Shown here piece by piece: positions 1 to 64,000 of a stretch of 64,000 nt of DNA. The translations under genes and the position numbers were made by a program. Origin of the DNA: Sphingopyxis terrae subsp. terrae NBRC 15098 (GTDB lineage Bacteria; Pseudomonadota; Alphaproteobacteria; Sphingomonadales; Sphingomonadaceae); assembly GCF_001610975.1 (NCBI RefSeq), contig NZ_CP013342.1:806001-870000 (forward strand), written 5' to 3'. The first letter of the stretch is position 1. Each line of letters opens with the position of its first letter. The notes below the pieces were generated by a model, which saw only the letters and a list, made by a program, of their open reading frames with translations, was not told the DNA's origin and made no database searches.

Positions 1-1
1 T

Positions 2-907
2 GCCTATGGCATTGCGCATCACGAAAAAACGCTCGGCCAACTGTTCTGCGATGGGTCGGCGAAACAGATCGTCGCGATGCTGCTCGAGGAATGTGCAAAG
101 GGCGGCGTCGAAGTCCGCTGCGGCCAGCCGGTGCGCGCCGTCAAGCATGCGGATGGCATCTTCTCCGTCGCCTTCGGCGACCGGCATGTCCGCGCGCCCA
201 ACCTCGTCATCGCTACCGGCGGCCCATCGATCCCGAAGATGGGTGCGACCGGCTTTGCTTACGATCTGGCGCGCCAGTTCGGCGTGAAAATCGTCGAGCC
301 GCGCCCCGCGCTCGTCCCGCTGACGCTCGGCGGTGACGATGTGTTGTTCCGCGAACTGTCGGGCGTCGCAACCCCGGTCGAGGCGCGCGCGGGCAAGGCG
401 GCGTTCCGTGAAGCGGCGCTGTTCACCCACAAGGGTCTGTCGGGTCCGGCAATCCTCCAGATCAGCAGCTATTGGCGTCCCGGCGATCCGGTGACGATCG
501 ACTTCCTGCCCGCCGCCACGCCCGGATGGCTGATCGACGCAAAGCGCGCGCGTCCACGCGCCACGCTCGCCGCAACGCTGCCCCTGCCCGATCGGCTGGC
601 GCAGACGCTCGCCGAGCGGCTGGAGTTGGCCGGCGAGCTCGGCGCGCAAACCGACCGCAGGCTTGCCGATGCGGAGGCGCGGCTCGCGCGCTGGACCTTC
701 CATCCGAACGGCACCGAAGGCTTTGCCAAGGCCGAGGTGACGGTGGGCGGCATTTCGACCGCGAATCTTTCGTCGCAATCAATGATGGCCAAAAGCGTGC
801 CGGGACTGTATGCGGTCGGCGAAGCCGTGGACGTCACCGGGTGGCTGGGCGGCTACAATTTTCAATGGGCCTGGGCCAGCGGATACGCGGCGGGTCAGGC
901 CCTTTAG
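2..907 (+). CDS. BaiN/HI0933-family NAD(P)/FAD-dependent oxidoreductase (5' end outside window)
   Basis: The frame is open from base 2 and runs to the TAG at 905-907, so the N-terminal dinucleotide-binding region lies outside the window. The visible part has family hallmarks: HHEKTLGQLFC at the start, ATGGPSIPKMGATG about 65 residues later, and a C-terminal FAD-contacting block GLYAVGEAVDVTGWLGGYN. The family (HI0933, TIGR00275) is cytoplasmic flavoproteins related to bile-acid 7-dehydroxylation BaiN; the substrate in most proteobacteria is unknown. A palindromic repeat follows within 30 bases of the stop. The family assignment is firm; the reaction is not known. Confidence 0.88.
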   Translation, partial: AYGIAHHEKTLGQLFCDGSAKQIVAMLLEECAKGGVEVRCGQPVRAVKHADGIFSVAFGDRHVRAPNLVIATGGPSIPKMGATGFAYDLARQFGVKIVEPRPALVPLTLGGDDVLFRELSGVATPVEARAGKAAFREAALFTHKGLSGPAILQISSYWRPGDPVTIDFLPAATPGWLIDAKRARPRATLAATLPLPDRLAQTLAERLELAGELGAQTDRRLADAEARLARWTFHPNGTEGFAKAEVTVGGISTANLSSQSMMAKSVPGLYAVGEAVDVTGWLGGYNFQWAWASGYAAGQAL

Positions 908-933
908 GAAAAAAACCCAGATATTTCTTCGTC

Positions 934-954
934 ATGCCGAACGGGGTTCGGCAT
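934..954. repeat. Short palindromic intergenic element
   Basis: A perfect 9-bp inverted repeat, ATGCCGAAC / GTTCGGCAT with a GGG loop, lies between the flavoprotein stop and the helicase start. It resembles the REP-type palindromes common between sphingomonad genes. It could also terminate transcription of the upstream gene, although no T-tract follows. Confidence 0.6.
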
Positions 955-1055
955 CCATGACCAGTGTTTCGATCGCGGGCGACCGACCCCGGGACGCAGA
1001 CTGGGCAGCGAGGACCAAACCGCGGCGCCTTTGCTGCACAGGATAGAAGAATAAA

Positions 1056-2885
1056 ATGCCCTTTGAAAATCTCTCGCCCGTCCTTGCGGACGCCCTTGCC
1101 GCGCGCGGCTATGAAGGACTTACCCCCGTTCAGACCCACGTCGTCGAGGCCGAAGCCATCGGCCGCGACCTGCTCGTCTCGGCGCAGACCGGCTCGGGCA
1201 AGACCGTTGCCTTTGGTCTCGCCATGGCCGGCGAATTGCTCGAGGATGGGCGCCTGCCCTTCGCGGCCGCGCCGCTGGCGCTGATCATTGCACCGACGCG
1301 CGAACTCGCGTTGCAGGTCAGCCGCGAACTCAGCTGGCTCTACGCGAAGGCCGGCGCGCGCATCGCGACCTGTGTCGGCGGCATGGATGCAAGCCGCGAG
1401 CGCCGGATGCTCAGCCAGGGCGTGCACATCGTCGTCGGCACCCCCGGCCGCCTGCGCGACCATCTCGAACGCGGCGCGCTCGACCTGGAATCGCTGCGCG
1501 TCGCCGTGCTCGACGAGGCCGACGAAATGCTCGACATGGGCTTTCGCGAAGACCTTGAGGAAATCCTCGACGCGACCCCCGAAGCGCGCCGCACTTTGCT
1601 CTTTTCGGCGACGATCCCCAAACCGATCGCCCAGCTTGCCAAACATTATCAACGCGACGCGCTGCGCATCTCGACCGTCGGCGAAGATCGCGGCCATGGC
1701 GACATCGCCTATCAGGTCGTCACCGTCGCACCCGCCGATATCGAGGGCGCGGTCGTCAATTTGCTGCGGTTGCACGAGGCCGACACGGCAATGCTGTTCT
1801 GCGCCACGCGCGACAATGTCCGCCGCCTCCACGCCAGCCTCCTCGAGCGCGGCTTCGCGGCGGTGGCGCTGTCGGGCGAGCACAGCCAGTCCGAACGCAA
1901 CCACGCGCTGCAGGCGCTGCGCGACCGCCGCGCACGCGTCTGCGTCGCGACCGACGTCGCCGCGCGCGGTATCGACCTGCCGAGCCTCAGCCTCGTCATT
2001 CACGTTGAAATCCCGCGCGATGCCGAAACGCTTCAGCACCGCTCGGGCCGCACCGGTCGCGCGGGGAAAAAGGGCACCGCCGTGCTCATCGTCCCCTATC
2101 CGCGCCGCCGCCGCGTCGACGGTATGCTGCGCGGTGCGAAGATCGACGCGCAGTGGATGAACGCGCCGACGGCGACCGACGTGCGCGCGCGCGACAAGGA
2201 ACGGCTGATCGAGGCGCTGCTCGCGCCGGTCGAACATGAGGCTGATGACATCGAACTCGGCCAGCGCCTGCTCGCCGAGCGCAGCGCCGAAGACATCGCC
2301 GCCGCGCTCGTCCGCGCGCACCGTGCGACGATGCCGCCGCCCGAGGATCTGATCGATAACGGCCCGCGCCCGCGCGGCGAGCGCCCCGAGCGCGGTGAGC
2401 GTCTCGAGCGCGCCGATCGTGGGGCGGACCGCGAACAGTTCGACGACAGCGTCTGGTTCCGGCTCAACATCGGCCGCCGCCAGAACGCCGATCCGCGCTG
2501 GATCCTGCCGCTGCTCTGTCGCCGCGGCCATGTGACCAAGCACGAAATCGGCGCGATCCGCATCGGCCCCAGCGAAACGCTGTTCAACATCCCGCTCGCG
2601 ATCGCCGATCGCTTCGCCGAAGCCGTTTCGCGCACCGCGAACAAGGATGGCGAAGACGATAGCGGCGTCGCCATCACCCCGGCGCCCGAAGGCAGCACCT
2701 ATCCGCCGCGCCGCGACACGCGCCCCCATAAGGGTGGGCGCCGCGACGCTGGCCCGCGCCACGACGGCCCCCGCGGCGACGGTCCGCGCAAACCGCGCGG
2801 CCCCGGCGCCCCCGGCGGCGGCACCGACCGTTACAAGCCCAAACCCTACGGCCAGCGCAACCCGCGCAAGACCGGGAAATATTAA
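1056..2885 (+). CDS. DEAD-box RNA helicase with DbpA-type RNA-binding domain
   Basis: 609 residues. Helicase core motifs are in order: Q motif around 19-26, AQTGSGKT at 43-50, APTREL at 79-84, GTPGRL at 128-133, DEAD at 153-156, SAT at 184-186 and HRSGRTGR at 328-335. A Glu/Arg-rich linker (about 435-460) leads to a DbpA/CsdA-like RNA-binding fold (about 464-525, DSVWFRLNIGRRQ to IPLAIADRF). An Arg/Gly/Pro-rich basic tail runs to the end. The architecture matches CsdA/DeaD-like helicases acting in ribosome assembly or mRNA decay, with DbpA the other candidate; the specific role cannot be read here. Transcribed alone; AGAAG precedes the ATG. Confidence 0.93.
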   Translation: MPFENLSPVLADALAARGYEGLTPVQTHVVEAEAIGRDLLVSAQTGSGKTVAFGLAMAGELLEDGRLPFAAAPLALIIAPTRELALQVSRELSWLYAKAGARIATCVGGMDASRERRMLSQGVHIVVGTPGRLRDHLERGALDLESLRVAVLDEADEMLDMGFREDLEEILDATPEARRTLLFSATIPKPIAQLAKHYQRDALRISTVGEDRGHGDIAYQVVTVAPADIEGAVVNLLRLHEADTAMLFCATRDNVRRLHASLLERGFAAVALSGEHSQSERNHALQALRDRRARVCVATDVAARGIDLPSLSLVIHVEIPRDAETLQHRSGRTGRAGKKGTAVLIVPYPRRRRVDGMLRGAKIDAQWMNAPTATDVRARDKERLIEALLAPVEHEADDIELGQRLLAERSAEDIAAALVRAHRATMPPPEDLIDNGPRPRGERPERGERLERADRGADREQFDDSVWFRLNIGRRQNADPRWILPLLCRRGHVTKHEIGAIRIGPSETLFNIPLAIADRFAEAVSRTANKDGEDDSGVAITPAPEGSTYPPRRDTRPHKGGRRDAGPRHDGPRGDGPRKPRGPGAPGGGTDRYKPKPYGQRNPRKTGKY

Positions 2886-2949
2886 GGCGTAGAGCCCTTG
2901 CGCCCTCTCCGCCGCCGCCCCAAATCGGGCGAGCAGCAGGAGAGGACGC

Positions 2950-3927
2950 ATGGAAGCGGTTGAAGCCTTTATCGAGAAGCAGGGCGGTCCCGACGTCATC
3001 CAGTGGCGCAGCGTCACGCTCGGCGCGCCCGGCCCGGGCGAGGTGCTGGTCCGCCAGACCGCGGTCGGGCTCAATTATATCGATGCATATCATCGCGACG
3101 GCACCTACCCGGTCGACCTTCCTGGCGGTCTGGGGCTCGAGGCGGCGGGCGAGATCGTGGCGATCGGTACCGACGTCCACGGGCTGAAGCCCGGCGACCG
3201 CGTCGCGACTTTCGGCCCCCGCCGCACGGCGTATGCGACCGCGCGGCTCGTCCCCGTAGCCGCGCTGTTCAAGCTGCCCGCGGCGATCGACGACGAGACC
3301 GCCGCCGCCGCGCTGCTCAAGGCCTGCACGGTCGAAGCGCTCGTCGAACGCTGCGCCAAGGTCGAGGCGGGCTGGCCGGTGCTCGTCCACGCCGCCGCCG
3401 GCGGGGTCGGTCTGATCCTCGTCCAATGGCTGAAAGCCGTCGGCGCCACCGTGATCGGCACCGTCAGCACCGCAGCCAAGGAACAGGCCGCGCGCGACGC
3501 CGGCGCCGACCATGTCATCCGCTACCGGGACGAAGATGTCGCCGCGCACGTCCGCGAAATCACCGACGGCCAAGGCGTTCCCGTCACTTTCGACGGCATC
3601 GGCATGGCGACCTGGGCGACCTCGCTCGAGGCCACCGCGCGCCGCGGGCTGATCGTCAGCTACGGCAATGCCGGCGGGCCGGTGACCGGCGTCAATCTCG
3701 GCATCCTGGCGCAGCATGGGTCGCAGTTCGTCACGCGCCCGACCTTGTTCGACTATTATCTCGATCCCGGCGAACGCGCCGCCGGCGCCGCGCGCGTGTT
3801 CGAGATGCTCGAAAGCGGCGCAGTCGCGGTCACCATCGGTCAGCGCTACCCGCTCCGCGACGCGGCTCGCGCACACGAAGATCTGGAAGCGGGCCGGACC
3901 ACGGGGTCGACGCTGTTGATGCCCTGA
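2950..3927 (+). CDS. qor: Quinone oxidoreductase (zeta-crystallin family, NADPH-dependent)
   Basis: 325 residues, the usual length for Qor. It has the medium-chain reductase fold without catalytic zinc cysteines: an N-terminal GroES-like part with VGLNYIDAYHRDGTYP, then a Rossmann segment with AAAGGVGLILVQWLKAVG. The family reduces quinones by one electron with NADPH in the cytoplasm. The start is supported by AGGAGAGG about 7 bases upstream. It follows the helicase by 64 bases, so co-transcription is possible, and converges on the fghA operon. Confidence 0.88.
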   Translation: MEAVEAFIEKQGGPDVIQWRSVTLGAPGPGEVLVRQTAVGLNYIDAYHRDGTYPVDLPGGLGLEAAGEIVAIGTDVHGLKPGDRVATFGPRRTAYATARLVPVAALFKLPAAIDDETAAAALLKACTVEALVERCAKVEAGWPVLVHAAAGGVGLILVQWLKAVGATVIGTVSTAAKEQAARDAGADHVIRYRDEDVAAHVREITDGQGVPVTFDGIGMATWATSLEATARRGLIVSYGNAGGPVTGVNLGILAQHGSQFVTRPTLFDYYLDPGERAAGAARVFEMLESGAVAVTIGQRYPLRDAARAHEDLEAGRTTGSTLLMP

Positions 3928-3958
3928 TCTTTACCGCTTGCGGGCGGGAGGGGAGCGA

Positions 3959-4807
3959 CTAAGCCTTCAACCGTTCGGCGTGCCAGCCGATATGCTCGGC
4001 CATGAAGGTCGAGATGAAATAATAGCTGTGGTCATAGCCCGGCTGCATGCGGATTTCGGCTTTCTGCCCCGCCTTCTCGCACGCCTCGACCAGCAGATGC
4101 GTCTTGAGCTGATCTTCCAGGAAGCTGTCCGCCTCTCCCTGATCGACGAGCAAGTCGGCAACGCGCGCGCCGCCTTCGATCAGCGCGCAGGCGTCATAGT
4201 GACTCCACGGCTCGCGGTCGGCACCGAGATAGTTCGACAGCGCCTTTTCGCCCCACGGGCATTGCAGCGGCGCGACGATCGGCGAAAAGGCCGAGACCGA
4301 GCGGAAGCGGTCGGGCGTGCGCAGCGCCACCGTCAGCGCGCCATGGCCACCCATCGAATGACCGCTGATCCCCTGCCGCGTCATGTCGGCCATCGGGAAA
4401 TTGCGCAGCACCACCGACGGGAGCTCATCCTCGATATAGGAGCGCATGCGGTAATTCTTTGCCCATGGCGCCTCGGTCGCATCCACATAGAAGCCGGCGC
4501 CGAGTCCGAAATCCCATGCGCCCTCCGGATCGTCGGGCACGCCCTCACCGCGCGGACTCGTGTCGGGAGCTATGAAGATGATGCCATGCTGCGCGCAGGC
4601 GGCGCGATATTCGCCCTTTTCCATCACATTGGCATGGGTGCAGGTCAGCCCCGACAGATACCACAGCACCGGCAGCTTCGCGCCCGGCGCATGATCGGGA
4701 ACGAACAGCGCAAAGGTCATGTCGGTGCCGGTGGTGTCGCTGGCATGGCGATAGACGCCCTGCGTGCCGCCATGGCTGCGATTGGTCGATAGCGTTTCGA
4801 GGGTCAT
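3959..4807 (-). CDS. fghA: S-formylglutathione hydrolase
   Basis: 282 residues; alpha/beta hydrolase of the esterase D family. The nucleophile elbow GHSMGG is at 149-154 (Ser151), with Asp and His of the triad near DQGEADSF and GYDHSYYF towards the C-terminus. It hydrolyses S-formylglutathione to formate and glutathione, the last step of glutathione-dependent formaldehyde oxidation. It is the distal gene of the minus-strand operon that begins with frmA, and its ATG overlaps the TGA of the deacylase gene by four bases. The frmA partner in the same operon makes the assignment very likely. Confidence 0.94.
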   Translation of the reverse strand: MTLETLSTNRSHGGTQGVYRHASDTTGTDMTFALFVPDHAPGAKLPVLWYLSGLTCTHANVMEKGEYRAACAQHGIIFIAPDTSPRGEGVPDDPEGAWDFGLGAGFYVDATEAPWAKNYRMRSYIEDELPSVVLRNFPMADMTRQGISGHSMGGHGALTVALRTPDRFRSVSAFSPIVAPLQCPWGEKALSNYLGADREPWSHYDACALIEGGARVADLLVDQGEADSFLEDQLKTHLLVEACEKAGQKAEIRMQPGYDHSYYFISTFMAEHIGWHAERLKA

Positions 4808-5307
4808 GGATTGTCCTGCACGGGTATGGAAGCGATCAACGGCTCATGCCCCCAATGACGCAAGAGGTCGAGGATCGTTGCGCCCGCAAGGCCGATGGTT
4901 CCCGTGTTGCGCAGCGGATGGACGTTGACGCGCTCCGCAGCCGCAAGCCCGGCATCGAGTACCACCGTGATGGTTCCCGGTGCGGCGTTGATCGCGGCAA
5001 GCGGCGTCACCGATCCCGGGGCGATGCCGAGCAGCCGCTGCATGTCGTCGGCCTTGCCGAAGCTCACGCGCTTGCATCCGATCGCGGCGGGCAGCGCTTT
5101 CAGGTCGACGCGCGCTTCGCCCGGCACGGTGACGAGCCAGAAGGCCCCGCCCGTGTCCTTCAGAAACAGATTTTTGGTGTGCGCGCCGGGAATCGCAGCA
5201 TTCACCGTGTCGCTTTCGGCGACAGTGAACACCGCGACATGCTCGTGCGCGGTGAAGGGGATGGCGAGCGCATCCAGATCCGCCAGCAATCCCGCCTCAC
5301 CGCGCAT
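4804..5307 (-). CDS. ProX/PrdX-type prolyl-tRNA editing deacylase (YbaK-like fold)
   Basis: 167 residues, single YbaK/aminoacyl-tRNA deacylase domain. The GAHTKNLFLKD motif (about 41-51) and the HPLRNTGT segment near residue 130 are typical of free-standing ProX/ProXp-ala proteins, which deacylate mischarged Ala-tRNA(Pro). It sits inside a formaldehyde operon, between a VOC gene and fghA, with a four-base overlap to fghA. The link to C1 detoxification is unexplained: it may be hitch-hiking or a stress-related proofreading role. The family is clear; the tRNA specificity is inferred. Confidence 0.82.
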   Translation of the reverse strand: MRGEAGLLADLDALAIPFTAHEHVAVFTVAESDTVNAAIPGAHTKNLFLKDTGGAFWLVTVPGEARVDLKALPAAIGCKRVSFGKADDMQRLLGIAPGSVTPLAAINAAPGTITVVLDAGLAAAERVNVHPLRNTGTIGLAGATILDLLRHWGHEPLIASIPVQDNP

Positions 5308-5321
5308 AAGCCCTCAGAAAG

Positions 5322-5702
5322 TCAGACGACGCGGTGCAGCGCGCACAGCTTGTTGCCCGACGGATCGCGCAGATAGGCGAGGTACAGGCTGCCGAAGCCG
5401 CCTTCGCGCACGCCCGGCGGGTCTTCGATCGAAGTGCCGCCCGCGGCGACGCCGGCGTCATGCCACGCCTTCGCCTGCTCGGGCCCTTCCATCGCGAAAC
5501 CGATGGTGCAGCCATTGCCCGCAGTCGCTGGCTGGCCGTCGATCGGTGCCGTCACCAGGAACAGTCCGCCATTGTGCATGTAGATAAGGCGCCCCTTGTC
5601 ATCGACGATGCCCGGCTTGCCGCCGATCGCCTGAAAGGTCGCGTCGTAGAATTTCTTCGATGCGTCGAGGTCGTTCGATCCGACCATATTGTGACTGTAC
5701 AT
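5322..5702 (-). CDS. VOC (glyoxalase/bleomycin-resistance fold) protein, copy 1
   Basis: 126 residues, one complete VOC domain beginning MYSHNMVGSNDLDASKKFYD and ending with the RDPSGNKLCA block. A strong AGGAGG lies just upstream of the ATG. It is clearly paralogous to the other VOC gene of this operon (6632-7018): both share the GGTSxEDPPG and LYLAYLRDP.GNKLCA segments and nearly the same length. The substrate is unknown. The position between frmA and fghA suggests a glutathione- or aldehyde-related role (inference). Confidence 0.85.
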   Translation of the reverse strand: MYSHNMVGSNDLDASKKFYDATFQAIGGKPGIVDDKGRLIYMHNGGLFLVTAPIDGQPATAGNGCTIGFAMEGPEQAKAWHDAGVAAGGTSIEDPPGVREGGFGSLYLAYLRDPSGNKLCALHRVV

Positions 5703-5757
5703 AGCCCTTGGCTCCTCCTGATTTGGTTGCGAATCGGGACTTATCCTGTTCGCGTGA

Positions 5758-6630
5758 CTAACGGAAGACCACCGTCTTGCGTCCGTCGATCAACACCCGC
5801 TGTTCGGCGACCCAGCGCACCGCGCGCGCGAGCACCTGCGCCTCGACATCGCGGCCGATACGGATCAGGTCGTCGATCCCGTCGCGGTGATCGACACGCT
5901 CGACCGCCTGCTCGATGATCGGGCCTTCGTCGAGGTCGCTCGTCACGAAATGCGCCGTCGCGCCGATCAGCTTCACCCCGCGTTCGTGCGCGCGATGATA
6001 GGGCTTGGCGCCCTTGAAGCCGGGCAGGAAACTGTGATGGATGTTGATGCAGCGCCCCACGAGCTTCGCCGACAGATCGGCCGAAAGCACCTGCATATAG
6101 CGTGCGAGCACCAGATAATCGGCGCCGCCGCGTGCCATGACGTCCAGCATCGCGGCTTCCTGTTCGGCGCGGTTCGCGGCGCTGACGGGCAGGTAGTGGA
6201 ACGGCACCCCGTGCCATTCGGTCAGGCGGCGCAAATGGTCGTGGTTCGACACCACGCCGACGATGTCGATCGCCAGATTGCCCGTCGACCAGCGGTGCAA
6301 CAGGTCGTTGAGGCAATGGCTGCCCTGCGACACGGCAATCACGAAGCGCGGCTTGGCCCCCGCGTCGCTGATCCGCGCTTCCAAAGCGAACCGCTCGACG
6401 ATCGGCGCGAAGGCCGCGCGCACCGCGTCCAGCGTCTGCGGAAAGCGCGGACCTGCGCCGCGAAATTCGACGCGCATGAAAAAGCGCCCCGAATCGAGGT
6501 CGGCATATTGCTGGCTGTCGAGGATGAAGCCGTCGGTTTCGGCAAGCAGCCCCGTCACCGCCGCGACGATGCCCACCGCATCGACGCAGCTGAAGGTCAG
6601 GACGAAAGCGGCCGGACGTTCGGTCGTCAT
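5758..6630 (-). CDS. purU: Formyltetrahydrofolate deformylase
   Basis: 290 residues. An N-terminal ACT domain (about 1-85) precedes a formyltransferase-like hydrolase domain with NIHHSFLPGFKGAKPYHRAH and the catalytic DLDEGPIIEQ region. It hydrolyses 10-formyl-THF to formate and THF, balancing one-carbon and THF pools. The start is the ATG of MTTERPAAF, one base after the upstream VOC stop; longer readings run through that VOC gene in another frame and are not credible. Its place in a formaldehyde operon makes sense because formaldehyde condenses with THF and both routes yield formate. Confidence 0.93.
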   Translation of the reverse strand: MTTERPAAFVLTFSCVDAVGIVAAVTGLLAETDGFILDSQQYADLDSGRFFMRVEFRGAGPRFPQTLDAVRAAFAPIVERFALEARISDAGAKPRFVIAVSQGSHCLNDLLHRWSTGNLAIDIVGVVSNHDHLRRLTEWHGVPFHYLPVSAANRAEQEAAMLDVMARGGADYLVLARYMQVLSADLSAKLVGRCINIHHSFLPGFKGAKPYHRAHERGVKLIGATAHFVTSDLDEGPIIEQAVERVDHRDGIDDLIRIGRDVEAQVLARAVRWVAEQRVLIDGRKTVVFR

Positions 6631-6631
6631 G

Positions 6632-7018
6632 TCAGTCCGAAATCTTGTGGAATGCGCACAGCTTGTTGCCCGCCGGATCGCGCAGATAGGCCAGATACAG
6701 CACCCGGCCTTCGGTCGCGTTGCGAATGCCCGGCGGGTCCTCGGCGCTCGTCCCGCCATTGGCAAGGCCCGCGGCGTGCCACGCATCGACCGCCTCGGGC
6801 GAGGCCGCGAGCAGGCCGAGCGTATGGCCGTTTCCGCACGCCGCCGCTTCGCCATTCACCGGCTTGGTGATGACGAGCCGTCCGCCGTCATGCGCGTAGA
6901 TCAACCGGCCACGCTCATCGACGCGGCCGACGGGGATGCCGAGCGCACCAAGCGCCGCATCGTAAAAGCGCTTGGTCGCCGCAATATCGTTGGCGCCGAG
7001 CGTGACATGGCTGAACAT
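6632..7018 (-). CDS. VOC (glyoxalase/bleomycin-resistance fold) protein, copy 2
   Basis: 128 residues, a single VOC domain starting MFSHVTLGANDIAATKRFYD. It lies 18 bases downstream of frmA and ends one base before purU, so it is part of the same transcript. It is a paralog of the VOC protein at 5322-5702 with matching motifs along the whole length, which points to local duplication. Substrate unknown. Confidence 0.85.
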   Translation of the reverse strand: MFSHVTLGANDIAATKRFYDAALGALGIPVGRVDERGRLIYAHDGGRLVITKPVNGEAAACGNGHTLGLLAASPEAVDAWHAAGLANGGTSAEDPPGIRNATEGRVLYLAYLRDPAGNKLCAFHKISD

Positions 7019-7036
7019 GCTGCGCGTCCTTCCGCG

Positions 7037-8149
<1,113 letters not shown>

Positions 8150-8212
8150 GGCAGGTCTCCTTCTCGCCGCTCCAATCAGGCAAAGCGCCCGGCAATGCAA
8201 GATACTGCAGAT

Positions 8213-8239
8213 CCTCCCTGCTGCGAAGCCGTGGGGAGG
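8213..8239. repeat. Intergenic inverted repeat upstream of the frmA operon
   Basis: CCTCCC and GGGAGG arms flank a 15-base loop in the gap between frmA and the orphan gene. The sequence resembles a palindromic element recurrent in sphingomonad genomes. It lies about 65 bases upstream of the frmA ATG on the minus strand. Confidence 0.4.
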
Positions 8240-8255
8240 TGGCAGCCCGCCGCCA

Positions 8256-8675
8256 TCAAGCGACTTGCGGGCCGTTGGCCAACAATGGTCTCCAGATGAG
8301 GTCGAGCCGTTCGACGGTCGTATCGGTCAATTCGTACATCTCGGAAAGCGAAGCCTCCGTCGCTTTGACCAGATCGCGACCGCCCTCGGTGCCGAGAAAG
8401 CGTCCGGAGTGCGTATACTGAAACTTCCACCCAGCTTGCGGAATTGACTCTGCGGCGCGGATCGAAATCCACCGATCACCCCAGACCGTCAGAGCCACGA
8501 TCTGCCGTTTGCGCACCTTGAATGTAACTTCCACCCGCTCTTCGGTCTTTCCATCGCGAAGCTCGATGAAGCGCTCAATTATCGGAGTTGCGTTACGATG
8601 CTTGAGCGCTTTTCCACGGCGTTTAAGGCAATCAAGCACGTCCAATAGGAATGGGCAGTCTGACCTTTCGAGCAT
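8256..8675 (-). CDS. Hypothetical protein, 139 aa
   Basis: Not recognised. The ATG at 8675 ([20 protein letters not shown]) is preceded by AAAAGG. The predicted protein is mixed alpha/beta, about 139 residues, with no signal peptide or membrane segment; the middle holds [19 protein letters not shown]. The base composition is visibly less GC-rich than the flanking genes and codon use is less third-position biased, consistent with recent acquisition. It stands alone between frmA and sdaA. Confidence 0.55.
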
Positions 8676-8726
8676 CTCGCCTTTTAGCAAAAAAGGTTCA
8701 GTGCGCTAGCAGCCAACAGTTGAAGC

Positions 8727-10106
<1,380 letters not shown>

Positions 10107-10169
10107 GCCGCGCCTATAGGCGAGGAAATAGCCTTATGACAGAAGCCAATGCCTTGACGTCTAAAGCCG

Positions 10170-10256
10170 TGTCCCCCCGCGAAGGCGGGGGTCCATCATC
10201 CGTGGGCGAAAAATAGCACCGACCGGAGATGGGTCCCCGCATTCGCGGGGACGCAC
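10170..10256. repeat. Pair of REP-like palindromes in inverted orientation
   Basis: Two hairpins lie between sdaA and sodB: CCCCCGC GAAG GCGGGGG (around 10173-10191) and GTCCCCGC ATTC GCGGGGAC (10233-10252). With their flanks (GTCCATC; GATGGGTCC) they are imperfect inverted copies of one unit about 40 bases apart. This is the arrangement of bacterial interspersed mosaic elements. The unit is a familiar sphingomonad intergenic repeat (recalled, not searched). Confidence 0.7.
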
Positions 10257-10277
10257 GGCCTTTTCTTTGACGGGAAA

Positions 10278-10892
10278 TTACGCCGGATAAGTCCAAGCAC
10301 CGTCGCGCGCCAGATTCTCAGCGGCGAAATCCCAGTTGAGCAGCTCGTCGACCACCGCGTCGACGTAGGCCGGACGCAGATTCTTGCGGTCGATGTAATA
10401 GGCATGTTCCCACACGTCGATGACGAGCAGCGGCTTGATACCCGCGGTCACTTCGGTGCCGGCGTCATGCGTGTCGGTGACCGACAGCTTGCCGTCCTTG
10501 GCGACCAGCCACGCCCAGCCCGAGGCGAAATGGTTGACCGCCGTGTCCTTCAGCTTCTTCTTGAGATCGTCGAGCGACCCAAAGTCGCGGTCGATCGCCG
10601 CGGCGAGATCGCCCGACGGGGCGGTCTTGGTCGGTGACAGGCAGTTCCAGTAGAAAGCGTGGTTCCACGACTGGGCGCTGTTGTTGAACAGCCCCTTGTT
10701 GCCCGACCCTTCGGCATGGTGGATGATTTCTTCCAGGCTCTTGCCGGCGAGGTCGGTGCCTTCGATCGCGGCATTGGTCTTGTCGACATAGGCCTTGTGA
10801 TGCTTGCCATGATGCGTCGCGAGCGTGTCGGCCGAAATATGCGGCGCCAGCGCGTCCTCGGCATAGGGCAGCGGCGGAAAAGCGATTGTCAT
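10278..10892 (-). CDS. sodB: Superoxide dismutase, Fe type
   Basis: 204 residues. Metal ligands follow the Fe/Mn-SOD pattern: His27 in THHGKHHKAYVDKTN, a second His in the AQSWNHAFYW region, and Asp/His in DVWEHAYYID. The N-terminus and QSWNHAFYWN segment favour the Fe enzyme over Mn, but the metal cannot be settled by eye. Cytoplasmic; removes superoxide. An AGGAGA-type ribosome site precedes the ATG. Confidence 0.93.
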   Translation of the reverse strand: MTIAFPPLPYAEDALAPHISADTLATHHGKHHKAYVDKTNAAIEGTDLAGKSLEEIIHHAEGSGNKGLFNNSAQSWNHAFYWNCLSPTKTAPSGDLAAAIDRDFGSLDDLKKKLKDTAVNHFASGWAWLVAKDGKLSVTDTHDAGTEVTAGIKPLLVIDVWEHAYYIDRKNLRPAYVDAVVDELLNWDFAAENLARDGAWTYPA

Positions 10893-10980
10893 GGCAGTCT
10901 CCTTTTTTGGTGTTCGGGGGTGTAACTCGGTATGTTTGACGCGAGTTGCAACCCCGTGACGACGAATTCTGGCGTTATTT

Positions 10981-12564
10981 TTACGTCACCATGCCGCGCA
11001 GCGTCGCGATCCGGTCGGCTTCCTCCGCCGGCTTGTCGCGCCGGATGCGCGCGATGCGCGGGAAACGCATCGCCAGCCCCGATTTGTGGCGCTTCGATGC
11101 GTGGATCGAATCGAAGGCGACCTCGAGCACCAGCGTCTTTTCGACCTCGCGGACCGGGCCGAAGCGATCGACCGTGTTGTCGCGCACGAACTTGTCGAGC
11201 CACTTCAGCTCCTCGTCGGTGAAGCCCGAATAGGCCTTGCCCACCGGCAGCAATTCGCCCGTCTCGGTCCAGCAGCCGAAGGTATAATCCGAATAGAAGC
11301 TGGCGCGGCGCCCGTTGCCGCGCTGCGCATACATCATCACGCAATCGGCGCTCAGCGGATCGCGCTTCCATTTATACCACAGCCCCGCCCGCCGCCCGGC
11401 GACATAGGGGGCATCGCGCCGCTTGAGCATCACGCCTTCGATCGCGGCGTCGCGCGCGCCGGCGCGCAGATCGGCGAGCGCATTGAAATCCGCCGCCGCG
11501 ATCAGCGGCGACAGGTCGAAATGGCTGGCGGCCAGCCGCGGCACGAAGGCCTCCAGTTGGCGCCGCCGTTCGGACCACGGCAGCCCGCGCAGATCGTCGC
11601 CGGCAACGGCCAGCAGGTCATAGACGCGCACGAAAGCCGGATAATCGGCAAGCATCTTTTTCGAGACGGTCTTGCGCCCGAGCCGCTGTTGCAGCGCATT
11701 GAAACTCGCCGCCCCACCCTGTGTTTCTGGGCCGCCCTGAACCTCGCCCCGCACCAGCAACTCGCCGTCGATCACCGCCTCCCGATCGAAGGCCGCGACC
11801 AGTTCGGGGAAAGCACTGCTGATCTCCTCGCCGCCGCGGCTGTAAATACGCGTCGCGCCGGCGGCATGGACGATCTGGACGCGGATGCCGTCCCACTTCC
11901 ATTCGGCGGCGAAGTCGGCGAGGTCGACAACCTCTTCCTCGAGCGGGTGCGCGAGCATGAAGGGCCGGAAAAAGGCGACGTCGGCAAGGTCGGGACGCGG
12001 CGCCCGTCCCTCACCCCAGGCGAACAGCGGCGCATAGGGCGGCGGGATCGCGTGCCATAGCTCCTCGACATCGTCGACCGGCACCCCGAACGCCTGCGCG
12101 AACGCCTGCTTCGCGAGCCGCGCCGACACCCCGACGCGCATTCCGCCCAAGGCCAGTTTGAGCAGCGCATAACGCCCGTCGGCGTCGAGCCGGTCGAGCA
12201 GTGCGGCGACGACCGCGGGCGCATCGCTGCGGCTTGCGGCGGCCAGCGCATCGACGGCTTCGGATATGCTGAGATCCGCACTCTTGCCGGGCGCATCGGG
12301 CCACAACAGCGCCGCCGTCTCCGCCGTATCGCCAACAAAATGTCGCGACAGCCGGAACAGCTCTTCATCCACGCGCGTCGCGAGCAGCGTCCGCACCGTC
12401 CCCGCCTTCACCGCCGAAAAGTCGAGCGCCTCGGTCAACGCCGCGAGCGCCCAGCCGCGATCGGGATCGGGCGTATGCTTCAGATAATCGACGATCAACG
12501 CCAGCTTGCTGTTGCGCGAGCGCGTGTAGATCAGCCGGTCGATCAGGGCGGCGAAGCGCTTCAC
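10981..12564 (-). CDS. ATP-dependent DNA ligase (ligase-associated repair cluster type)
   Basis: 527 residues from a GTG start whose last bases overlap the exonuclease stop (GTGA). An N-terminal DNA-binding domain precedes the nucleotidyltransferase core with adenylation motif KWDG (Lys223), then EGVMLKRRDAPYV (motif IV), GLWYKWKR (motif V) and a C-terminal OB fold with KTLVLEVAF. ATP-dependent ligases of this kind occur in bacteria beside a metallo-beta-lactamase exonuclease and, elsewhere, Lhr-core helicase and MPE phosphoesterase. The last two are not adjacent here. It is distinct from the NAD-dependent replicative LigA. Confidence 0.92.
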   Translation of the reverse strand: MKRFAALIDRLIYTRSRNSKLALIVDYLKHTPDPDRGWALAALTEALDFSAVKAGTVRTLLATRVDEELFRLSRHFVGDTAETAALLWPDAPGKSADLSISEAVDALAAASRSDAPAVVAALLDRLDADGRYALLKLALGGMRVGVSARLAKQAFAQAFGVPVDDVEELWHAIPPPYAPLFAWGEGRAPRPDLADVAFFRPFMLAHPLEEEVVDLADFAAEWKWDGIRVQIVHAAGATRIYSRGGEEISSAFPELVAAFDREAVIDGELLVRGEVQGGPETQGGAASFNALQQRLGRKTVSKKMLADYPAFVRVYDLLAVAGDDLRGLPWSERRRQLEAFVPRLAASHFDLSPLIAAADFNALADLRAGARDAAIEGVMLKRRDAPYVAGRRAGLWYKWKRDPLSADCVMMYAQRGNGRRASFYSDYTFGCWTETGELLPVGKAYSGFTDEELKWLDKFVRDNTVDRFGPVREVEKTLVLEVAFDSIHASKRHKSGLAMRFPRIARIRRDKPAEEADRIATLRGMVT

Positions 12565-13571
12565 ACCTCCTCCTCCAGGTCGCGGCCGACGAGGTGCAGC
12601 GCGCGCGCCTTGCGCTGGGTGAGTTCGCACCAGCGCAAGAGGCCGTCCTCGCTGCCGTGGGTGATCCAGCTCTCCTTGGGGTTCACTTCGGCGATCGTGG
12701 CCGTCAGTTCGTCCCAGTCGGCATGGTCGGAGATGACGAGCGGCAGTTCGACCATCCGTTGCCGCGCGCGCTGGCGCACCCGCATCCAGCCCGACGCCAT
12801 CGCGGTGACGGGATCGGGGAGCCGCCGCGACCAGCGGTCGTTGAGCGCAGACGGCGGGGCAATGACGATCTGCCCCGCCATCGCCGCCTTGTCGGTTTCG
12901 GATACCAGCCGCAATTCGCCCAGATCGACGCCGTGCGCAGCATAGAGCGCGCACATCCGTTCGAGCGCGCCGTGAATATAGATCGGCGCATCCCAGCCCG
13001 CGCCGCGCAGTTCGGCGATCACCCGCTGCGCCTTGCCGAGCGCATAGGCGCCGACGAGTATCGCGCGGTCGGGCTCGGCACGCACCGCGCCGATCAGCTT
13101 GGCGATCTCGTCCCCAGTCGGCGGGTGCCGGAACACCGGCAGGCCAAAGGTCGCCTCGGTCACGAAGATATCGCACGGAACCACCTCGAACGGTGCGCAG
13201 GTCGGGTCGGCGCGGCGCTTGTAATCGCCGGTGACGACGATCCGCTCGCCGCGATACTCCATCAATATCTGCGCGCTGCCGAGCACATGGCCGGCGGGAT
13301 GGAAGCTGAACCGCACCCCGCCGCGCTCGAACCCGTCGCCATAGGCAAAGGCCTGATTGTGGCTCGCCTCGGCATCGACGCCATAGCGCAGCGCCATGAT
13401 CGCGAGCGTCTCCGGCGTCGCGAAGACCGCGCCATGCCCGCTGCGCGCATGATCGGCGTGGCCGTGGGTGACCGCTGCGCGCGCAACGGGGCGCGACGGA
13501 TCGATCCACAAGTCAGCGGGCTTCACATAGATACCGCTCGGGTGCGGCTCGATCCAGCTAGCGCCGGGCAT
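12561..13571 (-). CDS. Ligase-associated DNA exonuclease (metallo-beta-lactamase/beta-CASP-like)
   Basis: 336 residues. The metal-binding motif HGHADH is at 36-41; a second His sits in FHPAGHVLGS and a C-terminal SDHADWDEL / THGSEDG pair completes the fold. The family (TIGR04122-like, SNM1/Artemis relatives) is a manganese-dependent DNA nuclease of the ligase-linked repair cluster. The ATG shares one base with the UdgX stop and its own stop overlaps the ligase GTG, so synthesis of all three is probably coupled. Confidence 0.92.
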   Translation of the reverse strand: MPGASWIEPHPSGIYVKPADLWIDPSRPVARAAVTHGHADHARSGHGAVFATPETLAIMALRYGVDAEASHNQAFAYGDGFERGGVRFSFHPAGHVLGSAQILMEYRGERIVVTGDYKRRADPTCAPFEVVPCDIFVTEATFGLPVFRHPPTGDEIAKLIGAVRAEPDRAILVGAYALGKAQRVIAELRGAGWDAPIYIHGALERMCALYAAHGVDLGELRLVSETDKAAMAGQIVIAPPSALNDRWSRRLPDPVTAMASGWMRVRQRARQRMVELPLVISDHADWDELTATIAEVNPKESWITHGSEDGLLRWCELTQRKARALHLVGRDLEEEV

Positions 13572-15001
13572 CAGGCAGCCAGCTTTCGCGCGCGGATCAG
13601 GTCGGCGACGAACATGTCGCGCTCCTTCGCCGCGCGTTCGCGGTCGGGCAGGCGGAGCAGGAACGACGGATGGACCGTCGCGATCAGCTTCGTGCCGTCC
13701 TCCAGGTCATGCACCGACCCGCGCATCGACGCGATCGTCGCGCTTCGCCCCGTCACCCCTCGCAGCGCGCTGCCGCCCAGCGTCACGATCACGTCGGGCC
13801 GGACCAGCGCGCGCTCCTTGTCGAGCCACCAGCGGCAGATATCGATCTCGGCAGCCGTCGGATTCTGGTGCAGCCTTCGCTTGCCGCGCGGTTCGAATTT
13901 GAAATGTTTGACCGCGTTGGTCAGAAACAGCCGCCGCCGGTCCATGCCCGCTTCGTCGAGCGCTTCGTTCAGCACCTGCCCTGCCGGGCCGACGAAGGGC
14001 CGTCCCTGCAAATCCTCCTGATCGCCGGGCTGTTCGCCGACCAGCATGATCCGCGCCGTCGCCGGTCCCTCGCCCGCGACCGCCTGCGTCGCGTCGCAAT
14101 AGAGCGGACAGCGCGTGCAGCGATCGAGCGCACGCGCGATCGTGTCGAGCGTATCAAGGGCTTCGGTCGAGGCGTCGTCGTCGGTCACGCGTTTGCGCCA
14201 TTTCTCCGTTCGCGCATTCGCAGCCGAAACGGCCACCGCGCGCATCCGTTCCACGCGCGCCTCGGCGCCTGCCAGCAACGGCGCGATATCCTGCGCCTCG
14301 GGCAGGTTGTGCCAGTATTTTTTCGGCATTTCGGCGCGCATCGCGGCGATCTTGACGCGCGCGGGGTTGAAGATCGCGCCATAATAGGTGCGCCACTGAT
14401 CCTCGACCACATCGCTCTCCGGCACTTCGTCCCGCGTCCCGCCGGGACCGTAACGCAGCGCCTCGTCCTCCCAGATCGCACGCGCGTCGGGGGTTACGAT
14501 CGCCCAGTCCATGCCGGTGAAGCGGCGCTGGAAAAAGGGGGCGGTCAGCCGCAGGATGCGGTGCGCGGGCTCGAACCACGCGGCGAAGCGCTCGCGCTCG
14601 CCATCCTCGCCCAGCCGCCGGAACCGCACGAAGGCGTGCATCTTGTGAACATCGCGGCGGATCGCCTTGTCGGCCTTCATCAGCCAGTCGACATCGGCGT
14701 CGGTGCGCCGTTCAAGCAGCCGACGGTCTTGCAACGCGCGCCAAAGCACACGGTAAAGACGTGCGGGCACCGCAGCATCGCGGTAACAGATCACCCGCTC
14801 GGCGATCGCAACCAGTTCGCGCGGCAGGCTGAGCGCGCCGGACGGCGGTGGTACCGCTGCGGCCTCGCCGAACAGCGATGCGCCCTCGCCGCCGCCGCGC
14901 CAGCTGATGTCCTCGGGCGCAATCCCGTCCGCCAGCAGGCTGCGCGCGGCGCGGCGCCATTCGCCGAAATCGCCGGGCGTTTCGAGGACGACCTCCCTCA
15001 C
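13571..15001 (-). CDS. udgX: UdgX-type uracil-DNA-binding protein fused to a TIGR03915-like domain
   Basis: 476 residues from a GTG that overlaps the radical SAM stop (GTGA). The N-terminal ~240 residues match the DNA-metabolism domain found beside such enzymes (FVRFRRLGEDGERERFAAWF, YYGAIFNPARVK). The C-terminal half is a family-4-like UDG with cluster cysteines (CTRCPLYCD), GEQPGDQEDLQGRPFVGPAG, the UdgX insert KRRLH (His378) and VHPSFLLR. In UdgX the histidine of KRRxH forms a covalent bond to the abasic site after uracil excision. The motif here is intact, so tight uracil-DNA capture is expected. Confidence 0.93.
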   Translation of the reverse strand: MREVVLETPGDFGEWRRAARSLLADGIAPEDISWRGGGEGASLFGEAAAVPPPSGALSLPRELVAIAERVICYRDAAVPARLYRVLWRALQDRRLLERRTDADVDWLMKADKAIRRDVHKMHAFVRFRRLGEDGERERFAAWFEPAHRILRLTAPFFQRRFTGMDWAIVTPDARAIWEDEALRYGPGGTRDEVPESDVVEDQWRTYYGAIFNPARVKIAAMRAEMPKKYWHNLPEAQDIAPLLAGAEARVERMRAVAVSAANARTEKWRKRVTDDDASTEALDTLDTIARALDRCTRCPLYCDATQAVAGEGPATARIMLVGEQPGDQEDLQGRPFVGPAGQVLNEALDEAGMDRRRLFLTNAVKHFKFEPRGKRRLHQNPTAAEIDICRWWLDKERALVRPDVIVTLGGSALRGVTGRSATIASMRGSVHDLEDGTKLIATVHPSFLLRLPDRERAAKERDMFVADLIRARKLAA

Positions 15002-16248
15002 AGCGCCAGCGTCAGTTGTTCCGCGGGCGGCGCGAAGCGGGCGCGCAGGTCGGCGCTGTCGGTGAGCTTGCCCGGCCGCCAGTCGGGCGTGACGATGAAG
15101 GGCAGCAGCTTTTTGACCGACGCCGTCAGCTTGGCGAGGTCGCCGAGCCGCACCTTGCCCAGCCGCCGCGCCGCCACGATGCGGTCGACCGCGCGCGTGC
15201 CAAGACCGGGCACGCGGAGCAGCAGTTCGCGCGGCGCCCGGTTGATGTCGACGGGAAAGCTCTCGCGCTGCTGAAGCGCCCACGCAAGCTTGGGATCGAT
15301 CGCCAGGTCGAGCATGCCGCAGCGCCCGCCCGCCATGATTTCGGCGCGCTCGAAGCCATAGAAGCGCAGCAGCCAGTCCGCCTGATACAGGCGGTGCTCA
15401 CGCAGCAGCGGCGGGCGCACGGGGGGCAGGTCGCTGCTCGCGTCGGGAATGGGGCTATAGGCCGAATAATAGACGCGGCGCAGCCGATAGCCCGAATAGA
15501 GGTTCGTCGCCGCGTGCAGAATGTCGTCGTCGCGCGCGCCGTCGGCGCCGACGATCATCTGCGTCGACTGCCCGGCAGGCGCAAAGCGCGGCGGCGGTGC
15601 CTTGCCGATCAGCCGCCCCTTCGCGGCGTCGAGGACGTCGGCCTCGCGCGTGCGCACCGATGCCATCGTCTTGCGGATGACGCCGGGCTTCTTTTCAGGC
15701 GCAAAGCTCGCCAGTCCTGCCTCGGTCGGCAGTTCGACATTGGTCGACAGCCGGTCGGCATAGATGCCGGCAAGCGCGATCAGCGCGGGATCGGCGCCCG
15801 CGATCGTCTTCAAATGGATATAGCCCTGAAAGCGATGCTCCTCGCGCAGCAGCCGCGCGACCTCGACCAGCTGCTCCATCGTATAATCTTCGGACCGGAT
15901 GATCCCCGACGACAGGAACAGCCCCTCGATATAGTTGCGCTTGTAGAAATCGAGCGTCAGCCGCACGACCTCCCGCGGATCGAAACGCGCGCGCGCGACA
16001 TTGCTCGACGCCCGGTTGATGCAGAAGCGGCAGTCATAAACGCAGAAATTGGTCAGCAGGATTTTGAGTAGCGAAATGCAGCGGCCGTCCGGCGCATAGC
16101 TGTGGCATATGCCCATGCCTTCGGTCGATCCGATGCCCTTGGTCGCGGTCGAATCGCGCCGCACCGTTCCCGAGGAGGCGCAGGAGGCATCATATTTCGC
16201 CGCATCGGCGAGGATCGCGAGCTTTTGCAGAATCGATTTTCCCGACAT
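14998..16248 (-). CDS. Radical SAM protein, putative DNA modification/repair (TIGR03916-like)
   Basis: 416 residues. The radical SAM cluster motif is Cys69-x3-Cys73-x2-Cys76 (CVYDCRFC). The C-terminal region has a helix-hairpin-helix-like DNA-binding segment (INRAPRELLLRVPGLGTRAV). It heads a minus-strand operon whose next gene, the UdgX fusion, starts within its stop codon. This rSAM family is known to co-occur with the fused partner; its reaction has not been established to my knowledge. It probably acts on DNA lesions (inference from the HhH segment and neighbours). Confidence 0.9.
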   Translation of the reverse strand: MSGKSILQKLAILADAAKYDASCASSGTVRRDSTATKGIGSTEGMGICHSYAPDGRCISLLKILLTNFCVYDCRFCINRASSNVARARFDPREVVRLTLDFYKRNYIEGLFLSSGIIRSEDYTMEQLVEVARLLREEHRFQGYIHLKTIAGADPALIALAGIYADRLSTNVELPTEAGLASFAPEKKPGVIRKTMASVRTREADVLDAAKGRLIGKAPPPRFAPAGQSTQMIVGADGARDDDILHAATNLYSGYRLRRVYYSAYSPIPDASSDLPPVRPPLLREHRLYQADWLLRFYGFERAEIMAGGRCGMLDLAIDPKLAWALQQRESFPVDINRAPRELLLRVPGLGTRAVDRIVAARRLGKVRLGDLAKLTASVKKLLPFIVTPDWRPGKLTDSADLRARFAPPAEQLTLAL

Positions 16249-16299
16249 GCCACCCGTTTAACACGAGAACATTTAAGGAACAAATCACCTCGTCGCGTT

Positions 16300-17880
16300 T
16301 CAGGCTTCGCGCCATTTGGCGGGCAGCGCGATTTCGACCCGCAGGCCCTCGGGGTTCCAGTGCCGCGTAATCGTGCCCCCCAAATTGTTCCGGACGCTGC
16401 GTTCCATCAGCAGCGTGCCAAAGCTGGTGCGATCGGGCGGACCGATCGGCGCATCGCCGCCGCTTTCGGTCCAGTCGAGCCGGAACAGGCGCGGCTCGCT
16501 GCCTTCGGGGTCCTGGCTCCAGCTGACATCGACCTGCCCGCGCGCGCCGGTCAACGCGCCATGCTTGACCGCATTGGTTGCCAGCTCGTTGAACAGCAGC
16601 GCCATCGCCACCAACGCATTTTCGGGAAGCAGCAGGTCGGGGCCCGACCAGCGCACGCGCGGAAAGGCAGCTTCGACCTCGCGCATCAGCGCGTGTATCG
16701 ATCCGGTCATGAAATTTGCGCCGAGCAGGACGTTCTGCGCACGGTTAAGCGCGTCGAGCCGGCTGCTGATCCGCTCGACATAATCGTCAACATCGCGCGC
16801 CGAATTTTTGGTGAGCGAAATGATTGCGCCGACCGTCGCGAACAGGTTGCGCATCCGGTGGTGCAGCTCGCGCATCAGCAGCGTCGCATTTTCCTGGCGG
16901 CTCTTCTGTTCGGTAATGTCGGCGCTGATCCCGGTCAGAATGGCATCGTCGCGGCGCACATCCCAGTCCCCGCGCGCCGCGATCCAACGCACACCGCGTT
17001 CGGGATGGTCGATGCGGTACTCCATCGAATAGGGCGCGCCGCTGTCGACAGAGGCATAGAGCACGCGGCGCACCGCGTCGCGATCCTCGGGATGGACGCG
17101 CGCGAAAAACCCCTCGCCGTTCCTCAATGCGGTTTCGAAATCGGCGCCCCATAGCTCGGCGGTGGCCCCGCGCCATTTGAGCTCGTCGGTGCGCGGGTCG
17201 AACTGCCAGGTCGCAATGCACGAAAAGTCGAGCGCGCGTTCCAGCATGTGCCGTGCCTCGTCGCGCTCCATCACGGTGCGCCGCAGGTCTGCCTCGGCCA
17301 TGATGATCGCCGCCAGATCCTCGAGCCGTTCGCGCTCGCGGTCCGCAAAATCGACGCGCGGCCGCCGGTCGATGATGCACAAAGTCCCCAGTACCGCGCC
17401 ATTATAGGCGCGCAGCGGCACACCGGCATAAAACCGGATCAGCGGCTCGCCGGTGACGAGCGGATTGCTGCGAAATCGGGTGTCCTCCAGCGTGTCGGCG
17501 ATAATCATCGGCCGCTCGCTCTTCACCACCTTTTCGCAAAAGCTGATCTCGCGCGGCGTTTCGGGGACGTCGAGGCCATAGGAGGATTTGAACCATTGCC
17601 GGCAATCGTCGACCAGCGACACGAGCGCGATCGGGGTGTCGAACAAGTCGGCGGCAAGTTTGGTGACGCGGTCGAACGCCGGTTCGGGCGCGGTGTCCAA
17701 TATCCGGTATTCGCGAAGCGTTTCGAGTCGGCGGCGTTCGCGCTCGCGCATGTCCCTCGAACCCCCTTCGTCGCCCCCGTCGGCCAAAGCCCGCCCTCCG
17801 TCTTTTCCCGCCGCGCTCTTCTCCGAAGCGCCCTCGCTCGATGCCGTCGCATCGATTGCCGTGGTGGGGCGCTGTGCCAT
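16300..17880 (-). CDS. HWE/HisKA_2-family sensor histidine kinase with GAF and PAS domains
   Basis: 526 residues from the ATG at 17880; an in-frame ATG at Met44 (MRERERRRLE) is an alternative, since the first 43 residues are low-complexity. GAF domain about 55-195, PAS/PAC about 212-325 (DITEQ end), then the dimerisation/phosphoacceptor ELHHRMRN (His340/341) and an ATPase with NELATNAVKHGAL. No membrane segment, so a soluble sensor. It is divergent from phyR with ~200 bases between them. HWE-type kinases phosphorylate PhyR in alphaproteobacterial stress signalling, so it is a likely input (inference from family and position). Confidence 0.88.
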   Translation of the reverse strand: MAQRPTTAIDATASSEGASEKSAAGKDGGRALADGGDEGGSRDMRERERRRLETLREYRILDTAPEPAFDRVTKLAADLFDTPIALVSLVDDCRQWFKSSYGLDVPETPREISFCEKVVKSERPMIIADTLEDTRFRSNPLVTGEPLIRFYAGVPLRAYNGAVLGTLCIIDRRPRVDFADRERERLEDLAAIIMAEADLRRTVMERDEARHMLERALDFSCIATWQFDPRTDELKWRGATAELWGADFETALRNGEGFFARVHPEDRDAVRRVLYASVDSGAPYSMEYRIDHPERGVRWIAARGDWDVRRDDAILTGISADITEQKSRQENATLLMRELHHRMRNLFATVGAIISLTKNSARDVDDYVERISSRLDALNRAQNVLLGANFMTGSIHALMREVEAAFPRVRWSGPDLLLPENALVAMALLFNELATNAVKHGALTGARGQVDVSWSQDPEGSEPRLFRLDWTESGGDAPIGPPDRTSFGTLLMERSVRNNLGGTITRHWNPEGLRVEIALPAKWREA

Positions 17881-18033
17881 GAATCTGGTCCCTGCAAAAG
17901 CTTGTGAATGAGCGCGCAAGAAAAAGACCATCTTTCTGCTACTTACGCGGCGATCCGGTAGCGTCCCGGCAGACTCTACGCATCAGGCGCGTGGTGGTTG
18001 CAGAAAATGGGGGTGCTTTTTTGCCTCAATGCG

Positions 18034-18058
18034 GGAACCTGCCTCCGCGGGGCGCGTA
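18034..18058 (+). promoter_or_regulatory. Putative EcfG-dependent promoter of phyR
   Basis: GGAAC at 18034-18038, a 16-base spacer and CGTA at 18055-18058. The alphaproteobacterial general-stress consensus is GGAAC-N16/17-CGTT, so one base of the -10 differs. The predicted start site lies about 20 bases upstream of the phyR ATG at 18087, leaving room for its AGAGGGAGGT ribosome site. Confidence 0.6.
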
Positions 18059-18086
18059 TGATCGGTTCAAAGAGGGAGGTTCCTGC

Positions 18087-18881
18087 ATGAGCTTGGGCGA
18101 AGAAATCCGTGGCCATCTGCCGTTCCTGCGCCGCTATGCGCGCGCGCTCACGGGCAGTCAGCAACATGGCGACAATTTTGTCCACACCACGCTGGAAGTC
18201 ATCGTCGCGGCGCCCCAGGAATTTCGCACCTGTCGCGATACGCGTATCGACCTCTACCGCAGCTTTCACCGCATCTGGGAAAGCGCCTATATCGACGATG
18301 GCGAAGGCAGCGACGCCGAACTCGACCCGGTGCTACGCGCCGCGAACGACCGGCTGCGCCGGATCACCCCTCTCGGCCGTCAGATCCTCCTCCTTACCGC
18401 GCTCGAAGGCTTCTCGGCCGACGAGGCCGCGGCGATCACCGGCACCGACATCCCCACCGTGGAAACGCTGCTCGCCGAAGCGGTCGGCGACCTCGACCGC
18501 GAATCGCGCACCTCGGTCCTGATTATCGAGGACGAGCCGCTGATCGCGATGGAGCTTGAACAGATCGTCCGCGAACTCGGCCACGAGGTCGCCGGAATCG
18601 CGACAACGCACGACGATGCGGTCGCGGCGTTCGAACGCACCGAGGCCGGCCTAGTCCTCGCCGACATCCAGCTTGCCGACGGATCGTCGGGGATCGACGC
18701 GGTACAGGACATTTTGGCGATCGCCCCCGTCCCGGCGATCTTCATCACCGCCTTTCCCGAACGCCTGCTCACCGGCAACCGCGTCGAGCCGACCTTCCTG
18801 ATCTCCAAGCCCTTCCGCCAGAACATGGTCCGCGCCGCGATCAGCCAGAGCCTGCTCTTCACCCCCCAACTCGCGGCATAA
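18087..18881 (+). CDS. phyR: PhyR anti-anti-sigma response regulator of the general stress response
   Basis: 264 residues: a sigma-factor-like domain (about 1-135, MSLGEEIRGHLPFLRRYARA with sigma2/sigma4-like halves) followed by a receiver (about 140-258). The receiver has acidic residues EDE at 148-150, phospho-acceptor Asp193 in LADIQLADGSSG and Lys in ISKPF. When phosphorylated, PhyR binds NepR and frees EcfG. The ATG at 18087 is chosen because AGAGGGAGGT precedes it and the family starts here. nepR-ecfG lies 2 kb downstream and a HWE kinase is divergent. Confidence 0.96.
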   Translation: MSLGEEIRGHLPFLRRYARALTGSQQHGDNFVHTTLEVIVAAPQEFRTCRDTRIDLYRSFHRIWESAYIDDGEGSDAELDPVLRAANDRLRRITPLGRQILLLTALEGFSADEAAAITGTDIPTVETLLAEAVGDLDRESRTSVLIIEDEPLIAMELEQIVRELGHEVAGIATTHDDAVAAFERTEAGLVLADIQLADGSSGIDAVQDILAIAPVPAIFITAFPERLLTGNRVEPTFLISKPFRQNMVRAAISQSLLFTPQLAA

Positions 18882-19041
18882 GGCTTCGTTGGCCTCTGGG
18901 TCGGAGGAACGGCTCGAGGGGCGGCGCTCCAGACCGAACCGCCCTCTAAGCCCTTCGCTTCCGATGTGCCGGCAATCCGGCAAACGACCATTCTCGGAAG
19001 TTTACCCGCAAGTTGAGGTTCGTCATAAGCTGCAGCTCGTT

Positions 19042-19563
19042 ATGACAATCCACGAGCATATCCCCACCCTGAAAACAGAACATCTCGATCTGCGAGGTCC
19101 GAGAAGCGAGGATTTCCCGGTTTATCGTGATTTCTTTGCAGATGCCGCGGCATCGCACTTCTACGGAGGGCCGATGGAAGCGGACCGCGCCTGGCGTGTG
19201 CTTGCAACGGACTTGGGCCATTGGTCACTGCGTGGATATGGCCGCTGGTCGGTTGTAGAGCGCGCGAGTGGATTAATGATCGGCGGGTGCGGACTTTGGT
19301 GGCCTGAAGGCTATCCGAGATCGGAGCTGACGTGGTGGATTGTTCCATCGGCCCGCCGAAACGGCTATGCGCTGGAGGCTTCGCGTGCAGCCATTGCATT
19401 TGGATATGATATGCTGGGTTGGGACTTGGTCGAGACCCACATGAATGATGATAACGTCGCGGCGCGAGCGCTTGTCCAAAAACTTGGTGGCACAAAAATC
19501 TTGCGCGAAAAGTTTCCCGACGGACTGGAACGAGACATTTTCGGTCTACCGCGTCCACATTGA
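19042..19563 (+). CDS. GNAT N-acetyltransferase (RimJ/RimL type)
   Basis: 173 residues from ATG 19042. The start LKTEHLDLRGPRSEDFPVY and the acetyl-CoA loop region (WIVPSARRNGYALEASRA) are typical of Acetyltransf_3 proteins. The last third has THMNDDNVAARALVQKLGG, the usual neighbour-Asn motif. The substrate is unknown; family members acetylate ribosomal proteins, antibiotics or amino acids. The coding sequence is visibly less GC-rich than the stress genes around it, suggesting an insertion between phyR and the sigma-factor genes. Confidence 0.82.
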   Translation: MTIHEHIPTLKTEHLDLRGPRSEDFPVYRDFFADAAASHFYGGPMEADRAWRVLATDLGHWSLRGYGRWSVVERASGLMIGGCGLWWPEGYPRSELTWWIVPSARRNGYALEASRAAIAFGYDMLGWDLVETHMNDDNVAARALVQKLGGTKILREKFPDGLERDIFGLPRPH

Positions 19564-19618
19564 GGGCAATTCGCGAGTAAAGTGCGTCGTCCACTCCCAA
19601 ACCGCCACGCAGGCGCCG

Positions 19619-20275
19619 TCAATCCGGCGAGGGTCCCCCGCCTGTCAGTTGGTCGACGCTGCCCATGATCGTCGCGAAGGCTTCGCTCGGGGGCAGCGGG
19701 TCTTCGCTGCGCAGCGGCATCTCGCCGCCGTCGAGGATCGCCTGCAAGGCGGCCCGGGCGCGCGAGACGCGGCTTTTCATCGTGCCGACCGCGACGCCGC
19801 AGATGTCGGCGCCTTCCTCATAGGATAATTGCCCTGCGCCGATAAGGATCAGCGCCTCGCGCTGGTCGACGGGCAGCATCATCAGCGCGCGCTGCACGTC
19901 CGACAGGTGCAGGCTGTCGTCCTGATCGTCGGGCGCGACGAGCAGGCGCTCGGCGGCGAGTTCGTCATATTCGGCGGTGAATTTCTTGCGCCGCATCTGC
20001 GACAGGAAACAGTTGCGCAGGATGACGAAGGCCCAGCTCTTCATGCTCGACGGCCCCGGAATATAGCTTGCGCGCGCCTTCCATGCCTTCAGCATCGTCT
20101 CCTGCACCAGATCGTCGGCCAGGTCGGCGTTGCCGGTCAGGCTGCGGCCGAAGGCGCGCAGATGCGGCAGCATCGCCGCCAGCTCCTGCTTGAAGCTGGC
20201 GTCGTCGAGCGGTCGGGGCGTGTCGTCGCTGATAATCGGGCCTTTATCTGGGCAATCTCTCGATGCGTATGACAC
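19619..20275 (-). CDS. EcfG-type ECF sigma factor, second paralog
   Basis: 218 residues. Sigma2 region with LADDLVQETMLKAWKAR and sigma4 with LPVDQREALILIGAGQLSY then GTMKSRVSRARAAL. It closely resembles the EcfG at 21169-21804, including FVILRN.FLSQMRR. This marks it as an ECF15/EcfG-group factor rather than another ECF class. No NepR is adjacent; it may share the NepR at 20912 or act under separate control. Strand opposite to nepR-ecfG, with the BLUF gene upstream in the same orientation (54 bases apart), so the two may be co-transcribed. Confidence 0.9.
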   Translation of the reverse strand: MSYASRDCPDKGPIISDDTPRPLDDASFKQELAAMLPHLRAFGRSLTGNADLADDLVQETMLKAWKARASYIPGPSSMKSWAFVILRNCFLSQMRRKKFTAEYDELAAERLLVAPDDQDDSLHLSDVQRALMMLPVDQREALILIGAGQLSYEEGADICGVAVGTMKSRVSRARAALQAILDGGEMPLRSEDPLPPSEAFATIMGSVDQLTGGGPSPD

Positions 20276-20329
20276 CGGGCTTAGCGCGTTGAAACGTCGA
20301 TGGAAAGCGGCGATCCCCGCCGCAATGGC

Positions 20330-20746
20330 TCAGGCGGGAACCGCGGCCGCCGGCCGGCGACGTCCAAGCGCGATGAAATTGGCCATCATCTGTTCGTCGA
20401 CGGGGTCGAGCCGGCCGTTGGCGGCCAGCCGCCTCAGACTGTCCTCATGCCCGTCGAAATTGGGTTCGTAGAGCATCGACCAGTCGCCGAATTCGCGGTG
20501 GTCGATGTCGCGCCGCCGCACCTCGACCATGCCGCTGTGACGGCGGTCGTCGCGGATCGCGGCGAGGCACGCCTCGACCTTGTCGCCCGGACCTTCCAGC
20601 AATTGCATGAAATTATGCCCGTTGAAGATCAGGGCGCCGGTCAGCGCGTCGCGAGCATTGTTGCGGCGTGCCGTACCCAGAATATCGGCAATGTCGTCGG
20701 GCGTTATCAGCGGGTCCGCAACGCTGACATAAATAATCGATCGCAA
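20330..20746 (-). CDS. BLUF-domain blue-light photoreceptor
   Basis: 138 residues, single BLUF domain. Flavin-site residues are present: Tyr6 in SIIYVS, Asn30/31 in ARRNNARDALTG, Gln48 in NFMQLLEG, and the W/M pair of FGDWSML. No output domain follows beyond a short C-terminal helix and basic tail (LGRRRP), so signalling must be by protein contact. BLUF proteins bind FAD and respond to blue light. It sits between two EcfG-type sigma genes. The role in stress control is an inference from position. Confidence 0.92.
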   Translation of the reverse strand: MRSIIYVSVADPLITPDDIADILGTARRNNARDALTGALIFNGHNFMQLLEGPGDKVEACLAAIRDDRRHSGMVEVRRRDIDHREFGDWSMLYEPNFDGHEDSLRRLAANGRLDPVDEQMMANFIALGRRRPAAAVPA

Positions 20747-20878
20747 GTCACGTGACTCCCGGCTTCCCCATTCAAGGAGCGTTGTGACCCCATCCGCAAA
20801 CCCCTGCGGGCCTGCCCTGCCTGCTTAGGGCGCGTGTGGCACCTTGGCAACGCATTCGTCGCAAAATCGAAATTGCCG

Positions 20879-20903
20879 GGAACCAGCGGCGATCTTCCTC
20901 GTT
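20879..20903 (+). promoter_or_regulatory. Consensus EcfG-dependent promoter of nepR-ecfG
   Basis: GGAAC at 20879-20883, a 16-base spacer and CGTT at 20900-20903, an exact match to the alphaproteobacterial GGAAC-N16/17-CGTT consensus. The -10 ends only eight bases before the nepR ATG at 20912, so transcription would start at or next to the ATG. This implies autoregulation by EcfG and a leaderless or nearly leaderless message. Confidence 0.8.
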
Positions 20904-20911
20904 GCTTCGGC

Positions 20912-21169
20912 ATGGCTACGCATGGTGACAACAGGATCAACGGCAAGCCGCCCCACCCGGCGGAGGAAGCCGAAGTCGTGCGCCGCACGAATGGCAGCTT
21001 TCCGGGGACGGACAGCGACCAGTGGCATCGCACGCTGACCGGTCGGCAGTCGCCCGAGCCGGTGAGTGCGAAGCTGCGCATGATCTATGGCAGCGTCGTC
21101 GCCGAAAAGCTTCCCGACCAGATGCTCGATCTTTTGGCCCAACTCGATCAGAAAAGCCCTAAACTCTGA
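20912..21169 (+). CDS. nepR: NepR anti-sigma factor
   Basis: 85 residues. The conserved NepR helices are present: VSAKLRMIYGSVVAEKLPDQ then MLDLLAQLDQ; the N-terminal ~45 residues are variable and hydrophilic. NepR holds EcfG inactive and is titrated by phosphorylated PhyR. The stop (TGATG) shares one base with the ecfG start, so the pair is co-translated. A longer reading from 20834 would begin upstream of the promoter and is rejected. An in-frame later start is not seen without losing part of the protein. Confidence 0.9.
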   Translation: MATHGDNRINGKPPHPAEEAEVVRRTNGSFPGTDSDQWHRTLTGRQSPEPVSAKLRMIYGSVVAEKLPDQMLDLLAQLDQKSPKL

Positions 21170-21804
21170 TGACCCGCCCTGCTGCTGCGCCGCGTTCGCA
21201 GGAAAATCACAGCCTGTCGGACGGCGAATTCAAGGCGCTTCTCGCTGGCGTCATCCCGCATCTGCGCGCTTATGGGCGCAGCCTGTCGGGCAATCCCGAT
21301 TTGGCCGACGATCTGACGCAAGACACGATGGTCAAGGCGTGGGCGTCGCGTGCGCGCTTCGAACGGGGCACTTCGATCAAGGCGTGGACCTTCGTCATCC
21401 TGCGCAACACCTTCCTTTCGCAGATGCGCCGCAACAAATTTCACGGCGAATATGACGAAACAACCGTCGAACGCACGCTGTCGACCCCGGCGTCGCAGGA
21501 AGATTCGGGCGAGATGGCGGATCTCCAGCGCGCGCTGATGGAATTGCCGCAGGACCAGCGCGAGGCGCTGATCCTCGTCGGTGCCGGCGGTCTGTCCTAT
21601 GAGGAAGCGGCGCAGATTTGCGACTGCGCGCTCGGCACGATGAAAAGCCGCGTCTCGCGCGCGCGCACCGCGCTCGAAGAAATCATGGATCGCGGTCAAT
21701 TCTCGCAGCGCCGATCCGACGCGGTACCGGCGAGCGAGGCGATGGATGCAATCATGGACAGCGTCGAGGAAATCACCGCGCGCCGCGAAGCCGCGAACCG
21801 CTAG
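21169..21804 (+). CDS. ecfG: EcfG general stress response sigma factor
   Basis: 211 residues. Sigma2: NPDLADDLTQDTMVKAWASR; sigma4: LPQDQREALILVGAGGLSY plus GTMKSRVSRARTAL. Preceded by nepR with a one-base overlap and by a consensus EcfG promoter, the classic arrangement. It directs RNA polymerase to GGAAC/CGTT promoters under heat, salt, oxidative or starvation stress in this class. A short Ser/Glu tail (SEAMDAIMDSVEEITARRE) is shared in form with the paralog at 19619-20275. Confidence 0.95.
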   Translation: MTRPAAAPRSQENHSLSDGEFKALLAGVIPHLRAYGRSLSGNPDLADDLTQDTMVKAWASRARFERGTSIKAWTFVILRNTFLSQMRRNKFHGEYDETTVERTLSTPASQEDSGEMADLQRALMELPQDQREALILVGAGGLSYEEAAQICDCALGTMKSRVSRARTALEEIMDRGQFSQRRSDAVPASEAMDAIMDSVEEITARREAANR

Positions 21805-21883
21805 CGCGCCACGCATCCTCTCGACTTTTCCGGGCGGGCGCGCCAGACTGGCCGCCCACCTCCCCAGCAAAGCGAGCCTTTTC

Positions 21884-23056
21884 ATGCAGAAAATCCCCGC
21901 CCTTGCGCTATCGGCCGCACTGGCCGTCGCCGCCTGTTCGACCGGAACGCCCAGCAACGCGGCCACCGACAGCGCCGCGCTCGACACCTCGGGCGCGCAG
22001 CCCGCGACCGCGCTCGCCGATGCGCCCTTCACGGTGCAGGAGGCAGCGGCCTTCAACGAGCCCTGGGCGATGACCTTCCTGCCCGGAACGCGCATCGCGC
22101 TCGTCACCGAAAAGTCGGGCAAACTCAAACTCTGGGAAGAAGGCGGCGCCGCGCGCGATGTCGCGGGGACACCCCCGGTTCTCTACGCCGGTCAGGGCGG
22201 GCTCGGCGATGTAATCGTCGCCCCCGATTTCGCGCAGAGCGGTACCATTTACTTGAGCTGGGCCGAAGCCGGCCCCGGCGACACCGCCGGCGCGGTGGTC
22301 GGCCGGGCGAAGCTGGTCCAGGGCGCCGCGCCGCGCCTCGACGGGCTGGAAGTGATCTGGAAACAGGACCCCAAAGTGCCCGGCCGCGGCCATTATTCGC
22401 ACCGCCTCGCCTTCTCGCCCGATGGCCGATATTTGTTCATCGGTTCGGGCGAGCGGCAGAAGTTCGATCCGGCGCAGGACATGCAGGCCAATCTCGGCAA
22501 GATCCTGCGCCTGAACCCAGACGGCAGCGTCCCCGCCGACAACCCCTTTGCTTCCGCAGGCGGCGTGACCGCGCAAATCTGGTCGCTTGGTCATCGCAAT
22601 ATCCTGGGCCTCGCGTTCGATGGGACAGGCCGGCTCTGGAACCAGGAAATGGGGCCGAAGGGCGGCGACGAGGTCAATCTGGTCGCGGCAAAGGCCAATT
22701 ACGGCTATCCGATCGTGTCGAACGGCGATCATTATGACGGCCGCGACATTCCCGATCATCCGACCCGCCCCGAATTTGCCGCGCCGAAGCTGTGGTGGAA
22801 CCCCTCGGTGTCGCCCGCGGGGCTCGTCTGGTACGGCGGCGACGCCTATCCCGGCTGGAAGAACAGCCTGCTGATGGGCGCACTGTCGGGCGAGGGGCTG
22901 ATCCGTATGGCGATCGACGGCGACACGCTGCACAAGTCCGATCGCTGGGACTTCGGCGCCCGTATCCGCGAGGTCGAGGTGCGCGACGACGGCAGCGTCT
23001 GGCTGCTGACCGACGGCAAGGACGGCAAGCTGCTGAAGCTGGTCCCGAAGGCCTGA
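21884..23056 (+). CDS. PQQ-dependent aldose sugar dehydrogenase, lipoprotein
   Basis: 390 residues. A lipoprotein signal peptide ends at LAVAAC (Cys ~19). The six-bladed propeller of the soluble glucose/sorbosone dehydrogenase family follows: FNEPWAMTFLPGTR, RGHYSHRLAFSPDGRYLFIG, WSLGHRNILGLAFD, LWNQEMGPKGGDEVN and NYGYPIVSNGDHYDG. Expected to sit in the periplasm on a membrane and oxidise aldoses with PQQ, passing electrons to an unknown acceptor. No pqq biosynthesis genes are in the window. The ATG 21884 gives the signal peptide. Confidence 0.92.
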   Translation: MQKIPALALSAALAVAACSTGTPSNAATDSAALDTSGAQPATALADAPFTVQEAAAFNEPWAMTFLPGTRIALVTEKSGKLKLWEEGGAARDVAGTPPVLYAGQGGLGDVIVAPDFAQSGTIYLSWAEAGPGDTAGAVVGRAKLVQGAAPRLDGLEVIWKQDPKVPGRGHYSHRLAFSPDGRYLFIGSGERQKFDPAQDMQANLGKILRLNPDGSVPADNPFASAGGVTAQIWSLGHRNILGLAFDGTGRLWNQEMGPKGGDEVNLVAAKANYGYPIVSNGDHYDGRDIPDHPTRPEFAAPKLWWNPSVSPAGLVWYGGDAYPGWKNSLLMGALSGEGLIRMAIDGDTLHKSDRWDFGARIREVEVRDDGSVWLLTDGKDGKLLKLVPKA

Positions 23057-23070
23057 CTGCCGCGCCGACG

Positions 23071-23811
23071 ATGATCCGCAGCTATCTCTCGAGGCGCGCC
23101 CTTTGGCCGGCGCGCGTGCCCGACCCCGACGCCCCGCCGCGGCTGGCGCTGCTCTGGCGTGAGGCGGGATCGCTGCTGCGCGCGCTCGGCGGACGCGTCC
23201 GGCCGATGCCGCCCGAACCCAATCCCGACAGTGCCCACCCGCCGGTGATGGTGCTGCCGGGCTTTCTGTCGGGCGACTGGTCGACGAAGGCGCTGCGCGC
23301 CGACCTGCGCCGCGCGGGCTTTCGCTGCTATGCCTGGGGCCTCGGCTTCAACCGCGGCGCGACCGCCGACATCATCGACCGTATCGATGCGCGCGTCGAA
23401 TGGATCATCGCGCGCACCGGGCGGCCGCCCGCACTCGTCGGCTGGAGCCTCGGCGGCATCTATGCGCGCGAATATGCCAAGCATCACCCACACAAGGTCG
23501 CGCGCGTCGTCACGCTCGGTTCGCCCTTTTCAGGCAGCCGCCGCGCCAATCGCGCCTGGCGGCTCTATCATCTGATCGCGCGCCACCCGGTCGACAATCC
23601 CCCCATCGACTTCCACCCGGCGCCGCGCCCGGAAATGCCGACCTTTGCCTTATGGTCCAAGCATGACGGCGTCGTCGCGGTGAACAGCGCGCGCGGCCTG
23701 CCGCACGAAAGCGACCGGCAGATCGAGGTCGAATGCGCACATATGGGCTTTGCCTATGCCCCGACCTCGGTCGCCGCAATTGCCAAGGCGTTAACCGAAG
23801 AGATAGGCTGA
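23071..23811 (+). CDS. Alpha/beta-fold hydrolase (lipase/esterase-like)
   Basis: 246 residues. The oxyanion segment VMVLPGFLSGDWS and nucleophile elbow GWSLGG (about residues 130-135) identify the fold. An Asp in WSKHDGVV and a His in CAHMGF would complete a triad. The C-terminal half resembles triacylglycerol lipase class 2 proteins. No signal peptide. It begins 14 bases after the sugar dehydrogenase, so it may be in the same transcript. Substrate unknown. Confidence 0.8.
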   Translation: MIRSYLSRRALWPARVPDPDAPPRLALLWREAGSLLRALGGRVRPMPPEPNPDSAHPPVMVLPGFLSGDWSTKALRADLRRAGFRCYAWGLGFNRGATADIIDRIDARVEWIIARTGRPPALVGWSLGGIYAREYAKHHPHKVARVVTLGSPFSGSRRANRAWRLYHLIARHPVDNPPIDFHPAPRPEMPTFALWSKHDGVVAVNSARGLPHESDRQIEVECAHMGFAYAPTSVAAIAKALTEEIG

Positions 23812-23854
23812 TGTGTGATAGGCCGGCGACAGAGCTAGCCAAAGGAATGCACCG

Positions 23855-24160
23855 ATGCTGACGATCTTTGCAACACTCGCGCTCGCGATGCAGGGCGCCG
23901 CCGCGCCCGCCGCCTGTCCGCCCGCGGTCGTCACGGGCAACGCGCAGAGCGCCCGCGTCGCCGTTTATCGCTCGCCCAGCCTGGCCGCGCGCAAGACCGA
24001 CCGGCTGCGCGCGGGAACGCGCGTCATGGTGTGCGGCGAACAGGGCGGCTGGGCGTGGGTCGCCTATGCCAGCCGCCGCAACAGTTGCGTTCCCGCGCGC
24101 GGGGCGACCTGCGCTACCGGCTGGGTCGACCGCCGCCGCCTTGCCGCGCTCGGATCCTGA
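23855..24160 (+). CDS. Small exported SH3-like domain protein
   Basis: 101 residues with a cleavable signal peptide (about 1-18, ending near GAAAPAAC). The rest is one bacterial SH3-like domain: VAVYRSPSLAARKTDRLRAG, then VMVCGEQGGWAWVAY and TGWVDRRRLAAL. Four cysteines suggest disulfides in the periplasm. Such domains bind peptidoglycan or proteins. It follows the hydrolase closely on the same strand. Confidence 0.72.
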   Translation: MLTIFATLALAMQGAAAPAACPPAVVTGNAQSARVAVYRSPSLAARKTDRLRAGTRVMVCGEQGGWAWVAYASRRNSCVPARGATCATGWVDRRRLAALGS

Positions 24161-24169
24161 TCGAACCGG

Positions 24170-24196
24170 CCCTCAGCACCCTCAGCACCCTCAGCA
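24170..24196. repeat. Three tandem copies of a 9-bp unit
   Basis: CCCTCAGCA occurs three times head to tail between the convergent SH3 and acetyltransferase genes. The last copy runs over the stop codon of the minus-strand gene at 24191. It may vary in copy number between strains. Confidence 0.6.
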
Positions 24197-24703
24197 AACA
24201 TCGATCCGCTCGCCCGGCGCCGCGCGCCACACGAACAGCGCGCGCCCGGGGCGCCGTCCCGCGGTCCCCGTCGGTACGAAGCCGACCGCGCGCAGCAAAG
24301 CTTCGGACCGCGCATTGCCCGGCCGGCATTCGGCGACGACCGTCGCGCCGCGCCGTGCCGCCGCAATCTCGCGCACCGTCGCACCGACCGCTTCGCGCGC
24401 CAGCCCTTGCCCGCGCGCGCGCGCCGCAAACCAGTATCCGACCTCATATTCGCCCGCGCCGCGGCGGTGGACGCCGATGACCCCGGCGAGCCCCGCCGCG
24501 TCGCGCACGGCGTGGAAGACATCGTCGCCGCGCGACCGCGCGATCAGCGCGGCGGCTTCGTCCTTGGTGAAGGGTTCGGGCAGGAAATGGACCTGCGACG
24601 TCACCGACGCATCGGTGATCGCCCAGAGGTCGGCGGCATCATCGGCGACCAGCCGGTCGATGCGGCATCGCGGGGTGGTGAGGCGGATCAAAGTCTCTGT
24701 CAT
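24191..24703 (-). CDS. GNAT N-acetyltransferase
   Basis: 170 residues, RimL-like (Acetyltransf_3). RLTTPRCRIDRLVADDAADL at the N-terminus, then the acetyl-CoA loop around YWFAARARGQGLAREAV and AECRPGNARSEALLRAVGF. Substrate unknown. A short ORF with a strong ribosome site lies about 50 bases upstream on the same strand. Confidence 0.82.
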   Translation of the reverse strand: MTETLIRLTTPRCRIDRLVADDAADLWAITDASVTSQVHFLPEPFTKDEAAALIARSRGDDVFHAVRDAAGLAGVIGVHRRGAGEYEVGYWFAARARGQGLAREAVGATVREIAAARRGATVVAECRPGNARSEALLRAVGFVPTGTAGRRPGRALFVWRAAPGERIDVC

Positions 24704-24751
24704 CGCAAGCGTCTCTTCTAAAAGGCGCGCCGTGACAGAGGGGGTGCGGTT

Positions 24752-24811
24752 TCATGATGATGACCATTCGCCTTCCGACACGGCGGCCATGGTCATGATG
24801 AATGATGCCAT
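24752..24811 (-). CDS. Putative 19-residue leader or small ORF upstream of a GNAT gene
   Basis: An ATG at 24811 is preceded at good spacing by AAGGAG and encodes MASFIMTMAAVSEGEWSSS before TGA, 48 bases upstream of the acetyltransferase ATG. The surrounding bases hold an ATGACCAT/ATGGTCAT inverted repeat. A translated leader affecting the downstream gene is possible. No amino-acid run typical of biosynthetic attenuators is present. Low confidence. Confidence 0.25.
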   Translation of the reverse strand: MASFIMTMAAVSEGEWSSS

Positions 24812-24918
24812 GCCGCTCCTTAGGTAAAGGAGCGCCAATACGCCTTGAATCGAAGGGATCGGTCGTTGGTCATCGCAGCGGTGCCTATCAGGCGCCGGCG
24901 CCGCGATCAAGCGCGCGA

Positions 24919-25644
24919 TCAGCCCGCGCGCTGCGCCGCGAGCAGATAGTTCAGCGCTTCGCTGCCGCCGAGCTTGAACCCGCGCGCTGCCGATGGCGCG
25001 AGGCCGGTGCGATCGACGACTTCAAGCCCCGCCGCCGCGAGGAGCGCGGTCAATTCTTCGGGCTTCAGAAACTGGTCCCAGTCGTGCGTGCCGCGCGGCA
25101 CGGCGCCGATCCGCTCGGCCGCCTCGACGAGCAGCAGCTTCGACAGGGCGGTGCGATTGGGGGTCGACAGGATCATCAGTCCGCCGGGCGCCAGGCGCGC
25201 GGCAAGTTCGGCGATGAAGGCCGCCGGATCGGCCACATGCTCGACCACCTCCATCGAGGTGACGAGGTCGAAGGTCGCGGGCGGCAGTGCCGCCAGTTCG
25301 CCCGCATGATAGTCGATTCCCAGCCCCTGCCCGGCCGCATGCGCGCGCGCCGCGGCGATATTTTCGGGTGCGGCATCAACCCCCGTCACCGCCGCCCCCA
25401 TCCGCGCAAGCGGTTCTGCAAGCAGGCCCGCACCGCATCCGACGTCGAGCGCGCGCTTGCCGGCGAGCGGCTTCAGATCGCGGCTGTCGGTCAGCCAATG
25501 CGCGTCGATCCGGTCGCGAATATAGGACAGGCGCACCGGGTTGAGCTTGTGCAGCATGGCGGACGAGCCGTGCGGATCCCACCAGTCGGCGGCGAGCGCG
25601 CCGAAATGGGCGGCTTCGTGCGGATTGATTGTCGTAGCGCTCAT
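24919..25644 (-). CDS. ubiG: Ubiquinone biosynthesis O-methyltransferase
   Basis: 241 residues. SAM-binding motif I is ALDVGCGAGLLAEPLARMG, followed by VTGVDAAPENIAAARAHA. MEVVEHVADPAAFI and LSTPNRTALSKLLLV are characteristic of UbiG. It performs both O-methylations of ubiquinone synthesis, at the inner membrane face. The start MSATTINPHEAAHFG (24919-25644) fits family N-termini better than the in-frame GTG/ATG further upstream. It is divergent from lysC with ~220 bases between. Confidence 0.94.
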   Translation of the reverse strand: MSATTINPHEAAHFGALAADWWDPHGSSAMLHKLNPVRLSYIRDRIDAHWLTDSRDLKPLAGKRALDVGCGAGLLAEPLARMGAAVTGVDAAPENIAAARAHAAGQGLGIDYHAGELAALPPATFDLVTSMEVVEHVADPAAFIAELAARLAPGGLMILSTPNRTALSKLLLVEAAERIGAVPRGTHDWDQFLKPEELTALLAAAGLEVVDRTGLAPSAARGFKLGGSEALNYLLAAQRAG

Positions 25645-25866
25645 AGAGCGCGATTTGGCACCCCGTCCGGCGCGGCACAAGACTTATCGGGATAGAATAA
25701 TCGTTCGGCGGATACCGGCGCTCCTGTTGCGAACGGACAAGAAAAAATATCCTGATGGTATAATCTGTCGGCCTTGCCATCGCGCTCCCCCTTCCCTAAC
25801 AGCGCGGTCGCCGCGGAAATCCTTGGAAGTTGCGGCCGAAACCAGTTTGCGAAAAGGCGGGACGAG

Positions 25867-27114
25867 ATGGCACGGATCGTGATGAAATTCGGAGGCACGT
25901 CGATGGCGGGCACCGAGCGGATTCGCACCGTCGCGAAACTGGTCGCGCGCGAAGTGGCACAGGGCAACGAGGTGGCCGTCGTCGTCTCGGCGATGGCTGG
26001 CGAGACCGACCGGCTCGTCAATTTCTGCCGCGAGGCGAACCCGCGTTACGACCCGGCGGAATATGATGTCGTGGTAGCGGCGGGCGAACAGATCACGTCG
26101 GGTCTGCTCGCGCTCACGCTGCAGGCGATGGGCGTTCCCGCGCGCAGCTGGCTCGGCTGGCAGCTCCCCATCCGCACCGAAGAGGCGCATGCCCGCGCCC
26201 GCATCCTCGATATCGAAACGGGCGCGCTGCTCGCCGCGATGGGCCGCGGCGAAGTCGCGGTGATCCCGGGCTTTCAGGGGATGATGGACGATGGTCGCAT
26301 CTCGACCCTGGGGCGCGGCGGATCGGACACCAGCGCTGTCGCGGTCGCCGCGGCGGTCGAGGCCGATCGCTGTGACATCTACACCGATGTCGACGGCGTC
26401 TATACCACCGACCCGCGCATCGTCGCGCGCGCCCGGAAGCTCGATTATGTCACCTATGAAGAAATGCTCGAACTCGCGAGCGTCGGCGCCAAGGTGCTCC
26501 AGACGCGCTCGGTCGGCCTCGCGATGAAGATGGGCGTGCGCGTGCAGGTGCTTTCCAGCTTCGTCGAGGGCGACGAGGCACCCAAAAGAGGCACGATGAT
26601 CGTCAGCGACGAGGAAATAGAGGAACATCAGATGGAACGGCAGCTGATCACCGGCATCGCCCACGACAAGAATGAAGCGAAGATCATCGTGACGCGCGTC
26701 CCCGACCGTCCGGGCGGCGTCGCCAACATCTTCGGCCCGCTCGCCGCCGCGGGGATCAACGTCGACATGATCATCCAGAACGTCGGCCGCGACAAGGGCG
26801 AGACCGACGTGACCTTCACCGTTCCCGCCGCCGACCTCTTGCGGTCGATCGACCTGCTCGAAGCCGCGAAGGACAAGATCGGCTTCAACCGCATCCTGTC
26901 GGACGACAAGGTCGCAAAGATCAGCGTCGTCGGCGTCGGCATGAAGAGCCACGCGGGCGTCGCCAGCACGATGTTCCGCGCGCTCGCCGATCGCGGCATC
27001 AACATCCAGGCGATCTCGACCAGCGAGATCAAGGTCAGCGTGCTGATCGACGAGGATGAAACCGAACTCGCGGTGCGCGTGCTCCACACCGCCTACGGCC
27101 TCGACGCCGACTGA
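25867..27114 (+). CDS. lysC: Aspartate kinase
   Basis: 415 residues. The kinase domain starts KFGGTSMAGTERI and has GRGGSDTSAVAVAAAVEAD and YTDVDGVYTTDPRIV. Two C-terminal ACT domains (from about residue 265: DRPGGVANIFGPLAAAGINV; SHAGVASTMFRALADRGI) indicate feedback control by lysine and/or threonine. First step of the Lys/Thr/Met/DAP pathway. The start at 25867 is the family start after a GGGACGAG ribosome site. Confidence 0.96.
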   Translation: MARIVMKFGGTSMAGTERIRTVAKLVAREVAQGNEVAVVVSAMAGETDRLVNFCREANPRYDPAEYDVVVAAGEQITSGLLALTLQAMGVPARSWLGWQLPIRTEEAHARARILDIETGALLAAMGRGEVAVIPGFQGMMDDGRISTLGRGGSDTSAVAVAAAVEADRCDIYTDVDGVYTTDPRIVARARKLDYVTYEEMLELASVGAKVLQTRSVGLAMKMGVRVQVLSSFVEGDEAPKRGTMIVSDEEIEEHQMERQLITGIAHDKNEAKIIVTRVPDRPGGVANIFGPLAAAGINVDMIIQNVGRDKGETDVTFTVPAADLLRSIDLLEAAKDKIGFNRILSDDKVAKISVVGVGMKSHAGVASTMFRALADRGINIQAISTSEIKVSVLIDEDETELAVRVLHTAYGLDAD

Positions 27115-27117
27115 TTG

Positions 27118-27150
27118 CGGCCCGCAGGGGAGGCTTCGGCGGCCGGGCCG
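27118..27150. terminator. Possible bidirectional terminator between lysC and trhO
   Basis: CGGCCCG (27118-27124) pairs with CGGGCCG (27144-27150) across a 19-base loop, in the 37-base gap between convergent genes. No clear T-tract, so factor-independent activity is uncertain. Confidence 0.35.
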
Positions 27151-27151
27151 G

Positions 27152-27880
27152 TCAGTCCTTGTCGCCGATCTCGACCAAGCCGTGGCCGACGCTGACGCGT
27201 TCGTCGAAGACGAAACAGCTGCCCTGCCAGCGGCTGTCGGCCTCCGGTATCTGCTCCAGATAGGCGAGGATGCCGCCTTTCAGGTGAACGACATCGGCGA
27301 CGCCTTCGCTTTTCAGGAAGGCGGTCGATTTTTCGCAGCGAATGCCGCCGGTGCAGAACATCGCGACGCGCTTCCCGGCGAAATCGGCGGCATGGTCGCG
27401 CCACCAGCCGGGAAAATCGCCGAAGCTTTTCGTCTGCGGGTTCACCGCGCCCGCGAAGCTGCCATAGCCGACCTCGAAATCGTTGCGCGTGTCGATGACG
27501 ATCGTGTCGGGATCGTCGATCACCGCATTCCAGTCGGCCGGCGCGACATAGGCACCCACCTCGCGCGCCGGGTCGACCCCCGGCACCTTCATCGTCACGA
27601 TTTCCTTTTTCAGCCGCACCTTCAGCCGCTGAAAGGGCATGGCTGCGGCGGATGAATATTTGACGTCGAGCTCGGCGCAGCCGGGCAGCGCGCGGATATG
27701 CGCGATGACTGCAGCGATACCTTCGGCGCTCCCCGCGATCGTCCCGTTCACCCCTTCCCGCGCGAGCAGCAGCGTGCCCTTCACCCCCTGGGCCGCGCAG
27801 AGATCAAGCAAGGGCGCGCGCAGCGCGGCGGGGTCGTCGAACGGCGCGAAACGATAGAGAGCGGCAACAGTGAAGGTCAT
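27152..27880 (-). CDS. trhO: tRNA uridine-34 hydroxylase, rhodanese-fold (TrhO/YceA)
   Basis: 242 residues. An N-terminal ferredoxin-like domain ([19 protein letters not shown]) precedes a rhodanese domain with [20 protein letters not shown] and the active-site loop CTGGIRC. TrhO hydroxylates U34 of certain tRNAs using oxygen. E. coli YceA is about 350 residues; this shorter form, lacking the C-terminal extension, is usual in alphaproteobacteria. The start [11 protein letters not shown] is at 27880; longer readings into the GMC oxidase are antisense noise. Confidence 0.9.
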
Positions 27881-27924
27881 CGGCGCGCCCCATAAACAAA
27901 AGCCGCCGTCATTGCGAGGAGACC

Positions 27925-29937
27925 TTAACCGAACGGATCGTGCCGCGCGGTCGCGTAATGCGCCATCGCCATCGTCGTCCACTGCGCATTGACGCGGATG
28001 CAGGTCGGAAAGACGCTGGCGTCGGTGACGATGACATTGGTCGTGCCGTGGACGCGGCAATCGGGATCGACCACGCCTGCGTCGGGATCGACGTTGATCG
28101 CATTGCCACCGTGCGGGTGGCTGCTCGACAGCGTCACATCGTCCGATTCGCGGATCGCCGTTTCGAAGAAGCCGTCGATGTCCATGTCGGGGGTCAGCCG
28201 CTGCCCCTTGGTCAGCGCCGGATAGCATTCGATCGCTCCGGCGGCGAAATGCACCTTGGTCAGCGTCGCCATCGCGCGGCGCAGCAGCGGCAGGTCGGTA
28301 TCGCGGTCGAGCTCGAATTTCAGCTTGCCGTCCTTGACCCGTCCGCGCCGGTCGGCGGGGAACAGGATGCCCGCCGAATGGGCGCGGCCATAGTTGCGCA
28401 TCCGCTCGCTATGGTCGGTGAACCAGCCCGGCATCAGCGACGCCATCGCCATCGGCGGCTGGAAATGGCTTTCGAGCAGGAAATCGCCGCAATCGACGTA
28501 GCTCGACATCTGGTCCTCGTCCCAGGCATTGCAGCCGACGCCCTCGGGCATCAGCGCCACGACCGGCGAGGCGATGTTGAGCGACACATTATGCCCGGTG
28601 CCGTCGATGTCGCTGCGGTCGAGCAGCTTCGACGAGGCGATGGTGCCCGCCGCGACGACGACGCCGACCCGCGCGCGCACCGTGCGGCGGCTGCCGTCGG
28701 GCAGGATCAGCTTCACCCCCTCGGCCTCGCGCCGTCCGTCGATGCTCGTCTGCCAGACGATCCGGTCGACCTTCGTTTCCGGCACGATGCGCGCGCCATG
28801 GTCGCGGCACGCATCGGGCAGATAGGTCTGCGCCATGCCGAGCCGCCGGCCATAGGCGCAGCCCGAATTGCAATAGCCGCAATAGGCGCAGGCTTCCGGC
28901 GTGTGCGGCGGCCCGAAATTCTTCGCGAACCAGTCGGCGACCGCGCGCTGTTCCTTGGGGTCCGACGATCCGGCGGCATAGGCGTGCCAGCCGTTTATCA
29001 GATGGGGGCCATTATGCCGCCCGGCGCGCGCCTCGATTGTCCCGATATGCAGCCGGTCGCGGATCGCGTCATAGCTCGCGTGAAAGGCGTCGGCATCAAT
29101 CGGCGCGCCGATGCTCGCCCATCGGGCCAGCACATCAACCGCATCGGGGTGTGTCCGCCCCGCCTCGTTGACGCGCAGGCAGATGCCGTTGTTGATCGTC
29201 GACGATCCGCCGACGCAGCGCCCCTGAAAGACGATGAAGTCGCGGTTGGTCGAGGTTTGCAGCGCGCCATGCTTGTAAAGCTGCGCCACCATGTCGAGTT
29301 CGTGGTGCGTGATGCGCGGCGAGGGATAGAAGGGCCCCGCCTCGACGATCAGCACCTTGTAGCCGCGCGCGGCGACATTGTGCGCAGCGACCCCGCCGCC
29401 TGCGCCCGATCCGACGACGACGACGTCATATTCGTCGCCCAGCGTATCCGCATCCAATATATGCGCGGGATCGATCTCGCGCCCCTCGACGCGAGTGATC
29501 GCCATGTCGGCGGGGCCGCGCACGCGGAATTTGGGCAGCGTGAAGCCGATCTGCTGGTGCACCGGATTGGCGGCGTTCGCCTGCTGGTCGCCTGCCTCGA
29601 CCCCCGGCTGCCAATGCCCGTAATAGCAGGCGTAAACGATACCGCGCAGCCGGGCCATGTCCTGAAACAGGTCGATCTGACTGTTCTGCAGCCGGTTGCG
29701 GATGCGGTGGGCGCGCGTCTCGACATCGACCGCCGCGAACAGCGGGCCGAGCACCAGTTCGGTCGCGGTCAGCGACAGGCGAATTTCGTCGAGCTTGGTG
29801 CCGCCGACCTTCGCGAACAATTCGGTAATGTTCGCCACCACCTGATCGGCGGAGATGACCATCGGCGCGCCGTGGAACAGCGCCTCGGTCAGCGCCTTCA
29901 GAAATTTGAGTTGCCCGAAATTGAAAGGTGCCGACAT
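27925..29937 (-). CDS. GMC-family oxidoreductase with Cys-rich insert
   Basis: 670 residues. A helical N-terminal region (about 1-165) resembles that of long-chain alcohol oxidases. The FAD site is [17 protein letters not shown] near residue 175, with [15 protein letters not shown] and the C-terminal [15 protein letters not shown] block containing the GMC active-site His region. A Cys-rich stretch ([14 protein letters not shown]) may hold a cluster or disulfides. It probably oxidises an alcohol or sterol; electron acceptor unknown. No signal peptide is evident. Separate from its neighbours. Confidence 0.85.
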
Positions 29938-30032
29938 CGCCCGTCCCCCGCTTCAGCCGCCCCGGATCATCCGCCAAAACCCGGCGATGGCAAGCGCCGA
30001 ATTGCCGCCGCATTAACCCTGCCACACCCCCG

Positions 30033-30947
30033 TCAGCGCACCGCCACGGTCAGATGGGCGAGCTGGCGGATATCGGCCAGCCGCGCGCGCAGGTCCGCCG
30101 CGCTCATCGCCCCTTCGACCTCGACGATCGCCGCGCAGGCATCGGGGCCGACGCGCCAGACGTGCAGGTCGGTCAGCCGCACGCCCGCGGCTGTGTCGAT
30201 CCGGCTGCGCAGCGTGGCCGCAATCGTCGCATCGGTCGTATCGAGCAGCACCTCGGCGGTATCGCGCATCAGCGACCAGGACCAGCGCGCGATCACCAGC
30301 GCGCCGACGATCCCCATCATCGGGTCCATCCACCCCAGCCCCAGATAGCGCCCGGCCAGCAGCGCCGCAATCGCCAGTACCGAGGTCAGCGCATCGGCGA
30401 GCACATGGAAATAGGCCGACTTCAGATTATTGTCGGCGCCATGGTGCGCATGATGGCCGTGCGCATGGTCGTCATGGCCATGATGATGATCGTGATGATG
30501 GTGATGCCCGCCCATCAGAAGCAGCGCGCTGACGATATTGACGATCAGCCCGATCACCGCGACGAGCGCGGCGGCCGAAAAATCGACCGCCACTGGATCG
30601 ATCAGCCGCATCGTCGATTCGACCGCGATGCCCAGCGCGAAGATGCCGAGGATCAGCGCCGAGGCAAAGCCCGTCAGATCGCCGACCTTGCCCGTCCCGA
30701 AGCTGAAGCGCGGGTCGTGCCGGTGCGTCCGCGCATAGCGATAGGCGATCGCCGCCAACCCCAGCGCGCCCGCGTGCGTCGCCATGTGAAAGCCATCGGC
30801 GAGCAGCGCCATCGATCCGGTCAGATAACCGGCGACGATCTCGCCGACCATCATCACCGCGGTCAGCAACACCACCCACAGCGTGCGCCGGGCATTGGCG
30901 TCATGCGACGCGCCCAGGAAATCGTGCCGGTGTTCGCCCTCACCCAC
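30033..30947 (-). CDS. Cation diffusion facilitator, DmeF-type Co/Ni/Zn exporter
   Basis: 304 residues from a GTG at 30947; a TTG at 30974, inside the preceding gene's end, is the alternative. Six membrane helices are expected: LWVVLLTAVMMVGEIVAG, the HMATHA motif of helix II, and HVLADALTSV in helix V. A His/Asp-rich cytosolic loop (HHHHHDHHHGH) lies between helices IV and V. DmeF-like CDF proteins export cobalt and nickel against the proton gradient. The start context after HRHDFLGAS matches family N-termini. The 3' end overlaps nothing. Confidence 0.88.
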   Translation of the reverse strand: MGEGEHRHDFLGASHDANARRTLWVVLLTAVMMVGEIVAGYLTGSMALLADGFHMATHAGALGLAAIAYRYARTHRHDPRFSFGTGKVGDLTGFASALILGIFALGIAVESTMRLIDPVAVDFSAAALVAVIGLIVNIVSALLLMGGHHHHHDHHHGHDDHAHGHHAHHGADNNLKSAYFHVLADALTSVLAIAALLAGRYLGLGWMDPMMGIVGALVIARWSWSLMRDTAEVLLDTTDATIAATLRSRIDTAAGVRLTDLHVWRVGPDACAAIVEVEGAMSAADLRARLADIRQLAHLTVAVR

Positions 30948-30961
30948 GGTCGCGGCGGCTC

Positions 30962-31339
30962 CTATTCGCTGCAACCATATTTCTGGAACAACGCATTGCG
31001 GATCGAACTGACCGCCGAATATTTGAGGCTGGTCGTCCGGCCGTTCCAGTACGCGAGAACAGTGTTGCGCAGTTCGAGGGCGGTCACGCCTTCAGGCGGG
31101 CACAGATTGCTGTCGGCCATCTTCGTGTCGCCGTACAATTTGATCGCGTCGTGAACTGCCATGATGAAATAGTCGCACGCGGACACATCGGCGTCATCCT
31201 TCGACACGCACAGATCGTGGACCTCCTGCCCGGTCTTGAACACGCCGCTCGACGGCGTGCTGTCGGGCGCGGCGGTAGCCGGCCCTGCTAGTGCCAGTGC
31301 TGCGGACGCCAGCAAGGCAGAAAAAACGGAATGACGCAT
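30962..31339 (-). CDS. Exported Rap1a/Tai-like domain protein
   Basis: 125 residues with a signal peptide (MRHSVFSALLASAALALAGP). The mature part has the Rap1a/Tai spacing: LCVSKD, ACDYFIMAVHDAI, NLCPPEGVTALELRNTV and a terminal KYGCSE. Rap1a/Tai proteins were first described as immunity factors against type VI amidase effectors, but orphan copies in sphingomonads are common and probably serve another periplasmic role. No effector or T6SS gene is nearby. The start of the CDF exporter lies close to the end of this gene, so co-transcription is possible. Confidence 0.78.
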   Translation of the reverse strand: MRHSVFSALLASAALALAGPATAAPDSTPSSGVFKTGQEVHDLCVSKDDADVSACDYFIMAVHDAIKLYGDTKMADSNLCPPEGVTALELRNTVLAYWNGRTTSLKYSAVSSIRNALFQKYGCSE

Positions 31340-31462
31340 GGCAATTTTCCCCCGAAAAAATCGCGACCCGCGGGCTACTTAACCCGCGGATCGGGGGTTG
31401 CCAATCTCAGGCGGCGCCTTTTTTCGTTGCGCAGCAGCAACCGCGCCGGCGCTGCCCGTGAA

Positions 31463-32284
31463 TCAGAGACAGGGGCCGTATTTCCTCTGGTTGTCGAAGC
31501 CATAGTACCAATAACGCTTGCCCGCGGTACCATTGCTCTTGGTACAGGAATCAGTGCCCGAACGGCTGGTGTCGCGTGCGTTGCTTCGCCGTCCGCTGCT
31601 CGGCTGATACATGCCGGCATCGCTCGGCGGTGCCTGCCGGTTCGCAACGGGCGGCGTCGGCCTGGCGGCCGCAGCCGAGCGGCGCTGGCTGTTGCCCAAC
31701 CGCACGGCATAGACATCGGCATTGATGCAGGCGCGCGAATCGCCCCGGCCGCAGGCCTTGCGCGCCAATTCCATCGCGAACGCATTGTTCCCCGCCTCGC
31801 CCTCGAAATCGGCGGCAAGCGAACAATCCGCCGGCTTTCCGACTTGGCACAGCTTGCGATAGACGGTCGCGCGTTCCGCCGCGCCATAGGAATTGGGCTT
31901 CTTCGACATCGTGTAGGCAAGGCCGCAACTCATGCTGTCGCCGCCCATACAGCCGCGTTTCGCATAACGAGCGACCGTCGCGGTATCATTTTTCGGATAG
32001 CCCGGCTTGCTCAGCCACACCTTGCCTGCATAGCGCCCGCATTGCGCGGCATCGCCCAGATCGCACATTCGCAGATGATAGGACGCCGCCTTCACCGGAT
32101 CGGCGGCAACCACGCGCCCGAAATAGTACCGCCAATACAGTTCTTCGCAGCTCGGCACCGCGCCGCCCGAACATTCGCCTTCGAGCGCTTGAACACTGCG
32201 CTTGGCGACCGGCACGCTCTCGGCCGACGTCGCTGCGGACGCCAGACCCGCCGCTGCGCACAGCGACAGAATGGATCGAAACAT
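31463..32284 (-). CDS. Exported cysteine-rich Sel1-like repeat protein
   Basis: 273 residues with a signal peptide (MFRSILSLCAAAGLASAATSA). Several Cys-paired helical repeats follow (SCEELYWRYY; RMCDLGDAAQCGRYA; GCMGGDSMSCGLAY; KACGRGDSRACINA), like Sel1/Hcp-type proteins with a disulfide per repeat. The last ~70 residues are Pro/Arg/Ser-rich and end in YGPCL. Function unknown; Sel1 proteins usually mediate protein contacts in the periplasm. The start 32284 is chosen for the signal peptide. Confidence 0.72.
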   Translation of the reverse strand: MFRSILSLCAAAGLASAATSAESVPVAKRSVQALEGECSGGAVPSCEELYWRYYFGRVVAADPVKAASYHLRMCDLGDAAQCGRYAGKVWLSKPGYPKNDTATVARYAKRGCMGGDSMSCGLAYTMSKKPNSYGAAERATVYRKLCQVGKPADCSLAADFEGEAGNNAFAMELARKACGRGDSRACINADVYAVRLGNSQRRSAAAARPTPPVANRQAPPSDAGMYQPSSGRRSNARDTSRSGTDSCTKSNGTAGKRYWYYGFDNQRKYGPCL

Positions 32285-32367
32285 GATTCCCCCTTCTCGA
32301 CCCACGCCAAGCATAGGGGACTCGCCAGGCAATTCAACCGCTGCGGCTTTTCGGTGCGGCGCTGCCG

Positions 32368-34461
32368 TTACGCAGCCTTTTTCGCCAGCCGGTATTTGTG
32401 CAGCAGCGGCTCGGTATAGCCCGACGGCTGCGTCACGCCTTCGAAGATCAGCGCCCGCGCGGCCTGATAGGCGATGCCCTCTGGCGTCAGCTTTTCGTAC
32501 AGCGGATCACCCGCATTCTGCGCATCGACCTTCGCCGCCATCCGCGCGAGCGCCGCATCGACCTGTTCGGCGGTGCAGACACCGTGGAGCAGCCAGTTGG
32601 CGAGCGCCTGGCTCGAAATGCGCAAGGTCGCGCGGTCTTCCATCAGGCCGACGTCGTCGATGTCGGGCACCTTCGAACAGCCGACGCCCTGGTCGATCCA
32701 GCGCACGACATAGCCCAGAATGCCTTGGCAATTATTGTCGAGTTCGCGCGCGACCTCGGCCTCGCTCCAGTTGCGCCCGGTCGCGACCGGGATCGCCAGC
32801 AGCCGGTCGAGCGACGGCACGGCCTCGCCCGCAATGTCCTTCTGCCGCGCGAACACGTCGACCATATGATAATGCAGCGCATGCAGCGTCGCGGCGGTCG
32901 GCGACGGCACCCAGGCGGTGTTCGCGCCCGATTTCGGATGGCCGATCTTCGCGTCGAGCATGCCGCGCATCAGGTCGGGCATCGCCCACATGCCCTTGCC
33001 GATCTGCGCCTTGCCCGAAAGCCCACAGGCCAGCCCGATGCGGACGTTGCGGTCCTCATAAGCGGCGATCCAGTCCGAGGCCTTCATCTCGCCCTTCGGG
33101 ATCATCGGCCCCGCGCGCATGCTGGTATGGATCTCGTCGCCGGTGCGGTCGAGGAAGCCGGTGTTGATGAAGACGATCCGGTCCTTCACCGCCGCGATGC
33201 AGGCGGCAAGGTTCGCGCTGGTGCGGCGCTCCTCGTCCATCACGCCGACCTTGATCGTGTGACGCGCGAGGCCGAGCATATCCTCGACCGCGTCGAACAG
33301 CCGGTCGGTGAAGCCGCATTCCTCTGGCCCATGCTGCTTGGGCTTGACGATATAGATGCTGCCCGCCCGGCTGTTGGTCCGGCTGCCGAGCCCCTTCAGA
33401 TCGTGCAGCGAGCACAGGCTCGTGATGACCGCGTCGCACAGCCCCTCGGGCGCTTCCGATCCATCGGGGAGACGGATCATCGGCGTCGTCATCAGATGGC
33501 CGACATTGCGCACGAACATCACGCTGCGCCCGTGCAGCGTGAAGGGCGTGCCGTCGGGCGCGGTCCATTCGCGGTCGTCCGCCATGCGGCGCGTCATCGT
33601 CTTGCCGCCCTTGTCGAAGCTTTCGGTGAGGTCGCCGCGCATCAGGCCGAGCCAGTTGGTGTAGCCCAGCGTCTTGTCCTCGCCATCGACCGCCGCGACG
33701 CTGTCTTCAAGATCGATGATCGTCGTCAGCGCGGCCTCGAGCACGACGTCGGCGATGCCGGCGGGGTCGCCGCCGCCGATCGGACTCTTCGAATCGATCA
33801 CGAGTTCGATGTGCAGCCCGTTGTGGCGGAGCAGCAGCCCGCCCGGCCGGCGCCCGACAAGCTGCGACGGATCGCCCAGCACCGGATCGCCGCCCTGCCA
33901 GTCGGCCCAGCTTCCCGACGCCAAGGGCGCGGCTTCGTCGAGAAACGCCTTTGCCCGCGCGATCACCGCCGCGCCGCGTTCAGGGTCGTAGCCGCCGGGC
34001 TTGGCCGGCGGCGCATCGAGCGCGTCGGTGCCGTACAGCGCATCGTAAAGGCTTCCCCAGCGCGCGTTGGCGGCGTTCAATGCGAAGCGCGCATTGAGCG
34101 CCGGCACGACGAGCTGCGGCCCCGCCATCGTCGCGATTTCGGGATCGACATTGACAGTGCCGACCGCGAACGGCGCGGGTTCGGGGACGAGATAGCCGAT
34201 TTCGCGCAGAAAATCCTGATAGGCTGCGGCGTCATGCGCCTGCCCCTCGCGAGCCCGATGCCAAGCGTCGATCTGTGCCTGCAAATCCTCACGCTTCGCG
34301 AGCAGCGCGGCATTTTCGGGCGCGAAGGTGCCGAGCAACGTTGCTAAATCCGACCAGAATTTGGCGGTATCGACGCCGGTTCCCGGAATCGCCTTTTCCT
34401 CGAGGAAGGAGACGAGACGCGAATCGACGGACAGGCCGCTGCGGTCGAGGAAATCAATCAT
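32368..34461 (-). CDS. glcB: Malate synthase G
   Basis: 697 residues, in range for isoform G (about 720). Family segments include [36 protein letters not shown]-type region [27 protein letters not shown] and [20 protein letters not shown]. It condenses glyoxylate with acetyl-CoA to malate (glyoxylate bypass). No isocitrate lyase in the window. A long hairpin sits 58 bases upstream of the ATG. Confidence 0.96.
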
Positions 34462-34519
34462 TCAAGCACCCTTTGGTCAGCGCGATTGCGCGGATGGACC
34501 CGGGGAGGAAAGGGCCGCC

Positions 34520-34582
34520 GCCCTATGGCGCGATTGGGGCGCGATGGCAACCGCCCTTCGCGCCCCAATCGCGCCATAGGGC
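34520..34582. repeat. 25-bp perfect inverted repeat
   Basis: Arms 34520-34544 and 34558-34582 pair without mismatch across a 13-base loop. The repeat lies between the stop of the diguanylate cyclase (34587) and the malate synthase start (34461), both on the minus strand. It has no T-tract and is longer than an ordinary terminator. It may terminate the upstream gene, block read-through into glcB, or be a mobile palindromic element. Confidence 0.75.
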
Positions 34583-34586
34583 CGCG

Positions 34587-35759
34587 TCAGGCAGCGCCTA
34601 TGGCGGGCAGCGGCGGCAATTCGCCGAGCGCCACACGCACAAGGTTCCGTCCCCCGGCCTTGGCGCTGTAAAGCGCGGCGTCGGCGCGGTGGAGCAGGTC
34701 ATGCAGCGTGTCGCCGCGCCCCGCCTGCGCGACGCCGAACGACGCGGTGAAACAGCGATCGACGCCGAGCACCGGAAGCCGCTGCGCCGCAAAGCGGCCG
34801 CGCACCGTTTCGGCATAGAGCCGACCGTCGGACAGCAGCGCATCGGGCAGCAGCACCGCAAATTCCTCGCCGCCGACGCGTCCGACGATAGCCCCCTCGG
34901 GCGCCGCGTCCTGCAACAGAGCGGCAAAATGGGCGATCACGCCGTCGCCCGCCGCATGGCCGTAATTGTCGTTGATCTGCTTGAAATGATCGAGGTCCGC
35001 GGCGACGAGAACGCCGCGTGTACCGCCCGCCAGCGCCGATTCCCCATGCAGTTCGAAGCCGCGCCGGTTGAGCGCGCTCGACAGTGGGTCGGTTTCGGAC
35101 CGCGCGGTCATCTCGGCGGTCGCATCGCGGATCATCACGAGCAGCAGCACCATTGCCACCGCGACCAGCGTCACCGCGCCCATCGACTGCGAAATCGCGG
35201 CATAGGTTGTCGCCATATAGGCCTGCGGCGCCGCGGCGGTTCCAACCAGCATGCCGATTGCGGGTTTCACCAGGTACAGCAGCGCCGCGACGAACTGCAT
35301 CCCCATCAGCAGCAGGTCGAGCGCCTGGCGCCGTCCCGACCGCAGGATGACGACCCCCGCCAGCCCCTGCATCAGGCAATAGGAAAATTGATAGATCATG
35401 CCGCGCGCGGGTGACCCGTAAGGCAGCGAAAAGGCAAAGGGCGCCAACAGCAGCGCACTCGCCCAGATCGCGATCATCGCGCCGCGCGGCGTCGGCACGC
35501 GATAGTGGCGCGAGATGCCGATGAGGCAGAAACTGAGCGCGAGCAGGAATACGACAAAGATGCTGACCGCCACCGGCGTGGGATCGGTCTGGAAGGGCAG
35601 CAGGAATTCCAGCGCGACATCGACGATGCCCAGCGCATAGCCCGCCGCCATGAAGGCGGCGCCGCGCGCCATTCGGTTGGTCGCCGCGATCACGCCGAAT
35701 GCCACCGCGAAAATCCCGGCGATGCACATGTTGATGACGAGGACGAAGGCGGCTGTCAT
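34587..35759 (-). CDS. Membrane-bound GGDEF diguanylate cyclase
   Basis: 390 residues. About six hydrophobic helices fill the first ~210 residues. The GGDEF domain occupies the C-terminal ~165: TDPLSSALNRRGFE, AADLDHFKQINDNYGHAAGD and the catalytic GGEEF in GRVGGEEFAVLLPD. It converts two GTP to c-di-GMP. No clear RxxD inhibitory site was found five residues before the GGEEF motif. Divergent from the M20/ast genes. Confidence 0.9.
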   Translation of the reverse strand: MTAAFVLVINMCIAGIFAVAFGVIAATNRMARGAAFMAAGYALGIVDVALEFLLPFQTDPTPVAVSIFVVFLLALSFCLIGISRHYRVPTPRGAMIAIWASALLLAPFAFSLPYGSPARGMIYQFSYCLMQGLAGVVILRSGRRQALDLLLMGMQFVAALLYLVKPAIGMLVGTAAAPQAYMATTYAAISQSMGAVTLVAVAMVLLLVMIRDATAEMTARSETDPLSSALNRRGFELHGESALAGGTRGVLVAADLDHFKQINDNYGHAAGDGVIAHFAALLQDAAPEGAIVGRVGGEEFAVLLPDALLSDGRLYAETVRGRFAAQRLPVLGVDRCFTASFGVAQAGRGDTLHDLLHRADAALYSAKAGGRNLVRVALGELPPLPAIGAA

Positions 35760-35954
35760 GGACCCACTCGTTGGCGCGATGCCAAGGCCCTATGCCCCGG
35801 CAGACGAAGTTTCGGTTAACGCGTTGCGATTCGGACGCTTTCGCGCGCGACATCGCCTGCCTCGTCCAGCGATGTCAGTGATTTACCGTATCGCGTGAAA
35901 GATTGTTTCGCGCCGGGGGTGCCAAAGCCGGGCGCGGGCGGCTATAGGCTGCGC

Positions 35955-37163
35955 ATGACCATCCTGAAGCCAAGCGAAACCGCCACGCTGGAGCGTGCGG
36001 CCGATGCGCCGATGCTGGCGCAGGTCGAACGCTGGGCCGCGGTCAACAGCGGCACCGGTAATCTTGCCGGGCTGAAGACCGTCGCCGGCCTGCTCGCCGA
36101 CGCCTTTTCGGCGCTCCCCGGCACCCTGTGTCTCGTCGCGCCAGATCCTGTCGAAAGCGTCGATGCCGCGGGCCGCGTCCAGACGATCGAGCGCGGCGCG
36201 CATCTCCATCTTCGCGTGCGCCCCGAGGCGCCGGTCCAGCTGCTGCTGACCGGCCATATGGACACGGTGTTCGCCGCCGATCACCCTTTCCAGTCGCTCA
36301 AATGGCTGGAGCCGGGCGTGCTCAACGGCCCCGGCACCGCCGACATGAAGGGTGGCATCGCCGTCATCCTTGCCGCGCTGTCGGCGCTCGAGGCGTCGCC
36401 GTTGGCCGAGCGCGTCGGCTATGACGTGATGATCAACAGCGACGAGGAAACGGGCAGCCACGCCTCCGCCGCGCTGATCGCCGAACTGGCGCGCGGCAAG
36501 ACCGCGGCGCTTACCTACGAACCCGCACTGCCCGACGGCACGCTCGCCGGCGCGCGCCCGGGCAGTGGCAATTTCTCCGTGCTGATCCACGGCCGCTCGG
36601 CGCACGCCGGACGCAACCCGGAGGACGGCCGCAACGCGCTCGTCGCCGCCGCCGACCTCGCACTCCGCCTCAATGCGCTGAAATCTCCCGACCTCAAGGT
36701 CAATCCCGCGAAGATCGACGGGGGCGGCCCCAATAATGTTGTCCCAGATCAGGCGATCCTGCGCGTCAACATGCGGCCGATGACCCCCGACGCGATGGCC
36801 GCCGCCGAAGCGGCGCTGCGCGACGCCATCGCCGCGATCCAGCGCGACCACGACGTCCATTGCCATCTCTACGGCGGCTTCAACCGTCCGCCCAAGCCGC
36901 TCGATGCCGCGGCGACGCGTCTCTTCGAACTGGTCCGCGACTGCGGCGCGGCGCTGGGCCTGTCGATCGGCTGGAACGCGACCGGCGGCGTGTGCGACGG
37001 CAACAATATCGCCGCCTGCGGCATTCCCGTCGTCGACACGATGGGCCCGCGCGGCGGCGCCATCCATTCGTCGGACGAATTTCTGATCGTCGACAGTCTC
37101 GCTGAACGCGCGCAGCTGTCAGCGCTGACCCTAACGAAAATAGCGGAACGGGGGACTGTGTGA
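35955..37163 (+). CDS. M20-family (CPG2-like) hydrolase of the arginine succinyltransferase cluster
   Basis: 402 residues from ATG 35955. Zinc residues are in LLTGHMDTVF (His, Asp), GPGTADMKGG (Asp) and NSDEETGS (Glu pair), with the dimerisation segment HGRSAHAGRNPEDG and C-terminal SSDEF. The M20 family includes ArgE, DapE and carboxypeptidase G2, the last of which releases C-terminal glutamate. The stop overlaps the astA GTG by four bases, so the two are coupled. Because astE is not seen, this enzyme may hydrolyse N-succinylglutamate (inference). Confidence 0.86.
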   Translation: MTILKPSETATLERAADAPMLAQVERWAAVNSGTGNLAGLKTVAGLLADAFSALPGTLCLVAPDPVESVDAAGRVQTIERGAHLHLRVRPEAPVQLLLTGHMDTVFAADHPFQSLKWLEPGVLNGPGTADMKGGIAVILAALSALEASPLAERVGYDVMINSDEETGSHASAALIAELARGKTAALTYEPALPDGTLAGARPGSGNFSVLIHGRSAHAGRNPEDGRNALVAAADLALRLNALKSPDLKVNPAKIDGGGPNNVVPDQAILRVNMRPMTPDAMAAAEAALRDAIAAIQRDHDVHCHLYGGFNRPPKPLDAAATRLFELVRDCGAALGLSIGWNATGGVCDGNNIAACGIPVVDTMGPRGGAIHSSDEFLIVDSLAERAQLSALTLTKIAERGTV

Positions 37164-38170
37164 GCTATGTGATCCGCTCGGCGAAACCGAGCGACCTGCA
37201 AAGCATCTACGAAATGGCGAAACTGACGGGGGGCGGCTTCACCAATCTGCCGCCCGACCGCAAGGCGCTGCGCGCCAAGCTCGATCGCGCCGAGGCCAGC
37301 TTCGCCAGCGACCGCGAGTATCCGTCCGACGAGCTTTACCTGATGATGCTCGAGGACACCGAAACGGGCGAGGTGCGCGGCACCTGCCAGATTTTCGGCC
37401 AGGTCGGCCAGCGCTGGCCCTTCTACAGCTATCGCATCGGCACCGACAGCAAGCACAGCGAGCAATTGGGGCGGACCTTCCACGCGCAGGTGCTCATGCT
37501 CAGCAACGATCTCAACGGGTCGAGCGAGGTCGGCGGCCTGTTCCTCCATCCCGCGGCGCGCGCCGGCGGGCTTGGCCTGTTGCTCGCACGCTCGCGCTAT
37601 CTGTTCATCGCGCGGCACCGCGCGCGCTTCGGCGACCGCATCCTGGCCGAGTTGCGCGGGGTGATCGACGAAGCGGGCGGATCGCCCTTCTGGGACGGCG
37701 TCGCCGGCAAATTCTTCGGCATGAGCTTTCAGGAAGCCGACCAGTTCAATGCCGTTCACGGCAACCAGTTCATTGCCGACCTGATGCCCAAGCATCCGGT
37801 CTATATCGCAATGCTGCCCGAAACCGCGCGCAGCGTGATCGGCGTTCCCCATCCCACTGGCCGCGCCGCCATGCGGATGCTCGAGAATGAGGGCTTCGCC
37901 TTCGAAAATTACATCGACATCTTCGACGGCGGCCCGACGATGACCGCGCGCACCGATCAGGTGTCGAGCATCCGCGACGCGCAGCATGTCGAGGTGACGC
38001 GGGTCGCCGACCGGTTGGACGATGGCGCGGACGCGCTGATCGCGACGGGCCGCCTTGCCGATTTCCGCTGCTGCTTCGGCAAGGTCGGCGAGGGCGGCAG
38101 CATCGATGCCGAGACGGCGCGGCTGCTGCAGATCGGCACCGGCGATACCATCAGTTGGATCGGGCGCTGA
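37160..38170 (+). CDS. astA: Arginine N-succinyltransferase
   Basis: 336 residues from a GTG overlapping the M20 stop. Family segments: YVIRSAKPSDLQSIYEMA, GTCQIFGQVGQRWPFYSYRI, SEVGGLFLHPAARAGGLG, LRGVIDEAGGSPFWDGV and NQFIADLMPKHPVY. First step of the AST route: arginine plus succinyl-CoA. Single-chain, GNAT-like fold. astB begins four bases after its stop. Confidence 0.95.
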   Translation: MSYVIRSAKPSDLQSIYEMAKLTGGGFTNLPPDRKALRAKLDRAEASFASDREYPSDELYLMMLEDTETGEVRGTCQIFGQVGQRWPFYSYRIGTDSKHSEQLGRTFHAQVLMLSNDLNGSSEVGGLFLHPAARAGGLGLLLARSRYLFIARHRARFGDRILAELRGVIDEAGGSPFWDGVAGKFFGMSFQEADQFNAVHGNQFIADLMPKHPVYIAMLPETARSVIGVPHPTGRAAMRMLENEGFAFENYIDIFDGGPTMTARTDQVSSIRDAQHVEVTRVADRLDDGADALIATGRLADFRCCFGKVGEGGSIDAETARLLQIGTGDTISWIGR

Positions 38171-38173
38171 GCC

Positions 38174-39424
38174 ATGATCACCGAAATCAACTTCGACGGC
38201 ATCATCGGCCCGACGCATAATTATGCTGGCCTCAGCCGCGGCAACATGGCTTCCGCCAGCAATGCCGGCGACGTGTCGCAACCGCGCGCCGCGGCGCTGC
38301 AGGGCATCGACAAGATGCGCCACAACCTCGCGCTCGGGCTGCCGCAGGGCTTTTTCGCGCCGCTCGACCGCCCCGATGCGGCGTGGCTCGCGGCGCTGGC
38401 GACCGATCTCGACAGCGCCGAGGCGCATCTGCGCGCGCAGGCCTGGTCGGCCTCGTCGATGTGGGCCGCCAATGCCGCCACCGTCTCGCCCGCGCCCGAC
38501 AGCGGCGACGGCAAATGCCATCTGACCGTCGCCAATCTCGTCACCATGCCGCACCGCAGCCATGAGTGGCAGGGCACGCTCGCCCAGCTCCGGCTCGCCT
38601 TCGCGCACTCGGCCTTCGCCGTCCACGGTCCGGTCCCCGTGCCGTTCGGCGACGAGGGCGCCGCCAATCACATGCGGCTGTGCGCCGGCCATGACCAGCC
38701 GGGGGTCGAGATTTTCGTCTATGGCGTCGGCGGCGGACGCTTCCCGGCGCGCCAGCATCTCGACGCCTCGAAAGCGATCGCGCGCCACCACCGGCTCGAT
38801 CCCGACCGGACGCTGTTCATCCGGCAATCGGACACCGCGATCCAGGGCGGCGCCTTTCACAACGACGTGGTCGCCGTCGCCAACGAGCGCGTGCTGTTCA
38901 CGCACGAAACCGCTTTCGAGGACCGCGCGGCGGCGCATGCCCAGATCCGCGCGGCCTTTCCCGAGGTCGAGATCGTCGAAGTCCCAGCGAGCGCAGTCAG
39001 CCTGCCCGATGCGATCAAATCCTATCTGTTCAACGCGCAGCTCGTCAGCCTGCCGAACGACGGCGGCATGGGGCTGATCCTCCCCACCGAAGCGCGCGAA
39101 ACGCCGAGCGTGTGGACCTGGCTCGAGGCGCATGTCGCGGGCAACGGTCCGATCCGGCGGCTGTTTCCGGTCGACGTGCGCCAGTCGATGGCCAATGGCG
39201 GCGGCCCCGCCTGCCTGCGCCTGCGCGTCGTCGCCGATCCGGCGACCGTCGATCCGCGGTTCATGGCCGACGAAGCCAAGCTCGACCGGATCGCCGCCGT
39301 CGTCGCGGCGCACTGGCCCGAAGCGATCGCACCCGGCGACCTCGCTTCACCCGCGCTCACCGCCGACGTCCGCCGCGCCCGTGGCCAGCTGCTCGCGGCG
39401 CTCGACCTTACCGAACTCGAGTAG
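38174..39424 (+). CDS. astB: N-succinylarginine dihydrolase
   Basis: 416 residues. ITEINFDGIIGPTHNYAGLS at the start and RNMASASNAGDV-type loop identify AstB; the C-terminal NGGGPACLRLRVV supplies the catalytic cysteine of the guanidino-modifying fold. It converts N-succinylarginine to N-succinylornithine, two ammonia and CO2. Third gene of the ast operon. astC and astD are not in the window. Confidence 0.95.
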   Translation: MITEINFDGIIGPTHNYAGLSRGNMASASNAGDVSQPRAAALQGIDKMRHNLALGLPQGFFAPLDRPDAAWLAALATDLDSAEAHLRAQAWSASSMWAANAATVSPAPDSGDGKCHLTVANLVTMPHRSHEWQGTLAQLRLAFAHSAFAVHGPVPVPFGDEGAANHMRLCAGHDQPGVEIFVYGVGGGRFPARQHLDASKAIARHHRLDPDRTLFIRQSDTAIQGGAFHNDVVAVANERVLFTHETAFEDRAAAHAQIRAAFPEVEIVEVPASAVSLPDAIKSYLFNAQLVSLPNDGGMGLILPTEARETPSVWTWLEAHVAGNGPIRRLFPVDVRQSMANGGGPACLRLRVVADPATVDPRFMADEAKLDRIAAVVAAHWPEAIAPGDLASPALTADVRRARGQLLAALDLTELE

Positions 39425-39500
39425 GGAGTCTCCACGCCCCTTGCCAAGCCTGCCGCATGGCGCAACAAAGGGACGACAGAAAATTCCAAAGGACATCGCC

Positions 39501-41336
39501 ATGCGCCGTCGCACGCTTCTTGCTGCCGCCCCCGCCGTCGCCCTGTTACCGACCGCCGGGCTTGCCCAGTCCGCGAAGCCGGCGCCAAAAGGCGATCCGG
39601 CGCTGCCTCCCGCGTGGGACAAGGACAGCGAACGCTTCCTGCGACCCGACGTGCATGCCGGCGACCGGCCGGTCGGTGCGAGCTTCGCCTCGCGTACCGC
39701 CGCTTACGGCCTCAGCGGCGCGGTCGGCACCGCGCATCCCCTCGCGACGCAGGCGGGGATCGACATGCTGAAACGCGGCGGGTCGGCGGTCGACGCCGCC
39801 ATCGCGACCAACGCCTGCCTCGGCTTGCTCGAACCCACCGCCAATGGCATCGGCGGCGACGCCTATGCGATGATCTGGGATCCGAAGGCAAAGAAGGTCG
39901 TCGGGCTGGCGGGGTCGGGCAAAAGCCCCCGCGCGCTTGACCTCGCCACCGTGCGGTCGCGCGCGACGGGCGGCGCGATCCCGGCTTATGGCGCGATCGC
40001 GGTGTCGGTGCCGGGGACGGTCGACGCCTGGTGGACGATGCACCAGCGCTACGGCAAGCTGCCGTGGAAGGAGCTTTTCGAACCGGTCATCGCCCATGCC
40101 GAGGCGGGCGCGCCGGTCCCCGACATGATCGCTTATTATATCCGCCGCAGCCTCGCCGGTTTTCGCCAGCCGGGGCGCGGGATCGAAGAGGTCGACAATG
40201 CGCTGCGCACCTATGGCATGGCCGACGGCAAGGGGCCGCAAGCGGGACAGGTGTTCCGCAACCCCGACCTTGCGCGCACCTTCCGCCTGATCGCCGAGGG
40301 CGGCCGCGACGTCTTTTACGATGGCGAGATTGCGCGGACGATCGACGCCTATTTCCGGCGCATCGGGGGCTGGCTGCGCCGCGAGGATCTGGCCGCGCAC
40401 CGCTCCGAATGGATCGAGCCGCACCGCACATCCTACCGCGGCACCGACGTCTATGCACTCGGCGCCAACACGCAGGGCATCGCGACGCTGCAGATGCTCA
40501 ACATCCTCGAAAATTTCGACCTGAAGGGCGCGGGGTTCCAGTCGGCGCTGTCGATCCATCTTCAGGCCGAGGCAAAGCGCCTCGCCTATGAGGATCGCGC
40601 GCGCTACTACGCCGACCCGCATTTTTCGAACGTGCCGGTCGAATGGCTGATCTCGAAGGACTATGCGGCCGAGCGCGCCCGGCTGATCCGCCCCGACCGC
40701 ATCCTGACCCCGGTCCATCCGGGGCAGGCGCCGAGCCATGGCGACACCACCTATTTCAGCGTCGCCGACAAGGACGGCATGATGGTGTCGATGATCCAGT
40801 CGAACTTCCGCGGCATGGGGTCGGGGCTTGTCGCCGACGGGCTGGGCTTCATGTTCCAGGATCGCGGCCAGTTGTTCAGCCTGCAAGACGGCCACCCGAA
40901 TATCTATGCCCCCGGCAAGCGCCCGTTCCAGACGATCATCCCCGGTTTCGCCGCGCATGGCGACACGCCGTGGATGAGCTTCGGGGTGATGGGCGGCGAC
41001 ATGCAACCGCAGGGGCAGACGCAGATCATGGTCAACCGCATCGACTACGGCCTTGAAATCCAGGCCGCCGGCGATTCGCCGCGCTGGCATCATGAAGGAT
41101 CGTCGCAATCGATGGGCGAGGATGCGTCGGGGCTCGGCCCCAAGGGACTTCTGCGGCTCGAAAGCGGCGTTCCCGCCGCGACGCGGGCCCAGCTTGCGGC
41201 GCTCGGCTGGACGATCGGCAATCCCGACGGCGGCTTCGGCCGCTACCAGTGCGTCGAACATCGCATGGACGGCGACACGCGCGTCTATGCCGCGGCGAGC
41301 GAGATGCGCGCCGACGGCTGCGCCCTCGCCTACTGA
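39501..41336 (+). CDS. ggt: Gamma-glutamyltransferase (exported)
   Basis: 611 residues from ATG 39501. An RRR-containing signal peptide (MRRRTLLAAAPAVALLPTAG) suggests Sec or Tat export. The proenzyme has GGSAVDAAIATNACLGLLEP near the start of the large subunit and GDTTYFSVADKDG at the autocleavage site; Thr416 is the likely nucleophile. Family enzymes cleave gamma-glutamyl bonds such as those of glutathione in the periplasm. It lies 76 bases after astB and could share its transcript, perhaps supplying glutamate. Confidence 0.92.
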   Translation: MRRRTLLAAAPAVALLPTAGLAQSAKPAPKGDPALPPAWDKDSERFLRPDVHAGDRPVGASFASRTAAYGLSGAVGTAHPLATQAGIDMLKRGGSAVDAAIATNACLGLLEPTANGIGGDAYAMIWDPKAKKVVGLAGSGKSPRALDLATVRSRATGGAIPAYGAIAVSVPGTVDAWWTMHQRYGKLPWKELFEPVIAHAEAGAPVPDMIAYYIRRSLAGFRQPGRGIEEVDNALRTYGMADGKGPQAGQVFRNPDLARTFRLIAEGGRDVFYDGEIARTIDAYFRRIGGWLRREDLAAHRSEWIEPHRTSYRGTDVYALGANTQGIATLQMLNILENFDLKGAGFQSALSIHLQAEAKRLAYEDRARYYADPHFSNVPVEWLISKDYAAERARLIRPDRILTPVHPGQAPSHGDTTYFSVADKDGMMVSMIQSNFRGMGSGLVADGLGFMFQDRGQLFSLQDGHPNIYAPGKRPFQTIIPGFAAHGDTPWMSFGVMGGDMQPQGQTQIMVNRIDYGLEIQAAGDSPRWHHEGSSQSMGEDASGLGPKGLLRLESGVPAATRAQLAALGWTIGNPDGGFGRYQCVEHRMDGDTRVYAAASEMRADGCALAY

Positions 41337-41358
41337 CCGCGCGGTAACGCCGGGCGCC

Positions 41359-41757
41359 TCACCGGTCGGCCTGAAAGGGGGCGACGATCGCGTCGGTGAC
41401 GCGCAGCGGGCGGCCGCTCGCCTTGTCGAGCAGGGCCCAGACGGTGCGCGCGCGGACATGCACCGTGCCATCCGCGCCGGTGAATTCCATGAAGCGGTCG
41501 AACTTCGCGCCCTGCGGCTTGTCGGCGACCCAGGTCCGCGCGGTCACCGTCTCGCCGGGGCCGAGCGCGCGCAGATAGTCGATCTCGTGCCGCACCACGA
41601 CCCAGATATAGGCATCCTTGTGGCTCTGCGGCGCCGCGGCGTCCCAATGCCCCGTCGCAACCTGCTGGATCCACTGGACCCAGACCGCATTGTTGACATG
41701 GCCCAGCTCGTCGATGGCGTCGGGCGTGGCGATAAGGGCGAGGGTGAATTCTTTCAT
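41359..41757 (-). CDS. Acyl-CoA thioesterase, 4HBT/YbgC-like
   Basis: 132 residues, hotdog fold. Hallmark DELGHVNNAVWVQWIQ carries the catalytic Asp-type region of 4-hydroxybenzoyl-CoA thioesterase relatives, then VRHEIDYLRALGPGETVTARTWV. It hydrolyses an acyl-CoA or acyl-ACP; substrate unknown. Convergent with ggt, and followed upstream by a repeat element. Confidence 0.86.
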   Translation of the reverse strand: MKEFTLALIATPDAIDELGHVNNAVWVQWIQQVATGHWDAAAPQSHKDAYIWVVVRHEIDYLRALGPGETVTARTWVADKPQGAKFDRFMEFTGADGTVHVRARTVWALLDKASGRPLRVTDAIVAPFQADR

Positions 41758-41774
41758 CGCGGCACCATAGCAAT

Positions 41775-41924
41775 CCCCTCCCGCAAGCGGGAGGGGCAGT
41801 GAGACTTGCGAACTTGTCCGCTAGTCGCAACGGGGTGGGCAAGAACGCGGTGTGGCTGGCCCACCTCGCTGCGGCTAGGCAGCAAGCTGCCAAGCCTCGC
41901 CGCCCCTCCCGCTTGCGAGAGGGG
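41775..41924. repeat. ~150-bp repeat element with terminal palindromes
   Basis: A perfect 10-bp-stem palindrome (CCCCTCCCGC AA GCGGGAGGGG, 41775-41796) and a near-copy (41903-41924, one mismatch, TT loop) bracket ~105 bases that contain a TGGGC/GCCCA pair. The layout resembles a non-autonomous REP doublet or small MITE between the thioesterase and ilvA genes. Confidence 0.7.
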
Positions 41925-41929
41925 AAAAA

Positions 41930-43180
41930 TCAGGCCAGCTCCACCGTCGTGACCATATAGCCCGCATCGCGCAGCGCCGAGACGAGGCTGTCGAGATGCT
42001 CCTTGTCGCGCGCCTCGCATTCGATGTCGGTGATCAGGCCCTTGGCGGGCAGCGTCGTGAAGATGCGCTGGTGATAGATTTCGATGATGTTCACCTGCTT
42101 TTCGTTGAACACCTCCATCACCTTGAACAGTGCGCCGGGGCGGTCCTGCAACCGGATGCGCAGCCGCGCGATCCGGCCCGATCGCGCAAGGTCGCGCAGC
42201 AGCACATTCGCGAGCAGGCGCGTGTCGATATTGCCGCCCGTCAGCACCAGGCCGACCTTGCGCCCGGCGAATTCCTCGGGATGCGCGAGCATCGCCGCGA
42301 GGCCCGCGGCGCCCGCGCCTTCGACCACCGTCTTCTCGATCTGGAGCAGCAGGCTGACCGCGCGCTCCAGATGGCGTTCGGCGACGAGCACGATATCGTC
42401 GTTGAGTGCGGCGACCAGCTTGCGCGTATAGCTTCCCGGCTCCTTGACCGCGATGCCCTCGGCGAGCGTATCGCCCTCGCACGCCATGTCGACGCCGTTC
42501 AGCTCGGCATACATCGACGGGTAAAGTTCGGCCTGCACGCCGACGAGCCGCATGTCATTCTTGATCCCGCGCGCCGCGGTGCCCATGCCGGCGAGCAGAC
42601 CGCCGCCGCCGATCGGCACGATCAGCGTGTCGAGTTCGGGCACATCCTCGAGCATTTCGAGCGCGACCGTCCCCTGCCCCGCCGCGACGTGCGGATGGTC
42701 GAAGGGGTGAACGAAGGTCAGCCCGCGTTCCGCCTCGAGCTCGCGTGCATGGGCGTAGGCATCGTCGAATTTTTCGCCGAACAACACGATCTGCGCGCCG
42801 TGACTCGCGGTCTGCGACACTTTCACCTGCGGCGTCGTGCTCGGCATGACGATGGTGACGGGCACGCCGAGCCGCTTGCCATGATAGGCAAGTCCCTGTG
42901 CATGATTGCCCGCCGACGCCGCGATCACGCCGCGCGCCTTCGCCTCTTCGCTGAGCAGCAGCAGGGCGTTGAGCGCACCGCGTTCCTTGTAGGCTGCGGT
43001 GAATTGAAGATTTTCGAATTTCAGCCACACCTCGGCACCGACCAGCTCGGACAGCGTCTGCGACTTCAGCGTCGGGGTGCGGACAACCGCGCCATCAATT
43101 CGTCCCGCCGCCGCCCGCACATCGTCGAGGTTTATCGCCGGAAAATCGGCGGCGGCGGTCAGGATGGATTGATCGGTCAT
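41930..43180 (-). CDS. ilvA: Threonine ammonia-lyase
   Basis: 416 residues. PLP lysine in AAYKERGALNALL, SAGNHAQGLAYHG and the Gly-rich PIGGGGLLAGMG loop. A single C-terminal ACT-like domain (LQDRPGALFKVMEVFNEKQ) makes this the short form with one regulatory domain, shorter than E. coli IlvA (514). It deaminates threonine to 2-oxobutanoate, either for isoleucine synthesis or catabolism. Divergent from the operon at 43240 with 59 bases between. Confidence 0.93.
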   Translation of the reverse strand: MTDQSILTAAADFPAINLDDVRAAAGRIDGAVVRTPTLKSQTLSELVGAEVWLKFENLQFTAAYKERGALNALLLLSEEAKARGVIAASAGNHAQGLAYHGKRLGVPVTIVMPSTTPQVKVSQTASHGAQIVLFGEKFDDAYAHARELEAERGLTFVHPFDHPHVAAGQGTVALEMLEDVPELDTLIVPIGGGGLLAGMGTAARGIKNDMRLVGVQAELYPSMYAELNGVDMACEGDTLAEGIAVKEPGSYTRKLVAALNDDIVLVAERHLERAVSLLLQIEKTVVEGAGAAGLAAMLAHPEEFAGRKVGLVLTGGNIDTRLLANVLLRDLARSGRIARLRIRLQDRPGALFKVMEVFNEKQVNIIEIYHQRIFTTLPAKGLITDIECEARDKEHLDSLVSALRDAGYMVTTVELA

Positions 43181-43239
43181 AGCGGCAAGCCCCTTACCCT
43201 ATCTGGCGCCGCGCGCAAACCATGGTTATGGACCGCGGC

Positions 43240-44118
43240 ATGAGCGAAGAAAAATTGCGCATCGCCTTCATCGGCACCGGCATCATGGGCGGCCCGATGG
43301 CCGGCCATCTCGTCAAGGCCGGTCATGCCGTCACCGTCTATAACCGCACCCGCGCCAAGGCGGACGCCTGGGCGGCGGATTATGGCGGTCAGGCAGCGGA
43401 CAGCCCCGCCGCCGCCGCCGCGGGCGCCGATGCGGTGTTCGCCTGCGTCGGCAACGACGACGATCTCGCGGCGGTGACGCTCGGCGACGACGGGGCTTTC
43501 GGCGCGATGAAGTCCGGCGCGGTCTTCGTCGATCACACGACCGTCTCCGCCCGAATCGCCCGGCGCCTGGCCGAAGAGGCCGATGCGCGCGGCCTGCGGT
43601 GCGTCGATGCGCCGGTCTCGGGCGGTCAGGCGGGTGCGCAAAATGGGGCGCTGTCGATCATGTGCGGCGCCAGCGTCGCCGCCTTCGCCGCCGCCGAGCC
43701 CCTGATGCGCGCCTATGCCGCGCGCATCGTGCATATTGGCGGACCGGGCGCGGGCCAGACGACCAAGATGGTCAACCAGATCGCGATCGCCGGCGTTCTT
43801 CAGGGCCTCTCCGAAGCGCTGCGCTTCGCCCAGGCGTCGGACCTCGACACCGACAAGGTGTTCGAGGCAGTGTCGGGCGGAGCCGCGGCAAGCTGGCAGA
43901 TGCTCAACCGCTGGGGCACGATGGCGAAGGACGAATATGATTTCGGCTTTGCGGTCGACTGGATGCGCAAGGATCTGGGCCTCGCGCTCGACGAAGCCCG
44001 CGTCAACGGGGCGACGCTTCCCGTCGCGGCGCTGGTTGATCAATTTTATGCCGAGGTGCAGGGCGCAGGCGGCGGCCGCCTGGACACCAGCTCGCTCGTG
44101 ACGAGGTTGCCGAAATGA
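43240..44118 (+). CDS. NAD(P)-dependent beta-hydroxyacid dehydrogenase (3-HIBADH family)
   Basis: 292 residues from ATG 43240 (MSEEKLRIAF). Rossmann motif FIGTGIMGGPMAGHLVKAGH, the substrate-binding DAPVSGGQAGAQNG, and the catalytic-Lys region GAGQTTKMVNQI. The family includes 3-hydroxyisobutyrate, tartronate-semialdehyde and 6-phosphogluconate-like dehydrogenases; the exact substrate cannot be read. First gene of a four-gene coupled operon; its TGA overlaps the amidohydrolase ATG (ATGA). Confidence 0.88.
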   Translation: MSEEKLRIAFIGTGIMGGPMAGHLVKAGHAVTVYNRTRAKADAWAADYGGQAADSPAAAAAGADAVFACVGNDDDLAAVTLGDDGAFGAMKSGAVFVDHTTVSARIARRLAEEADARGLRCVDAPVSGGQAGAQNGALSIMCGASVAAFAAAEPLMRAYAARIVHIGGPGAGQTTKMVNQIAIAGVLQGLSEALRFAQASDLDTDKVFEAVSGGAAASWQMLNRWGTMAKDEYDFGFAVDWMRKDLGLALDEARVNGATLPVAALVDQFYAEVQGAGGGRLDTSSLVTRLPK

Positions 44119-45761
44119 AGCGCCTAGCCCTAACCGTCATCGCCTTACTCCTCGCTGCACCCGCGCAGGCCGATACGCTCGTCGACAATGTCAACGGCAT
44201 CACGCTCGACAAGGACGGCAAGGTCGTGCGATTCACCGGCATGGTGATCGGCACCGACGGCAAGGTGAAGCAGCTCCTCGACCGCAAGGACAAGCGCCCC
44301 GAACGCCCCGATTTCAAGGAAGACGGCAAGGGCCGGACGCTGATCCCCGGCATGATCGACGCGCACGGCCATCTGATGGGCCTGGGTCTGTCGCTCATGC
44401 TGCTCGACCTCTCGGACACGCGCTCGCTGGCCGAGGCGCAGGCGGCGATCAAGAAATATGCCGACGAAAACCCCGAACTGCCGTGGATTATCGGGCGCGG
44501 GTGGAATCAGGAAAAATGGGGATTGGGCCGCTTCCCGACCGCCGCCGATCTCGACGCGGTTGTCCCCGACCGGCCGGTCTGGCTCGAACGCGTCGACGGC
44601 CATGCCGGATGGGCCAACAGCGCTGCGATGACGGCAGCAAAGATCACCGCCGCGACCAAGGCGCCCGAGGGCGGCCGGATCGAGATGACGGACGGCAAGC
44701 CCGCCGGCGTCTTCGTCGATGCCGCGGTCGCACTGATCGACAGCGCCAAGCCCAAGCCGCTGGCGCGCGATCTCGACCGCGCCTTCCTCGCCGCGCAGCA
44801 GCAATTGCTCGCCCAGGGGATCACCGCGATCGCCGACATGGGCACGACGATCCAGGAATGGCAGGCCTATCGCCGCGCGGGCGACAAGCACCAGCTCGCG
44901 ATCCGTATCCTCAGCTACGGCGGCGACATTGACAATATGGCGTTGATCGCGGGTCCGGGGCCGACCCCGTGGCTCTATGACGACAAGCTGCGCATGGTGG
45001 GGGTGAAGCTCTATCTCGACGGCGCGCTCGGGTCTCGCGGCGCGTGGCTTAAGGCGCCCTATGCCGACGCGCCGGGCCAGAAGGGCCTGCCGCTGCTGAC
45101 CCCGGCGCAATTGCGCAACAAGATGGTCCGCGCCTCGATGGACAAGTTTCAGGTCGCGATCCACGCCATCGGCGATGCCGCAAATGCCGAGGCGCTCGAC
45201 GCAATCACCGATCTCACTGCCGATCTGCCCGGCGAACGGCGCTGGCGGATCGAACATGCGCAGATCGTCGATCCCGCCGACATCCCGCGTTTCGCCAAGC
45301 TCGGCGTCATCGCGTCGATGCAGCCGATCCACCAGCCGTCGGACCGGCTGATGGCCGAAGCCCGCCTCGGGCCCGACCGGCTGAAGGGCGCTTATGCGTG
45401 GCGCAGCATGGAAAATGCCGGCGTCCGCCTCGCCTTCGGGTCGGACGTGCCGGTCGAAAGCGCCAACCCCTTCCCCGGCATCGCCGCCGCCATCTCGCGC
45501 ACCGATGCACAGGGTCAGCCGTTCGGCGGCTGGCATCCCGAAGAAGCGGTATCGCGCGAGACCGCGCTCGACGGCTTCACGCGCAGCGCCGCCTATGCCG
45601 CCTTCGCCGAGGACCGGCTCGGCACGCTGATGCCCGGCATGCGCGCCGACTTCCTGATTGTCGACACCGATCTGCTGCTCGCCAGCCCCGAGGACATCCG
45701 CAAGATGGTGCCGCTCGAAACCTGGATCGGCGGCTACCGCTACTACAAAAAGGGCGGCTGA
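44115..45761 (+). CDS. Exported amidohydrolase (YtcJ-like)
   Basis: 548 residues with a signal peptide (MKRLALTVIALLLAAPAQA). Metal-binding IDAHGHLMGLG (HxH) and later WRIEHAQIVDP and AFGSDVPVESANPF complete the amidohydrolase fold. YtcJ-like enzymes hydrolyse amides of unknown natural substrates. It is probably periplasmic. The start overlaps the upstream stop and its own stop shares one base with the next gene. Confidence 0.88.
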   Translation: MKRLALTVIALLLAAPAQADTLVDNVNGITLDKDGKVVRFTGMVIGTDGKVKQLLDRKDKRPERPDFKEDGKGRTLIPGMIDAHGHLMGLGLSLMLLDLSDTRSLAEAQAAIKKYADENPELPWIIGRGWNQEKWGLGRFPTAADLDAVVPDRPVWLERVDGHAGWANSAAMTAAKITAATKAPEGGRIEMTDGKPAGVFVDAAVALIDSAKPKPLARDLDRAFLAAQQQLLAQGITAIADMGTTIQEWQAYRRAGDKHQLAIRILSYGGDIDNMALIAGPGPTPWLYDDKLRMVGVKLYLDGALGSRGAWLKAPYADAPGQKGLPLLTPAQLRNKMVRASMDKFQVAIHAIGDAANAEALDAITDLTADLPGERRWRIEHAQIVDPADIPRFAKLGVIASMQPIHQPSDRLMAEARLGPDRLKGAYAWRSMENAGVRLAFGSDVPVESANPFPGIAAAISRTDAQGQPFGGWHPEEAVSRETALDGFTRSAAYAAFAEDRLGTLMPGMRADFLIVDTDLLLASPEDIRKMVPLETWIGGYRYYKKGG

Positions 45762-46999
45762 TGGATCGGCGGCGTCTGCTCGGCGCGCTCGCCGCGGCGC
45801 CCGCCGCGCTGGCGCTCGGCGCGGCGACGAAAGAACCGAAGCGCAAGGATCCGCCGCAGCCGCGCGCATCGAAACGGCGCAAGGGCGTCAAATCGCCCGA
45901 CAAGCATGTCGATGTCGCGGTCGTCGGCGCCGGCGCGGTCGGGGCATGGACCGCGTGGCATCTCGTCCGTCAGGGCCTCGATGTCCGGCTGTTCGATGCC
46001 TATGGCGCCGGTAACGGCCGCGCTGCTTCGAACCTCCCGACCATGCTGTACGATCCCGCACAGGGAGGCGACGCGCTCTACGCCGACCTCGCGCACGACA
46101 GCCTGCCGCTGTGGCAGCGCCTGTCTGACAGCGCCAGCCTGCCGATCGTGACGCCGTGCGCCGCGATCACCACACTGCTGACGACCGACGGCGCCGACGA
46201 GCCGCCGGGGACCGACCGCGCGACCGGGCACAAGCTGCGCAGCCGCTTCGGCGCGATCGGCTGGCGCGACGAGGAAGCGGCTCTTGTCGCCGACAAGGCC
46301 GCGCTTATCGCCGGCCGCCGCTCCATTCTCGAAACCATCCTCGACGCACAGGTCGATGTAGAAGACGTCGTCATGCCCGCGCCGCTGTTCGACAAGAAGC
46401 GCGACCTTTATATCCTGCCCGACGGCGGTACCGCCCGCAGCATCGTCTATGCGACCGGCGCGTGGCTGACCGAGCTTTTTCCGCAGATATTGACGCCCGC
46501 ACGGCTGTCGGCGGTGCGCTACCAGCTTTTTCACGTCGGCCCCGGTCAGGGCGATGTCCAGTATCGCCCGCCCGCGATGCCCGCGCTGGTCGACCGCGCC
46601 TACGGCTTCACCCTGCTCCCCGACATCGAGGGGCGCGGGGTGCGCGTGTGGAAAACCGCCCCCGATGCAACGGTCGATCCCGACAGCTTCGACCGCCGCG
46701 CCGACGATGCCGCGCTGGCCGCGGTGCGCCAGTGGCTCGCGGGCCGCGTCCCGCATCTGGCCGAGGCTCCGGTCGTCGCGAGCGCCGCCGCGCACGACTG
46801 CCGCACGATCAGCGGCGAATTGCTGCTCGACCGCCTGCCCAGCCACGCACGCGCCTGGCTCGCCGGCGGCGCGACGGGGCGTGCCTTCGCGCTCGCCCCG
46901 GCCATCGGCGCGCGTATCGCGGCGCACATCGCCGACCCCGCGCGCGCGATCGAACCGCGCTGGGCGCTCGCCCGCCTGACTGGAGCGACCACGACATGA
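45761..46999 (+). CDS. FAD-dependent D-amino-acid/sarcosine oxidase-like protein with Tat-like leader
   Basis: 412 residues. The leader MDRRRLLGALAAAPAALALG has an RRR and hydrophobic core, followed by a Lys/Arg-rich linker. The DAO-family FAD motif is VAVVGAGAVGAWTAWHLVRQ near residue 50. A C-terminal LAGGATGRAFALAPAIG closes the FAD site. It may oxidise an amino acid or amine. Start and stop overlap neighbours by 1 and 4 bases. Cofactor-loaded export via Tat would be logical but is not proven. Confidence 0.82.
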   Translation: MDRRRLLGALAAAPAALALGAATKEPKRKDPPQPRASKRRKGVKSPDKHVDVAVVGAGAVGAWTAWHLVRQGLDVRLFDAYGAGNGRAASNLPTMLYDPAQGGDALYADLAHDSLPLWQRLSDSASLPIVTPCAAITTLLTTDGADEPPGTDRATGHKLRSRFGAIGWRDEEAALVADKAALIAGRRSILETILDAQVDVEDVVMPAPLFDKKRDLYILPDGGTARSIVYATGAWLTELFPQILTPARLSAVRYQLFHVGPGQGDVQYRPPAMPALVDRAYGFTLLPDIEGRGVRVWKTAPDATVDPDSFDRRADDAALAAVRQWLAGRVPHLAEAPVVASAAAHDCRTISGELLLDRLPSHARAWLAGGATGRAFALAPAIGARIAAHIADPARAIEPRWALARLTGATTT

Positions 47000-48150
47000 A
47001 GCTGACCGACTGCCACAATATCGACGATTTCCGCGCGCTGGCGAAGCGGCGGCTGCCCTGGCCGGTATTCGACTATATCGACGGCGCCGCGGATGATGAG
47101 GTGACGCGCCGCCGCAACCGCGCCGCCTTCGACCGGTGCGACCTCATCCCGCGCGTGCTGGCCGGCGTCGAATCGATCGACATGAAGACGACGCTCTTCG
47201 GCCGCGAGGTCGCGATGCCGCTTTTCCTGTCACCCACCGCGCTCCAGCGCCTGTTCCACTGGCAGGGCGAGCGCGCGGTGTTGCGCGCTGCCGCCGATGC
47301 GGGGACCGTCGCCGGCATATCGAGCCTCGCGACGATCGGCCTCGCCGAAGCGGGCGCGCTGACCGACGGCCCCAAGCTGTTCCAGCTCTATGTCCACAAG
47401 GACGAAGGGCTCAACCATGCGATGCTCGAGGCCGCGCGCGCGGCGAAGTTCGATGCCGTCGCGCTCACCGTCGATACGATCGTCGGCGGCAACCGCGAAC
47501 GCTGCCTGCGCTCGGGCTTTACCTCGCCGCCGCGCTTCACCGCATCGAACATGCTGAGCTATGCGATCAAGCCCGGCTGGGGTCTCAACTATGTCTTGCG
47601 CGAAAAATTCAGCCTGCCCAACCTTGCGACCCACGTGTCCGAAGGGTCGAGCGTGCCCAAGTCGGTCGCCGAATATTTCACCACCATGCTCGACCAGAGC
47701 CTCGACTGGAAACGCGCCGAGGCGATCCGCAAGGCGTGGGACGGTCCCTTCTGCCTGAAGGGCATCGTCGCGGTCGAGGATGCGCGGCGCGCCGCCGACA
47801 TCGGCGCGACCGCGATCATGGTGTCGAACCATGGCGGGCGGCAGCTCGACGGCAGCATCGCGCCCTTCGACGCGCTGGCGGCGATCGTCGATGCGGTCGG
47901 CGACCGGGTGGAGGTCATCTGCGACGGCGGCATCACCCGCGGGACGCATGTGCTCAAGGCGCTGTCGGTCGGGGCGAAAGCCTGCTCGGGCGGCCGGCTC
48001 TATCTCTATGCGCTCGCCGCGGCGGGCGAAGTAGGGGTGGCGCGCGCGGTGGCGCTGCTCCGCGCCGAGATGGAGCGCGGCATGAAGCTGATGGGCGCGA
48101 AAAGCCTCGCCGACCTTGGGCGCGGCAATCTGCGCCGGCATTCCGAATAG
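46996..48150 (+). CDS. FMN-dependent alpha-hydroxy-acid dehydrogenase (LldD-like)
   Basis: 384 residues starting at the ATG that overlaps the preceding TGA. FMN/substrate motifs: WPVFDYIDGAADDEVTRRRN, LSPTALQRLFHWQGE, and SNHGGRQLDGS carrying the active-site His and Arg. Family members oxidise L-lactate, glycolate or mandelate. The operon partner dehydrogenase suggests a hydroxy-acid pathway rather than plain lactate use. Last gene of the operon. Confidence 0.9.
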   Translation: MKLTDCHNIDDFRALAKRRLPWPVFDYIDGAADDEVTRRRNRAAFDRCDLIPRVLAGVESIDMKTTLFGREVAMPLFLSPTALQRLFHWQGERAVLRAAADAGTVAGISSLATIGLAEAGALTDGPKLFQLYVHKDEGLNHAMLEAARAAKFDAVALTVDTIVGGNRERCLRSGFTSPPRFTASNMLSYAIKPGWGLNYVLREKFSLPNLATHVSEGSSVPKSVAEYFTTMLDQSLDWKRAEAIRKAWDGPFCLKGIVAVEDARRAADIGATAIMVSNHGGRQLDGSIAPFDALAAIVDAVGDRVEVICDGGITRGTHVLKALSVGAKACSGGRLYLYALAAAGEVGVARAVALLRAEMERGMKLMGAKSLADLGRGNLRRHSE

Positions 48151-48162
48151 AAGAAGAAGGAG

Positions 48163-48190
48163 GGGGCGGCCTCCCCCCGAAGGCCGCCCC
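48163..48190. terminator. Strong hairpin between convergent lldD-like and porin genes
   Basis: GGGGCGGCCT (48163-48172) pairs with AGGCCGCCCC (48181-48190) across an 8-base loop, between two converging stop codons. On the minus strand a pyrimidine-rich tail follows. Likely a bidirectional terminator. Confidence 0.6.
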
Positions 48191-48199
48191 TGCCCGGCA

Positions 48200-48964
48200 T
48201 CAGAAAGACGCGCCGAGCGAAAAGACCACCGCGCCGTCGGCGCCGATCGCATCCTTGTAACCGCCGGCCTTGGGCTCGTCGGTATTCACATAGCTGACGC
48301 CGAAGGTCAGCATCTTGTACGAAGCCGTCGCACCGACCGACCAGTCGAATACCTTGCCGTCGAAACCGCCGGGGAAGGCGTCGCTCCATGCTTGGCCCGC
48401 ATGGGCGTTCAGCGCCAGGGGCGTGCCCGGAATGTCGGCGGCGAGTTCGCCGTGCAGATAGAAGGCCGACGATTTGGCACCGGGCGCGCGGCTTGGGTCC
48501 TGCAGATTGCCGAGCGCCGACTGCTTCCACGCATAGTTGACGCCGACCTTCGCATTCACCGGCCCGACATCGGTCGACAGGTTCAGATAGGGTTCGAAGA
48601 AGTCGGCGCCCGATCCGCCGTGCTGCGGACAGAGATAGTACAGCAGACCGCCGTCGACCGTCACACCGCCGACATCCTTGCTGTAACCCGCGAACAGGTC
48701 GACCTCGGTGTTACCGGCAAAGCTGACGCTCGATCCCCAGGTGCCGACGTAAAAGCCGCTTTCGTGGGTCACGGTGATGCCGCCCTGGATGGCCGGGTCT
48801 TCGCTGTTCTGGGTGAAACCGCGGAAGCGATAGTCGGATACCAGCGTCACGCTGCCCGAAATGGTGATCGGATCGGAGGGTGCTTCGTTCTGGGCGAAAG
48901 CGGTGGCGGGAAGAGCGGAAGCCGCAAGGGCAAGGCCCAGGCACGCGCGGGAGAGAGTCTTCAT
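48200..48964 (-). CDS. TorF-family putative porin, copy 1
   Basis: 254 residues with a signal peptide (MKTLSRACLGLALAASALPA). The mature N-terminus has SGSVTLVSDYRFRGFTQN and HESGFYVGTWGSSV, the pattern of TorF outer-membrane barrels (TIGR02001), and it ends with GAVVFSLGASF, a typical terminal beta strand with C-terminal Phe. Substrate unknown. Paralog of the next gene. Confidence 0.88.
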   Translation of the reverse strand: MKTLSRACLGLALAASALPATAFAQNEAPSDPITISGSVTLVSDYRFRGFTQNSEDPAIQGGITVTHESGFYVGTWGSSVSFAGNTEVDLFAGYSKDVGGVTVDGGLLYYLCPQHGGSGADFFEPYLNLSTDVGPVNAKVGVNYAWKQSALGNLQDPSRAPGAKSSAFYLHGELAADIPGTPLALNAHAGQAWSDAFPGGFDGKVFDWSVGATASYKMLTFGVSYVNTDEPKAGGYKDAIGADGAVVFSLGASF

Positions 48965-49182
48965 GGGTTGATCCCCTTAACAAGGTAAAATGGATCGTCC
49001 CTGCCTGCCGCAAGACAGCCGAAGTCTTTGCTCCGGTCGGCCGTACGTGGCGCCTCTCTCCGACAATTTGCTGCGGCGCACAAACAAAAAAGCCGCATCG
49101 GGCACAATAAGGCGCGGATTGCGACTTTTATGCAACAGGTCGTTGCGCATATCCGGTTTCAACGGAAACAATATTACGCAAA

Positions 49183-49209
49183 CGGGCGCCAACCCTCGGT
49201 CGGCGCCCG
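49183..49209 (-). terminator. Rho-independent-like terminator after TorF copy 2
   Basis: A 12-bp stem (arms 49183-49194 and 49198-49209, one G-T pair) with a 3-base loop lies 33 bases after the porin stop and is followed on the minus strand by TTT. Confidence 0.55.
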
Positions 49210-49241
49210 CGCTTTATCGTCGGCTCGATCTGGCCGCGCTA

Positions 49242-49997
49242 TCAGAAGGCGACGCCGACCTTGAAGACGACGGTCGGGTCATACAGCGTATCGACTTCCT
49301 TGATCCCGGTCTTCTTGATGTCGGTATCGACATAATGGACGCCCAGGTTGAAGATGCCCGCCGTAACCGTGGCGCCGACCGTCCAGTCGAGATAGTCGCC
49401 GCCGGGCGCCAACGCGCCGAGCGAACCGCTGGTGTAGCCGAGCGACGCGTCGACCGTGACCGGCGTATTCGGAATCCCCGACGACAGGCCGAAGTTCAGA
49501 TAAATATTGTCATCGCTGCCGAGCGACTTCTGGCTGGGCGCATAGGCAACGGTCCCCGTAGCGGACACGGGTCCGATGTCGTGCGACATCTTGCCGATGA
49601 TTTCGACATAGTCGACCGGACCGAAGGCATCCTTGCCATCGGGATACCAGTAATAGGTCGCGCCGATATCCACCGACGTGCCGGGCGCGACTTCGCCGCC
49701 CCAGCCCGCATAGAGGTCGACCTCGACCTTGCCATATTCATCGGTCTTCGGCAGGCCAGACCCCCAGACGCCTGCATAAAATCCGCTCTCGTGGGTCAGT
49801 GTGATCGTCGGCTGGACCTCGACCTTTTCGTTCGACAGCGAAATGCCGCGGAAACGATAGTCGGACACCAGATCGACCCCGCCCGACACGGTGATCGGAC
49901 CGCTCGGCGCGTCGGTCGCGTCCTGCGCCATGGCTGGCGTCGCCATCGCCGATGTCGCGAGCAGCATGCAAAAGCACGCCTTGGTAAGAAATTTCAT
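49242..49997 (-). CDS. TorF-family putative porin, copy 2
   Basis: 251 residues, signal peptide MKFLTKACFCMLLATSAMA. VSGGVDLVSDYRFRGISLS and HESGFYAGVWGSGL repeat the motif of copy 1; the last residues VVFKVGVAF form a terminal strand ending in Phe. The two porin genes are in tandem but 277 bases apart, with a terminator between, so they are likely regulated separately. Confidence 0.88.
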   Translation of the reverse strand: MKFLTKACFCMLLATSAMATPAMAQDATDAPSGPITVSGGVDLVSDYRFRGISLSNEKVEVQPTITLTHESGFYAGVWGSGLPKTDEYGKVEVDLYAGWGGEVAPGTSVDIGATYYWYPDGKDAFGPVDYVEIIGKMSHDIGPVSATGTVAYAPSQKSLGSDDNIYLNFGLSSGIPNTPVTVDASLGYTSGSLGALAPGGDYLDWTVGATVTAGIFNLGVHYVDTDIKKTGIKEVDTLYDPTVVFKVGVAF

Positions 49998-50277
49998 TGG
50001 GTGAGCCCCCCCCTCTCATCGATATTGAACCGAAACCGTCCATCCTGCGGTCCCCGCCCGATCCTCTCCCGATGCTCTTGCGGCCGGCGCGTGGTCAGGA
50101 ACGCGCCGAAAATCGCGCAATATGCGGCAGCGCACAATTGAAAACTGCACAAATGTTACATTCGCCGCCACGCTGTGTCTTTCCCGCCACAAGCGCGGCC
50201 ACCGCCCACAGGCTTTGCCAAGGCGGGCGCGGGCGGCTAAAGGAGGCCATCCTCCCTCTCCTCACCGGACCCGATTC

Positions 50278-51429
50278 ATGAGCGATCACAATCCCGGCCT
50301 GCGCCCTTGGCGCGACATTGCGCGGCGCGACTGCCGTCAGATCATGGTCGGCAACGTCCCTGTCGGCGGCGGCGCCCCGATCACGGTGCAGACGATGACC
50401 AACTCGCCGACGAGCGATCCCGTCGCGACCATCGACCAGATCCGCCGCTGCGAGGATGCAGGCGCCGACCTGATCCGCGTCTCCTGCCCCGATACCGACA
50501 GCACCGCCGCGCTCGGCAAGATCGTCCGCGCCGCGCGCGTGCCCGTAATCGCCGACATTCATTTCCACTATAAGCGTGCGCTTGAGGCCGCCGACGCGGG
50601 TGCCGCCTGCCTACGCATCAACCCCGGCAATATCGGTTCGTCGGAGCGCGTCGGGGAGGTCGTCCGCGCCGCCAAGGCGAACGGCTGCGCCATCCGCATC
50701 GGCGTCAACGCAGGCAGTCTCGAAAAGGATCTGCTCGAAAAATATGGCGAACCCTGCCCCGAGGCGCTGGTCGAAAGCGCGCTCGACCATATCAAGCTGC
50801 TTCAGGACCATGACTTCCACGAATATAAGGTCGCGGTAAAGGCGAGCGACGTCTTCCTCGCCGTAGCCTCCTATATGCAGCTCGCCGAAGCGGTCGACTG
50901 TCCGCTCCACCTTGGCATCACCGAAGCCGGCGGGCTGATCGGCGGCACCGTCAAATCGGCGCTTGGCATCGGCAACCTCCTCTGGGCGGGGATCGGCGAC
51001 ACGATCCGCGTCAGCCTGTCGGCCGAACCCGAAGAGGAAGTGCGCGTCGGCTATGAAATCCTGAAATCGCTCGGCCTACGAACCCGCGGCGTCCGCGTCG
51101 TCTCCTGCCCCAGCTGCGCGCGCCAGGGCTTCGACGTCATCCGCACGGTGCAGGCGCTCGAAGACGCGCTCCAGCACATCAAGACCCCGATGTCGCTCTC
51201 AGTATTGGGCTGCGTCGTCAACGGCCCCGGCGAGGCGCGCGAAACCGACATCGGCATCACCGGCGGCGGCAACGGCAAGCATATGGTCTATCTCTCGGGC
51301 GTCACCGACCACCATGTCGAAGACGCCGACATGATCGCGCACATCGTCAAGCTGGTCGAAGCCAAAGCCGCCGCGATCGACGCCGGCAGCGCGGTGAGCA
51401 TGGACGTGACTCACGGCAAGGCGGCGTAA
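50278..51429 (+). CDS. ispG: 4-hydroxy-3-methylbut-2-en-1-yl diphosphate synthase (GcpE)
   Basis: 383 residues from ATG 50278. Cluster cysteines in SCPSCARQG and [21 protein letters not shown]-barrel segments [19 protein letters not shown] and [13 protein letters not shown]. Penultimate step of the non-mevalonate isoprenoid pathway, forming HMBPP with a [4Fe-4S] cluster. Transcribed alone. Confidence 0.96.
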
Positions 51430-51529
51430 CCTGGGCGACAAGCACGCAGTGGTTTCAGAATGAGAGAGGACCGGCGGCCTTTTCTTCTTTCGTCATCGAC
51501 CAGGGACCGCTTTGGGGTGGGAGCGGACG

Positions 51530-51703
51530 TTAGTTTATGAGATACAGCACGATTGAAACGGGTACGCTAATCAGGACCGAAATGCTTAAAATTGCGACGA
51601 TCCAAGCTGCCGCGCGGCCATGGCAGTCGTCCACATGCTCAATGGCCGTTTGCGCAAGATCTACGATCAAGATTTCCATATCGACATTACCGGGGCCAAA
51701 CAT
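51530..51703 (-). CDS. Small single-pass membrane protein, 57 aa
   Basis: An ATG at 51703 opens a 57-codon frame ending TAA at 51530. The first ~30 residues are soluble and acidic (MEILIVDLAQTAIEH); residues ~31-57 form one clear membrane helix (AAAWIVAILSISVLISVPVS) ending YLIN. It starts 15 bases after the stop of the frameshifted gene upstream and is probably co-transcribed. Not recognised as a known family. Confidence 0.55.
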   Translation of the reverse strand: MFGPGNVDMEILIVDLAQTAIEHVDDCHGRAAAWIVAILSISVLISVPVSIVLYLIN

Positions 51704-51708
51704 GTCTG

Positions 51709-51719
51709 CAATCGGTCGT
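51709..51719. repeat. Short repeat CAATCGGTCGT, copy 1
   Basis: The 11-mer recurs at 51973 and 52507. This copy lies between the frameshifted gene and the small membrane-protein gene. Confidence 0.4.
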
Positions 51720-51939
51720 CAGGCGCCGCTCCGAAGCCAAGGCCTCGTTGCAGTAATCTCCGCCATCGCGGCGCCTTCTGTGCCGAACATCCCGGATTGA
51801 TATCCGGACGACCAGTAGGTCCCGGCGATCTGATCGAACGCTTCAAAACCTCTTCATACTCGAAAAAGCCATCCGTCCGTTTGTAGACGCGCACCTTCCT
51901 CTCACCGTTCGGACTGATCATTTCGTGAATTAGGTCCAT
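51719..51939 (-). pseudogene. Small gene with apparent one-base frameshift
   Basis: A start ATG at 51939 (RBS GAAGAGGG) reads MDLIHEMISPNGERKVRVYK then RTDGFFEYEEV. Just after, at a GTTTTG run near 51849, the frame loses sense, while the adjacent frame continues FEAFDQIAGTYWSSGYQSGM to a stop at 51719. One added T restores a ~74-residue protein. Either a disrupted gene or a sequencing error in a T run. Function unknown. Confidence 0.6.
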
Positions 51940-51972
51940 GCGGACCCTCTTCGCATTGGGGTGTAAGTTCCG

Positions 51973-51987
51973 CAATCGGTCGTTGGC
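51973..51987. repeat. Short repeat CAATCGGTCGTTGGC, copy 2
   Basis: Lies between the divergent frameshifted gene and the DUF5063 gene. Matches 52507-52521 at 14 of 15 positions. Confidence 0.45.
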
Positions 51988-52052
51988 AGTCATTCGATCC
52001 ACACCGGCGGTGAACGATTGCCTCATCCGTCCGCTCGTGCGACTTGCTCGCG

Positions 52053-52499
52053 ATGAACAGTTCGCCAGCCATCAGCGCCGCCAAACACTTCTTAAGTGTC
52101 GTATGGGATGGCGATCGGCCAGGCGACAAAACGCTCCTCGCTGCGCTGGACGGCTTAGTCGCAGCTTATCACGTGACCCCAGTTGGAGATGTGTCAGATG
52201 CTGACGTGGACGCGCCGAGGCAAAACGGCGCATCTCTCTACGCCGATGTAGCGGCACGTTTTCCAACTTATGGCGCTTATCCGGTAGTGGACCCGACTGG
52301 ATCTTTAGACGACGCGCTGATGGTCGCTGACGCAATCGATGACTTGGCTGACCTTACGTTAGATATGCGCGAGGTCTTATGGCTTGCTGACCATGTCAGT
52401 CTCAATGACGCGCATTTCGCCTTCCGGCTTCAATTCTTCCATTGGGGACAGCATGCTCGCGAACTGTCGCTGTATCTGTGCGGCCGGTTGTTTGGCTGA
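52053..52499 (+). CDS. DUF5063-domain protein
   Basis: 148 residues from ATG 52053. The body fits DUF5063: LLAALDGLVAAYHVTP near the start, then YPVVDPTG and a C-terminal helical part LQFFHWGQHARELSLYLCGR. No membrane segment. Function unknown. GC content is visibly lower than the surrounding genes. Short repeats flank it on both sides. Confidence 0.75.
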   Translation: MNSSPAISAAKHFLSVVWDGDRPGDKTLLAALDGLVAAYHVTPVGDVSDADVDAPRQNGASLYADVAARFPTYGAYPVVDPTGSLDDALMVADAIDDLADLTLDMREVLWLADHVSLNDAHFAFRLQFFHWGQHARELSLYLCGRLFG

Positions 52500-52506
52500 A
52501 CGCCCA

Positions 52507-52521
52507 CAATCGGTCGTTAGC
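52507..52521. repeat. Short repeat CAATCGGTCGTTAGC, copy 3
   Basis: Lies 8 bases after the DUF5063 stop, 534 bases from copy 2, so the two near-identical 15-mers bracket this gene. Confidence 0.45.
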
Positions 52522-52549
52522 TGCCAACCTCCCGTCTACCCCGACACCC

Positions 52550-53341
52550 TCACCGCTCGCGATACGCCGGGGGCCGCTTGCCGAGGAAGGCGGCGAACGC
52601 TTCCTTATGGTCTTCGGTTGCGGAGAGGATGACCTGCTGACGATCCTCGATTGCCATGGCGGCGTCGAGGCTCTGGGCGTCGATGTTGAGGTTGAGTGCC
52701 TGCTTCGACAGGCGCAGTCCCCAGGGGCTGGTCGCGAGCATTTCTTCGGCGAGCGCCAGGCCGCGGTCCAGCAATTCGTCCTCGGCGACGATCTCGCTCA
52801 CCAGTCCCGCCGACAGCGCGCGCTCGGCTTCGATGAAGCGGCCGGTCAGGATCATCTCCGACGCCAGGCTGGCGCCGATGAGACGCGGCAGGAAATAGCT
52901 CGATGCCATGTCGCAGCCGCCGAGCCCGATGCGGATGTAGGCGGCGTTGCACCGGAAGCCGGGCGCCGCATAGCGCACGTCGGCGGCAAGCATCAGCGAC
53001 AGCCCGCCTCCCGCCGCGGCGCCGTGCCCCAGCGCGATGATCGGCTGCGGACAGGCGCGCATCTTGCGATAGATATTGCCGATGCTCGTCTGGGTGCGCA
53101 GTGTGCGCAGCACCGGCGTCTCGTCGCTCGACCGGTCCTCCTGAATATCGAGCCCGGCGCAAAATCCGCGCCCCGCCCCGCGCAGGATGACGACGCGTAC
53201 GTCGGGCCGCGCCGCCAGCCCGCCGAAATAATCGTTCAGCTCCTCGACGAGCCCCTCGCTCAGCGCGTTGAGCCGCGCGGGCCGGTTGAGCGTTGCGATC
53301 TCGATCTGGCCGCGCGCCTCGATCAGCAGTTCGCCGCTCAC
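52550..53341 (-). CDS. Enoyl-CoA hydratase/isomerase family protein
   Basis: 263 residues from a GTG overlapping the SDR stop (GTGA). Crotonase motifs: ILRGAGRGFCAGLDIQED (oxyanion site) and GHGAAAGGGLSLMLAADVRY. The family hydrates or isomerises acyl-CoA. It is coupled to the upstream SDR gene, suggesting a beta-oxidation-type or terpenoid/aromatic side path; the substrate is unknown. Confidence 0.88.
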   Translation of the reverse strand: MSGELLIEARGQIEIATLNRPARLNALSEGLVEELNDYFGGLAARPDVRVVILRGAGRGFCAGLDIQEDRSSDETPVLRTLRTQTSIGNIYRKMRACPQPIIALGHGAAAGGGLSLMLAADVRYAAPGFRCNAAYIRIGLGGCDMASSYFLPRLIGASLASEMILTGRFIEAERALSAGLVSEIVAEDELLDRGLALAEEMLATSPWGLRLSKQALNLNIDAQSLDAAMAIEDRQQVILSATEDHKEAFAAFLGKRPPAYRER

Positions 53342-54114
53342 AGCGTCTGGCCGTCGTCGATGGTGATCACCGAACCGGTGATGCCGCGCGCCGCGTCGGA
53401 GCACAGCATCAGCAGCGGCGTGTGCAGGTCGCTCGGCGGACGCAGCCGCTGGCGCGGGAAGCTCGCGACGAATTTGGTACCCGCCTCGCTCGCGAACAGT
53501 TCGGCGGTCATTTCGGATTCGAAATAGCCCGGCTGGATGACATTGACGCTGATCCCGCGCCGCGCCCATTCGCGGGCAAGCGCCTTGCCCATGTGGCGAA
53601 CCGCGGCCTTGGTGGCGCCATAGACCGAGGTCGCCGGAAAGATCTTTTCCGCCGTTATCGACCCGATGATGACGATGCGGCCATTTTCCTTGTCGCGACT
53701 GCCCGCCGCCTCGAGCCGGCGCGCGCCTTCGGTTGCGGTCAGGAAGACCCCGCGGACATTGGCGGCGAGGAGGAAATCGACATCCTCGACCGACAGGCCG
53801 AGCGCCACCTTCTCGGTCGCGACGCCGGCGTTGGCGACGATCGTATCGACGGTGCCGAACGCAGCCTCGGCGGCGTCATAGGCGGCCTTGGTCGATGCTT
53901 CGTCAGTAACGTCCATACTGACCGCGACCGCTTCGCCTCCCGCTGCGCGGATCGTCTCGACCTGTTCGGCAAGCTTGTCGGCGCGGCGTGCCGCGAGCAC
54001 CACCTTCGCGCCTGCTGCGGCGAGCGCTTTTGCAAAGCCCGCGCCCAGCCCCGACGACGCCCCGGTCACCAGTGCGACGCGCCCGCTGAGGTCGAATTTC
54101 GGTTCGCTAGCCAT
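53338..54114 (-). CDS. Short-chain dehydrogenase/reductase
   Basis: 258 residues from ATG 54114. TGASSGLG cofactor motif near residue 16, ANAG, Ser of IIGSIT, and the YGATK catalytic Tyr/Lys pair. Family enzymes reduce or oxidise hydroxy/keto groups with NAD(P). First of a two-gene unit with the hydratase. An upstream extension to 54174 lacks family similarity. Confidence 0.9.
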   Translation of the reverse strand: MASEPKFDLSGRVALVTGASSGLGAGFAKALAAAGAKVVLAARRADKLAEQVETIRAAGGEAVAVSMDVTDEASTKAAYDAAEAAFGTVDTIVANAGVATEKVALGLSVEDVDFLLAANVRGVFLTATEGARRLEAAGSRDKENGRIVIIGSITAEKIFPATSVYGATKAAVRHMGKALAREWARRGISVNVIQPGYFESEMTAELFASEAGTKFVASFPRQRLRPPSDLHTPLLMLCSDAARGITGSVITIDDGQTL

Positions 54115-54456
54115 ATTTCTCTCCCTTGTTCTGGCCGCCGGACGGGCGATGCGCGGGCGGCGGCAGGGCCGCACCGTCAGTTAAGTTGACGCTTACGTCA
54201 ACGGCGAGCGATGGCAAGCCCTTCCGCCCCTGGCTGACGGAAAAACGCCGCTCGGGGGGTTGACCGACCATATTCGTTCTCTTATTGTTCTTTTTGTGCA
54301 CACACAACCTGTTCCCCCGTCGCGGCCGCCAAGCGTGGCGGACGGGGGAAAAAGGGCCTCTGCTCCCCACCCTTAATTAGCATACCAAATCCGCAACTTT
54401 ACAATGAGGCGCCCCCCACCACTATCGCATCAGCTTTTGCGAATGGGGAACGGGAA
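54115..54456. other. Intergenic stretch upstream of SDR gene, less GC-rich
   Basis: 342 bases without a credible gene. It holds the SDR upstream region and a T-rich patch (TTATTGTTCTTTTTGTG near 54284-54300), then leads into the IS110 remnant. No hairpin, operator or RNA gene was recognised. Confidence 0.5.
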
Positions 54457-54675
54457 ATGACGCGCGCCTTGGCGGTGATGAAGGATCAGCATTGGGACGA
54501 ATATCCGGATGCGGCCATACCGGCGGACTGCAAAGGCGAATTGAAGCTGAAGAACTGGGCGTTCGCAATTGCCGCGCGCTCGACCATGCGCATGGCGCGG
54601 ATCGCGCTCGCCCGGCGCCTCGCCATCATCATGCACGCCATGCTCCGAAATGGCACTGAGTTCCAGCCGGCCTGA
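54457..54675 (+). pseudogene. IS110-family transposase C-terminal remnant
   Basis: The last ~48 residues (KGELKLKNWAFAIAARS, then MRMARIALARRLAIIMHAML and TEFQPA) match the IS110/IS1111 transposase tail. The N-terminal catalytic DEDD part is missing and the first ~25 residues are out of family. About 290 bases of non-coding sequence follow before kdpD, perhaps the old right end. A decayed insertion. Confidence 0.75.
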
Positions 54676-54969
54676 CCTTCGGCCCCAATACAAAGACAGG
54701 AGGCCGCACCGAGCTCCCGAGCGGGAGCGAACGCCCGAGGGAGGGAGCAGATGATGGCGCCTATGCTGTAGCATGCGGCCGACTCGTCGACCGACTGCGG
54801 TTTCAACCAAGCCACGCTCGCACCCAGCTGACCCCATCAAGTGCCGATATTGAGCACGCAGAGAACGCAGGCACCCAAAGGCATCATCCGCTCAGGACCG
54901 AGTAGCCAGACCTTGACCCATTAGAGAACAGCATAGGATGAGCGATGGCGACCGCGCGCCTTGATGCGA

Positions 54970-57627
54970 TCATTCGGTATCGGAAATGGTCGCGATCAAG
55001 GCGGACGGGAAGGTCAGCGTAAATGCTGCGCCCCCGTCCGGATGATTGCTCGCCGAAACGGCGATGCCGAGCGCGTCGGCAAAGCCCTTGACGATCGCAA
55101 GCCCCAGCCCGCTGCCGCCGTGCCGGTCGCCGCCCTTCCCTTGCTCGAATGTGTCGAAGATTGTGCCTTCCGATCCCGGTTCCAGACCGCCGCCATGGTC
55201 GCGCACGGTCAGGGCTACGGCATCGGGCGTTCGGCGGCCAATGATGGCGATGGGCCCGGCGCTGCCGCCATGCTGGATCGCATTGGCGAGCAGATTGAGC
55301 AGAATGTGATGGAGCAGCCGCTCATCGACCCGGACAAGCGGAAGACCCGCGGGAACCTGGAAATCGACATGATGTCCGCGCAGCAGATCTTTCAGATCGT
55401 GGACCACAGCCGCCACGGCGTCGGTCAGATCGACGGGCGCCACATCCAGGTTGAGACCGCCTGAATCGAGGCGGACCAACTCGACGAGATTGTCGAGAAA
55501 ACGCCGCAATCGCGACACCTCCGCGCGCGCGAGCGGCAGCGCGGACGCGCCGGGGTGCTCGCTCGCCAGCGCCTCGATCGCGGCGGTCACGCCGGTCAGC
55601 GGGGTGCGCAGGTCGTGCCCGATCGACGAGAGCAGCGCGGCGCGGAGGCGGTCGCGTTCCTCGAGGACCGACAGGCTGCGCATCTCGTCCTCCAGATGCA
55701 AGCGTTCGTGCGCGAGCGCCGCCTGGCCCACGAGCGTGGCGAGCAGCGCGGCGCGGTCGGGCGAAATCGGGTCGCGGCCGTCCTCGCTCGCGATGCCGAG
55801 GATCGCAAGAACCCCGAGCCCGGTCTTGAGCGGATGAAACTGCCAGTCGGACGCAACGAGCGTATTCGTCCCGCGTCCCGCAGGTTCGCCGCTCGTCCAG
55901 GCCCACTCGGCCGCCGCCTGATCGATCGGCGAGATCGCCGCATCGACGGGCCGCGCGACCAGCGGTCGCAACAGCCCGCCCTGCTCGGCCAGAATGATGC
56001 TGCGTACGCCCAGCAAGCGCGCCACTTCCTCGCAGGTTACCGCAGCGGTGGTTTCGCGATCGGAGGCGCGCGCAAGCATCTGCGCGAAGGCGGCAAGCGA
56101 CGCATTTTCCTGCGCGCTGCGAACCCCGATCCGCGCGCGCGTCCGCAGCCGGCCGGCAAGATTGCTGACCACCGCGGCGACGCCGGTAAGGATCAACATG
56201 GTGAGGACGCTCTGCGGATCGGCGATCGTGAAGGTATGCCGCGGCTCGAGGAAGAAGAAGTTGAACGCCAGCGCCGCAACGAGGCTCGCGAACAGCCCCG
56301 GACGCAAGCCGTAAAGCGTCGCGGCGACAATCACCGGAACGAGATACAGCAGGTCGACCGCCCCGGTCCCGATCCATGGTTCGGCCAGACGCGCGGCGCC
56401 CGTCATCAGCGCGATGAGCCCCAGTCCGACCGCATAGCTCGACGGGCGCCCCCAGCCGCGTGTCCAGTCGAGACCCCGGCGCGTGGCAGGAGATTCGCGG
56501 GGTGACGGGATGACGTGGATGGCAAGGTCGCCCGCGTCGTGGATCAGCGCCTCGACGACCGAACCGTGGCGAAGTTCGAACCACCAGCTACGCTGCGACC
56601 TGCCGATGATAAGCTGGGTCGCGCGCATCACCTCGATCTGGCCGCGCAGTCCGGCAATAACGCTCTCCGCAGGAACGGTAGCGATCGTCGCGCCGAGGGT
56701 AGCGGCCAGTGCGAGCGACGCGGCTATCCGCCGCCGGGCATCGTCGTCGAAGGCCGCGCTTCGTGCCGTCTCGATATGCACCGCCGTCCATGGGGCGTTC
56801 AGCCCGTCGGCAAGGCGCTTTGCGGTGCGCACGAGCATATCGCTGCCTGGCTGTTCGCTGATCGCGACGAGGATCCGCTCGCCGGCCGCGAAGGTGCCCG
56901 CTTCGCCCGTCGCATCGAGATCGTGCAACATTTGCCGGTCGACGCTCAAAGCAGCTCGCCGGAGCGCCATTTCGCGCAGCGCCGAAAGGTTCGCCTTCGA
57001 AAAGAAATGGCCGAGGGCACGGCTTGCCTCGTGCGGCACATAGACCTTGCCATCGCGCAGCCGGTCGATCAGTTCGTCGGGCGGTAGGTCGACGAGCTTG
57101 ATTTCGGCTCCTTCGAACACGCTGTCGGGTACCGTCTCGCGAACGCGCACCCGGGTAAAGCTTGCGACGACGTCATTCAGGCTTTCGACATGCTGGACGT
57201 TGAGCGTCGTATAGACGTCGATCCCGGCGTTCAGCAGTTCCTCGACATCCTGCCAGCGTTTGGGATGCCGGCTGCCGTCCATATTGGTATGGGCATATTC
57301 GTCCACCAGCGCGAGTGTCGGGGCGCGGCGGAGCACGGCATCGATGTCCATCTCGGTCAGTTGGTGGCCGCGATAGGCGACTTCGCGGCGCGGCACGACC
57401 TCCATCCCGTCGAGCAGTGCTTCGGTCTCGGCCCGACCGTGCGTTTCCACCACGGCGACGACGACGTCCTGTCCGTCGCGCCGCAACGCGGCACCTTCGC
57501 TGAGCATCGCATAGGTTTTGCCCACGCCCGGCGCCGCACCGAGAAAAATCTTCAGCCGCCCGCGCGCCTCGCGCTTTGCCTGCCGCAACAGGGCTTCGGG
57601 TGAGGGTCTCTTGGTGGCCGATACCAT
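54970..57627 (-). CDS. kdpD: Osmosensitive potassium-channel sensor kinase KdpD
   Basis: 885 residues from ATG 57627. N-terminal KdpD domain with Walker A GAAPGVGKT at 30-38, a universal-stress-like region near 230-350, about four membrane helices (roughly 385-490), a GAF-like part, then HisKA with His671 in IGHDLRTP and an ATPase with NLLANAIQH and GGSGLGLAIVKG. It senses K+/turgor and signals to KdpE. Divergent from the kdpFABCE genes, unlike the usual kdpFABC-DE order. Confidence 0.95.
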   Translation of the reverse strand: MVSATKRPSPEALLRQAKREARGRLKIFLGAAPGVGKTYAMLSEGAALRRDGQDVVVAVVETHGRAETEALLDGMEVVPRREVAYRGHQLTEMDIDAVLRRAPTLALVDEYAHTNMDGSRHPKRWQDVEELLNAGIDVYTTLNVQHVESLNDVVASFTRVRVRETVPDSVFEGAEIKLVDLPPDELIDRLRDGKVYVPHEASRALGHFFSKANLSALREMALRRAALSVDRQMLHDLDATGEAGTFAAGERILVAISEQPGSDMLVRTAKRLADGLNAPWTAVHIETARSAAFDDDARRRIAASLALAATLGATIATVPAESVIAGLRGQIEVMRATQLIIGRSQRSWWFELRHGSVVEALIHDAGDLAIHVIPSPRESPATRRGLDWTRGWGRPSSYAVGLGLIALMTGAARLAEPWIGTGAVDLLYLVPVIVAATLYGLRPGLFASLVAALAFNFFFLEPRHTFTIADPQSVLTMLILTGVAAVVSNLAGRLRTRARIGVRSAQENASLAAFAQMLARASDRETTAAVTCEEVARLLGVRSIILAEQGGLLRPLVARPVDAAISPIDQAAAEWAWTSGEPAGRGTNTLVASDWQFHPLKTGLGVLAILGIASEDGRDPISPDRAALLATLVGQAALAHERLHLEDEMRSLSVLEERDRLRAALLSSIGHDLRTPLTGVTAAIEALASEHPGASALPLARAEVSRLRRFLDNLVELVRLDSGGLNLDVAPVDLTDAVAAVVHDLKDLLRGHHVDFQVPAGLPLVRVDERLLHHILLNLLANAIQHGGSAGPIAIIGRRTPDAVALTVRDHGGGLEPGSEGTIFDTFEQGKGGDRHGGSGLGLAIVKGFADALGIAVSASNHPDGGAAFTLTFPSALIATISDTE

Positions 57628-57677
57628 GCGCCCGCTTACCCCGGTCGCGGACACAGGGCCAAGCGACAATCGGCGAT

Positions 57678-57695
57678 CTTTATGGAATCCTTATG
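57678..57695 (+). promoter_or_regulatory. Putative KdpE operator (direct repeat)
   Basis: CTTTATG at 57678-57684 and CCTTATG at 57689-57695 form a direct repeat with an 11-base period, as expected for OmpR-family regulators. It lies in the divergent gap between kdpD and the kdp operon and is A/T-rich compared with its surroundings. Confidence 0.45.
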
Positions 57696-57793
57696 CGCCC
57701 GGCGAAAATCGACCGCGAAACTTTACGGCGAAGGGGCGTAGCGGCGTCGCATTCAGTCCGGCTCCCTCGGGAGTCGCCCTTTGCCGGAGACCT

Positions 57794-57880
57794 ATGATGA
57801 CCGATCTGATGTGGCTCGCCCTTACCGCGCTGCTGTTCGCAGCCACGCTCGGCTACGCGCGCATCTGCGACAAGGCCTGA
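57794..57880 (+). CDS. 28-residue membrane peptide preceding kdpF
   Basis: MMTDLMWLALTALLFAATLG then YARICDKA: a single hydrophobic helix with a charged tail, preceded by CCGGAGA. It ends two bases before the kdpF ATG. Small KdpF-like or KdpF-associated ORFs at this position occur in other proteobacteria (recalled). Function not established. Confidence 0.55.
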   Translation: MMTDLMWLALTALLFAATLGYARICDKA

Positions 57881-57882
57881 CC

Positions 57883-57972
57883 ATGAGCGCTTCGTCGATG
57901 CTCGCTGGCGCCGTCGCTGCGGCGCTGTTCGTCTATCTCGTGGTGGCGCTGCTGCGCCCCGAACGTTTCTGA
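57883..57972 (+). CDS. kdpF: KdpF, small subunit of the Kdp complex
   Basis: 29 residues, a single membrane helix ending VYLVVALLRPERF, the KdpF signature. It stabilises KdpABC in E. coli. Followed by kdpA after 14 bases containing GGAGG. Confidence 0.85.
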   Translation: MSASSMLAGAVAAALFVYLVVALLRPERF

Positions 57973-57986
57973 CCGGAGGCAATCCC

Positions 57987-59691
57987 ATGACCTTGTCCGG
58001 ATGGATGCTCATTTTCACCTTCGTCGCGATCCTTGCCCGTCCTTGCCAAACCGATGGGCCTCTGGCTCTTTGCCCTTTACGAAGGGCGCACGACCCCGCT
58101 TCATCGCATCCTGGGGCCAGTCGAGCGGGGCTTCTACCGGATGGCCGGGATCGACCCGACCGAAGAGCAGGGCTGGCGGCGCTACGCGCTTCACATGCTG
58201 CTGTTCAACCTCGCGCTGCTGCTTTTCACCTATGCGGTGCTGCGATTGCAGGGGGTACTTCCCGTTAATCCGCAAGGCTTCGGCGCGGTCGGCGCCGACG
58301 GCGCTTTTAATACGGCGGTCAGCTTTACGACGAACACCAACTGGCAATGGTATTCGGGCGAGACGACGCTGTCGAACCTGTCGCAGATGCTCGGGCTTAC
58401 GATCCAGAACTTCCTCTCCGCCGCCACCGGTATCGCGATTGCCTTCGCGCTGTTTCGCGGATTCGCAAGGCGCGAAACGGGAACGATCGGTAATTTCTGG
58501 GCCGATACGACGCGCATCACGCTCTATCTGCTGCTTCCCATCTGCACGGTCTACGCGCTGTTCCTGATCGCGAGCGGCGTGCCGCAGACGCTGGCGGGAT
58601 CGGTCCACGCAACGACGCTCGAAGGCGTGCGACAGACGATCGCGCTCGGTCCGGTCGCAAGCCAGGAAGCGATCAAGATGCTGGGGACCAATGGCGGCGG
58701 CTTCTTCAACGCCAACAGCGCGCACCCTTTCGAAAATCCGACCGCGCTCACCAATCTGATCCAGATGGTCTCGATCTTCCTGATCGGCGCCGGGTTGACG
58801 TGGTGCTTCGGCAAGGCGGTTGGCGACACGCGCCAAGGTTGGGCAATCCTCGCGGCGATGGGACTTATTTTCATCGCCGGCGCCAGCATTGCCTATTGGC
58901 AGGAGGCTGCCGGCAACCCCGCACTTCATTACCTCGGCGTTGGCGGCGGCAATATGGAGGGGAAGGAAGTTCGCTTCGGCATCGCCGCCTCTTCGCTCTT
59001 CGCCGTTGTCACCACGGCGGCGTCCTGCGGGGCCGTCAATGCCATGCACGACAGCTTCACCGCAATCGGCGGCCTGATCCCGCTACTCAACATCCAGCTC
59101 GGCGAGGTTGTGGTCGGCGGTGTCGGCGCGGGCATCTATGGCTTTTTGCTTTTTGCCATCCTCGCGGTGTTCGTCGCGGGCCTCATGGTGGGGCGCACAC
59201 CCGAATATGTCGGCAAGAAGATCGAGGCGCGCGAGGTCAAGCTCGCCGTCCTAGCCATTGCGATCCTGCCGCTGGTCATCCTCGGCTTCACCGCCATTGC
59301 CAGCGTGCTCCCCGCCGGGCTTGCCGGGCCGCTCAACAAGGGGCCGCACGGCTTCTCGGAGATTCTCTACGCGTTCAGCTCTGGGGCCGGTAACAATGGC
59401 TCGGCCTTTGCGGGCCTGAGCGCGGGCACTCCCTTCTACAATGCCATGATCGGGATCGCGATGTGGCTTGGCCGGTTCTTCGTGATCGTGCCGGTGCTCG
59501 CGATCGCCGGTAGCCTCGCCGCAAAGCGCCACACCCCCGCTACCAGCGGCTCTTTCCCCACCACCGGAGGGCTGTGGATCGGCCTGCTGATCGGGATCAT
59601 CCTGATCATAGGCGGCCTCACCTTCCTTCCCAGCCTCGCGCTAGGTCCCGTCGCCGATCATCTCTCGATGATGGCTGGCCAGCGCTTCTGA
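57987..59691 (+). pseudogene. kdpA: kdpA with one-base frameshift near the 5' end
   Basis: The expected start ATG 57987 (RBS GGAGG) reads [17 protein letters not shown], then loses frame at a CCC run (58036-58038). The rest, [15 protein letters not shown] to LSMMAGQRF, is in the +1 frame and continues with full KdpA features, including [19 protein letters not shown] and [12 protein letters not shown] selectivity loops. Removing one C gives 567 residues, near the E. coli 557. A TTG at 58033 could start a 552-residue protein lacking the first helix half. Either a real disruption, a recoding site, or a sequence error. Confidence 0.8.
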
Positions 59692-59703
59692 GGGATCAGC
59701 GAC

Positions 59704-61734
59704 ATGACGACTCCAACCTCGATGTTCAGCCCCGCACTGGTCGTTCCGGCGATGCGTGATGCGATAAGGAAGCTCAATCCGCGCGAGCTGATGCGCAACC
59801 CCGTGATGTTCACCACCGCCTGCGTTGCCCTGCTCATGACGGTGCTGCTCGCGCTCGGCGACCCCGGCCTGTCGCTGGGTTTCGAAACCCAGCTCGTCGC
59901 CTGGCTCTGGCTCACCGTGCTTTTCGGCACCTTTGCCGAAGCCCTCGCCGAGGGACGCGGGCGCGCCCAGGCGGCCTCGCTTCGCGCGACGAAGGCCGAG
60001 TTGCGCGCCAAACTGATGCTCGGCGTCGGCGAGACTTATGAAATCGTCGCCGCAAGCCAGCTCGAAAAGGGCGAGATCGTGCTGGTCGAAACGGGCGACC
60101 TCATCCCCGCCGACGGCGAGGTGATCGAAGGCGTCGCATCGGTCAACGAAGCGGCGATCACCGGCGAAAGCGCCCCTGTGATCCGCGAGGCCGGCGGCGA
60201 TCGTAGCGCCGTGACAGCCGGCACGCGCGTCATCTCCGACCGCGTCAAGGTGCGCGTCACTGCCGAGCCGGGCCAGGGTTTTCTCGACCGCATGATCGCA
60301 CTCGTCGAAGGCGCCGAGCGGCGCAAGACGCCCAACGAGATTGCGTTGACGATCCTGCTCGTCGGGCTGACCATCATCTTCCTGATCGCCGTCGCGACCA
60401 TTCCGGGCTTCGCGTCCTATGCCGGCGGATCGATCCCGGTCGCATTGCTCGCGGCCCTGCTCATCACGCTGATCCCGACGACCATTGCGGCGCTGCTCTC
60501 CGCCATCGGGATTGCCGGAATGGACCGCCTCGTGCGCTTCAACGTGCTGGCCAAGTCGGGCCGGGCCGTCGAGGCCGCGGGCGATGTTGATGTTCTCCTG
60601 CTCGACAAGACCGGCACGATCACGATCGGCGACCGCCAGGCCAGCGAGTTCCGCGCGCTGGCGGGCGTCGATGACGAGACTCTGGCCGAGGCCGCACTAC
60701 TCGCCAGCCTGGCCGACGAAACCCCCGAGGGCCGTTCGATCGTGACACTTGCGCGCGAACGCTATGCGATCCGCGTGGCGGCGCTTCCGGCCGGGTCCGA
60801 CGTCATCCCCTTCACCGCGCAAACGCGCCTTTCGGGGGTCACGGTCGCCGGGGTGACGATCCACAAGGGCGCGGTCGATTCGATCTTCAAGGCCCACCCC
60901 GACACCGTATCCTCGCCTGCCGCGCAGGAGTTGCGCCGCATAACGGACGAAGTTGCGCGCGCCGGCGGCACGCCGCTCGCGGTGGTCAGGGACGGGCGTC
61001 TGCTCGGCGCCATCCACCTGAAGGACGTCGTGAAGGCGGGCGTTCGCGAACGCTTCGGCGAATTGCGCAAGATGGGCATCCGCACCGTTATGATTACGGG
61101 CGACAACCCGCTGACGGCCGCGGCGATCGCCGCCGAAGCCGGGGTGGACGATTTCCTGGCCGAAGCGACGCCCGAGGACAAGCTTGCCCTCATTCGCCGC
61201 GAGCAGGCCGAGGGACGGCTCGTTGCCATGTGCGGCGACGGCACCAACGACGCCCCCGCGCTGGCGCAGGCCGATGTCGGCGTCGCGATGAACACCGGCA
61301 CGCAGGCGGCGCGCGAGGCGGGCAATATGGTCGATCTCGACAGTGATCCGACCAAGCTGATCGAGGTTGTGGGTCTGGGCAAGCAATTGCTGATGACGCG
61401 CGGCGCGCTGACGACCTTTTCGGTCGCTAACGATGTCGCCAAATATTTTGCGATCATCCCGGCGATTTTCGTCTTTCTCTATCCTGAGCTCGGCGTTCTC
61501 AACGTCATGCGCCTTGCCACGCCCGAAAGCGCGGTGCTGTCGGCGATCATCTTCAACGCCTTGATCATTCCGTGCCTCGTCCCGCTTGCCCTCAAGGGCG
61601 TGCGCTACCGGCCGATGCCTGCCGGCCCGTTGCTCGCGCGCAATCTATCGATCTTCGGCCTCGGCGGACTGGTGGCGCCATTCGTCGGCATCAAGCTGAT
61701 CGACCTCGCCGTGTCCGGCCTCCAGCTTGCGTAA
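59704..61734 (+). CDS. kdpB: K+-transporting P-type ATPase, catalytic subunit KdpB
   Basis: 676 residues. Phosphorylation site DKTGT with Asp301, TGES actuator loop, [20 protein letters not shown] hinge, and membrane helices at both ends. It hydrolyses ATP to drive K+ through KdpA at the inner membrane. It begins 12 bases after kdpA. Intact. Confidence 0.97.
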
Positions 61735-61744
61735 GGACAATTCC

Positions 61745-62332
61745 ATGCTTTCCGAACTCAAATCCGCCCTTCGTCCCGCGCTCGTGCTGACCGCGCTTTT
61801 CGCTCTCCTCCTCGGTCTGGTCTATCCGCTCGCGCTGACGGCTATGGGCCAGCTCGTCTTTCCGGAGCAAGCCAATGGCAGCCTCGTCCGCGACGGTTCA
61901 AAGATCGTGGGATCGAAGCTGATCGGCCAGAGGTTCCTGGCCGACGCCTATTTCCACGGGCGCCCCTCGGCCGCCGGCGCCGATGGTTATGATGCCGCCG
62001 CTTCCTCGGGGTCGAACCTCGGTCCGGCGAGCAAAGCGCTCGCCGATCGCGTCGCCGCCGACGTCAAGGCCCTCACTGCAACGGCACCGGGCCGCCCTGT
62101 CCCGCCCGACCTGGTGACGACCTCCGCCTCGGGGCTGGACCCCCACATCAGCCCCGAGGCGGCTTTTTTCCAGATTGCCCGCGTGGCGAAAGCGCGCGGC
62201 ATCGACGACGCCAGCCTCCGAGCACTGGTCGAGGCATCTGTCGAACACCCGTTGGCAGGGATCCTTGGCGACAGGCGCGTCAACGTGCTGATGCTCAATC
62301 GGGCACTCGACGCGCGCTTCCCGACGAAATAG
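61745..62332 (+). CDS. kdpC: K+-transporting ATPase subunit KdpC
   Basis: 195 residues from ATG 61745. One N-terminal membrane helix (ALRPALVLTALFALLLGLVY) and then FHGRPSAAG, SSGSNLGPASKAL and the C-terminal GLDPHISPEAAFFQ block of KdpC. It stabilises the complex and may aid ATP binding. Confidence 0.95.
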   Translation: MLSELKSALRPALVLTALFALLLGLVYPLALTAMGQLVFPEQANGSLVRDGSKIVGSKLIGQRFLADAYFHGRPSAAGADGYDAAASSGSNLGPASKALADRVAADVKALTATAPGRPVPPDLVTTSASGLDPHISPEAAFFQIARVAKARGIDDASLRALVEASVEHPLAGILGDRRVNVLMLNRALDARFPTK

Positions 62333-62341
62333 GCTGGCCGG

Positions 62342-63034
62342 ATGGTGCCACCGGCAAAAATCCTGATCATCGAGGACGATGCCCATATCCGGCGGCTGCT
62401 GCAGGCCACGCTGCAGCGCGCCGGTCATCAGGTGATCGAAGCTGACAGCGCCAGGCAGGCGATGGCCCTGTTCGACATCGAGCGGCCCGATGTCGTGCTG
62501 CTCGATCTCGGCCTGCCCGATCGTGACGGGCTGGAATTGATCGAGCCGCTGCGGCTGCGCTCGAACGCCACGCTGATCGTCGTATCGGCGCGCGAAAACA
62601 GTGTCGAGAAGGTGACGGCGCTGGATCTGGGCGCCGACGACTATGTCACCAAGCCCTTCGATACCGAGGAATTGCTCGCCCGGATCCGCACGGCGCTGCG
62701 CCACCAGCGCGCGTTCGCGTCCGGCGAGGAACCCACCGTTGTCGAGGCGGGCGCGCTGCGAATAGACCTTGCGCACCGCCGCGTCTTTCGCGGCGCCGAG
62801 GAGGTTCATCTGACCCCGAAGGAATATGGCGTCCTGGCCGAACTTGCGCGCCGTCCCGACCGCGTCCTGAGCCACACCCAATTGCTGACCTCGGTGTGGG
62901 GTCCGGCCCAGGCCGATCGCGTGGAATATCTGCGGATCGTCGTCCGCGGACTGCGCCAGAAACTGGAAGAAGATCCGTCGCAACCGAAGCGGATCGTCAA
63001 CGAACTGGCCGTGGGGTACCGGCTGCGGACCTAG
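62342..63034 (+). CDS. kdpE: Response regulator KdpE
   Basis: 230 residues. Receiver with EDD near the N-terminus, phospho-Asp in VVLLDLGLPD and Lys of TKPFD; C-terminal OmpR-type winged helix (LTPKEYGVLAELAR, RIVNELAVGYRL). It activates kdp transcription on a signal from KdpD. It is the last gene of the kdp operon, physically apart from its kinase. Confidence 0.95.
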   Translation: MVPPAKILIIEDDAHIRRLLQATLQRAGHQVIEADSARQAMALFDIERPDVVLLDLGLPDRDGLELIEPLRLRSNATLIVVSARENSVEKVTALDLGADDYVTKPFDTEELLARIRTALRHQRAFASGEEPTVVEAGALRIDLAHRRVFRGAEEVHLTPKEYGVLAELARRPDRVLSHTQLLTSVWGPAQADRVEYLRIVVRGLRQKLEEDPSQPKRIVNELAVGYRLRT

Positions 63035-63083
63035 TTTGGCCGATTTCGGACAGTCAGCTTTTGCCCCGGCAAATGCGATGCCG

Positions 63084-64000
63084 TCATGCCGGCCGCCGAG
63101 CATAGTGGCCGAAGGCAGCGATGACGGCATAGCAAGCGGCGGGAAGGAGCAGCGCGAGCCCAAGATGCCCGGTGAGGTCCGCGATTGCACCGGTCGCGAG
63201 CGGGACCACGGCACCTCCAAAGATCGCGATATTGATGATCCCTGACCCGTCGGCAGCGCGGGGACCGAGCTTTTCGGACGCGAGGCTGAAGATCGTCGGG
63301 AACATGATCGCGTTCATCAGGCCTATGGCAAGCAGGCTGTAGCCCGACAGAGCACCGGTCGTGCTGGTGGAGACAAGGATCAGCGCGATCGCGCCGACCG
63401 CGACCCAGGCGAGCAGCTTGCCCGGACTGATGACGCGCATCACTGCCGATCCGATGAAACGCCCAGCCATCGCGCCGCCCCAATAGAGTCCGATGAGCTT
63501 GCCCGCCGCCTGTTCCTGCAGGGCCAGGACGTGCCCCTGCATCAGGTAGCTGACGATCAACGACCCGATCGACACTTCAGCGCCAACATATAGGAAGATG
63601 CAGAGAGCGCCGAAGCCGAAACGCGGACGCCTTAGCAGGTCAAAACCCGCAAACGCGGCACTCGCCTCATGCCGCTCGCCCTTCAGGCGCTTGCGGAACA
63701 TCCACACGGTCGCCGCCACGACCGCAAGCGCGACCGCAATGCCGAGATAGCCATGCACAATCGCGAGGCTTTCGGAAGTGCGATAGGCGTCGAGCTCGGC
63801 GCCCGATAGCTGATCGGCGCTCACTTTTGCCAGACCGCCGAGGATAAGCGTCGACCCTGCGACCGGGAACAGCGTGGTACCCAGCGAGTTGAACGCCTGT
63901 GCGAAGGTCAGGCGGCTGTGCGCTGTCTCAGGCTTACCAAGCAGCGAGATCAGCGGATTGGCAACGACCTGCACGATAACCACCCCGCTCGCGAGGACAA
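63084..64000 (-). CDS. FucP/GluP-type sugar MFS transporter (N-terminus outside window)
   Basis: The frame is open past base 64000, so the N-terminal part is missing. The visible ~305 residues contain VQVVANPLISLLGKPETAHS, RLTFAQAFNSLGTTLFPVAG and helices typical of the fucose/glucose/galactose:H+ symporter family, ending YARRPA. Inner membrane, proton-coupled sugar uptake. Specificity not readable. Convergent with kdpE. Confidence 0.86.
   Translation of the reverse strand, partial: VLASGVVIVQVVANPLISLLGKPETAHSRLTFAQAFNSLGTTLFPVAGSTLILGGLAKVSADQLSGAELDAYRTSESLAIVHGYLGIAVALAVVAATVWMFRKRLKGERHEASAAFAGFDLLRRPRFGFGALCIFLYVGAEVSIGSLIVSYLMQGHVLALQEQAAGKLIGLYWGGAMAGRFIGSAVMRVISPGKLLAWVAVGAIALILVSTSTTGALSGYSLLAIGLMNAIMFPTIFSLASEKLGPRAADGSGIINIAIFGGAVVPLATGAIADLTGHLGLALLLPAACYAVIAAFGHYARRPA

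Follow-up and report, generated by a model that had tools for sequence, protein, structure and literature searches.

Four overlapping genes behind a LexA box in Sphingopyxis terrae: a probable SOS repair operon joining two known modules

In the window analysed here (the whole 64,000-nt stretch of Sphingopyxis terrae subsp. terrae NBRC 15098 DNA), four overlapping minus-strand genes, each assigned to a named family, encode a radical SAM (rSAM) protein, a DUF4130-UdgX fusion, an exonuclease and a ligase (Table 1). We consider it, on balance, probable that they constitute a LexA-repressed four-gene repair operon formed by joining two known modules, and their arrangement behind the box suggests that these four little-understood enzymes may act together after DNA damage. 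A single pathway may be served, with uracil as a possible lesion; both lesion and chemistry are inferred. The halves are known separately, and their junction was not found in the literature searched (subscription journals lay mostly outside the search), in keeping with the preliminary description, which knew of no characterised system uniting all four.

Table 1 Features of the predicted operon (window coordinates).
Feature	Coordinates	Strand	Evidence or remark
LexA box GTTCCTTAAATGTTC (GTTC-N7-GTTC)	16267..16281	-	18 bp upstream of gene 1 ATG
Gene 1: radical SAM protein, TIGR03916 rSAM_link_UDG, 416 aa	14998..16248	-	NCBIfam 548.6 bits, cut-off 343.5
CxxxCxxC [4Fe-4S]/SAM motif (C69, C73, C76)	16021..16044	-	Invariant in 27 aligned rSAM proteins
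C-terminal helix-hairpin-helix (HhH) stretch, residues 332-362	15163..15255	-	PF12836 E 1.9e-5, 25.1 bits, gathering score 27
Gene 2: DUF4130-UdgX fusion, 476 aa, GTG	13571..15001	-	4-nt overlap with gene 1
DUF4130/TIGR03915 domain, residues 8-236	14294..14980	-	TIGR03915 189.1 bits; invariant residues in 38 sequences
UdgX domain, residues 239-469	13595..14287	-	TIGR03914 309.6 bits; PF03167; fold match
KRRLH R-loop with H378	13868..13882	-	R376 and H378 invariant in 38 aligned proteins
Gene 3: ligase-associated metallo-beta-lactamase/beta-CASP exonuclease, TIGR04122, 336 aa	12561..13571	-	1-nt overlap with gene 2
Gene 4: ATP-dependent DNA ligase, TIGR04120, 527 aa, GTG	10981..12564	-	4-nt overlap with gene 3

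The coordinates confirm the overlaps of 4, 1 and 4 nt claimed in the preliminary description, with start codons alternating between ATG (rSAM, exonuclease) and GTG (DUF4130-UdgX, ligase), and the overlaps are conserved in Sphingopyxis-type loci. The UdgX-exonuclease junction is –1 nt in 30/30 such loci, the exonuclease-ligase junction –4 nt in 28/29 and the rSAM-UdgX junction –4 nt in 26/30 (+10 nt in the other four), counts in which at least two genomes appear twice and each start is the in-frame start codon closest to that of the window protein, a choice that biases towards the window's pattern. The view of the four genes as one unit likewise gains from the genus, since the tandem is retained in 49 of the 53 rSAM-bearing Sphingopyxis genomes by strict counting and is broken in one more by a contig end alone.

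Gene 1 scores above the curated TIGR03916 cut-off, carries the CxxxCxxC motif and adjoins a UDG/DUF4130 gene. Both this cluster and the HhH-like segment had been noticed beforehand, and both are present, the latter slightly under the gathering score. The structure model is of moderate quality (pLDDT 67.3) and its fold matches, among the 50 listed, are generic radical-SAM enzymes, so the reaction is not readable from the model; spore photoproduct lyase (SplB) is absent among those 50 matches, and a sequence search of solved structures returned weak HhH/rSAM matches only. SplB shares with gene 1 the concept of radical-SAM DNA repair, but it belongs to COG1533, whereas the window's protein presumably matches COG4277, which we take to be the TIGR03916 family. 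Passages of PMC8565304 describe SplB as SOS-regulated in several species and COG1573 (UDG)-COG4277 as a two-gene SOS operon, with SOS regulation in Bacteroidetes, Verrucomicrobia and Alphaproteobacteria. Genes 1 and 2 with their LexA box correspond to this rSAM-UDG pair; the difference is the exonuclease and ligase added here in the same overlapping unit.

The amino-terminal half of gene 2 qualifies as DUF4130 by TIGR03915 (cut-off 112.25 bits) and PF13566 (123.4 vs 27 bits), and its invariant residues among 38 aligned sequences include R116, H119, K120, E144, H147, R160, N212, R215, E224, Y229, N232 and E235. A sequence search of solved structures found no relative for DUF4130, which a passage of PMC3765255 terms a predicted mutagenesis-related enzyme. 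In the fold search, the 50 listed of 612 PDB matches are headed by UDG-superfamily entries, and the viral matches, where named, are mainly UDG-like or polymerase entries, so that these matches assign no fold to DUF4130. The carboxy-terminal half is a UdgX domain by score (TIGR03914 cut-off 189.95 bits), by motif (GEQPG, motif A; the KRRLH R-loop, KRRxH, whose retention had been correctly noted before; HPSFLLR, motif B, HPSxLLR) and by fold, its model superimposing on solved UdgX structures with TM 0.85-0.93 (by target length) at 45-47% identity. These motifs and fold are those of Mycobacterium smegmatis UdgX, for which a passage of PMC10359453 gives the role of the R-loop and the cross-linking H109; H378 of gene 2 corresponds to H109, making covalent capture a putative activity here. 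The solved UdgX chains have 205-229 residues, whereas the domain here is fused to DUF4130. Across rSAM-drawn loci, DUF4130 is present in 106/107, the one exception running off a contig end; it is joined to UDG in 78 loci, stands alone in 26 and is cut in 2. The steadier rSAM partner is thus DUF4130, not UdgX.

Genes 3 and 4 exceed the cut-offs of their families (TIGR04122, 464.5 vs 325 bits; TIGR04120, 774.9 vs 400 bits). The catalytic motifs claimed for them earlier can be read from the translations: the exonuclease has HGHADH and the ligase KWDG. The two genes are the exonuclease and ligase of a Lhr/nuclease/LigB/phosphodiesterase cluster reportedly described by Ejaz and Shuman in 2018. A passage of PMC10140301 describes this repair cluster of Lhr helicase, metallo-beta-lactamase nuclease, LigB ligase and phosphodiesterase. 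Here the cluster is split, with the exonuclease at C1:818588-819556 and Lhr-core (C1:1922902-1925247) and PdeM/MPE (C1:1926510-1927094) together within C1:1922902-1927094, about 1.1 Mb from the operon. By eye, the exonuclease and Lhr adjoin in 7 of 19 other family genomes holding rSAM and both genes, lie 5 kb apart in 1 and are distant or on separate contigs in 11; splitting of the cluster is thus frequent in the family. Loss and replacement of Lhr and MPE is ruled out by their presence in the genome, and the earlier proposal that the rSAM/UdgX pair takes their place falls with it; nor is the pair an ad hoc substitute, as the family names rSAM_link_UDG (TIGR03916) and SAM_7_link_chp (TIGR03915) mark it as already known to be linked. 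TIGR03916 itself, and any paper joining UdgX with 'radical SAM', were not found in the literature searched, with subscription journals mostly outside it; DUF4130 and COG4277 each occurred in one paper there.

The LexA box lies in the 51-bp gap between gene 1 and the upstream ORF 16300-17931 and matches exactly the GTTC-N7-GTTC motif published for alphaproteobacterial LexA (a passage of PMC8565304). By itself the motif occurs in the window about as often as chance predicts (3 observed vs 1.63 expected). Its position, by contrast, recurs: a box is found in 143/145 alphaproteobacterial rSAM loci, after three loci with late-starting rSAM alignments had been dropped, vs 27/2900 random windows. Across the order, 0/62 exonuclease, ligase and Lhr genes outside UdgX junctions carry one, a set restricted to genes with at least 150 nt of upstream DNA, no late alignment start and, L246 excepted, no UdgX match in the same piece; among genus members without the pair, the look upstream of the exonuclease covered G080 and G088. 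The box before rSAM and its absence from these 62 genes, which sets the operon apart from the Lhr cluster elsewhere, together indicate that the junction brings the exonuclease and ligase behind a predicted SOS box. A consensus scan found no sigma-70-like promoter. The preliminary description mentioned neither the LexA box nor a docking of the pair onto repair cassettes.

Relatives place the pair in other company. The order imuB-rSAM-UdgX-dnaE2 occurs in 16 sphingomonad loci, dnaE2 follows the pair in 2 further loci, and the pair is divergent from imuB-dnaE2 in 7 (ImuB and DnaE2 are named from Pfam domains of the L168 proteins and our own reading). The likeness to the ImuA-ImuB-DnaE2 mutasome ends there, as no Sphingopyxis tandem locus, the near-copy L111 among them, shows imuB or dnaE2 in its fetched flanks (≤10 kb), and the window's pair instead precedes an exonuclease and a ligase. 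Four Sphingorhabdus-type loci hold the pair head-to-head with exonuclease-ligase, a LexA box lying in the shared intergenic gap, and in one genome (G039) rSAM-UdgX stands beside Lhr. The survey therefore does not show an adjacency confined by chance to one lineage, the outcome that the preliminary description had named as speaking against its proposal. None of the tested partners occurs in the fetched flanks, some cut short, of 120/183 rSAM-match loci, and the coupling of rSAM-UdgX to partner cassettes is facultative. Looser co-locations, weak as evidence, were also seen: in L162 the modules are 3.3 kb apart, and the unrelated ORFs between them look to us like those of a MATE transporter and of an aldehyde dehydrogenase (the labels HWE-type histidine kinase, SOD, serine dehydratase and aspartyl protease were likewise assigned by eye); in L164, 5.5 kb separate exonuclease and UdgX; and in Hellea L112 PdeM is 7.3 kb off and the Lhr stretch is truncated at the locus end. 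The gene-2-drawn loci comprise the 79 most similar to gene 2 among 184 confirmed matches and therefore lean to kin and fusions; at least three genomes are in both locus sets (L096/G035, L098/G097, L102/G065), and a number of loci is thus not a number of genomes; L113, L130 and L137, having no rSAM match, were left out of the classes; and an initial neighbour count on greedy longest ORFs, which misses the exonuclease whenever it is overlapped by the ligase reading frame, served as a lead to imuB/dnaE2 only.

The tandem and head-to-head joins look independent of each other. The Sphingorhabdus-type loci carry a different rSAM branch from the Sphingopyxis tandem, each of the two sets being set off by a starred branch of its own (98 and 99). 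A single origin of both joins was rejected by the AU test on a quick tree (p 5e-10), for a group that was defined after the neighbourhoods had been seen and that omits Blastomonas and other rows interspersed with those of Sphingopyxis, an omission that itself contributes to the rejection.

Two simpler explanations compete with a joint repair operon. The exonuclease and ligase may have gained an SOS promoter behind the pair while the halves serve separate repair reactions, which we regard as possible though doubtful. Linkage is facultative: in 20 genus genomes (some incomplete) the exonuclease is present but the rSAM gene is not, and in 7 loci of the Blastomonas group (L102-L108) the pair is present while the fetched flanks show neither exonuclease nor ligase, so that neither module requires the other; the classical partners Lhr and PdeM also remain in the genome. 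Mere promoter sharing, however, fits less well with the additional cases of co-location, those of Sphingorhabdus-type loci and of G039, and the 1-nt overlap, present in all 30 Sphingopyxis-type loci, suggests something more. That the gene order arose as a neutral accident, became fixed in the Sphingopyxis ancestor and was kept since overlapping genes separate poorly seems to us unlikely. This explanation draws on the tandem class, 30 of whose 31 loci come from one genus (30 are immediate, L164 being the exception), on the loose spacing in L162 and L164, and on a Fisher table of co-occurrence (70/14/47/267 of 398 genomes) that ignores phylogeny and is not taken as proof. Yet G080 lacks the pair and S. 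yananensis L109 lacks exonuclease-ligase between the same flanks as the operon site, so the join is reversible or was built stepwise; a separate head-to-head join exists; and rSAM and exonuclease lie within 10 kb of each other 5 times, in four lineages, where 0.35 is expected among the 70 genomes with both genes, assuming uniform gene positions.

An anti-phage role, with UdgX and nuclease targeting uracil-bearing or damaged invading DNA, is highly improbable. By our own reasoning UdgX-type capture would fit uracil-containing phage DNA, but PADLOC assigns none of the four proteins to a defence family, and self-repair is the better fit both to the LexA box and to the linkage with imuB/dnaE2.

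If the four genes do form one repair operon, DNA damage would lift LexA repression, as the box implies, to yield one mRNA whose overlapping start and stop codons would hold the proteins in proportion. The HhH radical-SAM enzyme with DUF4130 might then locate and chemically change a damaged base, while the UdgX domain would remove uracil-like bases and remain on the abasic sugar via H378, shielding it. The beta-CASP exonuclease would trim or clear the processed strand end, and the ligase would seal. Given the imuB and dnaE2 neighbours in relatives, the rSAM-DUF4130-UdgX module looks like a lesion-processing front end with two possible hand-overs, one to translesion synthesis and the other to resection followed by sealing. 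A bolder, tentative and rather improbable extension makes the module an SOS lesion-conversion cartridge with its own chemistry, pluggable into imuB-dnaE2 or exonuclease-ligase, with Sphingopyxis holding the complete-operon version. The radical enzyme and DUF4130 would then rewrite or free the damaged base or the captured adduct, and the Sphingopyxis operon would be the error-avoiding counterpart of its relatives' mutagenic arrangement.

One predicted SOS promoter over the whole unit, in culturable environmental bacteria, raises the question of which damage induces and needs these genes, and a mutagenic neighbour (imuB-dnaE2) in some relatives vs a resection and sealing neighbour (exonuclease-ligase) in others offers a testable contrast.

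The four genes lie on the minus strand with overlaps of 4, 1 and 4 nt, as the preliminary description had reported, and are transcribed in the order TIGR03916 radical SAM (rSAM), TIGR03915/DUF4130-UdgX fusion, TIGR04122 exonuclease and TIGR04120 ATP-dependent ligase, with all four families scoring above the curated cut-offs of their NCBIfam profiles. The UdgX domain carries the three motifs of its class, and its model superimposes on solved UdgX with a TM-score of 0.85-0.93, normalised by target length, and 45-47% identity. The source genome is a Sphingopyxis; among named loci the nearest is L111 (Sphingopyxis terrae NBRC 15098), with 98-99% identity in genes 1-3 and 87% in gene 4. Contig 1 of the source genome contains five UDG-superfamily loci above cut-off, and UdgX is not the sole member of the superfamily there.

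Both halves of the operon have been described. The NCBIfam names of the rSAM and UDG families refer to each other, PMC8565304 presents a COG1573-COG4277 pair as an SOS-regulated two-gene operon, and PMC10140301 places the exonuclease and ligase in a cluster with an Lhr helicase and a phosphodiesterase; neither half is therefore new. According to PMC10953399, Lhr of E. coli doubles as a uracil-DNA glycosylase, a loose additional tie of Lhr-type helicases to uracil that is stated for the E. coli protein.

The whole window has 3 exact GTTC-N7-GTTC matches where 1.63 are expected, which is chance level, so the evidence for a LexA box before the operon rests on its conservation. In 143 of 145 alphaproteobacterial loci the motif occurs in the 100 bp that precede the rSAM gene, compared with 27 of 2900 random windows, and a wider scan gave 144/180 versus 48/3600. 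It was found at none of 29 other proteobacterial and 5 verrucomicrobial loci, whose LexA may read other motifs, and at the one locus labelled actinobacterial. In that locus (L128, Enemella evansiae TN21-6), the rSAM-UdgX pair with its alphaproteobacterial box groups with those of Salipiger and Pseudooceanicola, reflecting either recent transfer or contamination. No such motif precedes 30 exonuclease, 16 ligase and 16 Lhr genes sampled across the order away from UdgX junctions; the junction thus places the exonuclease and ligase behind a predicted SOS box that is absent from them at the other loci tested. Beside the two other matches in the window, no SOS gene stands out in our reading of the ORF lists.

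Positions of the LexA box, of other motif matches and of related arrangements (L-numbers, fetched loci)
Feature	Location	Strand	Remark
LexA box, exact GTTC-N7-GTTC	window 16267-16281	(-)	18 bp before first ATG of operon
Other GTTC-N7-GTTC match	window 48581-48595	(+)	
Other GTTC-N7-GTTC match	window 54276-54290	(+)	
Pair between imuB and dnaE2	L119, L120, L129, L133, L138, L141, L144, L226, L228-L230, L232-L235, L237	same strand	
dnaE2 downstream of pair	L146, L236		imuB not in fetched piece
rSAM-UdgX divergent from imuB-dnaE2	L168-L171, L174-L176 (family f14)	divergent	464-572 nt between aligned parts
Head-to-head ligase-exonuclease / rSAM-UdgX	L118, L126, L140, L151 (Sphingorhabdus-type)	divergent	aligned starts 115-200 nt apart, LexA box between
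ORF beside Lhr	in L154 4828-9149		source genome, between Lhr and PdeM
ORF beside Lhr	in L246 5759-10530		genome G039, between Lhr and rSAM
Pair in other genomic context	L110 (Sphingopyxis sp. PET50) 10001-11215		without exonuclease-ligase

Within Sphingopyxis, the rSAM gene scores above cut-off in 53 of 80 genomes, and in 49 of these the exonuclease gene lies next downstream on the same strand, 1477-1533 nt away, an interval that matches the UdgX gene in length. The four exceptions comprise genomes in which the two genes are split by a contig end (G165), lie 1.2 Mb apart (G177) or lie on different contigs (G191), and one with rSAM at a contig end and no exonuclease found (G163). The gene overlaps are identical to the nucleotide in nearly all of 30 loci examined. 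Twenty genus genomes, some incomplete, contain the exonuclease without rSAM, which counts against a needed partnership. At the same genomic site, the gene order is kinase-exonuclease-ligase-SOD in G080, which lacks the pair there, and kinase-rSAM-UdgX-SOD in S. yananensis (L109), which lacks exonuclease-ligase there; either half thus stands alone in one of the two. The UdgX frame of L110 stops early, ahead of motif B.

The Lhr-core and PdeM genes are retained, together, at 1.92 Mb of the source genome. Among 19 family members with rSAM, exonuclease and Lhr, the exonuclease is adjacent to Lhr in 7, 5 kb away in 1 and separate in 11. In G039 the pair lies downstream of Lhr with one ORF between; this ORF, like that between Lhr and PdeM in the source genome, resembles an aspartyl protease in our reading and may belong to the Lhr neighbourhood as a member missed so far.

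Around rSAM in 107 genomes, in some of which a contig end shortens the flanks, the immediate tandem occurs in 2, the exonuclease and/or Lhr within 10 kb in 3 (G039, G304, G516), imuB/dnaE2 in 17 and none of these partners in 85. The exonuclease is also present in 70 of 84 rSAM genomes of the phylum sample, where it lies within 10 kb of rSAM in five (G000, the source genome; G035; G039; G304; G516) from four lineages, compared with 0.35 expected for uniform positions, a figure that ignores genome organisation and shared ancestry. A further class sample gave 0 of 14 new genomes with such proximity. Of the four Sphingorhabdus-type loci with the head-to-head arrangement, two are classified no further than order. 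Blastomonas, Hellea and G486 join Sphingopyxis in the rSAM tree (98*), and the other sphingomonads join Sphingorhabdus (99*). A single clade for the two was rejected (AU p 5e-10) on a quick tree, with the group chosen after the neighbourhoods had been seen.

DUF4130 was detected in 185 of 186 loci scanned (157 UDG-fused, 26 alone, 2 cut by a contig end). Since the 79 loci fetched with gene 2 itself are all fusions, the fair count comes from the 107 fetched with rSAM, of which 78 carry the fusion and 26 carry DUF4130 alone, 2 are cut and 1 has no match, its contig ending inside the rSAM gene. The 26 loci with DUF4130 beside the rSAM gene and no UDG domain in frame or in the fetched flanks (for example L161, L163, L250, L254, L255 and L260) show that an rSAM-DUF4130 core exists without UdgX. 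DUF4130 is the steadier partner, and UdgX is therefore an addition to that core. Of the 157 fusions, 154 contain GEQPG, 128 contain [KR]RR[LIVM]H and 134 contain HPSxxxR; the R-loop histidine itself is invariant in 38 aligned proteins.

In sphingomonads outside Sphingopyxis, the pair is most often linked to the mutasome. The order imuB-rSAM-UdgX-dnaE2 occurs on one strand in 16 loci, counting both those fetched with gene 2 and those fetched with rSAM, with an imuB gap of 44-2550 nt, and the 17 linked cases among the 107 genomes divide into 9 embedded, 1 with dnaE2 downstream only and 7 divergent. PMC3765255 had described DUF4130 as a predicted mutagenesis-related enzyme; the passages searched contained no statement of the exact order imuB-rSAM-UdgX-dnaE2.

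SOS induction, suggested by the LexA box, would produce a single message for all four genes. The rSAM-DUF4130 core might alter a damaged base, with both reaction and lesion being guesses, and UdgX would excise and shield, a uracil step that follows from the established UdgX chemistry (PMC10359453). The exonuclease could then trim before the ligase seals, in an order that is likewise a guess. The observed basis of this scheme is the parts list, its conservation and the control element only. The main rival reading is that the two halves share a switch and not a pathway. The preliminary description's observation of four overlapping repair-type genes is confirmed, and its interpretation as a single pathway finds partial support, the individual steps being conjectural. 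The operon is a new combination of known modules and offers a clear experimental handle.
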